DNA of 32,391 nucleotides, from the IMG/VR virus record IMGVR_UViG_3300020196_000147, positions 1 through 32,391 of that record; one strand, given 5' to 3'. Origin of the DNA: a virus. Below are positions 1 through 32,391 of the stretch, piece by piece. How positions within the stretch are numbered: the first letter of the stretch is position 1; each line of letters opens with the position of its first letter. Both the position numbers and the translations under genes were made by a program. A model generated the notes under the pieces. That model made no database searches and was not told where the DNA came from. It saw only the letters and a program-made list of their open reading frames with translations.

Positions 1-459
1 GGGGCGGTCAATGAAAACTTGAACTATGGCGCAAAGGGACTTCGTGGTATCTTCGGTAAGTATTTCCCAACTGACGCAAAGGCACTTGAATACGAACGTA
101 AGCCAGAAAAGATTGCTAACTTAGTCTATGGGGGTCGTATGGGAAATGGTCCAGAAGCAAGTGGTGAAGGTTACAAATATCGTGGTCGTGGATATATTCA
201 ATTAACTGGTAAGGATAACTACGTAGCATTTGATAAGGTGGTCACAGAAGATATCACCGCAAATCCAGACCTTGTAGCAACCAAGTATCCACTTCTTTCA
301 GCAGCATGGTTCTGGAACTCACGTAAGCTAAATGAATTAGCAGATAAAGGCGCAACCGATGTAGAAGTCACCGCAATCACCAAGAAAGTAAACGGTGGTA
401 CCATCGGATTAGAAGATAGAATCAAGCATTTCAAGGAATTCTATAATTTAGTAAAGTAA
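1..459 (+). CDS. GH19 chitinase-like endolysin, C-terminal part (5' end outside window)
   Basis: The open frame enters from the left edge and stops at 459, giving 152 residues of a longer protein. It matches the glycoside hydrolase family 19 pattern of phage endolysins: a NYGAKGLRGIFGKYFPT stretch, RMGNGPEASGEGYKYRGRG and YIQLTGKDNY, the region that forms the substrate cleft in chitinase-like muramidases. Such enzymes cleave the glycan backbone of peptidoglycan at lysis. The catalytic glutamates, which lie towards the N-terminus in this family, may be in the missing part. Downstream are a lipoprotein and an amidase, so this looks like a lysis cluster. A TTG at 19 could be taken as a start but has no ribosome binding site, and homology begins before it. 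Family assignment is confident from motifs; substrate is inferred. Confidence 0.88.
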   Translation, partial: GAVNENLNYGAKGLRGIFGKYFPTDAKALEYERKPEKIANLVYGGRMGNGPEASGEGYKYRGRGYIQLTGKDNYVAFDKVVTEDITANPDLVATKYPLLSAAWFWNSRKLNELADKGATDVEVTAITKKVNGGTIGLEDRIKHFKEFYNLVK

Positions 460-518
460 TTTAACAATTCTGGGTTCTCAACGTCTAATTATACAGTATA
501 CACCTAAATGGAGGTAGT

Positions 519-1061
519 ATGAAAAATTTATTTGATGCTGTGACATTATTAGTTTTATTCGTAACAGTGATTGCCGCATGTGCACCGCCGTCAACAATGC
601 CTATCGAGCCAGCTGAAGATTATTCTCTGGTAATGTTTGGAGAACAAGGGTCATCATTGGAAGGCACTATGGGAGCACAACCTGCTAATCATCCGGTGGA
701 TGGTCGTACGGGCCGCGCACAGTTACCCGATAGTTTAAAGTTGACCCCACAACAAATTGCAGCCATCAAGGTATTACGAGACAATTTTAAAGAAGTCAAC
801 AAGGCTCGGTTAGATTCATTACGTGACATCTTCTCCCGCGCACGTGATGCTCGTCGTAGTGGTGCCACCCGAGAAGAAATTCATGCAATTTTGGTGACAT
901 CTCGTCCTATTGTACAAGCCCTTCGTCCCGCTGTGCTTCAACTACACGTAGCAATACGCGCAGTATTCACCACAGCACAACGAGCATGGTTAGATGCACA
1001 TCGTCCTCGTCCACCTGTGACCTGTATGGCATGTGCTCCTGTATGTAATAGTGGATGTTAA
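519..1061 (+). CDS. Lipoprotein with LTxxQ (Spy/CpxP-like) helical region
   Basis: A 180-residue protein with a strong ribosome binding site (GGAGG) 7 nt before the ATG. The N-terminus is a lipoprotein signal: hydrophobic residues 8-20 ending in IAAC, so Cys21 is the likely lipidated residue. Residues from about 70 to 165 are helical and carry LTPQQIAAIKVLRDNF and a later FTTAQRAWLDAHR, a paired pattern like the LTxxQ repeats of the periplasmic chaperones Spy and CpxP. The C-terminal tail holds four cysteines within 12 residues. It lies between an endolysin and an amidase, so a role in the cell envelope during lysis, for example as an outer-membrane spanin-like lipoprotein or a stress-buffering chaperone, is possible but inferred. 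Lipoprotein status is well supported; the LTxxQ assignment is moderate. Confidence 0.72.
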   Translation: MKNLFDAVTLLVLFVTVIAACAPPSTMPIEPAEDYSLVMFGEQGSSLEGTMGAQPANHPVDGRTGRAQLPDSLKLTPQQIAAIKVLRDNFKEVNKARLDSLRDIFSRARDARRSGATREEIHAILVTSRPIVQALRPAVLQLHVAIRAVFTTAQRAWLDAHRPRPPVTCMACAPVCNSGC

Positions 1062-1104
1062 TAATCAATTAAAAAATAGTTAAAAACTATATATAAAGTG
1101 GGGG

Positions 1105-1134
1105 TTGACAATCCGTTAATCCCCGTTTTATATT
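1105..1134 (+). promoter_or_regulatory. Sigma70-type promoter before the amidase gene
   Basis: TTGACA at 1105-1110 and TATATT at 1129-1134, 18 nt apart (17 if TTATAT is used). The expected start is near 1140, only about 8 nt before the ATG at 1148 and overlapping the GGAGG at 1138-1142, so the leader would be extremely short. The motif matches five other promoters in the window. Confidence 0.7.
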
Positions 1135-1147
1135 TATGGAGGTTCCT

Positions 1148-1651
1148 ATGTATAAAATAATATTACTTGTGGCGGCACTTCAAGCAACACCAATTACTAA
1201 ATTACCACTTCCATCAAAAACATTACGAGATACAACTAATAATTTAATTGTAATTCATAATGATGGAAATAATATGGATGCAAAAACAACACATAACGTT
1301 CTTCGTCGTCGCAGATTGGCTTATCATTACTTTATTGATAGAAACGGAAAAATTTATCAATTTGTTGACCCAAAGTATGTTGCGAAACATGCAGGAATTT
1401 CGTGGTATGATGGACTGGTAAGTTGGAATAACTTTAGTATTGGAATTTGTCTACAAGGTAGAAACATCACAAGATATACAGATAAACAATACGCAAGTTT
1501 ACAATCATTGGTGACAATGTTACACCAACGATATCCAAATAGTAAAGGAAAACCATTGTATACACACGCACAAATCGCATTTCCACGATTTCGGAAAAAA
1601 GACCCAGGCGATTTGTTCGATATGACACGAATTAAAGTAGATAGTATCTAA
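1148..1651 (+). CDS. N-acetylmuramoyl-L-alanine amidase (Amidase_2, T7 lysozyme-like)
   Basis: A 167-residue zinc amidase expected to cut the amide bond between N-acetylmuramic acid and L-alanine in peptidoglycan. The start at 1148 is preferred over the in-frame ATG at 1136, because the GGAGG at 1138-1142 lies 5 nt upstream of 1148. Residues 1-15 form a short hydrophobic segment that could be a signal or anchor. Family landmarks are IVIHNDG (His37, zinc ligand), YHYFIDRNGKIYQ, a KHAG motif, NNFSIGICLQG, and a C-terminal THAQIAFPRFRKKDPG with His140, Lys150/151 and Asp152, in the positions of the second and third metal ligands and the catalytic Lys. It has its own promoter just upstream. With the GH19 endolysin and a lipoprotein nearby it probably serves lysis or remodelling of the host wall. 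Confidence 0.85.
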   Translation: MYKIILLVAALQATPITKLPLPSKTLRDTTNNLIVIHNDGNNMDAKTTHNVLRRRRLAYHYFIDRNGKIYQFVDPKYVAKHAGISWYDGLVSWNNFSIGICLQGRNITRYTDKQYASLQSLVTMLHQRYPNSKGKPLYTHAQIAFPRFRKKDPGDLFDMTRIKVDSI

Positions 1652-1666
1652 TAGAGGACAAAGGTT

Positions 1667-2677
1667 ATGATTAAACATGCTGATGTAATTGTTGATTTAC
1701 AAGCAGGTGATACGGGTAAGGGTAAAGTTGCTCACGCTATCGTCAAAGAAAACGACATGGTTCTTCGATACAACGGTGGAGCAAATGCAGGTCATACCGT
1801 CTATCACGAAGGAAAGAAAATTGTAACGCACCAAGTTCCAATTGGAGTACTATTTGGTATTCCAAGTTATATTGGATTAGGTTGCGTGGTAAATATTCAA
1901 AAGTTGGTAGAAGAAATTCATGAATTGCAAGCAAATGGAATTGTAACGGATGGGTTGATATTCGTTGATAAACGAGTACATGTGGTATTCGATTACCATA
2001 TAGAAGAAGATACCAGAGATTCTAAAATTGGAACCACTCGTCAGGGAATTGGTCCTGCGTATCGTGATAAGTACTCGCGTCAAGGAACACGAATCGGTGA
2101 CCTAGACATATCCTCTATTACAGAGTTTGAAGTATGCAATATATATGAGGTACTATTCTCTGGAAAAGAAAAGAAGGTATTGTGCGAAGGAGCACAAGGA
2201 TTCCAAATTGATATTGATTGGGGTGATTATCCATACGTCACCAGTTCGCATTGTACGGTAGGTTCTGCCATCTTAAACGGAATCCCTCCACAAAAAATCC
2301 AGAAAGTAATCGGGACGATGAAAGCATATGAAACTTATTCTGGGTTTAAAACTACATTTCAAGATGAAAACGACCCCATCTTACAAAAGATACAAGAGGT
2401 TGGTGGTGAAATAGGAGCAACTACAGGTCGTAAGCGTAAAGTTCGTTGGTTAGACCTTGATGGGGTTATCAAAGCAATCAATATTAACGGAGTTACCGAT
2501 CTTATTATTAACAAAGCAGACATTTTGAAAGAAGTTGGTGTGTTTCGGTATGTATATAAAAATGAAGTGTGCGAATGTTTTAAATTAAATCATATGATTG
2601 AAGAGATAGATAACATACTTTATGTAAATACTAAAGTAAAAAATATTATTTGGTCTATGACCCCAAACGGAATCTGA
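1667..2677 (+). CDS. purA: Adenylosuccinate synthetase family protein (short PurA/PurZ-like)
   Basis: A 336-residue protein of the PurA family, which joins aspartate to a purine 6-position using GTP (IMP to adenylosuccinate in PurA; dGMP to a succino-amino product in phage PurZ). Visible motifs: P-loop-like QAGDTGKGK (Asp15 at the catalytic base position), GGANAGHT (His43, the catalytic acid), IGTTRQGIGPAYRDK, EGAQGFQIDIDWGDYPYVTSS, the aspartate-binding loop ATTGRKRK, and NKAD for guanine recognition. Bacterial PurA is about 430 residues; about 340 is typical of archaeal PurA and phage PurZ enzymes. The residue after Asp15 is Thr, where Escherichia coli PurA has Glu. Retention of Asp15 argues against canonical PurZ, in which this Asp is replaced. 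The AAAGG before the ATG supports the start, 15 nt after the amidase. Substrate is uncertain. Confidence 0.88.
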   Translation: MIKHADVIVDLQAGDTGKGKVAHAIVKENDMVLRYNGGANAGHTVYHEGKKIVTHQVPIGVLFGIPSYIGLGCVVNIQKLVEEIHELQANGIVTDGLIFVDKRVHVVFDYHIEEDTRDSKIGTTRQGIGPAYRDKYSRQGTRIGDLDISSITEFEVCNIYEVLFSGKEKKVLCEGAQGFQIDIDWGDYPYVTSSHCTVGSAILNGIPPQKIQKVIGTMKAYETYSGFKTTFQDENDPILQKIQEVGGEIGATTGRKRKVRWLDLDGVIKAININGVTDLIINKADILKEVGVFRYVYKNEVCECFKLNHMIEEIDNILYVNTKVKNIIWSMTPNGI

Positions 2678-2684
2678 GGTTATT

Positions 2685-3527
2685 ATGAATATTGGTGTAA
2701 TTGGATTAGGTTATGTTGGAACGGCGGTACAAAAAGGATTTGAATCAACACACTCAGTGTTAACTTATGACATCGCCAAAGAATCCACGGAAAAATCCGT
2801 CGCAGACTTGGCAGGTAAAGTATCAGTTGTGTTTATTTGTGTCCCAACACCGATGAATCCAGATGGGTCGTGTAATACAGACATTGTAGAGTCAGTTTTA
2901 CAAGAAATATCAGTAAAAGGACAGACAGAAGGTTCATCTCCAATCTGTGTGCTGAAGTCTACCGTCACTCCAGGTACTACTGAACGGTTAGCAAAGAAAT
3001 TTCCTACGTTAACTGTATGTTTTAACCCAGAATTCCTGACAGAAAAGAATTATATCAATGATTTCCTTTCTCAAGTCAACATTATTCTAGGATATGTACA
3101 CAATCAACGAGAAGTGAAGGTTGTACATGATGTATATCGGGAAAGATTTGGTCAGGCAAACATAATTTTGGTAAATTCAATCGAAGCAGAAATGATTAAG
3201 TATGTGGCAAACACGTTTCTTGCTACCAAAGTTGCGTATTTGAACGAAATTTGGCAAATTTGTCAAAAGACCGGAATCAACTATGACCATATGATTAATG
3301 TATTGAACAAAGATGAACGATTAGGTAATACACATTGGAATGTACCTGGTCATGATGGGAAATTTGGGTTCGGCGGAACGTGTTTTCCAAAAGATATCAA
3401 TGCCCTTATTGAGTTTGCCAACAAAAATAACCAAAATACTCCACTATTAAATGCAGTCTGGCAGAAAAACCTAGAAATGCGTCCAGAAAGGGATTGGGAA
3501 CTGGATAAGGGTCGAGCTGTAATATAA
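2685..3527 (+). CDS. UDP-glucose/GDP-mannose dehydrogenase-like protein lacking the C-terminal domain
   Basis: A 280-residue member of the nucleotide-sugar 6-dehydrogenase family, which oxidises for example UDP-glucose to UDP-glucuronate with NAD. The N-terminus has the Rossmann motif GVIGLGYVGTA, followed by VFICVPTPMN, STVTPGTT and FNPEFLTE. The central dimerisation domain carries the sugar-binding EAEMIKYVANTFLATKVAYLNE, and GFGGTCFPKD holds the catalytic Cys233. Full-length enzymes are about 390-450 residues and have a C-terminal UDP-binding domain. This protein stops soon after the catalytic Cys, so it either acts on another substrate, needs a partner, or is non-canonical. It starts 7 nt after the PurA-like gene with GAGG upstream, so the two are co-transcribed. 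A glycosyltransferase further on (11545) could use the product; that link is inferred. Confidence 0.82.
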   Translation: MNIGVIGLGYVGTAVQKGFESTHSVLTYDIAKESTEKSVADLAGKVSVVFICVPTPMNPDGSCNTDIVESVLQEISVKGQTEGSSPICVLKSTVTPGTTERLAKKFPTLTVCFNPEFLTEKNYINDFLSQVNIILGYVHNQREVKVVHDVYRERFGQANIILVNSIEAEMIKYVANTFLATKVAYLNEIWQICQKTGINYDHMINVLNKDERLGNTHWNVPGHDGKFGFGGTCFPKDINALIEFANKNNQNTPLLNAVWQKNLEMRPERDWELDKGRAVI

Positions 3528-3544
3528 ACTATTTAATAAACCCC

Positions 3545-3573
3545 TTGACAATCGTAAAGAATTACTATATATT
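3545..3573 (+). promoter_or_regulatory. Sigma70-type promoter for tRNA-Val and downstream genes
   Basis: TTGACA at 3545-3550, a 17-nt spacer, and TATATT at 3568-3573 (TATATTTA extended). The expected start is near 3580, just before the tRNA at 3588. Confidence 0.8.
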
Positions 3574-3587
3574 TAAGTTATATTCAC

Positions 3588-3661
3588 GGGTGGTTAGCTC
3601 AGTTGGTTAGAGCATCTCGTTTACACCGAGAGGGTCGGGGGTTCGAGTCCCTCACTACCCA
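3588..3661 (+). tRNA. tRNA-Val (TAC)
   Basis: The cloverleaf folds as acceptor GGGTGGT/ACTACCC, D-arm with AGTTGG, anticodon stem TCTCG/CGAGA around loop TTTACAC (anticodon TAC), and T-arm with TTCGAGT. The discriminator is A3661. The 3' CCA is not encoded and must be added after transcription. It would read GUA and related valine codons common in this AT-rich genome. Confidence 0.93.
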
Positions 3662-3749
3662 TTGAGGTTGCAGGCGGGTTACGTAGTAGAAGAATTATAT
3701 AATAATTCAACAAGTGAATATATTTTTACTCACAAATCAAAGGATACGT

Positions 3750-4256
3750 ATGATACAATATACTAATGTACTAAGTCAGCAACTTTTAGCTGATATAAAT
3801 GAAGAAAGGGAACGAAAAAAGAAAGACGAATTTTGTTGGCGGGTTGGTCAGTTTTTTTGGCAAGATTCTCTTCTTTACGGAGTAACGAATAGTTGTGTTT
3901 CTGCTTTATTAAGTGACTCACTTCGAACTAGACTGGAAAATGAATTAAGAGATAAATTACCACCATTCAATGAAATAATAGCACAACATTATGTATGGCT
4001 TCGCGGGTCGGGAATAGCCAAGCATGATGATGGTGCACATAATTTTGGAGCTACTATATACTTAAATAAAAATTGGGACATTAACTATGGCGGGGTATTT
4101 TTGTGGAAACCCGAAAATTCCGCAGAATATAAAACTATAGTTCCTGAATATAATACTATGGTGGTTAATACTAAAGCAGAGGAGCATTTGGTTACCCCAA
4201 TTGCGTTAAATGCGCCAGAATACAGGCACACAGTACAAATATGGAGATGGAAATAA
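3750..4256 (+). CDS. 2-oxoglutarate/Fe(II)-dependent oxygenase (prolyl 4-hydroxylase-like)
   Basis: A 168-residue protein with the metal triad of 2OG-Fe(II) dioxygenases: KHDDG gives His92-x-Asp94 and EEHLVTP gives His146, with Arg159 in YRHTVQIW placed to bind 2-oxoglutarate. The fold pattern (Y-VWLRGSG-IAKHDD, ATIYLN, YGGVFLW) matches the double-stranded beta-helix oxygenases often found in phages of aquatic bacteria. The start at 3750 is chosen because AAGGA lies 6 nt upstream; an in-frame GTG at 3714 has no such site. It sits alone between tRNA-Val and the other tRNAs and is probably transcribed from the promoter at 3545. The substrate (protein, nucleic acid or small molecule) cannot be told from the sequence. 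Confidence 0.8.
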   Translation: MIQYTNVLSQQLLADINEERERKKKDEFCWRVGQFFWQDSLLYGVTNSCVSALLSDSLRTRLENELRDKLPPFNEIIAQHYVWLRGSGIAKHDDGAHNFGATIYLNKNWDINYGGVFLWKPENSAEYKTIVPEYNTMVVNTKAEEHLVTPIALNAPEYRHTVQIWRWK

Positions 4257-4276
4257 TATATTATAATAAACGTCAC

Positions 4277-4304
4277 TTGACAAAATAAAAAATTGTCATA
4301 TATT
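4277..4304 (+). promoter_or_regulatory. Sigma70-type promoter for the tRNA cluster
   Basis: TTGACA at 4277-4282, a 16-nt spacer and TATATT at 4299-4304, extended as TATATTTA. It lies immediately before tRNA-Gly at 4316 and probably drives the Gly-Leu-Glu tRNAs and the genes behind them. Confidence 0.78.
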
Positions 4305-4315
4305 TACAATGTATT

Positions 4316-4387
4316 GCGAGTGTCATATAACGGCTATTATCCTAGCCTTCCAAGCTAGAGACGCGGGTTCGACTCCCGCCACTCGCT
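4316..4387 (+). tRNA. tRNA-Gly (TCC)
   Basis: Acceptor GCGAGTG/CACTCGC, anticodon stem CTAGC/GCTAG around CTTCCAA (anticodon TCC), and T-arm GCGGG-TTCGACT-CCCGC. The discriminator is T4387. CCA is not encoded. It starts about 5 nt after the expected transcription start of the upstream promoter. Confidence 0.93.
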
Positions 4388-4391
4388 CGTT

Positions 4392-4473
4392 GCTCTTGTG
4401 GTGGAATGGTATACACGGAAGTCTCAAAAACTTCTGCCCTAAAGGCTTGTGAGTTCGAGTCTCACCGGGAGCA
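4392..4473 (+). tRNA. tRNA-Leu (CAA)
   Basis: Acceptor GCTCTTG/CGGGAGC, anticodon stem GAAGT/ACTTC around CTCAAAA (anticodon CAA, reading UUG), a long variable arm TGCCCTAAAGGCTT as expected for leucine, and T-arm GTGAG-TTCGAGT-CTCAC. The discriminator is A4473. CCA is not encoded. It lies 4 nt after tRNA-Gly. Confidence 0.92.
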
Positions 4474-4516
4474 CTTTACAAATTTGAATCGGTTGTTTAT
4501 ATTTATATTTCTATAC

Positions 4517-4588
4517 GCCGCGTTCGTCTATCGGCTAGGACGCTAGACTTTCACTCTGGTAAGACGGGTTCGATTCCCGTACGCGGTA
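4517..4588 (+). tRNA. tRNA-Glu (TTC)
   Basis: Acceptor GCCGCGT/ACGCGGT, anticodon stem CTAGA/TCTGG around CTTTCAC (anticodon TTC), and T-loop TTCGATT. The overall sequence resembles bacterial tRNA-Glu, with the loop TTCGTCTATCGGCTAGGAC. CCA is not encoded; the discriminator A4588 is the A of an ATG that opens an apparent longer reading frame, which is not used as a start. Confidence 0.92.
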
Positions 4589-4608
4589 TGAACATTCACG
4601 GAGATTTT

Positions 4609-4770
4609 ATGTATATTGTAAAAGTCACATTAAAAGACAATTCTGTTCAAACATTTGAATATGAAGCAGGAGATGCAGTATCAGCAATACGAATGTTTCA
4701 AGCAGATGAATCTCCGGAAGCTGTATACGCTAGAGAAAATGCAGCAGAGATTGAAGCATACCCAGCGTAA
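4609..4770 (+). CDS. Small hypothetical protein, 53 residues
   Basis: Starts at ATG 4609 with GGAGA 6 nt upstream. The in-frame ATG at 4588 overlaps the tRNA-Glu 3' end and is rejected. The product opens with a beta-strand-like MYIVKVTLKDNSVQTFEYEA and continues with a helical, acidic C-terminal half. No signal peptide, membrane segment or known motif is seen. Its place inside a tRNA cluster suggests co-expression with them. Function unknown. Confidence 0.7.
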   Translation: MYIVKVTLKDNSVQTFEYEAGDAVSAIRMFQADESPEAVYARENAAEIEAYPA

Positions 4771-4780
4771 GGAATAATAT

Positions 4781-4873
4781 ATGCCACATCCCAAGAAATG
4801 CGGTAAGGGTCGTCGTAAAGTCGGCTCAAAAAAACGCAGAAATCGTTGGAAGAATAGAAAGCGTAAACATTAG
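4781..4873 (+). CDS. Very basic 30-residue peptide
   Basis: ATG at 4781 follows AAGGA (4769-4773), which overlaps the previous stop codon; the frame closes at TAG 4871-4873. The product has no acidic residues and more than half of its 30 residues are Lys or Arg, including the stretches GKGRRKVGSKKRRNR and RKRKH, with one Cys near the N-terminus. Composition is like the tiny ribosomal proteins (bTHX, bL34, bL36 size class) and like small phage peptides, so RNA or ribosome binding is a reasonable guess. It lies between tRNA genes and directly before the structured noncoding region. Function is inferred from composition only. Confidence 0.62.
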   Translation: MPHPKKCGKGRRKVGSKKRRNRWKNRKRKH

Positions 4874-4879
4874 TATTAT

Positions 4880-5090
4880 CCGAGGCCTTTACCCTACCTT
4901 TCACCTCGCAAACAGCCTTCGGGCGAATGGAAAGTCTTAATGATAGGGCGGGTTCTATTGACGTTATGATTAGACACGTTTTGACTAGTTTGGTGCCTGC
5001 ATAAACTAGTAGGTGGCTGAGGAAACTCGACGGAGTTGTGTGTCCGCCTAACTACTTGTAATAAGTGAGCTGATACCTCACAACACATCC
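4880..5090 (+). ncRNA. Candidate structured noncoding RNA of unknown identity
   Basis: About 220 nt between the basic peptide gene and tRNA-Gln contain no plausible reading frame but many helices: CCCTA 4892-4896 with TAGGG 4944-4948, enclosing CTTTC 4898-4902 with GAAAG 4930-4934 and a GCC-TTCG-GGC tetraloop hairpin at 4915-4924; ACTAGTTT 4984-4991 with AAACTAGT 5003-5010; GGTGG 5012-5016 with CCGCC 5044-5048, enclosing AACTC/GAGTT 5024-5037 around GACG; and GTGAG 5065-5069 with CTCAC 5077-5081. It does not match the landmarks I know for RNase P RNA, SRP RNA, 5S RNA, tmRNA or group I introns. Its place in a tRNA/tmRNA block suggests a translation-related or processing RNA, but that is inference. 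Ends are approximate. Confidence 0.5.
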
Positions 5091-5096
5091 CTCTAT

Positions 5097-5167
5097 TGCC
5101 CTCTCGTTCAATGGCAGGACGCCAGGCTTTGGACCTGGCTATCGTGGTTCGAATCCACGGGGGGCAA
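5097..5167 (+). tRNA. tRNA-Gln (TTG)
   Basis: Acceptor TGCCCTC/GGGGGCA, anticodon stem CCAGG/CCTGG around CTTTGGA (anticodon TTG), T-arm CGTGG-TTCGAAT-CCACG, discriminator A5167. CCA is not encoded. It immediately follows the unidentified structured RNA region, which may be its leader. Confidence 0.93.
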
Positions 5168-5208
5168 CTTGAAGTAGGTTACATTTTACCCTTTATGGAG
5201 CGTACACC

Positions 5209-5382
5209 ATGTACAAGTTCATTCTCGCAGTAGCAGTAGTCGCATTGACCGCATGTGGTTCAGCAGCAAAGACAGAAGAAACAGTAGCAGATAGTACCGC
5301 AGTCGCAGCACCAGTAGCAGACACCACCGCTACTGATTCAACTGCAGTCGCAGCACCAACCACCGGCGAAGCAGCTAAGTAA
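5209..5382 (+). CDS. Small lipoprotein, 57 residues
   Basis: ATG at 5209 with GGAG 8-9 nt upstream. Residues 1-15 are a lipoprotein signal peptide ending in LTAC, so Cys16 is the likely lipidated residue. The mature part is only about 41 residues, low in complexity and rich in Ala, Thr, Asp and Val, with DSTAVAAP occurring twice. It would be a short disordered chain anchored in a membrane of the host envelope. Its GC and codon use (GCA, ACC, GTC) are higher than its neighbours, which may mark a recent acquisition. It is followed by a terminator. Possible roles such as superinfection exclusion are speculation. Confidence 0.7.
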   Translation: MYKFILAVAVVALTACGSAAKTEETVADSTAVAAPVADTTATDSTAVAAPTTGEAAK

Positions 5383-5406
5383 GACTCACTAATCAAATGG
5401 TGAATA

Positions 5407-5440
5407 AAAAGGGATTCTGTCGTTAGATGGAGTCCCTTTT
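5407..5440 (+). terminator. Rho-independent terminator after the small lipoprotein
   Basis: Stem AAAAGGGATTC 5407-5417 pairs with GAGTCCCTTTT 5430-5440 (11 pairs, one G-T) around a 12-nt loop; the 3' arm ends in TTTT. It lies 24 nt after the lipoprotein stop. Confidence 0.7.
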
Positions 5441-5458
5441 CACCTAAATGGAGGTTTT

Positions 5459-5590
5459 ATGCATCCAAATGAAATTCGTATTACAAAAGACAATCAAGAA
5501 ACCCTTATGGAAGAAGCAGAACGTATGGGAAAGATCTATGTTGCTGCTTTACAAGAACAAATTGAACGTCAAAGTGGAAAAACAAAGTAA
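5459..5590 (+). CDS. Small hypothetical protein, 43 residues
   Basis: ATG at 5459 with a strong GGAGG 6 nt upstream; the upstream sequence CACCTAAATGGAGGT is nearly the same as that before the 519 gene. The product is mainly helical and charged (MEEAERMGKIYVAALQEQIERQ), with no membrane segment or motif I recognise. It lies between a terminator and the peptidase gene. Function unknown. Confidence 0.68.
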   Translation: MHPNEIRITKDNQETLMEEAERMGKIYVAALQEQIERQSGKTK

Positions 5591-5636
5591 ATAGTTTTGG
5601 GTTGATATTTAAGTAAGTCTACATTTTGGAGCGGTT

Positions 5637-6083
5637 ATGGAAAAACCGATTAAGTACATAAAAGCCACAATAACAAATAGTTGTGTCCCAGCGTGTCTCG
5701 CTATGGTCACAGGTAAAACGCTCCAACGTGTTATTAAAGAGATTTACGAGCACTGGGAAAACGAAGGTCGGTATCAAGGAATTGAAGATAACATTGTTGA
5801 CCAGTATCTTTCAAAAAACGGATACGCTGTTCAACGAATCAGTCACGAATACGAACCTAATAAGTTGTTGATTCCTAAATGGCCGGTCAAACCATTTGCA
5901 CCAATCCATATCGTAGATGTTTGGTCAACAAATCCGGCAGGAATGCATGCAGTGGTGATGCTAAAAGATGGAACTATATATGATCCATCTAACAGACGTA
6001 TTAAAGATATCTCAATGTACCAACGAGTATTTGGAATCACAGGTATTTGGAAAGTTACCGATAAGATTTTTGATGTAAAATAA
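5637..6083 (+). CDS. Papain-like / C39-like cysteine peptidase domain protein
   Basis: A 148-residue protein with the order of catalytic elements seen in papain-fold C39-like peptidases: an early NSCVPACLAMVTGK (Cys16 as likely nucleophile), then GMHAVVMLKDGTIYDPSN (His104 and Asp116). The length equals a single catalytic domain. No signal peptide is present, so it should act in the cytoplasm; a target could be a phage or host protein, or the fold may act as a binding module. GGAG lies 6 nt before the ATG. The stop codon TAA at 6081-6083 directly abuts the first base of the tmRNA, so the gene and the tmRNA must share a transcript, or the tmRNA promoter lies inside this gene. Enzymatic role is inferred from motif order. 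Confidence 0.65.
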   Translation: MEKPIKYIKATITNSCVPACLAMVTGKTLQRVIKEIYEHWENEGRYQGIEDNIVDQYLSKNGYAVQRISHEYEPNKLLIPKWPVKPFAPIHIVDVWSTNPAGMHAVVMLKDGTIYDPSNRRIKDISMYQRVFGITGIWKVTDKIFDVK

Positions 6084-6436
6084 GGGCCTGTCATGGTTTC
6101 GACGGGATGTAGATGATTGAGCATTGTGCCCAGCTTGGTAAACCTGGTAAAACAGACCAAAAAATATTAACTGGCAACTCATACAGCCAACCTCTCGCCC
6201 TCGCTGCGTAAGCAGTAGAGCCGAAGGACCGATGACCTGATCCATATAAGGGTAATCGGACTTATCATATGGTGTAGTGTTAGTGACGGGTAGTAGCTAA
6301 CATCAAACATAACTATCCTATATCTAATTTGGGTTCGTTCTTTGACCAGAGTTAGACGAATACTAATAAAGAACTACGCACATAAAAACTTAATAGGAAG
6401 CAGACTCGGACGCGGGTTCGACTCCCGCCAGGTCCA
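6084..6436 (+). ncRNA. ssrA: Transfer-messenger RNA (tmRNA)
   Basis: The 5' end GGGCCTG-TCATGGTTTCGACGGG is the tmRNA signature, and the 3' end has a tRNA-like T-arm (GCGGG-TTCGACT-CCCGC) closing with CAGGTCC and discriminator A6436. The acceptor stem GGGCCTG/CAGGTCC has a G-T as its third pair, the identity element for alanyl-tRNA synthetase. The tag frame resumes at GGC 6173 and ends at TAA 6209-6211, encoding GNSYSQPLALAA, with the LALAA end recognised by host ClpXP-type proteases. CCA is not encoded. About 350 nt is the usual length. It rescues stalled ribosomes together with SmpB, which is not in this window and is presumably supplied by the host. Confidence 0.97.
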
Positions 6437-6469
6437 TAGTTACGAATCACAATTTTTTTGGAGTTACTT

Positions 6470-6763
6470 ATGTACAAAAAAATTCTTGGGAAGATTCGTG
6501 AACTGTTTTTCAAAGAAGAACGATACGATACGTCACTTCGTCGGCAATGTATTCTTGAAGAATATAAAGTTCTCTTTGAACAAGTAAGAAATGCTAATGA
6601 CTTGACAAAACTCTTAGAAACACGTAAACTTCTTAGAGACTTCCAACAAGGTACAATAGATGTTGGAGAAGAATCGTGGGCACGGCAGTACCAAATGGAC
6701 CTCCATAGAGTATGGAATATTAAATACAGATATTGGAAACGTACTAGAGGTAGAGGTAAATAA
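6470..6763 (+). CDS. Hypothetical charged helical protein, 97 residues
   Basis: The start is ATG 6470 with GGAG at 6460-6463; an in-frame TTG at 6458 lies before that site and is rejected. The product is highly charged and helical, with MYKKILGKIRELFFKEER at the N-terminus, a leucine-rich middle (LTKLLETRKLLRDF) and a basic aromatic C-terminus (YRYWKRTRGRGK) suited to nucleic acid contact. Its stop overlaps the next ATG (TAATG), so the two are translationally coupled. It starts 33 nt after the tmRNA and may be on the same transcript. Function unknown. Confidence 0.72.
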   Translation: MYKKILGKIRELFFKEERYDTSLRRQCILEEYKVLFEQVRNANDLTKLLETRKLLRDFQQGTIDVGEESWARQYQMDLHRVWNIKYRYWKRTRGRGK

Positions 6764-7131
6764 TGCTAAAGAAAAAAGTTACGAAGTTTACTGACGGAAA
6801 GTTAAACGTTATGGAACGTAAAACCTTAGTATGCCAGGAATGTGGTGTTGTTACAGTAGAAGTGGCAAGTGATATCAAGGCGGTTACATGTGCGTATTGT
6901 GTCCAGCGTCAAGTTGCCCCACCGGCAGGAATCAAACCAAAATCCGAAGGTGAAAAGTTTCCCCGTGGATGGGCGTTAAAGGCACGGTACGTTCACACCG
7001 ATGGTCGGATATTTATTAAGGGTAAGGATACTGGTGAAACAGAAACACCAGAACCTAAGAAACTAAAGAAAGAAAAAACGTCTACACCGAAAAAGATAAC
7101 TAAGAAGAAAACTCCAAAACGGGGAAAGTAA
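6763..7131 (+). CDS. Zinc-ribbon protein with Lys-rich tail
   Basis: A 122-residue protein whose ATG overlaps the previous stop. Residues 24-46 form a likely zinc ribbon: Cys24-x2-Cys27, 15 residues, Cys43-x2-Cys46 (LVCQECG and CAYC). The C-terminal third is a low-complexity Lys/Thr/Pro-rich tail (KKLKKEKTSTPKKITKKKTP) that should bind nucleic acid non-specifically. Such small zinc-ribbon proteins in phages can contact DNA, RNA or RNA polymerase, but nothing here shows which. It is followed directly by the 7132 gene. Confidence 0.72.
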   Translation: MLKKKVTKFTDGKLNVMERKTLVCQECGVVTVEVASDIKAVTCAYCVQRQVAPPAGIKPKSEGEKFPRGWALKARYVHTDGRIFIKGKDTGETETPEPKKLKKEKTSTPKKITKKKTPKRGK

Positions 7132-7449
7132 ATGCTCGAATTACCAACAAACAAGCCGTTCCCAGTCATACAAAAGTTTCTTCAAGATAACGAAGCATTA
7201 GTATACTGGTATATGACATTGAGTATTTCAAAGTCTATTAAGGAAAATACCGATAAGACTGAATTGTTTACATTCGGTGGAAATAGTGAAAATATTGCTA
7301 TAGTTAAAAAGAGTGACTACGAGAATGTATTGTCGGATGCAATCAAACACCTTAGTAACGCAGAAGAGTATGAACGTGCTGCATTTGCAAGAGATTTATT
7401 AAACAAGTGGAAGATTGAACAAGTTATAAACGAAAAACCAACGGAGTAG
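7132..7449 (+). CDS. Hypothetical protein with UVR-like helical motif
   Basis: A 105-residue protein starting immediately after the previous stop. Near the C-terminus, LSNAEEYERAAFARDLLNKWK resembles the UVR helical-hairpin motif (pattern L..A..xxYExAAxxRDxx) of UvrB, UvrC and McsA. A zinc-ribbon gene directly upstream recalls McsA, which combines CxxC motifs with a UVR motif, although here the two parts are on separate polypeptides. The N-terminal two thirds match nothing I know. The resemblance is suggestive only. Confidence 0.65.
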   Translation: MLELPTNKPFPVIQKFLQDNEALVYWYMTLSISKSIKENTDKTELFTFGGNSENIAIVKKSDYENVLSDAIKHLSNAEEYERAAFARDLLNKWKIEQVINEKPTE

Positions 7450-7451
7450 TT

Positions 7452-7964
7452 ATGGGATTTGAATCTACGCGATGCGTAGTTCTTAATGCCACATACGAAC
7501 CGATTACAATTGTATCATCCAAACGAGCACTTGTACTTTACCTAGAAGGTAAAGCTGTAATTGTTGAAGAACATCCAGAGTTGGTGGTGCGGTCACCGAG
7601 TCAGACGTTCCCTGTTCCTTTGAGTATCGTACTTAAGGAATTTGTAAAGGGTCGTATGGTATTTCGGACTAAAGCACTACTGACACAACGAAATTTATTT
7701 ATTCGTGACCAGTACACCTGTCAGTACTGCGGCCGCAACAAACAACAAATTAAGCACTCAGAATTCTTAACTCGCGACCACGTAATTCCACGCCATATGG
7801 GAGGTAAGGATTTGTGGGAAAATGTGGTAACCTCTTGTAACTCATGTAATAACAAGAAGGCATATCATCTATTAGAAGATATTAATATGACCCTCTTGAC
7901 AATTCCAAGAGCGCCTACTATATTTGAATTGTGGACCAGACAACAGAAAAAACACTTCCACTAA
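7452..7964 (+). CDS. HNH endonuclease family protein
   Basis: A 170-residue protein of the widespread HNH family that opens with VLNATYEPITIVSSKRALVL. The nuclease core has a structural zinc site from Cys90-x2-Cys93 (YTCQYCG) and Cys129-x2-Cys132 (CNSCNNKK), and the catalytic HNH start at RDHVIPRHMGG with Asp109-His110, followed by WENVV and a terminal NKKA. GGAG 6 nt before the ATG supports the start. In phages such genes are either free-standing homing-type nucleases or take part in DNA processing and packaging; this one is in a dense operon and has no sign of being an insert. A promoter for the next gene lies inside its 3' end. Confidence 0.85.
   Translation: MGFESTRCVVLNATYEPITIVSSKRALVLYLEGKAVIVEEHPELVVRSPSQTFPVPLSIVLKEFVKGRMVFRTKALLTQRNLFIRDQYTCQYCGRNKQQIKHSEFLTRDHVIPRHMGGKDLWENVVTSCNSCNNKKAYHLLEDINMTLLTIPRAPTIFELWTRQQKKHFH
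7896..7924 (+). promoter_or_regulatory. Internal sigma70-type promoter within the HNH gene, reading into the HD hydrolase
   Basis: TTGACA at 7896-7901, a 17-nt spacer and TATATT at 7919-7924, inside the 3' end of the HNH coding region. The expected start is near 7931, leaving a leader of about 58 nt before the ATG at 7989. It matches the intergenic promoters of this window almost base for base. Confidence 0.65.
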
Positions 7965-7988
7965 ACATTTAAACAAGGATAAACGGTT

Positions 7989-8615
7989 ATGATTGACGAG
8001 CAGAAGATTGAAGATAACTACAATAAGTTCATGGAGTATGTGAAAGCAGATTCACGTGCAGATAAACTGATAGAGATGTATGAAATTTTTGGTAATGAAT
8101 TAAATCTGGCGCCGGCTTCCGCTAAAGTATTTTACCACAATGCATTTCCTGGCGGATATCTTGACCACGTACTTCGTGTGACGGAAACTTCACTACAAGT
8201 TGCGTCCTTATATAAGAAGATGGGTGGAACAATTGATTTCACTAAACAGGAACTTGTGTTTGCAGCACTCCATCACGATTTAGGAAAGTTAGGTGACCCC
8301 GAACAGGGACCATACTATCTTGAACAGGATTCCGATTGGCATCGTAAGAATCGTGGTGAAATGTATAAATTTAATGATAACATTCAATATATGACGGTTA
8401 CTGACCGTGCCATATACCTACTTCAAAAGTACGGAGTTCCTATTACTGAAAAGGAATGGTTAGGGATTAAGTTGTCAGATGGTATGTATGAAGATTCTAA
8501 CAAGGCATATTATAAGTGCTTTGTTCCAAATGCAATGAAAACAAACCTTCCATACATTCTTCATTGGGCAGACCATATGTCATGTAAAACGGAAGGAGAT
8601 AACGCAAAATTTTAA
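7989..8615 (+). CDS. HD-domain phosphohydrolase
   Basis: A 208-residue protein with the HD superfamily metal site: FPGGYLDHVLRV gives the first His, and LHHDLGKLGD gives His95-His96-Asp97. A later Asp in LHWADHMS can complete the site. The GGYLDHVLRVTE context is closer to the HD domains of YhaM-like and cyclic-nucleotide or oligonucleotide phosphohydrolases than to the dNTPase DatZ of Z-genome phages. Members hydrolyse nucleotides or nucleic acids; substrate here is unknown. The start is supported by AAGGATAAACGGTT before the ATG and by an internal promoter at 7896. A perfect 15-bp hairpin follows the stop. Confidence 0.8.
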   Translation: MIDEQKIEDNYNKFMEYVKADSRADKLIEMYEIFGNELNLAPASAKVFYHNAFPGGYLDHVLRVTETSLQVASLYKKMGGTIDFTKQELVFAALHHDLGKLGDPEQGPYYLEQDSDWHRKNRGEMYKFNDNIQYMTVTDRAIYLLQKYGVPITEKEWLGIKLSDGMYEDSNKAYYKCFVPNAMKTNLPYILHWADHMSCKTEGDNAKF

Positions 8616-8623
8616 TATAGTAT

Positions 8624-8658
8624 AATATAACCGTTCAAAACACTTGAACGGTTATATT
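8624..8658 (+). terminator. Strong hairpin, probable terminator after the HD gene
   Basis: A 15-bp perfect stem, 8624-8638 with 8644-8658, around loop AACAC (core AACCGTTCAA/TTGAACGGTT). The 3' side runs into an AT-rich stretch without a long T-run, so it may terminate, or protect the 3' end of, the upstream mRNA. Confidence 0.6.
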
Positions 8659-8665
8659 TATATTA

Positions 8666-8743
8666 GACCCGCACACAACGTGGGGTCATAACAACGTGAC
8701 GCTCAATAGTGAGGTCACATAATATAGGAGGTCATTTTATGAC
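8666..8743 (+). promoter_or_regulatory. Foldable hsp20 leader (candidate RNA thermometer)
   Basis: Three hairpins precede and overlap the hsp20 start: GACCC 8666-8670 with GGGTC 8682-8686, enclosing CAC-AAC-GTG; GTGAC-g-CTCA 8696-8705 with TGAG-GTCAC 8710-8718 around ATAG; and GTCAT 8731-8735 with ATGAC 8739-8743 around TTT, which pairs the start codon with the bases just after the AGGAGG. A weak hairpin that hides the start codon is how several hsp20 RNA thermometers work; the function here is inferred. Confidence 0.45.
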
Positions 8744-9218
8744 TCATTTAGTATTCCGCCCATTCGGGTCAACAGTTTTAAACAGCAGGGACAACTTCAT
8801 CAGTACATTTGATAAGATGTTTGATGAAATTACCCGCAGAGATTTCCCTGAACTCTTCCAACATTTCGGGGCAGAACCTTTTGGGAAGTCAGCATATCCA
8901 AAGGTTAATGTAATTTCAAATGACGAGTCTGTAGTTATTGAAGCTGAACTCGCCGGTTACAAGAAGGATGAAATCGATATTGAGGTTAAGGAAGGTGTCT
9001 TGACCATTTCAGGCGGTGCATCTCAATTGAACGAGCAAACTGATAAATCCGTTTATCTACTTCGTGAACTCAAGCGTAGTTCGTTCAGTCGCTCATTTAA
9101 GCTCGGTGACCAATTGGATGCCTCCGAAGTAGACGCACAGTTCGACAATGGGTTATTGACTGTAACAATCCAAAAATTGACAAAGGAACCAGCAAGTAAA
9201 AAGGTTACAATTAAGTAA
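8739..9218 (+). CDS. Small heat-shock protein, Hsp20/alpha-crystallin family
   Basis: A 159-residue Hsp20. The alpha-crystallin domain runs from about residue 55 to the end: PKVNVISNDESVVIEAELAGYKKDEIDIEVKEG, then LTISGG, a SFSRSFKLGDQLDAS segment and the hallmark DNGLLTVTIQK. The N-terminal arm (FRPFGSTVLNSRDNFISTFDKMF) is typical. It should form oligomers that hold unfolding proteins in the cytoplasm, perhaps helping virion assembly or survival of infected cells under stress; Hsp20 genes are known in T4-like cyanophages. The start at 8739 has AGGAGG upstream; an in-frame GTG at 8709 lies in a hairpin and is rejected. The leader may be temperature-sensitive. Confidence 0.93.
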   Translation: MTHLVFRPFGSTVLNSRDNFISTFDKMFDEITRRDFPELFQHFGAEPFGKSAYPKVNVISNDESVVIEAELAGYKKDEIDIEVKEGVLTISGGASQLNEQTDKSVYLLRELKRSSFSRSFKLGDQLDASEVDAQFDNGLLTVTIQKLTKEPASKKVTIK

Positions 9219-9245
9219 TTTCACTTTAACCAACAGGAGGTCCGT

Positions 9246-9302
9246 ATGTGCTGTTGCGTAGATTGTAAGTGTAGTTGCTGTACTAACCACATAGCCGATT
9301 AA
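9246..9302 (+). CDS. Cysteine-rich micropeptide, 18 residues
   Basis: ATG at 9246 stands 5 nt after a perfect AGGAGG (9235-9240), and the frame closes at TAA 9300-9302. The product, MCCCVDCKCSCCTNHIAD, has seven cysteines in 18 residues plus one His and two Asp, a metallothionein-like density of metal ligands. It follows hsp20 by 27 nt and is probably on the same mRNA. The 3' end of the gene forms one arm of a stem-loop (9289-9329). The ribosome binding site is what makes it believable as a gene. Metal or redox binding is inferred. Confidence 0.6.
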   Translation: MCCCVDCKCSCCTNHIAD

Positions 9303-9355
9303 CCGGGAGGTGATTCCTATCGGTTATGTCTGGTATCCAACCTTAATTTAAGGAG
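9289..9355 (+). other. Stem-loop displaying a long orphan Shine-Dalgarno sequence
   Basis: ACATAGCCGAT (9289-9299) pairs with ATCGGTTATGT (9319-9329), 11 pairs with one G-T. The 19-nt loop carries GGAGGTGAT at 9306-9314, a 9-nt match to the complement of the 16S rRNA 3' end. The next ATG is 15 nt from the GGAGG, at 9326, and opens only a six-codon frame (MSGIQP). A second SD-like AAGGAG at 9350-9355 also has no gene behind it. A strong terminator follows at 9373. It could be a translational regulator, a leader-peptide attenuator or a remnant. Confidence 0.5.
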
Positions 9356-9372
9356 ATAAACTGGAAATATAA

Positions 9373-9414
9373 CGAGCCGGACTGGTTCTTACTGGTTCGG
9401 TTCGTTTTTCTTTT
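9373..9414 (+). terminator. Rho-independent terminator
   Basis: A 13-pair stem, CGAGCCGGACTGG 9373-9385 with CTGGTTCGGTTCG 9392-9404 (with several G-T pairs), around TTCTTA and followed by TTTTTCTTTT (9405-9414). It closes the hsp20 unit. It almost touches the ribosome binding site of the next gene (9416), so that gene needs read-through or a promoter I could not see. Confidence 0.88.
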
Positions 9415-9423
9415 GGAGAATAT

Positions 9424-10440
9424 ATGAGTAAATTTTTTAATCTCAAAACACTGGTTTCATTTACTGCACTCACAGTTGCAGGATGTGCCGCACTATTTTC
9501 AGTAACGGGGATTGGTACCTTGTTTGCCGGTGCAGCTGTATCTGCGATGGTGATGGCCGGTGCTTTGGAATTGGGTAAGTTAGTAGGTATTTCATTTTTG
9601 TATCGGTATTGGAGTGAAATACCAAAAGCACTGAAGAGTTATATGTCCGTCGCAAGTGTTGTACTGATTATTATTACATCAGCAGGTATTTATGGATACT
9701 TGTCCTCGGCTTATGCAAAAGTTGCAGCTGACCCACTAAAGATGAACGCAGAAGTACAAATCTTGAATTCACAAGCACAAACCCTTGACCAAGAAATACA
9801 ACGAAAGACACAACGATTAGACCAGATTATTGCAATTCGTAATCAGCAAGAAAATCGTATTGATAATCTAATCAGTAAAAGTACCACGGGGTCTAATACA
9901 ACTATTCGGTTAGCACAAAATAGTTTAACAGAATTGAATAGAACCGCAAGCACATTACAAAAAGAAATTAATCAAGCATCATCACAACGAGATAGTTTAA
10001 AAGCAAAGAGTTTGACCACAGACGTTGCAATCACCACGGACTCAGATATTGGAACCTTTGTTTATATCTCACGTGCAATTGGTGTACCATTAGACACCGT
10101 AGTTAAATGGTTTATATTAGTAATTGTATTAGTATTTGACCCATTATCTATTTGTTTAGTATTAGCATATAATTTTTTAGTTAAACGGGATGAGAAAAAG
10201 GAACCAGAAACATTGGTACAGGAAGAAAAAACATATAAAATATATAACGAACAACCAATACAAGAAAATAAAGCAGAAACATCACAGTCGTTAAATCAGT
10301 TATCCGATGAATTATTAGTTAAATTGAATAGCGACGACCCGTTTCCGCAGTATATGACTAAAGAAGAAACGGAAGATGTACTAGATAATTTCTGGAGGAA
10401 AAAGACTAACGTAAAGCATAAAGATATAAAGTTATTTTAA
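9424..10440 (+). CDS. Membrane protein with central coiled coil
   Basis: A 338-residue protein with GGAGA upstream of the ATG. Hydrophobic segments lie at about residues 11-55 (two adjacent, Gly/Ala-rich), 72-93 and 224-250, the last containing FDPLSICLVLAYNF. Between the third and fourth lies a long Gln/Asn-rich coiled coil (about 100-190; repeating LDQEIQRKTQRLDQI pattern). The C-terminal about 85 residues are charged and cytoplasmic in most topology models. Similar architectures occur in unannotated membrane proteins of large aquatic phages. It follows directly behind a terminator and is followed by the UV endonuclease promoter, so it is probably its own unit. Function unknown; a role in envelope remodelling or exclusion would be a guess. 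Confidence 0.75.
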   Translation: MSKFFNLKTLVSFTALTVAGCAALFSVTGIGTLFAGAAVSAMVMAGALELGKLVGISFLYRYWSEIPKALKSYMSVASVVLIIITSAGIYGYLSSAYAKVAADPLKMNAEVQILNSQAQTLDQEIQRKTQRLDQIIAIRNQQENRIDNLISKSTTGSNTTIRLAQNSLTELNRTASTLQKEINQASSQRDSLKAKSLTTDVAITTDSDIGTFVYISRAIGVPLDTVVKWFILVIVLVFDPLSICLVLAYNFLVKRDEKKEPETLVQEEKTYKIYNEQPIQENKAETSQSLNQLSDELLVKLNSDDPFPQYMTKEETEDVLDNFWRKKTNVKHKDIKLF

Positions 10441-10446
10441 CGCCAC

Positions 10447-10475
10447 TTGACAAATCCCCCACTTTAGTGTATATT
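10447..10475 (+). promoter_or_regulatory. Sigma70-type promoter for the uvsE operon
   Basis: TTGACA at 10447-10452, a 17-nt spacer and TATATT at 10470-10475 (TATATTTA). The spacer holds TCCCCCA (10455-10461), which is repeated inverted as TGGGGGA (10492-10498) at the ribosome binding site. The pair may be an operator or chance. Confidence 0.8.
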
Positions 10476-10502
10476 TAGTATACTACTTAATTGGGGGATT
10501 TT

Positions 10503-11402
10503 GTGCCTATTAACGTTGGTTACTGTTGCATCAATAATACACTAAACAAGAAAGGTATCACCACGGGACGTGCCATGCGTAAAGCCACCTTTGAAGCTAA
10601 GGGTATTAAATACGCATCTGAATTAGCATTGGCAAACGCTAAAGACCTTCTTGAAATCCTTATGTGGAATGCAGACAATGGAGTGAAGGTATTCCGTATG
10701 GGGTCAGGTATATTTCCTTGGGGAAGTGAATACAATAATACAAGTTTACCTGATTTTTTTGAGATTGCTAGTACACTACGTATGTGCGGTAACTTCGCCA
10801 AAGCCACTGGTCAACGTATCACGGCGCATCCAGATCATTTTGTAAAACTTGGATCAGATAAACAAAAAGTTGTAGATAATTCTATCAAAGATTTGGAACT
10901 ACATTCCGAAGTGTTTGACCTTATGGGAACCGATGCGTCACGATATAATGCTATCAATATTCATGTGGGTATGAACTTTTCAGAAGAAACTGCACAACGG
11001 TGGATTGATAATTTCCGTAAGTTGTCACCAAATCTTCAAGCACGCATGGTAGTCGAAAATGATGACAAGGAATCATCATTCTCTATTATTCAACTGTTTA
11101 CTTATCTCCACACAGAGTTAGGTATCCCACTTACTTTCGACTATTTTCATCACCAGTTTCATTCGGATGGATTGACTACCCAAGACGCAGCAGAACTTGC
11201 CGCCGGTACTTGGCCGGAAGGTATCACACCACTTTTCCATTATAGTGAGAGTAAAAACATCAATGAAAACGTTCAAGGTAATCCTCGAGCTCATGCTGAT
11301 TATGTGTTTTCTCGTATTGACGATTTTGGACTCACGTTGGATGTTGACCTCGAAGCAAAAGCAAAGGAATTAGCCCTCTTTAAATATCGGGAGTTAGTAT
11401 GA
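10503..11402 (+). CDS. uvsE: UV damage endonuclease (UvsE/UVDE family)
   Basis: A 299-residue TIM-barrel endonuclease that nicks DNA 5' of UV photoproducts and starts light-independent repair. Family marks: INVGYCCINNTLN at the N-terminus, ITTGRAMRK, ILMWNADNGVKVFRMGSGIFPWGSEY, TAHPDHFVKL in place of the usual HPGQFV, INIHVGM, VVENDDK and TFDYFHHQFH, which supply the His, Glu and Asp metal ligands. The start is GTG 10503, 4 nt after GGGGGA; an in-frame TTG at 10491 lies before that site. It has its own promoter and its stop overlaps the next ATG. In a phage it would protect or repair the genome after sunlight damage and suits an aquatic or surface habitat. Confidence 0.92.
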   Translation: MPINVGYCCINNTLNKKGITTGRAMRKATFEAKGIKYASELALANAKDLLEILMWNADNGVKVFRMGSGIFPWGSEYNNTSLPDFFEIASTLRMCGNFAKATGQRITAHPDHFVKLGSDKQKVVDNSIKDLELHSEVFDLMGTDASRYNAINIHVGMNFSEETAQRWIDNFRKLSPNLQARMVVENDDKESSFSIIQLFTYLHTELGIPLTFDYFHHQFHSDGLTTQDAAELAAGTWPEGITPLFHYSESKNINENVQGNPRAHADYVFSRIDDFGLTLDVDLEAKAKELALFKYRELV

Positions 11403-11548
11403 GTACACTACTTGACATTATTAAAGGAATTATATATCTTATAGTATCACTTATAATAATCTCTGTATTAGGGGTTATTTATTTGGGGTTTGTGACATTT
11501 GTTCTATTTCAAGAACTTTTCAAATACCTTAAACAAAAACTACAATGA
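11399..11548 (+). CDS. Small membrane protein, 49 residues
   Basis: ATG 11399 overlaps the uvsE stop (ATGA) and its TGA 11546-11548 overlaps the next ATG at 11545, so three genes are chained by translational coupling. The product is almost one long hydrophobic helix (IIYLIVSLIIISVLGVIYLG and FVTFVLF) with a basic, Lys-rich tail (FKYLKQKLQ) and fits a single- or double-pass inner membrane protein. No function is evident; membrane helpers of glycosyltransferases or holin-like proteins have this size. Confidence 0.68.
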   Translation: MSTLLDIIKGIIYLIVSLIIISVLGVIYLGFVTFVLFQELFKYLKQKLQ

Positions 11549-12180
11549 CACCACTTATTTCGTTTGCGGTTACCACACATAACGAAGGTGAGTATATTCG
11601 AGAACTGATTGACCAGCTTGTTCCGCACTGTGAGCAAACTGGTGATGAAATTATTGTTGTGGATGATAATTCTACCGACCCATTCACCACAAGTATGTTG
11701 TATGGTTATGAAGACGCAAACTTAATTCAATTGTATAATCACGAACTCAATCATAACTTTGGTGAACATAAGAATTTCCTAAACAGTAAATGTAACGGAG
11801 AATATATTTTCCAAGTTGACGCTGATGAAAAGTTCCATAATAATCTGCTCAACTATATGCACGATATTGTAGACAACAATAAGCATGTGGATTTGTTTCT
11901 TATTCCTCGCGTGAATATTGTAGGTGGACTGACCGACGAAGATATTCGTCGTTGGGGATGGCGAATCAATGAAAAGGGTTGGGTAATGTTTCCCGATTAC
12001 CAAACCAGACTATATCGTAATACTGATAGTATCTATTGGGAAGGAAAAGTACACGAACGTATTGTAGGATATAAGACAACAGCATCACTACCCGCAGAAG
12101 AAGAGTGGTCACTATATCACATTAAGGATATTGAACGTCAACGTAAACAAAATGACTATTATGACACCATTACACGGTAA
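11545..12180 (+). CDS. Glycosyltransferase family 2
   Basis: A 211-residue GT-A fold glycosyltransferase. It begins ISFAVTTHNEGEYIRELIDQL (nucleotide-sugar binding start), then EIIVVDDNSTD, and FQVDADEKF with the Asp-x-Asp metal motif. The C-terminal WEGKVHERI and YHIKDIERQ resemble the lipopolysaccharide core glucosyltransferase WaaE type. It should transfer a sugar from a UDP- or similar donor to a glycan, DNA base or protein. The ATG overlaps the preceding stop, and the last 20 nt overlap the start of the IMPDH-like gene. The dehydrogenase at 2685 could feed it a uronic acid donor, but that is inferred. Confidence 0.88.
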   Translation: MTPLISFAVTTHNEGEYIRELIDQLVPHCEQTGDEIIVVDDNSTDPFTTSMLYGYEDANLIQLYNHELNHNFGEHKNFLNSKCNGEYIFQVDADEKFHNNLLNYMHDIVDNNKHVDLFLIPRVNIVGGLTDEDIRRWGWRINEKGWVMFPDYQTRLYRNTDSIYWEGKVHERIVGYKTTASLPAEEEWSLYHIKDIERQRKQNDYYDTITR

Positions 12181-13210
12181 GCAAGCTCTCACCTACGACG
12201 ACATCCAACTTATCCCAGCATATTCGGATATTGATTCTCGTCAGAATATTGACCTTACTACACAATTAACTACTAATTATAAGATTAGGGTTCCGTTGGT
12301 TGCATCCCCGATGGATACGGTATGTGATAGTGAGATGGCAATAGCAATGATGGAACTTGGTGGAGTGGGTATCATTCACCGATTTATGACGATTGAAGAA
12401 CAAGCGCATGAAGTATCACTTACTATAGTTGAAGGTATAACTCGTAGGAAAAGTAATATATGGGGAGATACAACAATTCCTGTTGCCGCAGCAATCGGTG
12501 CAAACGGTGATTACTTGGAACGAGCACAAGAGTTGGTCAATGCAGGTGCAAATGTTATTTTAATTGATGTAGCACATGGATATCATAAGTTTGTGATTGA
12601 TGCAATTCATAACCTAAAGCACAGTCTTCCGTCTGACGTAGACATTATCGCAGGAAATGTCGCAACAGGCGGAGCAGCACTTAGATTGCAAGATGCAGGA
12701 GCAGATGCAATCCGTGTTGGTATCGGCGGTGGGTCACTTTGCACTACCCGGGTCAAGACTGGATTTGGTGTTCCGAACGTCACATCGTTGATTGATTGTG
12801 CAGGAAGTGTTTCTGTTCCGATTATCGCATGTGGTGGTATTCGAAATAGTGGAGACATTGCGAAGGCACTAGGAGTTGGAGCAAATTCTGTTATCCTCGG
12901 GTCACTTATTGCAGGAACGAAGGAAGCTCCAGGCCCAATGATTGAGAAGGCAAATGGGGGATATAAGCGGTATCGTGGTGCAGCATCGCTGGAAACTAAG
13001 AGTATCCACGGTCAAGCAACACGGAATGTTGAAGGTGAATCAACTATCGTACCATTTAAGGGTAAAGTGAAGTTTGTGGTGGATGGACTTCTTGATGGAT
13101 TACGTTCTGCACTATCCTACGCCGGTGCAAACAATCTTCGGGAGTATTTCCCAGAATATGTGGTGGTGACTAATGCAGGTGTTCGCGAGGCACAACCGCA
13201 TTTACTCTAA
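12161..13210 (+). CDS. IMP dehydrogenase / GMP reductase family protein without CBS domain
   Basis: A 349-residue TIM-barrel enzyme of the IMPDH/GMPR family. Motifs: ALTYDDIQLIPA at the N-terminus, ASPMDTVCDSEMAIAM, GVGIIHRFM, IAGNVATGGAALRL and the catalytic loop GIGGGSLCTTRVKTGFGVP with Cys194. The C-terminus ends VTNAGVREAQPHLL, closer to IMPDH (AG-RESHPHD) than to GMPR. It has no CBS pair, which most bacterial IMPDHs carry between the barrel halves, so its length is like GMPR. IMPDH makes XMP from IMP; GMPR makes IMP from GMP. Start 12161 is preferred to 12152 or 12131, but no clear ribosome binding site decides it; it overlaps the glycosyltransferase by 20 nt. Which reaction it runs is uncertain. 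Confidence 0.85.
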   Translation: MTPLHGKQALTYDDIQLIPAYSDIDSRQNIDLTTQLTTNYKIRVPLVASPMDTVCDSEMAIAMMELGGVGIIHRFMTIEEQAHEVSLTIVEGITRRKSNIWGDTTIPVAAAIGANGDYLERAQELVNAGANVILIDVAHGYHKFVIDAIHNLKHSLPSDVDIIAGNVATGGAALRLQDAGADAIRVGIGGGSLCTTRVKTGFGVPNVTSLIDCAGSVSVPIIACGGIRNSGDIAKALGVGANSVILGSLIAGTKEAPGPMIEKANGGYKRYRGAASLETKSIHGQATRNVEGESTIVPFKGKVKFVVDGLLDGLRSALSYAGANNLREYFPEYVVVTNAGVREAQPHLL

Positions 13211-13222
13211 ACGGAGGAAAGT

Positions 13223-13753
13223 ATGAGACAAATTATTGCGTTATTTCTAGTAGTAATACTAGTAGCAAATAGTAAGTTAAAGACACATATACCAAATAGA
13301 GTAATCTTGTCCGAACCAACACCAGTAGAACAATTCATGGATAAGATTGCAGAAATAGAAACCCCAGGCGGTGGATATCGGACTGTTAATAAATATGGAA
13401 TGATGGGACGATACCAATTCAGTCCTTCCACTGTCAGAGTATTGGGCTATAAAATCACTAAATCAGAATTTTTACGAAATCCAGAAATACAAGATAGTGT
13501 GATGGTTACGTATATGCGTGAAAACGAGAAACTTTTACAACATCTCATTCGTCGGTATGATGGTAAAGTTGTAAAAGGCGTAAAAATTAGTCGTGCATCT
13601 ATTTTAGCAGGTGCCCATTTTGCAGGGTCGAATGGTGTGACACAGTTTTTAGTCAACGAAAGTCACACAGGTACCGTAGATGCATTTGGTACATCAATAA
13701 AGAAGTATATGTCATATTTTAGTAATTTTCATTTACCACCTCTAAACTCATAA
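13223..13753 (+). CDS. Lysozyme-like (lytic transglycosylase-type) protein
   Basis: A 176-residue protein with GGAGGAAAG before the ATG and an N-terminal hydrophobic segment (residues 3-15, LFLVVILVANS) that could be a signal or anchor. The fold marks are FMDKIAEIETPGGGYR with a candidate catalytic Glu, then YGMMGRYQFSPSTVRVLGY, and a helical C-terminal half (ASILAGAHFAGSNGVTQFLV) as in lysozyme-like lytic transglycosylases. It probably cuts glycan strands, either from the virion during DNA entry or at lysis. It is 12 nt after the IMPDH-like gene and followed at once by two membrane/sigma genes. The family call is from pattern only. Confidence 0.72.
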   Translation: MRQIIALFLVVILVANSKLKTHIPNRVILSEPTPVEQFMDKIAEIETPGGGYRTVNKYGMMGRYQFSPSTVRVLGYKITKSEFLRNPEIQDSVMVTYMRENEKLLQHLIRRYDGKVVKGVKISRASILAGAHFAGSNGVTQFLVNESHTGTVDAFGTSIKKYMSYFSNFHLPPLNS

Positions 13754-13754
13754 A

Positions 13755-14045
13755 ATGTTAATATTCACAATTATATTATTGGTTATTGTATGTGTACTGT
13801 CTTATACCACATACAATTTATTAAGAAAAAATGAAGAGTTAGAAGATGTCATCAATCAGTTTTATGGTCGAACAAATGCGACCGTAAGACTGATGAGGCA
13901 TTTGGATAATCGTCAAATCTTTGAACAAGATGACGAAGTAGGATCTGTTTTTAAACAATTGGTAGAATGCACAGATTTACTTTATGCATTCGTTACGGAG
14001 ATACGTAATGGCGACAACAACCCCGACGAGGAAGAAGAACGATAA
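13755..14045 (+). CDS. Small single-pass membrane protein, 96 residues
   Basis: Starts 1 nt after the previous stop without an obvious ribosome binding site, so coupling is likely. Residues 2-19 are a membrane helix (LIFTIILLVIVCVLSYTT) followed by a charged, helical cytoplasmic or periplasmic part and an acidic end (NPDEEEER). The 3' end overlaps the sigma factor gene by 38 nt in another frame. No function is evident. Confidence 0.7.
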   Translation: MLIFTIILLVIVCVLSYTTYNLLRKNEELEDVINQFYGRTNATVRLMRHLDNRQIFEQDDEVGSVFKQLVECTDLLYAFVTEIRNGDNNPDEEEER

Positions 14046-14754
14046 GGTCTATTTCACCGAAGAAACTGAAAAGGCGATAATCGCATACAATAAATCTGAC
14101 GATTTAGATGTAAGAGAACAAATATTTAGAAGTGAAATTCAAGGACCGCTTGATAAGCTAGCAGAAAATGTTATCAATCGGTTCAAATTTCCATATATGG
14201 AGGGTACCTTCGACGAAATCAAAACGCAGGTAGTCTCCTTTCTGGTTATCAATTTACATAAATTTACTGAAGATAAGGGTAAGGCGTTTTCATACTTTAG
14301 TGTAATTGCTAAGAACTACTTGATTTTACACAATAACAACTCCTATAAGGAAGAAAAGCGAGTACTGTACTTCTCGGACCAAACCGAAGATTCCTTCACA
14401 TTAGAAGAAATGCTTATAGTAGAACCAGAGACACGGGATTCTACGGTGGACATGAAAGAATTCTTAAAATTGTTGGTAGAATACTGGGAATTTAATCTTG
14501 ACAAGTTCTTTAAAAAAAAGAGAGACAAGGAAATTGCAGCAGCTATAGTTAAATTGATTGAACGAATTGACAATATTGATAATTTCAATAAAAAAGCCCT
14601 TTACCTTATGGTACGGGAAATGACCAACTACAAGACGGCTCATATTACAAAGGTCATCAACAAGATGCGTCCCCAAATACTGAAGATGCTTGGGGAATTT
14701 AGACGTAATGGACATTTATCAGACCCATCCCATTATTTCTCGTATAAAAAGTAA
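14008..14754 (+). CDS. 55: Late-transcription sigma factor, T4 gp55-like
   Basis: A 248-residue protein resembling T4 gp55, the sigma-like factor that directs RNA polymerase to late promoters. The middle region fits sigma region 2: DKLAENVINRFKFPYM, then the KAFSYFSVIAKNYLI segment and the following basic YKEEKR, corresponding to the core-binding and -10 recognition helices. T4 gp55 is 185 residues; this one has an extra C-terminal helical region (MTNYKTAHITKVINKMRPQILKML). The start 14008 has ACGGAG 5 nt upstream and is preferred to the ATG at 13984. It overlaps the previous gene and sits at the border to the virion genes it is expected to activate. Late promoters in this window were not clearly found. 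Confidence 0.82.
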   Translation: MATTTPTRKKNDKVYFTEETEKAIIAYNKSDDLDVREQIFRSEIQGPLDKLAENVINRFKFPYMEGTFDEIKTQVVSFLVINLHKFTEDKGKAFSYFSVIAKNYLILHNNNSYKEEKRVLYFSDQTEDSFTLEEMLIVEPETRDSTVDMKEFLKLLVEYWEFNLDKFFKKKRDKEIAAAIVKLIERIDNIDNFNKKALYLMVREMTNYKTAHITKVINKMRPQILKMLGEFRRNGHLSDPSHYFSYKK

Positions 14755-14781
14755 ATCCTATCTATTTATAATATAGGATTT
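14753..14781 (+). terminator. Hairpin after the sigma factor gene, possible terminator
   Basis: AAATCCTAT (14753-14761) pairs with ATAGGATTT (14773-14781) around an 11-nt AT-rich loop that contains TATAAT (14767-14772). It overlaps the sigma stop codon. It could end transcription or act as a -10 element; evidence for either is limited. Confidence 0.4.
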
Positions 14782-14793
14782 TAAGGAGTCTTT

Positions 14794-15180
14794 ATGGATA
14801 TTAATTCCGAACTGTATGATGGAAAGAGTCTAGCCGACATCTTTACGGAAATACACAAAAATACTGACAGTAAACGGGCTCAAATCAACTCGTTTATTAT
14901 GAAAATGGTCCAACTCATCCGTACTCCAGAAGATGCGGCTGTGATTGGACCAATTGTGCAGGGATTCTTAGAAGTAAACGTCAAAAATGACGAACATTTG
15001 GTTCGTGTTGCACAAATTGCACAACGGATTGTATCGGTGAGCGTCAAATCAAATACGTCCATAGATGGGTTACTATCCGAATCGGAAAAAGAAGCATTAT
15101 TGAAGGATATAACCACAGAAATCCAAGACCTCCAAGAAGATGTGAAAGACTTGGATGATGTTTTCTCTGAGAAGGCTTAA
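14794..15180 (+). CDS. Hypothetical protein at the head of the virion gene block, 128 residues
   Basis: AAGGAG lies 7 nt before the ATG. The product is helical and charged with a coiled-coil C-terminus (SEKEALLKDITTEIQDLQEDVKDLDDVF). It overlaps the next gene by 1 nt, so it is co-translated with the spike-like protein and may be an assembly chaperone or a small baseplate part. I do not recognise the family. Confidence 0.72.
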   Translation: MDINSELYDGKSLADIFTEIHKNTDSKRAQINSFIMKMVQLIRTPEDAAVIGPIVQGFLEVNVKNDEHLVRVAQIAQRIVSVSVKSNTSIDGLLSESEKEALLKDITTEIQDLQEDVKDLDDVFSEKA

Positions 15181-16541
15181 TGTCGGGACTATATGGTGTA
15201 GTACCGATTGGATTGAATGTAAACCAGCTAGGTGCTGCTGCTAATCCACGACTATCGATAACACAACCTTCACCATATGTTAGTGCGCTTGTAGAGGATG
15301 TTATTGTAAACGAAGAACATCCAAATTACAATGACGAAGGGAGTAATTGTGGAGATATACGAGTTAGAGTTTTACCAAGAGACAGAAATGTAGTAGTTGA
15401 ACAACTAAACTGGGCATCTCCAATTGATTCTAGTATTGAAGATTATCCACTAAAACATGAAACGGTAATAGTATATTCTGCGTTAGGACGATTATTCTAC
15501 ACCAGAAGAATTAATTCTACGAAAAAAGTAGGAGATTCCACTTGGCCTGGGTTAAGTTCTGTAATGGGGCCTCGAATTTCTGGAAAGCAGCAAAGTGAAG
15601 AAATGTTGTTAGCCGCAGAAGGTATAACCCCATATGAATTAAACAATGTAACTGGTAATCAAATAGTAACAAATATACCTAAACAAAATCCAAATGCTAT
15701 AAGACTTCGTGCGTGTGAGGGAGATACCATAATATATGGTAGATATGGAAATACTATTCGTATGGGGTCAAACCTATTTACAGAAAATGAAGAAGAAAGT
15801 CAGTACCCAGAACCAAACATAATATTAACAGCCGGGGCCCATACACCAGCCGAAGTGTCCACCGAGCCACCGACTATCTATTCGACAATGTATGAAAACA
15901 TTAATGCGGATAATAGTTGTATATGGATGGTGGCTAACCAAAATGTTAAGTTTGTACCAGCTACCGCAGGTAGTCCGTCGCATTTGGTGTCATCACCAAC
16001 TGTAGAAAATATTGAATATACTGGAGCACAAATATTTATTAACTCTGATAGAGTAGTATTGAATAGTAAAGTCAATGAAATTGCTCTATTTTCTAGACAA
16101 GAAATCAACTTAAGTTCAATAAAATCAATAACATTGGACACCGAGAATTCCGTTACGATGACGGCAAATAATGCAATTACATTAGATGCTGCTGGGGATA
16201 TTTTCATGCGTGGTGATACAATATCATTTAAAGCTAACAAAGATTTAGCGTACAAGACCTCAGGAAGCTACTCAATTATCGGACAAAAGATATTTATAGG
16301 TTCGCATGGTGACACAACACAACCAATGGTTTTGGGAACAAGATTGGCAGTATTCTTACAACAGTTAGTATCTACATTAAATGTAAATCTACAAACAGCG
16401 TTTACACCTTCTCCCGCAGGAGCGGTGTCGTTGGCAAATTTAACAACAGGTCTGACAGATTTACAAGTATCTTTAACAAATCCATTGACAGCTCCATTCA
16501 ACAGTATAGACAACTTTACATCACTGAATAATACAGTATGA
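15180..16541 (+). CDS. Baseplate central spike-like protein (gp5/VgrG-type)
   Basis: A 453-residue virion protein. Residues about 35-110 (YVSALVEDVIVNEE, GDIRVRVLPRD) look like the oligonucleotide-binding beta-barrel of spike proteins. A middle region has YGRYGNTIRMGS, followed by a long repetitive beta region at about 280-385 (INSDRVVLNSKVNEIALFSRQEINLSS, SITLDTENSVTMTANN, AITLDAAGDIFMRGD) with the short repeats typical of a trimeric beta-helix needle. A low-complexity C-terminus follows. This order is that of T4 gp5 and VgrG-like spikes, without a lysozyme domain. The gene stands at the start of the baseplate cluster and overlaps its neighbours by 1 and 4 nt. Spike function is inferred. Confidence 0.75.
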   Translation: MSGLYGVVPIGLNVNQLGAAANPRLSITQPSPYVSALVEDVIVNEEHPNYNDEGSNCGDIRVRVLPRDRNVVVEQLNWASPIDSSIEDYPLKHETVIVYSALGRLFYTRRINSTKKVGDSTWPGLSSVMGPRISGKQQSEEMLLAAEGITPYELNNVTGNQIVTNIPKQNPNAIRLRACEGDTIIYGRYGNTIRMGSNLFTENEEESQYPEPNIILTAGAHTPAEVSTEPPTIYSTMYENINADNSCIWMVANQNVKFVPATAGSPSHLVSSPTVENIEYTGAQIFINSDRVVLNSKVNEIALFSRQEINLSSIKSITLDTENSVTMTANNAITLDAAGDIFMRGDTISFKANKDLAYKTSGSYSIIGQKIFIGSHGDTTQPMVLGTRLAVFLQQLVSTLNVNLQTAFTPSPAGAVSLANLTTGLTDLQVSLTNPLTAPFNSIDNFTSLNNTV

Positions 16542-17071
16542 CGAATATACCTCCAAATCTATTAAGTTCCGCAAACCAAGTTAGTCAAATTACAGGACAA
16601 GCTCAGTCTGTTATTTCGCAGGTACAGAGTATATCAGCTGGAGCACAAGCTAGATTATCACTGATAGAAAATGCAATTCCGGATAGTTTATTTACACTCC
16701 CTACGGGTTCAGTAAATATTCCAGATACACCGACGTTAGAGGAGATAGAATTAAAAGTTACAAATACGGTTGATTCTTTTGCGGAACGTATAGCCGAAGG
16801 AATTCCAGAAATACCGAACATAACATTTAGTGGATTACTTGGTACGGCATTAAATCAACTTCCACAAAAAATAGAATTACCTAATTTAGCAGAAATAAAA
16901 GAAGTCGTTTATAATAAGTTAAAAGCGTTACGACAAAAAAGACGAGCAGCAGCTGTTCAATCACAAATAGACATAGCAAGATTAGAACAAACACCGTTCA
17001 CAGCAAGACAAAATGCAAAAAATGCTAAGAATCAACAGATACTTAACCAAGTAAGAGGATTGTATGGATAA
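16538..17071 (+). CDS. Predicted virion protein, 177 residues
   Basis: The ATG overlaps the previous stop (ATGA) and the end overlaps the next ATG by 8 nt. The N-terminal half is Ser/Gln/Ala-rich and helical (LSSANQVSQITGQAQSVISQ) and the C-terminal half is a basic helix (KLKALRQKRRAAAVQSQIDI). The gene order suggests a small baseplate or tail component. No family recognised. Confidence 0.72.
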   Translation: MTNIPPNLLSSANQVSQITGQAQSVISQVQSISAGAQARLSLIENAIPDSLFTLPTGSVNIPDTPTLEEIELKVTNTVDSFAERIAEGIPEIPNITFSGLLGTALNQLPQKIELPNLAEIKEVVYNKLKALRQKRRAAAVQSQIDIARLEQTPFTARQNAKNAKNQQILNQVRGLYG

Positions 17072-17399
17072 AACATTATTGAAAGCTTATATTCGCACGA
17101 TTGTGGAAGAAGAAGTTAAAAGACTTCTTCCAGAAATGTTAGCAGAAGCTGTGGCTGAAGTTAAGTCACTACAAGAAACTGCACAAAAACCAGCAACTTC
17201 TACCAAACCAAAGTTTTCAAGAGCCCAATTAGCTGAAATGATGGGATTGGAACGTCATGGTGATACCATAGTTGCTACTACTAAGAACATGGGGCCGGTG
17301 ATGCCAAAAATTCCAGCAGGATATACCGAAGATAATCCTGCGGTTCAAGCTATCAATAAAGACTATTCTAAAATTATGAAAGCAATGAAGTTGGTCTAA
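17064..17399 (+). CDS. Predicted virion protein, 111 residues
   Basis: Overlaps the preceding gene by 8 nt. The N-terminus is a coiled-coil-like helix (AYIRTIVEEEVKRLLPEMLAEAVAEVKSLQE), followed by a Pro/Thr linker and a Met-rich C-terminus (MGPVMPKIPAGYTEDNP). It sits between the spike-like gene and the gp25-like gene, a place for small baseplate parts. Family not recognised. Confidence 0.72.
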   Translation: MDKTLLKAYIRTIVEEEVKRLLPEMLAEAVAEVKSLQETAQKPATSTKPKFSRAQLAEMMGLERHGDTIVATTKNMGPVMPKIPAGYTEDNPAVQAINKDYSKIMKAMKLV

Positions 17400-17411
17400 T
17401 TGGAGATTTAA

Positions 17412-17792
17412 ATGGCTCAAAAGTATATTGGTGTCACCCTTCCACTTCAATTAGGCAATACGGGATATTTTGCTCAATCAATTTCTACATTTGAGCAAAT
17501 TAAATCAAATTTTAAAAATTTGATGATGACCCGTAAAGGGGAAAGACTGATGCAACCAGAATTCGGAACAGATCTTCATAATATCGTGTTCAATCAAATA
17601 ACTGAGGAAACACTGGATAATATGAAATTATCAGTATCGGCAGCGGTTGAACGATGGATGCCATTTTTAGAAGTTGTGAAAATAATAGCAAATTCCCCAA
17701 CGGACAGTGATTATAATAAAGTTCTTTTAAAAGTAGATTATAGGTTTCGAAGTAATCCTAATATAACAGATTCTATAACGGTTCCTGTATAA
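17412..17792 (+). CDS. 25: Baseplate wedge protein, gp25-like (GPW/gp25 family)
   Basis: A 126-residue protein matching the GPW/gp25 family: GVTLPLQLGNTGYFAQSISTFE at the N-terminus, then LMMTRKGERLMQPEFGTDLHNIVFNQITEETL, the most conserved stretch of the family, followed by a helical and beta C-terminal part (VERWMPFLEVVKI). gp25 forms part of the baseplate core next to gp6 and gp53, with a lysozyme-like fold but usually no activity. The GGAG before the ATG at 17412 supports the start. It lies directly before the gp6-like gene, the same order as in T4-like phages. Confidence 0.93.
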   Translation: MAQKYIGVTLPLQLGNTGYFAQSISTFEQIKSNFKNLMMTRKGERLMQPEFGTDLHNIVFNQITEETLDNMKLSVSAAVERWMPFLEVVKIIANSPTDSDYNKVLLKVDYRFRSNPNITDSITVPV

Positions 17793-17808
17793 TAACTTGG
17801 AGTAATTA

Positions 17809-19725
17809 ATGGCAACGAACCAACGATTGGTAATACAACCACGACCAAATGTTAAGCAGATAAATTATTCGGCTAAAACATTTGGTGACTTTAGACAAAA
17901 TTTTATAGATTTTGCTAAAGCATATTTTCCTAATACATACTCCGACTTCAATGAGGCATCTCCTGGTATGATGTTTATTGAAATGGCATCATATCTTGGA
18001 GATGTGTTGTCGTTTTATATTGATAATTCGTTTAAAGAAAATCTGTTAGCATATACCGAACAAGAACAAAATATTATAACTATATCTCAATTTTTAGGAT
18101 ATAAGCCAAAGTTAATATCGCCAGCTACCGTATCGGCTAAGTTATACCAAATAGCACCAGCTGTCCTAAACGGTTCACAATATATACCTGACCCCTTATA
18201 TCTCTTAAAAATAGGACGAGGATCTACATTCTCAACAAATTCCAGAGTCTCTGTGACATTTAGACTGTTGGATGATGTAGATTTTTCAGATATCACAGAA
18301 GCAAATTATGCAGTCAATCGGTCTGATGGAGTTAATCCTATAGACTTTTTAATTACGAAGGATGTCACACTAATAGCAGCAGAAGAAAAGACTACCACAT
18401 TTACATTTGGGTCGGCCGAAAAGTTTTCTACTGTTACTTTGCCCGATGAAAGTATTATCGGAGTAGAAAGCATAACCGATTCTAGTGGAAACACTTGGTA
18501 CGAAGTTGATTATCTTGCACAAGATGTTATTATGGATGATGTGCAAATTACACCAAATAATGAATCTGGTGTGGTTCCTCCTGCGGGACTAAGACTTAGA
18601 AAAGTTCCAAGGAGATTTATTACTAGAATTACTAGAGATTTGAGAACACAATTAGTATTTGGATCGGGGTTGGGTGACGATAATGTGGATATTACCTTGG
18701 ATTCTAGACAGATAGCAAACGCCCAATATGGTACAAATATTAAAAACATTTTAGGGAATGTAGCGATTAATAATGTTAACTTCCTAAACAGTAATGCGTT
18801 CGGAGTAGCTCCCGCAAACACCACATTAACTGTAAACTATTTAATTGGTGGTGGAGTGAATACAAACACCCCATCAAATACTTTAGTTAATATTTCTAAT
18901 TTGATTATCAAAAATGACACTACATCATATACTAGTGGACAATCTACGACATATGCAGCAGCATTACGTTCACTTACAATCAATAACACAGAACCAGCTG
19001 CAGGTGGTGGTGACGGAGAAACTACGGAAGAAATCAAACAAAATGCGTTAGGTTATTTCAACGCACAGAATCGTGTAGTAACAGCCGAAGATTACACAAT
19101 TCGTTCATACTCGTTACCAAGTAAGTATGGTACGGTAGCAAAGGTATTTGCTTTACGAGATGAACAATTAAACAAAATTATGGCATTATCGGAATTGGAG
19201 TATGTAAACAATCCAGCACAACCAAATTCTGTGAATTTATACACGTTGGGGTACGATTCACACGGTAAACTTACGACATTAAATTCTATCGTAAAAAATA
19301 ATTTAGCAAGATATCTCGAACAATATAGAATGTTAACAGATGATATTAATATTTTAGATGCATTTATTATAAACATTGGTGTCGAATTTGAAATCTCGGT
19401 ATTTAAGGGATATAACATTAACGATGTCACTGCTAGAGTTATTGGCAGTATTCAAGATTACTTCGATATAAGTAAACGGAGTATAAATCAACCAATCATA
19501 CTATCAGATTTAAATTATACGGTAGGTTCTATTGATGGCGTGAAAACAATAAAAAGTTTAAATATCATTAACAAGTATCAATTTAGAGATGGTTCTGAAT
19601 ATCAAAACTATAAATACAACATTGAGCAAGCTACACTGGACGATGTAATTTATCCAAGTTTAGATCCAAGTATTTTCGAACTAAAATATCCACAAAACGA
19701 TATTATTGGAAGTGCCACACAATGA
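17809..19725 (+). CDS. 6: Baseplate wedge protein, gp6-like
   Basis: A 638-residue protein, close to T4 gp6 (660). The N-terminus has SPGMMFIEMASYLGDVLSFY and the helical YTEQEQNIITISQFLGYKPK, which resemble the gp6/J-like wedge family, and a later NAQNRVVTAEDYTIRSYSLPSKYG, a hallmark of the J-like baseplate domain. The C-terminus, GVKTIKSLNIINKYQFRDG, ends the domain. In the baseplate, gp6 dimers form the inner ring that couples sheath contraction to tail opening. GGAG is 8 nt before the ATG, and the stop overlaps the next gene by 4 nt. Call is well supported by motif and neighbour gp25. Confidence 0.9.
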   Translation: MATNQRLVIQPRPNVKQINYSAKTFGDFRQNFIDFAKAYFPNTYSDFNEASPGMMFIEMASYLGDVLSFYIDNSFKENLLAYTEQEQNIITISQFLGYKPKLISPATVSAKLYQIAPAVLNGSQYIPDPLYLLKIGRGSTFSTNSRVSVTFRLLDDVDFSDITEANYAVNRSDGVNPIDFLITKDVTLIAAEEKTTTFTFGSAEKFSTVTLPDESIIGVESITDSSGNTWYEVDYLAQDVIMDDVQITPNNESGVVPPAGLRLRKVPRRFITRITRDLRTQLVFGSGLGDDNVDITLDSRQIANAQYGTNIKNILGNVAINNVNFLNSNAFGVAPANTTLTVNYLIGGGVNTNTPSNTLVNISNLIIKNDTTSYTSGQSTTYAAALRSLTINNTEPAAGGGDGETTEEIKQNALGYFNAQNRVVTAEDYTIRSYSLPSKYGTVAKVFALRDEQLNKIMALSELEYVNNPAQPNSVNLYTLGYDSHGKLTTLNSIVKNNLARYLEQYRMLTDDINILDAFIINIGVEFEISVFKGYNINDVTARVIGSIQDYFDISKRSINQPIILSDLNYTVGSIDGVKTIKSLNIINKYQFRDGSEYQNYKYNIEQATLDDVIYPSLDPSIFELKYPQNDIIGSATQ

Positions 19726-20756
19726 GAAAATTCATAATTCCTTCAAAAGACACAACCATCTACCAAGCATATCCAACAAATAATGCTGGATTAGATGAAA
19801 TATTAGAAATTGGAAAGGTAGTAGATACGGCACTGGTAGATCCAAGTTATGTATCGGCGTCCGCCAGAAGTTTACTGTATTTTGATTTACCAACAACAGC
19901 AAGTGTACCAGCTACTGCAAATTATTTTCTTAGTTTAAAACTTGCTAATGCGTCAGATGTCCAAAGAAATCAAAAGTTGGTTGTATATCAAGTGTCTCGT
20001 TCGTGGGATGAGGGTAGTGGATATTTTTATCAAAACATTCAAAATGTAAATGATGGTGCAACGTGGAGACAATGTGCATTAAATACGTCTTGGAGTATGT
20101 CCGGTGCAGATATTCTAACATCATCAACTTCAGCAAGTATTACATTATCTGAATATCCTTTACAAGACATCAAGATAAACGTAACAAATATTATTAGTCC
20201 GATTGTAAGTCAATCACTACAAAATACATTTTATGGATTGGCTGTACAATTTCCAGCCACAGATGAAGTAAATCTATATAACCAAGGAAACATTAAAGTA
20301 TTTTCTGCACAAACACACACCATACATCAACCAACATTAGAAATTGCATGGGATGATCAATCATTTTCAACGGGAAGTCTAACAGCAATACCATCTACAA
20401 ATATAAAAATTGCAACAAGTAACTTACAAGAGTCCTATGCTAAAGGTGATATTGCAAAAGTTAATTTTGTAGTACGTGATCAATATCCCGTAAGGTCATT
20501 CGATAGTACACTACGATATAAAAACAAGTATTATTTACCAACTTCATCATATTATTCTATTGTTGACACGCAATCTAATACAACTATTGTTCCATTTGAT
20601 AGTTATTCTAAGGTAAGTTGTGATAATAATGGTTCTTATATTGTACTAGATACGGCACCATTATACACTGGAAGATTCTATACACTAAAATTAAAGATTG
20701 ATACGGGTTCGTATTCCAAGACTATACCAACAGACACATTATTTAAAATTGTATGA
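19722..20756 (+). CDS. Tail or baseplate protein with DNRLRE-like domain
   Basis: A 344-residue protein overlapping gp6-like by 4 nt. Its first about 180 residues resemble the DNRLRE domain of secreted and virion proteins: DTTIYQAYPTNNAGLDEILEIGK, then RSLLYFDLPT and SWDEGSGYFY, ending with VTNIISPIV and YGLAVQFP. Such jelly-roll domains bind carbohydrates or other surface ligands. The C-terminal half is Ser/Thr-rich beta structure (SYYSIVDTQSNTTIVPF). Its place in the baseplate cluster suggests a peripheral tail part, perhaps adhesive. Function inferred from domain and context. Confidence 0.7.
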   Translation: MRKFIIPSKDTTIYQAYPTNNAGLDEILEIGKVVDTALVDPSYVSASARSLLYFDLPTTASVPATANYFLSLKLANASDVQRNQKLVVYQVSRSWDEGSGYFYQNIQNVNDGATWRQCALNTSWSMSGADILTSSTSASITLSEYPLQDIKINVTNIISPIVSQSLQNTFYGLAVQFPATDEVNLYNQGNIKVFSAQTHTIHQPTLEIAWDDQSFSTGSLTAIPSTNIKIATSNLQESYAKGDIAKVNFVVRDQYPVRSFDSTLRYKNKYYLPTSSYYSIVDTQSNTTIVPFDSYSKVSCDNNGSYIVLDTAPLYTGRFYTLKLKIDTGSYSKTIPTDTLFKIV

Positions 20757-21034
20757 GTATAATACCACTAAATATTCCAAACCCAGATAGTGCTAGTGTG
20801 GCTAATAAGCAAACGATAGATATATCGTTTTCTGAAGTTGATGTTAGTGCGTCAATGGTCACTGGTTCAATCAAAGCAAATTACAATAACACAGGAATGA
20901 TAATATTATCACCAAGATATGAAGAATTTCCAGTAACAGATGGTAGAGTATACTACACACCAACATATACAGAACGACCTAGTTATCAACAATGGTTAAC
21001 TACCATTAATAAAACCTTTGTAGAGTTAAATTAA
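20753..21034 (+). CDS. Small predicted virion protein, 93 residues
   Basis: Overlaps the previous gene by 4 nt and stops 3 nt before the next start. The product is beta-rich and neutral, with a NNTGMIILSPRYEEFPVTDGRVYYTP core and a final helix (WLTTINKTFVELN). It is probably a small baseplate or tail component. No family recognised. Confidence 0.72.
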   Translation: MSIIPLNIPNPDSASVANKQTIDISFSEVDVSASMVTGSIKANYNNTGMIILSPRYEEFPVTDGRVYYTPTYTERPSYQQWLTTINKTFVELN

Positions 21035-21037
21035 TAA

Positions 21038-21919
21038 ATGGCTAATCAAAATAATTTTCAAACCGATTTGTCTTTGTCGGAAGCGTCTAATACTAGATTT
21101 ACAGTTTCACGTATAGTAGAAAATCTTTCAGATGACATACTTACCGCAGAACTTCCTACGGTATTTCCATCTGTACTTGATGATATTTCTGTAGAAATTA
21201 GTATCTATAGTTTGTTTGATAATGCGTTGGTCTACTATGGAGTTGCTCAAAACACCGATAAATTTACTCCAATATCAATAAACACGTTTACATACTCAGA
21301 CAATACCATTCGTACATTACTGTATATTAATTTTGCCGAATTACCTAATTTTTTTCTACCAACCGGAAAGTATCAAGTAACATTTAATATTTTTTCTGGT
21401 GTTATTGGTTCATACGATAATAAAATATTACGAGTAACAAAAATATCTCCATCTAGACGAGAAGTTGAATTAGAAAATACAAAGCCAACATTACAAAATA
21501 TAAGTAAGATAAAAAGTTATGTTGAACCTGCCATATCATCCGATTGGATATATGTCACCATTCAACAAATTTATAATCAAATTGGTGCAGACACGCAATA
21601 TATACCAGCTAGTAATGTCGGGATGACTACAGCCAGTGTATTACTTACATTAGATCCCTCTTCATCATTAAGTACGTATAAATTTGATACAGATTCTATT
21701 GATGGAAAGCCGGGGGTGAATACTTTAACTAAACAAGTTTTAAATAAGGCATATTTAATTACAACCCAATCGTTGGTTCAAGATATTTCTAGAGGTACGT
21801 CTAGTTTTACTGCTAATCAACTATATGGATATGTTACAAAATCATTACGTACCGCTTATAATGAGTTACTTACAGATGAATCTACAAACCCAACTAAATA
21901 CAGGTTCGATTTATTATGA
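21038..21919 (+). CDS. Predicted virion protein, 293 residues
   Basis: Starts right after the previous gene and overlaps the next by 4 nt. The first half is beta-rich ([32 protein letters not shown]), followed by [17 protein letters not shown], a pattern seen in structural proteins of tailed phages. The C-terminal half contains a Ser/Thr-rich link and a final helical stretch. It lies where T4-like baseplates have gp7/gp8-type parts, but no clear homology to those is seen. Confidence 0.72.
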
Positions 21920-22698
21920 CAGATATTATAGATGTCAGAAGAGCATTTTCGTATTTACTTACAACAAGTAGTATCAACTATGTACGAAATTATAATTTTA
22001 ATACAGCCACGGTAACAGACATACGACTACTAATGGATAATAGTAGTTCTGCTTATCCAATTACAGTTAATGTCAGCGCTTCAGTACCTTGGATTAGAAT
22101 AAAAAATTTAGATAATACGGATATTACATTTCCGACAGGAAATATTGTAATACCTCCTTCTAGTTCTACTGTAGCATTAGTACAAGTGGATTTACCGCCT
22201 GAAATAGAAAATATAATCGACGCCGCGATATATCCAGATTTATATTTTAAAGTTGTAAGTGGTAGTAAGCCTATATCTCAGGGGATAACCCCGACACCTA
22301 ATAGTATAGTAGTTAGTTCGAACATAGTAAGAGTGAACGTTGATGAACAATCCGAAAAAATAATAGCAGCTGTATATGATGCACTAGGTCAACTAGAGAT
22401 TTCTCCATCTGTAACTTGGGAATCTGCCGATACGTCTATAGCAGCGATAGATGATAGAAAATCTGATGACAATACTCTGATTGATTTTATACCCGATACG
22501 GAAAGATATATTAGAGGAGTTTCTACAGGCGAAACTACGGTTACAGTCACTAGTGGCACTAGATTAACCACTATTCGAGTAGTGACAGGGCCGACTGGCG
22601 CAACTGGACCGACTGGCCCAACGGGACCAACTGGACCAACTGGACCAACTGGACCGACTGGCCCAGCCGGCCCAACGGGACCAACGTTGGTCCCGTAA
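21916..22698 (+). CDS. Tail protein with Ig-like domain and truncated collagen-like repeat
   Basis: A 260-residue protein whose first 150 residues are beta-rich. Residues about 160-222 form an Ig-like, BIG_2-type domain ([16 protein letters not shown] and [13 protein letters not shown]), followed by Gly-Pro-Thr collagen-like repeats from residue 225 to the stop. Collagen-like repeats build trimers in phage fibres. At the repeat end, two copies of ACGGGACCAAC flank an inverted copy (22675-22708); the frame stops inside, at TAA 22696-22698. Removing 23 nt (22686-22708) restores the repeat and extends the protein to a TGA at 22749-22751, adding GPGQTLRETQIVS. So the present end looks like a truncation or a switch point. 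The start overlaps the previous gene (ATGA). Confidence 0.78.
22588..22692 (+). repeat. Collagen-like Gly-Pro-Thr codon repeat
   Basis: Tandem 9-nt units of the type GGACCAACT/GGACCGACT encode Gly-Pro-Thr triplets. GC content is far above the neighbouring sequence. Such tracts are prone to slippage and recombination. Confidence 0.9.
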
Positions 22699-22708
22699 CG
22701 GGACCAAC
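22675..22708. repeat. Direct-inverted-direct 11-nt repeat at the collagen tract end
   Basis: ACGGGACCAAC (22675-22685), its inverted copy GTTGGTCCCGT (22686-22696), one A, and ACGGGACCAAC again (22698-22708). The first two arms make a perfect 22-bp palindrome; the last two make a second one around a single A. It breaks the reading frame of the collagen-like gene. Confidence 0.9.
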
Positions 22709-22830
22709 TGGGCCGGGACAGACTTTGCGTGAGACACAAATAGTTTCCTGAATTGATTCCGATACGGGTAACAACACTGATAGCGATGAGATACAAGACA
22801 CAGAATAAAATATTTTAATGAGATTGATAC
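22699..22830 (+). other. Non-coding remnant between the collagen-like gene and the large tail gene
   Basis: 132 nt with no gene of its own, in a block where neighbouring genes otherwise overlap or nearly touch. The first about 50 nt encode the lost C-terminus of the collagen-like protein in a shifted frame (stop at 22749-22751). The rest is a short open stretch without ribosome binding site, ending TTTTAATGAGATTGATAC just before the next ATG. Nothing else recognised. Confidence 0.6.
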
Positions 22831-25800
22831 ATGGCACATAGAATATTCGTAAATGTAGGAAACGAATTTTATAGAGAAGTTACCGAGAACAGTAAGGGGC
22901 CCGCATACGGATTGGGTAACCCCTCAGATTTGGGTACAAATATTGGTAATAAATTAGGCAAACAATCGGGAGAATTGTTTTTCACAAGAGATGATTTATT
23001 AGATAAAAGAAGAAGATTTCAATTAGCATTAGAAAATTTAACCAATCCAACGATGTTCGTAGATGGATTGTTAGACCCTAAAGTAGTAGAAGCTACTATT
23101 AAACGATATCAAGACGATTTTAAAGCAGGAAATCCAGTAAACAATAAATTCTTCACAACAGCAGTTACCGGTACAGCAATTTCCGCTGGAGTAGTTACAA
23201 CTGCACTTATTTGGGCATACGGAGGAGTATCTGCTGCTCTAGTTGGAGTGGGTGCTGGAGGATTGGCATTTTCCGGTGCGGCCATAACTGCGTTGGTAGC
23301 CTCTGGACCGATTGGTTGGTTGATACTAACTACGGCAGCTGCTGTTGCCTTTGTATTTGGAGATTGGGTAGGAAAGCATGCAGAGGCTAGAGCAGAAGAC
23401 GATGCGCAACGTTGGACATTTAACAGAAGAGATTTTCCTACAATTAATGGTAATGTGTTTCCAAATGAGTATCGCCGTTCTATTAGAAGACTGTATGACG
23501 ATAGAAGTGGGAGAACCAAAAATTTTGATGATAATGAAGGTATTGCAAGATTAACTAGAGAAATCATATCAGATATACTTTATACTAAAAACGGAACTTT
23601 GCAGCCTGGACATCCCGGTGGTGGAAAGTACGATACACAAGAAAATTTTTTTCCGTTTAGAAAAAATACCGCTGGACCAAATTTTACCTATATTGATGCT
23701 ATTTTTTATATATCATCGTACATAAGTTTAATTGATGCAATTTTAAGTCTTAACGATCCAGGTTTATCAAGAAGTCCAGATTTTGAAGAAGTAACTTTTA
23801 GTACAAAAATTAATATTAGTTTAACAACCGCCAAAGTTAGACTATATAACGCATTGGTCGAAAACGCAGAACAAGTTATAGCAGAAAAGTTTTTAACGTT
23901 TTTAGATGATAAGAAAGAATATAAGACTTTACTTAATTTTGGAAATGATGTTCAATATTCTGCTGAATCATGGAGAATATCACCAAGTGCTACTTCATCT
24001 ATTCAACTTAAATTATTCACACCAGTAAATGATAATGTTCAATTATATGACAGAGCGTTTATCAGTAGAGAAGTAGCAAAAACTGTCGTTGATAATATAG
24101 AATTCCAATTAAGTGAAGAAATAGACTTTTCTCCATCACTACGTCCAAGAAATACAGCGGTAGACAAATACATACCAAATAAGAAGTCCATAAATAGAGT
24201 AACGTTAAACTCATTAAATCTTACTGGATCGGTAGGTACTACTGCTGCAACTACCGGTGTACCTATATCTTACGAAGACACGGTGTTCCGTAAGTGGTAT
24301 ACATCTAATTTTAACTCATCCGAACTAAACATAAATTTTAGTGATTATACCAATTTTGTAAGCTTCGGTTCAGCAAAAAGTCGTATTGACACATTCGTAA
24401 GTAAATTAACGGAGATAGAAGATTTAACCCGTGGTATTACTGGAAATGTAGTGGGTGATGCATTAAAAGCACAAGAAAAAGAATCAATCATACGTGCGTT
24501 TGACACATACGAACAATATCTATACTACTCAACAGTATCAATATATTCAGCAAGTGCGTATTATACCGAAACTGGAATAGAATATAATCCAACTGGGTCA
24601 TGGCCAAAATCGGGTAGTATCTTATTACCAGTAACTAGTTCTACTGCGATAGCATGGTATACTACACAAAGTGCTATAGCCGAACGGTTTGATGAAAATA
24701 ATGAAAATAACTTAGTACGACATTTACCACTACACATTCAAGAAAATGAAGAATCAACAGATTTCCTAACATTCATAAAAATGTTTGGTCACGTAGTTGA
24801 TAATCTGAAGGTATATGTAGACCAATTCCCAAATATCTATTCAACAAATCCAGACCCATTCGAAGAATTAACAATGGATCAGGTATATGAAGTTGCTACA
24901 TCATTTGGGTTAACATTACCAAACGTATATTCACTAGAAACATTACAACAATATATTTCAGAAACATATGGTGGAAATGATGGACGGTCAACTGTAGCAG
25001 AAACATGGAAGCGGTTCCTCCATATGATGATGTATCTTTATAAAACAAAGGGGTCAAAGACTTCATTAGAAGCTGTGTTGGCTGGGTACGGTATACAAAC
25101 GCCGGCATTACAGATTAAAGAAACATCATATCCATCTACGAATACGTTTATAACATCAGATGAGTTGACTTATGGATTACTATTTACTAGTGCATCTTCT
25201 AGTTATATTCAAATTCCAAATGTATCTCAATCATTTAATACACAAACATTAACTATTAGATTTTTACCAAATGTTAACAGCAGTTCATTGTTGTCCGGTG
25301 ATGAAAAGTGGTCAGTAAATGTTGTTCGTCACCCAAGTGCATCAACGGTTTCTGTTGTAGAAGATTTTGGTAGAATTGAAATTATTAGTGGTTCAAATCG
25401 TGTAAAAGTAGCATCAAGTAGTTATTTTCCTTTATATAGTGAAGACTATACAACACTTGCGTTAAGAAGCCAATCTGCTGATTTCGTGGTTATGCAGTCC
25501 GATGGCAACCAATTACTGTACCAGTTCTCGGCGTCAAGTAATATACCAAATACGCTGTGGAACACAACAGAAAATATATACATCGGCGGAACTGGATCCA
25601 TAAAAACTAATATAAATTTTGATGGGATAGTAGATGAAATCAGAGCTTGGAATGAAAATGTTACAAACAATAATATTATAAAACAAACATATGATCCTGG
25701 TGGTATGTATGGAAATTCATACATTTCGCCGGAAGAATATCTATATGTAAATTTGACGTTTAGTCAACCTTTATCGTCCATCACACAATCGGTGTATAAC

Positions 25801-28161
25801 GAGACACCGTTAACCTTTGGATATACACCAACTAATATTAATCCAGATGAACAGTGGGGACAGGGTACAGTATGGGATACACCCAACGGAACAGGATGGC
25901 AGGGATTACTTACGAGAGTTCTTACATCTGACTTAACAACCACGTTGTCAAATAAAGTGTCCGTTGCTTTCCCAAGTGCATCGTCTTCTGGATCTACACA
26001 ATATGCCGCAAAAATATCTACAAGACAGGCCGTATATTATGCAGCAGGTACACCATCATTTATATCTGTGATACCTGGTGAAACATATAAGATTTCTGGA
26101 TATGCTTATGCCAGTGGTTCAACCTATAGAGGATATCTAAATGGTGAAGACGGGACAGCAGATTATCCAATAGGATATTTAGTTAGTCTGTTTAACACAC
26201 CGAATTACGCTACACTTTCGTCACAAACAGTATTAACATCTGCTATTGGAACCAGTGGATGGAGATATTTTGAAACAGATATCACTATATCATCAAATAA
26301 TCAAAATTATTTAAGTGTAGAACCATTTATAGATGGACCGTGGCCATATTTAGAAGATGAAAATGGAAACTCTATATACGGGGAACCAGTATGCCCAGAG
26401 GGTGATGCAAATTGTCCTGGTTTTGCTTGGTTCACAGGACTAGAAATTACACAAGTAAAAGATATACCTGCCGCTGTAACTATACCATCGGTAGGGTTTA
26501 CCACATCATCGTACAGAAGAATATCCAGATCAGTTCGTCAATATACTCCAGTGATTGGTGCAACTGTATATTCTAACAATAAAGTAATTGTAGCAGACCC
26601 ACCAGTATTTAATAGTAAATTCATTGATGCAAATGGAACAAAAGCATTAAGTCCGTTTGTTAGTATTAAATCATTACAACAAAAGGTATACCAAGGTGGA
26701 TTAAATGTAATATCATTTGCAGTTTCTCCGATTGATTATATTAATCAAAATATAATAAGAACAATGGGAAATATTGAAGTAAATAACATGATTGGTACCC
26801 CACGGGAACTTAACAATGGAAAGTATAATGTACTAAATAAGTTCTTTAAGTATTACAAGACAAACTATAACAAAGTAGTTAATCCTAACGAATATATAGA
26901 TTTTTATAAGAATTTAGCAGAAGCACCTGCTGAAATATCAAGAACATTAAATCCAGCAAAATCTAAGTTATTAACTGGTATCGTAATTGAATCACCATTT
27001 TTAAGTCGTACAAAGTTTAATCTTAATAAGTCAGTAGAAATTGGTGGAAGTAATACCAAAGCATTAAATAATTTCATTTCTGGGTCTGGGTCGGCACAAG
27101 ACGTAGGGGTATTCTCTGCAGAAGTCACATATGATATGAAGCAAAATACTACCGTGCTTGCTGATATCACGCCATTGACAGGCTCTCTATCTGCTCCACC
27201 TACATCACCAAGTAGTTCGTATTTATATTTCGAAGGACCAGCAATTAACGCACAAGTTACGGCGTCTGTATCTGGTGGGTACCCACGATATGCGTTCGTC
27301 GATGAAATCATAAATACTCCAGAACAACCATTTTATGAAATCCCACCTCGGTCAGATTTATTAGAATACGGTACCACATCATATTTCCACAAAACAGACA
27401 GTGTATATCCATTCCAAGTTCTAACTCCATACAAGCAAAAGTTCTTAGCAATATTAGATATCAAACCTTTCTGGTCCATATCTCCTGTATATGGAAAAGT
27501 TACATTATTACCAACGGGGTCACTGTTAACAGTTCCTGGTAGAGATTCTGTAGAGTTTGGGTCACAAACATACTTGGCAGGAGCAACTGTCGATGGCTTC
27601 GTAAATAGTGCTACCGTGTTTTCTCTAATTGGTATTGATGGGGAAGCTGGATTACGTGTACGACTGTATAGAAATGCAACTTATAGAAGTGCCGATTCTG
27701 TAAGTAGACCATTAAATAGTCCACCAACGGGTGACCACGGGGTATTATTTGACGGATTATTGGAAGAGGTTTCTGATGTCATGCCATTTTTATTAATTCA
27801 AACTGAAAATGCAACTACTTATTTTAGAATAACTAACACAACCGGTAACGATATTACCACAAATATACGATTAAACTATTTTGCATATGAAGTAGAACCC
27901 TTGATTCCGCAAGGATACTTACCAAGACATTATCGATTTACTAGAGATAATACAACTCCATTAAAGAGAAGAAATTACACAGGATGTAAGGCTTCTGTTG
28001 GAGATAATATCACCGACCCACTGGGCCGTGTTGGAAATAGTAATCCATTTTATACGATTATTAGTGAGTATAATTCTATTGATGTTATGAATAAGCCTAC
28101 AAATACGGGTACTACACAACCACCGTCTAACGGTCGCGTCCAACCGAGACTTAAGACTTAG
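22831..28161 (+). CDS. Very large tail/baseplate protein with membrane-like segment and lectin-like domain
   Basis: A 1776-residue virion protein. Residues about 109-178 are strongly hydrophobic and Gly/Ala-rich (ISAGVVTTALIWAYGGVSA, AAITALVASGPIGWLILTT), enough for two or three membrane passes, unusual in a baseplate protein. Residues 635-760 hold LTFIKMFGHVVDNLKVYVDQ, DQVYEVATSFGLTLP and TKGSKTSLEAVLAGYGIQTP, as in P2 gpI-like baseplate proteins. Residues about 777-958 match a LamG/concanavalin-type domain (YIQIPNVSQSFNTQTLTIRF, NINFDGIVDEIRAWNENV). Residues 1010-1210 look like a carbohydrate-binding beta domain (VIPGETYKISGYAYASGS). It is probably the largest baseplate or fibre-attachment protein. 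No usual ribosome binding site is evident. Confidence 0.78.
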   Translation: MAHRIFVNVGNEFYREVTENSKGPAYGLGNPSDLGTNIGNKLGKQSGELFFTRDDLLDKRRRFQLALENLTNPTMFVDGLLDPKVVEATIKRYQDDFKAGNPVNNKFFTTAVTGTAISAGVVTTALIWAYGGVSAALVGVGAGGLAFSGAAITALVASGPIGWLILTTAAAVAFVFGDWVGKHAEARAEDDAQRWTFNRRDFPTINGNVFPNEYRRSIRRLYDDRSGRTKNFDDNEGIARLTREIISDILYTKNGTLQPGHPGGGKYDTQENFFPFRKNTAGPNFTYIDAIFYISSYISLIDAILSLNDPGLSRSPDFEEVTFSTKINISLTTAKVRLYNALVENAEQVIAEKFLTFLDDKKEYKTLLNFGNDVQYSAESWRISPSATSSIQLKLFTPVNDNVQLYDRAFISREVAKTVVDNIEFQLSEEIDFSPSLRPRNTAVDKYIPNKKSINRVTLNSLNLTGSVGTTAATTGVPISYEDTVFRKWYTSNFNSSELNINFSDYTNFVSFGSAKSRIDTFVSKLTEIEDLTRGITGNVVGDALKAQEKESIIRAFDTYEQYLYYSTVSIYSASAYYTETGIEYNPTGSWPKSGSILLPVTSSTAIAWYTTQSAIAERFDENNENNLVRHLPLHIQENEESTDFLTFIKMFGHVVDNLKVYVDQFPNIYSTNPDPFEELTMDQVYEVATSFGLTLPNVYSLETLQQYISETYGGNDGRSTVAETWKRFLHMMMYLYKTKGSKTSLEAVLAGYGIQTPALQIKETSYPSTNTFITSDELTYGLLFTSASSSYIQIPNVSQSFNTQTLTIRFLPNVNSSSLLSGDEKWSVNVVRHPSASTVSVVEDFGRIEIISGSNRVKVASSSYFPLYSEDYTTLALRSQSADFVVMQSDGNQLLYQFSASSNIPNTLWNTTENIYIGGTGSIKTNINFDGIVDEIRAWNENVTNNNIIKQTYDPGGMYGNSYISPEEYLYVNLTFSQPLSSITQSVYNETPLTFGYTPTNINPDEQWGQGTVWDTPNGTGWQGLLTRVLTSDLTTTLSNKVSVAFPSASSSGSTQYAAKISTRQAVYYAAGTPSFISVIPGETYKISGYAYASGSTYRGYLNGEDGTADYPIGYLVSLFNTPNYATLSSQTVLTSAIGTSGWRYFETDITISSNNQNYLSVEPFIDGPWPYLEDENGNSIYGEPVCPEGDANCPGFAWFTGLEITQVKDIPAAVTIPSVGFTTSSYRRISRSVRQYTPVIGATVYSNNKVIVADPPVFNSKFIDANGTKALSPFVSIKSLQQKVYQGGLNVISFAVSPIDYINQNIIRTMGNIEVNNMIGTPRELNNGKYNVLNKFFKYYKTNYNKVVNPNEYIDFYKNLAEAPAEISRTLNPAKSKLLTGIVIESPFLSRTKFNLNKSVEIGGSNTKALNNFISGSGSAQDVGVFSAEVTYDMKQNTTVLADITPLTGSLSAPPTSPSSSYLYFEGPAINAQVTASVSGGYPRYAFVDEIINTPEQPFYEIPPRSDLLEYGTTSYFHKTDSVYPFQVLTPYKQKFLAILDIKPFWSISPVYGKVTLLPTGSLLTVPGRDSVEFGSQTYLAGATVDGFVNSATVFSLIGIDGEAGLRVRLYRNATYRSADSVSRPLNSPPTGDHGVLFDGLLEEVSDVMPFLLIQTENATTYFRITNTTGNDITTNIRLNYFAYEVEPLIPQGYLPRHYRFTRDNTTPLKRRNYTGCKASVGDNITDPLGRVGNSNPFYTIISEYNSIDVMNKPTNTGTTQPPSNGRVQPRLKT

Positions 28162-28243
28162 ACTCAGATGACATGTAATTTGGATTTAAACGTAAATACT
28201 TTATACTTATATTAGTAGGACAACCATCAGGAGATAAAGAATT

Positions 28244-28912
28244 ATGGGATATTTAGATAGATCCACAATTACCGTGGACGCAATTTTGACCAACCGCGGT
28301 CGGGAATTATTGGCACAAGGAACTGGTCCAGGTGAATTTCAAATTACTAAATTTGCATTATCAGACGATGAAGTAGATTATCGTCTATATAATACTGCCC
28401 ATCCACTTGGGTCAAACTACTATGGGTCTATTATTGAAAATATGCCTGTATTGGAAGCTACTCCTGATGATGCCCAACTCATGAGATATAAGTTAGTCAC
28501 CGTGGGAAGGACAGCCGCGGCTGGTCCTGGTGGTTCTTACATTGTTCCACTTATCCTCAGTGGGTTAACAGGTACTACTCAAAACATATACCAAACCCCA
28601 GCAGCAAATTCTTCTACACAACCAACTTTTATTGAAGTTGACCCACGAACATCGTATGGGGCGACCAACGGTAGTAAAGAAACTGGAAAATATACATTAA
28701 TCGTAGGGGACAGTTCATTGGTTAGTATGACATTAAATACCGTATATGGTACTGATAGTGTCAGAGTAAGTTCCCGCGGGTCGATTGTAGCAAAGGGTAA
28801 CAAGTTTAAGATTGAAAGAAATACGACTACCGGAAAGACTGGAACCACTACGGTAACTGTGTACGGTAATGATTCGGGTGCAACATTCTCATTCACCCTT
28901 ATAATTAATTAA
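28244..28912 (+). CDS. Predicted tail structural protein, 222 residues
   Basis: AGGAG lies 10 nt before the ATG. The N-terminus, MGYLDRSTITVDAILTNRGR followed by ELLAQG, GEFQITKFALSDDEVDYRLY and SIIENMPVLEATPDDAQLMRYKLVT, matches a conserved virion protein family that I recall from large myophages. The last 80 residues are an Ig-like beta domain (SMTLNTVYGTDSVRVSSRG, GTTTVTVYGNDSG). It leads a set of four structural genes transcribed together. The specific structural role is not clear. Confidence 0.75.
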   Translation: MGYLDRSTITVDAILTNRGRELLAQGTGPGEFQITKFALSDDEVDYRLYNTAHPLGSNYYGSIIENMPVLEATPDDAQLMRYKLVTVGRTAAAGPGGSYIVPLILSGLTGTTQNIYQTPAANSSTQPTFIEVDPRTSYGATNGSKETGKYTLIVGDSSLVSMTLNTVYGTDSVRVSSRGSIVAKGNKFKIERNTTTGKTGTTTVTVYGNDSGATFSFTLIIN

Positions 28913-28939
28913 AATTAACACGAATAAGGATACCATATT

Positions 28940-30016
28940 ATGACAGCACCCTACTCAGTCTTTAGTACATTTGACGAAACCAGAGATATTGTTAAATTAC
29001 CTGGTAATGAAGTAACTACTGGAATCTGGACAGGAGATACTGGTAGTTTATTCGAAATTTATACATCCAGTGCACAAATTGGAGTGTCTGGTGAATTTTA
29101 CTATGATTTATACAATGCAAATCCAAACACCGGCGGAAGTGATACCGCTGAAGTACAATTTGCGGTGGCATACGGACACGTTAGCGGTGCAGGTTCACCT
29201 ACATTAGCAACATTAAATACTTCAAATTTACCAACACAAGTTATCTACGCTCAGTACAGAAACTTATTGTTAGGAAACAGCTCTGCTGTATTTCAATTTG
29301 GACCAACAACCGCACTAACAGCATCAAATGATATTTACGTAATTAACTTCCAACGTGCAAGAATGCGTCAAGCAGTTGATCCAGGTAACTGGCAACTATC
29401 ATTATCTGGTTCACGTGGTATTCAAACATTTATTGACAATAGTGGATTAACCAACGCAACTGATGGTAACCTTAGTGTAAATAATTCATATGATGTGTTG
29501 TCCGGCTCATTAACAGCAGGTACTGTTGGTTCTACATACTTCGGTAAAGTATTCCCAGATTTTGGAATTATAGTATTGAATCCATCACTTATCAGTTCGT
29601 CTGTCGGATTAGGATCCAAGGTAAATAATGCAAGGACATCCACTGCATATCCATTTGGAGCATTCACTGGTAGTGTTACTGCTTACCAATATCAACACGA
29701 AGGATTGGTTCGTTCAATTTCTGCATCACTAGCAGCAGGGTCACCATTTATCGCTCGTTCAGCAGAAGCTATCACTTCTGTAAATTACTTTGTTCGAGTA
29801 TTTAATCAAAATTTCAATAACACTAACAATCCAACCATTTTGAGTGGTTCAAGTCAAGTACCATTAGAAGCATTCAGAACAAAGCCAGTAACATACATTA
29901 CAACGGTAGGTTTATACAATGACCAAAATGAATTACTCGCTGTGGGTAAGTTAAGTAGACCATTACAAAAGAGTGCAGATAAAGAAGCTACTATACGTGT
30001 TCGATTAGACTACTAA
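28940..30016 (+). CDS. Predicted tail structural protein, paralogue A, 358 residues
   Basis: AAGGA before the ATG. The product is beta-rich and Ser/Thr/Asn-rich. Marks include VQFAVAYGHVSG, YGHV..., YFGKVFPDFGIIVLNP, YFVRVFNQNFNNTNNPT and the C-terminal VTYITTVGLYNDQNELLAVGKLSRPLQK. The last two stretches recur, diverged, in the following gene, so the two are paralogues produced by tandem duplication. The role is probably as a fibre or whisker-like tail surface protein, inferred from composition and location. Confidence 0.75.
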   Translation: MTAPYSVFSTFDETRDIVKLPGNEVTTGIWTGDTGSLFEIYTSSAQIGVSGEFYYDLYNANPNTGGSDTAEVQFAVAYGHVSGAGSPTLATLNTSNLPTQVIYAQYRNLLLGNSSAVFQFGPTTALTASNDIYVINFQRARMRQAVDPGNWQLSLSGSRGIQTFIDNSGLTNATDGNLSVNNSYDVLSGSLTAGTVGSTYFGKVFPDFGIIVLNPSLISSSVGLGSKVNNARTSTAYPFGAFTGSVTAYQYQHEGLVRSISASLAAGSPFIARSAEAITSVNYFVRVFNQNFNNTNNPTILSGSSQVPLEAFRTKPVTYITTVGLYNDQNELLAVGKLSRPLQKSADKEATIRVRLDY

Positions 30017-30040
30017 TCTTAAGTCAACCGGATATGTGTT

Positions 30041-30898
30041 ATGACTGTTAATAACGTTCCAGTTACTGCGTATAAGAGTATAGCAGCAAATGATTATAGA
30101 ATAACCAAGTATCCTGTATACGCATCTCATACGTACACATATGCATCTGGTTCGACTAATAATTCTGTTGATGTTCAAATATTATACGGAATAAAATATA
30201 CTGGTAGTGCTGCGTTACGGGAAACTAATACACAAAATGAATTGTATGATTCTGTAAGCCAATCATTTTACTCTCCACTACCAGCTTCATTATATGGTAT
30301 ATCACCATCTAAGTATTTGCCGTCACATTCGTTATATGTTGTTAGTATAACACAGGATATTTTTGGTGAAGAAATACGGCCATCTACGTTTACACTAACA
30401 TTTAATGGTAGTTCTTCGTATGATGATGGAAACGGTAATTTGTATATTTCTCAATCTAACATTGGTTATTGCATAGGTAATGTCTTTTATGATCAAGGAA
30501 TTGCTGTACTACAAGCACGACCAGGCGCATCGTCAGAAATATCAAAAAATGGTCTATGGATATCTGGGTCATCACCGGTACAAGTCCAGTTTACTTCGTC
30601 GGTTAAGCTATATGAACATTTACTTAGAGTACAAATAGACCCGGCTGAATTTACAATCTCTCCATACAATCCAAGTGTTTCATCGGCATCATTTACTGGT
30701 TCATCTGTCCCTATGATAGATTATATGGTTTCAAAAAGTATGGGAATAAACGAAAATTCTGCATCATTCGCACCATATGTAACTTCAATTGGTTTCTATA
30801 ATAGTGAAAATGATTTATTGGCTGTAGCAAAAATATCTATGCCAATAAAAAGAACATTTGATACTACACAAACGTTCGTCGTGAAATTTGACATCTAG
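30041..30898 (+). CDS. Predicted tail structural protein, paralogue B, 285 residues
   Basis: Begins 24 nt after the preceding gene. It shares with it the pattern VQILYGIKYTGSAA, IGNVFYDQGIAVLQ, HLLRVQIDPAEFTISPYNPS and VTSIGFYNSENDLLAVAKIS, aligned in the same order over the C-terminal half, so the two genes are paralogues. It is shorter and lacks part of the N-terminal domain. It is otherwise beta-rich with many Ser and Tyr. The function is inferred to be in the tail surface or neck, as for its neighbour. Confidence 0.75.
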   Translation: MTVNNVPVTAYKSIAANDYRITKYPVYASHTYTYASGSTNNSVDVQILYGIKYTGSAALRETNTQNELYDSVSQSFYSPLPASLYGISPSKYLPSHSLYVVSITQDIFGEEIRPSTFTLTFNGSSSYDDGNGNLYISQSNIGYCIGNVFYDQGIAVLQARPGASSEISKNGLWISGSSPVQVQFTSSVKLYEHLLRVQIDPAEFTISPYNPSVSSASFTGSSVPMIDYMVSKSMGINENSASFAPYVTSIGFYNSENDLLAVAKISMPIKRTFDTTQTFVVKFDI

Positions 30899-30913
30899 TG
30901 GTGGAGAACTAAT

Positions 30914-31357
30914 ATGAGTTTAGAATCGTTATACAATAGTGCAGCAGCAAATACCTATGTGGGTACTGTTCGTACCAAGCAAGCTGCTGATGTTGGAGCA
31001 GGTCGTTCCATCGTAAATTACATGGACGGGGAAGCTCGTGGAAGAGAACAACAACCAGATGAATTCCAAAAAGAATTCACTAGAAACGCTACAGGAGCAT
31101 TCAAGACCGGTGGGGCACAAGGTATAGCTAGAAATGCCGGAACTACACTAACTCGTTGGACTGCAAAAGCGTGTGAATTAGCTTTTGGAGGAAAAGGACC
31201 AGCATCACTAATTTCTGGGTTCTATAACAATCGATTCACAAACAATAATACAATTCATTTGTATACTCCAGGAAACTCAAACGGATTTACAAACGTAAAT
31301 GCTTCAGCAGAATTACGTAAAAACAGTTCTCCATCAGGAGCACCATCAGGTCTATAA
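30914..31357 (+). CDS. Predicted virion protein, 147 residues
   Basis: GGAG before the ATG. Gly/Ala/Asn-rich, with GARSIVNY-like charged N-terminal part, KEFTRNATGAFKTGGAQGIARNAG and a low-complexity Ser/Pro-rich end (SSPSGAPSGL). It ends the structural block. No family recognised. Confidence 0.7.
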   Translation: MSLESLYNSAAANTYVGTVRTKQAADVGAGRSIVNYMDGEARGREQQPDEFQKEFTRNATGAFKTGGAQGIARNAGTTLTRWTAKACELAFGGKGPASLISGFYNNRFTNNNTIHLYTPGNSNGFTNVNASAELRKNSSPSGAPSGL

Positions 31358-31375
31358 TAAAATAAAGAGGTTACT

Positions 31376-31726
31376 ATGAAGCCACGTTCGGCTAAAAACA
31401 AAGGTAAACGGTTACAAAATTCAGTACGAGATATGATATTAGAAAACTTCAAACAACTGGAACCCGATGATGTGGTTTCAACGTTGATGGGTGATAGTGG
31501 GACCGATATTAAATTGTCACCTGCGGCGCGGAGGGTGTTTCCCTACTCTCCAGAGTGCAAGAACCAAGAAAAGATGAATATCTGGTCATCTCTGGAACAA
31601 GCAGAAGGTAATACGAAAGAAGGAACGACTCCCGTTTTGTTCTTTAAGAGAAACAATACACCAGTGTACGCGGTTATTCCCGCAGAACACTTCTTTCAAT
31701 TGGTAAATAAAAAAACCGTTGAATAA
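31376..31726 (+). CDS. PD-(D/E)XK-type nuclease (Holliday-junction resolvase-like)
   Basis: A 116-residue basic protein with the order of a PD-(D/E)XK nuclease: an N-terminal KNKGKRLQNSVRDMI, then GDSGTDIKLSP (catalytic Asp) and SPECKNQEKM (Glu-x-Lys), followed by a helix and a beta strand (TPVLFFKRNNTPVYAVIP). Small proteins of this kind act as Holliday-junction resolvases or as restriction-like endonucleases in phages. AGAGG before the ATG supports the start. It is the last gene before a new promoter and the primase gene, so a role in replication or recombination fits. Activity inferred. Confidence 0.75.
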   Translation: MKPRSAKNKGKRLQNSVRDMILENFKQLEPDDVVSTLMGDSGTDIKLSPAARRVFPYSPECKNQEKMNIWSSLEQAEGNTKEGTTPVLFFKRNNTPVYAVIPAEHFFQLVNKKTVE

Positions 31727-31736
31727 AAAAGAAAAC

Positions 31737-31765
31737 TTGACAATTTGCAGAAGAGGGGTTAGATT
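31737..31765 (+). promoter_or_regulatory. Sigma70-type promoter for the primase gene
   Basis: TTGACA at 31737-31742, a 17-nt spacer, and TAGATT at 31760-31765. The expected start, around 31772, is only about 2 nt before the ATG at 31774, so the mRNA would be leaderless or nearly so. The same -35 box and spacing recur at five other places. Confidence 0.6.
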
Positions 31766-31773
31766 TCATTATT

Positions 31774-32391
31774 ATGAATCTAATCTCTCTTTTGTCGCAA
31801 ATATTAGGTGATTATAAAGAACACGGGAAAGGTGAACACTATTTCACCTGCCCTTTCTGTCATAACCATAAGAAGAAGTTTGCGATAAATGTAATTAAGA
31901 ACGCATTTCATTGTTGGCATTGTGGAGCAAAAGGTCGTTCTTTAATAACACTATTTAAGAGACTTGATGTATCTCCGTCACAACTGAAAGAACTGCGGTC
32001 ACTTCTATCAGATGACCAAATACGAAATTATGTAGAAGAAGAAACAATTACCGATTTATATCTTCCACCTGGATACAAGCCATTATGGAAGCAATCAAAT
32101 AGTATTCATTATTTAAATGCGTTACGGTATCTGAAAAACAGAGGAATCACGGGATATGATATTATCCGTTATCAAATGGGGTATACGATTGATGGTCCTT
32201 ACGCTAATCGGATTATTATTCCTTCATATGACCAGAATAACAAGCTAAACTATTTCATCGCCCGTAGTTTCTATGACGATGGAATGAAATATAAGAATCC
32301 ACCAGTATCGAAGAATGTGGTGATGTTCGAGAATCAAATCAACTGGAAGATGCCGTTGGTGTTGTGTGAAGGTGTGTTCGATGCCATAAAA
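31774..32391 (+). CDS. DNA primase, zinc-finger and TOPRIM start (3' end outside window)
   Basis: The first 206 residues of a primase. A CHC2-like zinc finger is formed by Cys26-x2-Cys29 (TCPFCH) and Cys47-x2-Cys50 (FHCWHCG). A linker region leads to residues about 145-206, where YANRIIIPSYDQNN, YFIARSFYDDGMKYKNPP and VLCEGVFDAIK mark the entry to a TOPRIM catalytic domain with Glu199. It makes RNA primers for lagging-strand synthesis; whether a helicase domain follows cannot be seen. No ribosome binding site precedes the ATG, and the promoter suggests a leaderless transcript. It marks the start of the replication gene block. Confidence 0.88.
   Translation, partial: MNLISLLSQILGDYKEHGKGEHYFTCPFCHNHKKKFAINVIKNAFHCWHCGAKGRSLITLFKRLDVSPSQLKELRSLLSDDQIRNYVEEETITDLYLPPGYKPLWKQSNSIHYLNALRYLKNRGITGYDIIRYQMGYTIDGPYANRIIIPSYDQNNKLNYFIARSFYDDGMKYKNPPVSKNVVMFENQINWKMPLVLCEGVFDAIK

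Follow-up and report, generated by a model that had tools for sequence, protein, structure and literature searches.

What question does a tmRNA-like sequence in a phage raise: is it a genuine gene of the phage lineage, and what might the phage do with it? We address this for a 32,391-nucleotide stretch of virus DNA (the window), in which an initial annotation made from the sequence alone had proposed a tmRNA whose tag frame is complete, and remarked that such genes are uncommon in phages. That remark agrees with an ARAGORN-based survey, where tmRNA genes were found in 402 of 18,146 phage genomes (PMC9004378). A curated database holds 79 unique phage tmRNA sequences (PMC11915505), and SmpB and tmRNA have been noted in huge phages (PMC7162821).

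Identity and structure of the gene

The Rfam tmRNA model RF00023 matches the window at 6084-6439 on the plus strand with 135.1 bits (cmscan, E 5.2e-53, gathering threshold 47), and all of model positions 1-374 are covered, which is the complete, one-piece form. The coordinates first proposed for the gene, 6084-6436, are exact (Table 1). The tRNA-like 3' end that had been recognised does carry functional acceptor elements, the two strands (GGGCCUG and CAGGUCC in the window) being paired in all 20 relatives compared, and the alanine identity pair, described at first as a G-T at the third acceptor pair, is G3(6086)-U70(6433). The bases TAG come directly after discriminator A6436, so that CCA is not encoded by the window gene; it is encoded by none of the aligned phage tmRNA genes. 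As the 3' position of tmRNA is 'not always encoding CCA' (PMC11915505), an encoded CCA is not a defining feature of tmRNA at the gene level.

Table 1. Features of the tmRNA locus, in window coordinates
Feature	Position	Strand	Support or remark
Five tRNA genes (Val, Gly, Leu, Glu, Gln), none of the five with encoded CCA	3588..5168	+	ARAGORN, Rfam
148-aa protein gene, stop codon abutting tmRNA base G1	5637..6083	+	
tmRNA gene, one-piece, G1 to discriminator A	6084..6436	+	RF00023, 135.1 bits; covariation, 20 relatives
Acceptor 5' strand GGGCCUG, including G3 (6086)	6084..6090	+	Paired 20/20; compensatory changes at positions 4, 5, 6
Helix 2 5' strands, pairing with 6378-6394	6116..6129	+	99-100% of cells paired; both-side changes in 6/11 pairs
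Pseudoknot 1 (6130-6133/6144-6147 and 6135-6139/6156-6160)	6130..6160	+	Covariation
A four bases before resume codon, equivalent of E. coli A86	6169..6169	+	Invariant 20/20
Tag reading frame GNSYSQPLALAA and UAA stop, 12 codons	6173..6211	+	In-frame tags in 20/20 distinct relatives
Exchanged block (tag, H5, PK2, most of PK3): L007-type inside, L005 on both sides	6180..6311	+	Informative sites, module nearest neighbours, AU tests
Pseudoknot 2 (stem 1 6229-6233/6255-6259, stem 2 6242-6247/6267-6272)	6229..6272	+	Stem 2 99.2% paired, both-side changes
Pseudoknot 3	6278..6318	+	Stem 1 100% paired; both-side changes in 5/6 pairs
Pseudoknot 4	6323..6374	+	Stem 2 100% paired, both-side changes; stem 1 79% on A2
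T arm GCGGG UUCGACU CCCGC	6412..6428	+	Paired 20/20, compensatory changes
Acceptor 3' strand CAGGUCC (U70 = 6433) and discriminator A	6429..6436	+	G3-U70 invariant 20/20
97-aa protein, predicted helical, no significant family match	6470..6763	+	Downstream tmRNA neighbour in nearly all relatives

The check that had been suggested, by Rfam and by ARAGORN, gave a divided answer, positive for the Rfam half and negative for the other, as ARAGORN reported five tRNAs in the window and no tmRNA, tmRNA-only mode included. Reliance on ARAGORN alone would have led to the wrong rejection of the tmRNA, because this program misses a gene that the Rfam model detects. Over 30 tmRNA loci it missed ten (the window and nine relatives, among them every tmRNA with the window's gene order) and wrongly tagged three. 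Since it misses about a third and mis-tags about another tenth of this lineage, surveys based on ARAGORN undercount phage tmRNAs.

Support for the fold comes from alignment A2 of 20 distinct phage tmRNA sequences, on which the parts of helix 2, both stems of the four pseudoknots and the T stem were tested. Standard pairs fill 94.6% of pair cells, compared with 31-44% when the strands are slid, and part of this excess is expected because the tested structure was taken from the window sequence. Changes on both sides of a pair in other sequences are not expected from the structure having been drawn on the window, and they occur in 34 of 57 pairs. The covariation score is 0.489, against 0.213 +/- 0.010 for shuffled and at most 0.101 for slid versions. 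The helices and pseudoknots are backed by covariation far beyond chance, and PK1 to PK4 are all present in the window tmRNA. The weakest element is PK2 stem 1, which is paired in 65% of cells of the 20-sequence alignment and is clear in the window type only, because that part comes in two length types. For the acceptor stem, pairs were counted after shifting a one-base gap in five sequences. A significant covariance match, pseudoknots covarying in 20 relatives and an acceptor paired in all of them are the reverse of what the initial annotation had said would speak against a tmRNA.

The tag reading frame

The complete tag frame was found as proposed, with 6173-6211 encoding GNSYSQPLALAA and a stop. 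The resume codon is GGC (6173 in the window) in 20 of 20 sequences, position -4 is an invariant A and position -5 is U or C. In E. coli tmRNA, A86 fixes the reading frame that starts four bases further on, and the change U85C is tolerated (PMC2481249). Tags among the relatives are GNSYSQPLALAA, GNYNSPALALAA, GNQLALAA, GNNQLALAA, GTQEFALAA, GNYNLALAA, GNYTLALAA and GNEYLALAA. They are 8, 9 or 12 codons long, differ in length by whole codons only across the 20 distinct sequences, and are all in frame with ALAA at the end. The invariant A at -4, together with in-frame ALAA tags of varying length, provides strong evidence that the tag is coding.

Relatives and origin of the gene

About 25 related phage tmRNAs were detected in IMG/VR. 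Exact searches with the 5' signature and the pseudoknot-1 signature yielded some 20 further contigs, and further relatives came from a search with the protein encoded by the 148-aa gene upstream; in most of the related contigs the one-piece tmRNA was confirmed by Rfam. The phage tmRNAs known thereby gain a lineage of about 25 members, which covariation supports independently. Two other phage contigs, L008 and L013, have the same 22-base 5' signature but permuted (two-piece) tmRNAs.

The 19-base 5' signature was found, by exact match, in one of 84,980 bacterial and archaeal genomes, an Oscillospiraceae MAG. This MAG was considered as the host and rejected, since its tmRNA encodes CCA and the gene body differs. 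Because the 5' signature is nearly confined to phage contigs, the gene is assigned to a phage lineage, with room left by the exact-match test for a more divergent bacterial parent. DNA similarity searches against named phages matched the 31-40 base 3' end only, mostly in host-type ssrA ends. By baseplate wedge protein, the nearest named phages are Microcystis phage Mel-JY01 (41% identity) and Flavobacterium phage immuto (39%), which are distant relatives in this structural protein and differ from the window in having no tmRNA above the cut-off and no relative of the 97-aa protein. The window is a fragment of an uncultivated large tailed phage with a genuine phage-lineage tmRNA gene.

Phage tmRNA is, as a kind, already known. 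With the bacterial one-piece tmRNA (RF00023) the window gene shares the tRNA-like domain, G3-U70, four pseudoknots, resume codon, ALAA tag and a UAA in the following hairpin; unlike it, the gene lacks CCA, is phage-borne and comes from a phage lineage that has variants of its own and exchanges modules. Mycobacterium phages Bxz1 and Wildcat and Bacillus phage G also have ssrA on the phage genome (PMC4131195), but these are unrelated phages with DNA similarity detectable only in the region of the T arm and 3' end. Methylophilales phage Melnitz (PMC9004378) is likewise an aquatic large myophage with a tmRNA and tRNAs; its tmRNA, however, is permuted, two-piece and riboswitch-linked, whereas that of the window is one-piece and no riboswitch was matched. 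What goes beyond the known systems is the exchange of the tag block and the linked small protein, which are described below.

Mosaic ancestry

Comparison with the relatives L005 and L007 shows the window tmRNA to be a mosaic. At sites where these two differ, the window agrees with L005 at tmRNA positions 34-85, with L007 at 97-228 (two exceptions) and with L005 again at 238-305; the run of 15 sites was reached in none of 20,000 permutation trials. Positions 1-89 are 99% identical to L005 and 85% to L007, while tag, H5 and PK2 (90-193) are 99% identical to L007 and 86% to L005, and the 3' part is closest, at 98%, to L010, L011 and L035. In AU tests, on segments that are short and with boundaries picked after the data had been seen, the flank data rejected the cassette tree (p 1.9e-6), and the cassette data rejected the flank tree (p 3e-46). 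On these sequence comparisons, a single tree history is rejected for the tag block and the rest of the gene.

Similar patterns are seen between other relatives. L006 and L019 are identical in PK3 and 73% identical in PK4, and L030 and L033 are 99% identical across tag and PK2 and less than 83% in the 5' part. These comparisons show that phage tmRNAs evolve by swapping blocks of tag and pseudoknots. In E. coli experiments pseudoknots and tag were replaceable (PMC2481249), and exchange of the tag block would therefore be tolerable. We found no earlier report of tmRNA mosaicism or tag-block exchange in a literature search, which is not proof of absence.

The suggestion that the tag could name the host did not hold. 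Sister phages with the same neighbour genes differ in tag (GNSYSQPLALAA, GNYNSPALALAA, GNQLALAA), and an identical tag is found in a phage in which other parts of the tmRNA are different. As the tag block is recombined between phages, the tag is an unsafe host marker.

A small protein linked to the tmRNA

In 20 of 21 loci inspected, the first gene 3' of the tmRNA encodes a protein of 84-98 aa; identity among these proteins falls as low as 22% (alignment A3). The protein is absent from one tmRNA contig, G013/L016. When IMG/VR was searched with the neighbour protein alone, 18 loci were obtained, five of them new, and a tmRNA lay upstream in every one. The link is kept despite gene insertions after the neighbour gene in L006, L007 and L071, and also in L063, where an ORF for a 177-aa protein, HNH-like by eye (3368-3901), stands between the tmRNA and the neighbour gene. 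In most contigs the genes that follow are syntenic as well, so that common descent accounts for most of this linkage.

An AlphaFold2 model of the 97-aa protein, built from 13 sequences, is all helical (pLDDT 83.5), and the protein has no significant family match and no significant structure match in PDB or BFVD. It was considered as SmpB and rejected on three counts: no Pfam SmpB match, an all-helical model where SmpB is a beta-barrel, and no fold match. From its genomic position it is a candidate partner of the phage tmRNA, and a functional partnership between the two is possible. A literature search returned no earlier report of the neighbour protein, and this too is not proof of absence. 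One may go further and suppose that tmRNA and protein form a phage-specific trans-translation module, in which the protein would bind the phage tmRNA, SmpB or the ribosome and so favour phage over host tmRNA, and the tag block would be a selectable cassette swapped among phages; we regard this as unlikely.

Function and rival explanations

Ribosome rescue with tagging is most likely the function of this tmRNA. From established tmRNA biology we infer how the RNA, if expressed, would be processed, charged, used with SmpB and translated, and how the tagged product would be degraded. Host RNase P would trim the transcript to G1, the host CCA-adding enzyme would complete the 3' end and host AlaRS would charge it through G3-U70. 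Host SmpB would bring the charged tmRNA to ribosomes stalled on truncated mRNAs, where translation would restart at GGC, append GNSYSQPLALAA and end at UAA, freeing the ribosome, and the ALAA end would mark the tagged protein for ClpXP-type proteolysis. The phage would probably gain in that ribosomes stay in circulation while mRNA is degraded during infection; the late-infection timing suggested at the outset found no support.

No SmpB was found in any phage contig searched, including those of 131, 148 and 167 kb, and no CCA-adding enzyme in the window's phage group, the only phage with one being unrelated and 484 kb in size. Host factors would thus be needed, and the phage tmRNA probably relies on the SmpB, AlaRS and CCA-adding enzyme of the host. 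A phage-encoded SmpB might nevertheless exist, because the window is a 32-kb fragment and no relative is known to be complete. It is likely, in our judgement, that the window carries a genuine phage-lineage tmRNA that uses host factors for ordinary trans-translation. Selection acts on its structure, its charging identity and its coding together, which argues for a working tmRNA and not a decoy or relic.

A decoy would act by competition, titrating host SmpB or blocking trans-translation by the host, a role that has been proposed for the tRNA-like-domain-only RNA of mycobacteriophage DS6A. An RNA of the DS6A type, with a tRNA-like domain, strongly inhibits tmRNA (PMC4131195), the failure to find SmpB in the contigs searched would fit such a role, and a 112-nt form without the coding part exists in the distant huge phage LR756508. 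An intact tag frame and four pseudoknots would, however, be superfluous in a decoy, yet both are clearly constrained in 20 relatives, and we hold this explanation to be very improbable. Somewhat less improbable, though still unlikely, is that the tmRNA serves mainly for directed tagging and degradation of host or phage proteins, for amino-acid recycling or regulation, and not for general rescue. This has been proposed for phage Melnitz (PMC9004378), and differing tags in close relatives and a recombining tag block are in keeping with it, but the general ClpXP-type ALAA end is kept in all tags, there was no sign of an adaptor, a protease or target specificity, and the proposal is speculative in PMC9004378 too. 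There is hardly any likelihood that the tmRNA is a host ssrA fragment left by imprecise excision of a prophage integrating at ssrA. Such events are common for temperate phages, and the distant BLAST matches cover no more than the last 31-40 bases of such genes; the gene is nonetheless complete, without encoded CCA, and lies inside a phage gene order conserved across many contigs, its 5' 19-mer occurs in one of 84,980 genomes, and the ORFs scanned included no recognisable integrase.

The 484-kb uncultured phage LR756508.1 has two tmRNA-like loci, at 414804-414915 (L054) and 92434-92880 (L053). One is a full-length tmRNA and the other a tRNA-like-domain form of about 112 nt without coding part (58 bits, above the cut-off), resembling the inhibitory DS6A form.

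Gene neighbourhood and transcription

In the window, UDP-glucose dehydrogenase (2685-3527) is followed by a promoter-like TTGACA-N17-TATATT (3545), the tRNA cluster, small ORFs, the 148-aa gene and the tmRNA. After the tmRNA come the 97-aa gene, a further three genes, an HNH endonuclease and an HD protein. In L006, L007, L015, L019 and L020 this promoter motif is found 54-57 bases 5' of the tmRNA, and the dehydrogenase is the nearest upstream gene of the tmRNA in L007, L015, L019 and L020. As promoter or dehydrogenase thus stands directly before the tmRNA in relatives, the window type seems to have gained the tRNA cluster and the 148-aa gene by insertion. The TAG stop of the 148-aa gene overlaps G1 of the tmRNA by one base in L010, L012, L030 and L035, and in L005 it abuts G1 without overlap, as in the window.

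At 5400-5443, past the tRNA cluster and before the tmRNA, the sequence can form a strong hairpin (-22.5 kcal/mol, z -5.7) with CUUUU after it, and this may stop transcription coming from the tRNA promoters. A search of 4800-6084 for sigma-70-like promoters gave none. The hairpin and the want of a clear promoter after it leave no evident route of transcription for the window copy, which weighs against its reading as a working tmRNA. Promoter-like sites of the form TTGACA-N16/18-TATATT occur on the plus strand of the window at 1105, 3545, 4277, 7896 and 10447, where 0.13 would be expected from mononucleotide shuffles; two of the five sit just before tRNA genes.

A 57-aa ORF at 5209-5382, between the tRNA cluster and the tmRNA, has a lipoprotein-like start (MYKFILAVAVVALTACGS) and a low-complexity tail. 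The window also has purine metabolism genes, for a PurA-like adenylosuccinate synthetase and an IMP dehydrogenase/GMP reductase-like enzyme (1667-2677, 12131-13210). A diaminopurine (Z) genome was considered and rejected, as the PurA/PurZ-type gene scores higher with PurA than with PurZ models and keeps the aspartate of GDxGKGK (GDTGKGK). Other genes encode an HD-domain protein (7989-8615), an Hsp20-like chaperone (8709-9218), a UvdE-type UV endonuclease (10491-11402) and a 2OG-Fe(II) oxygenase-like protein (3714-4256).
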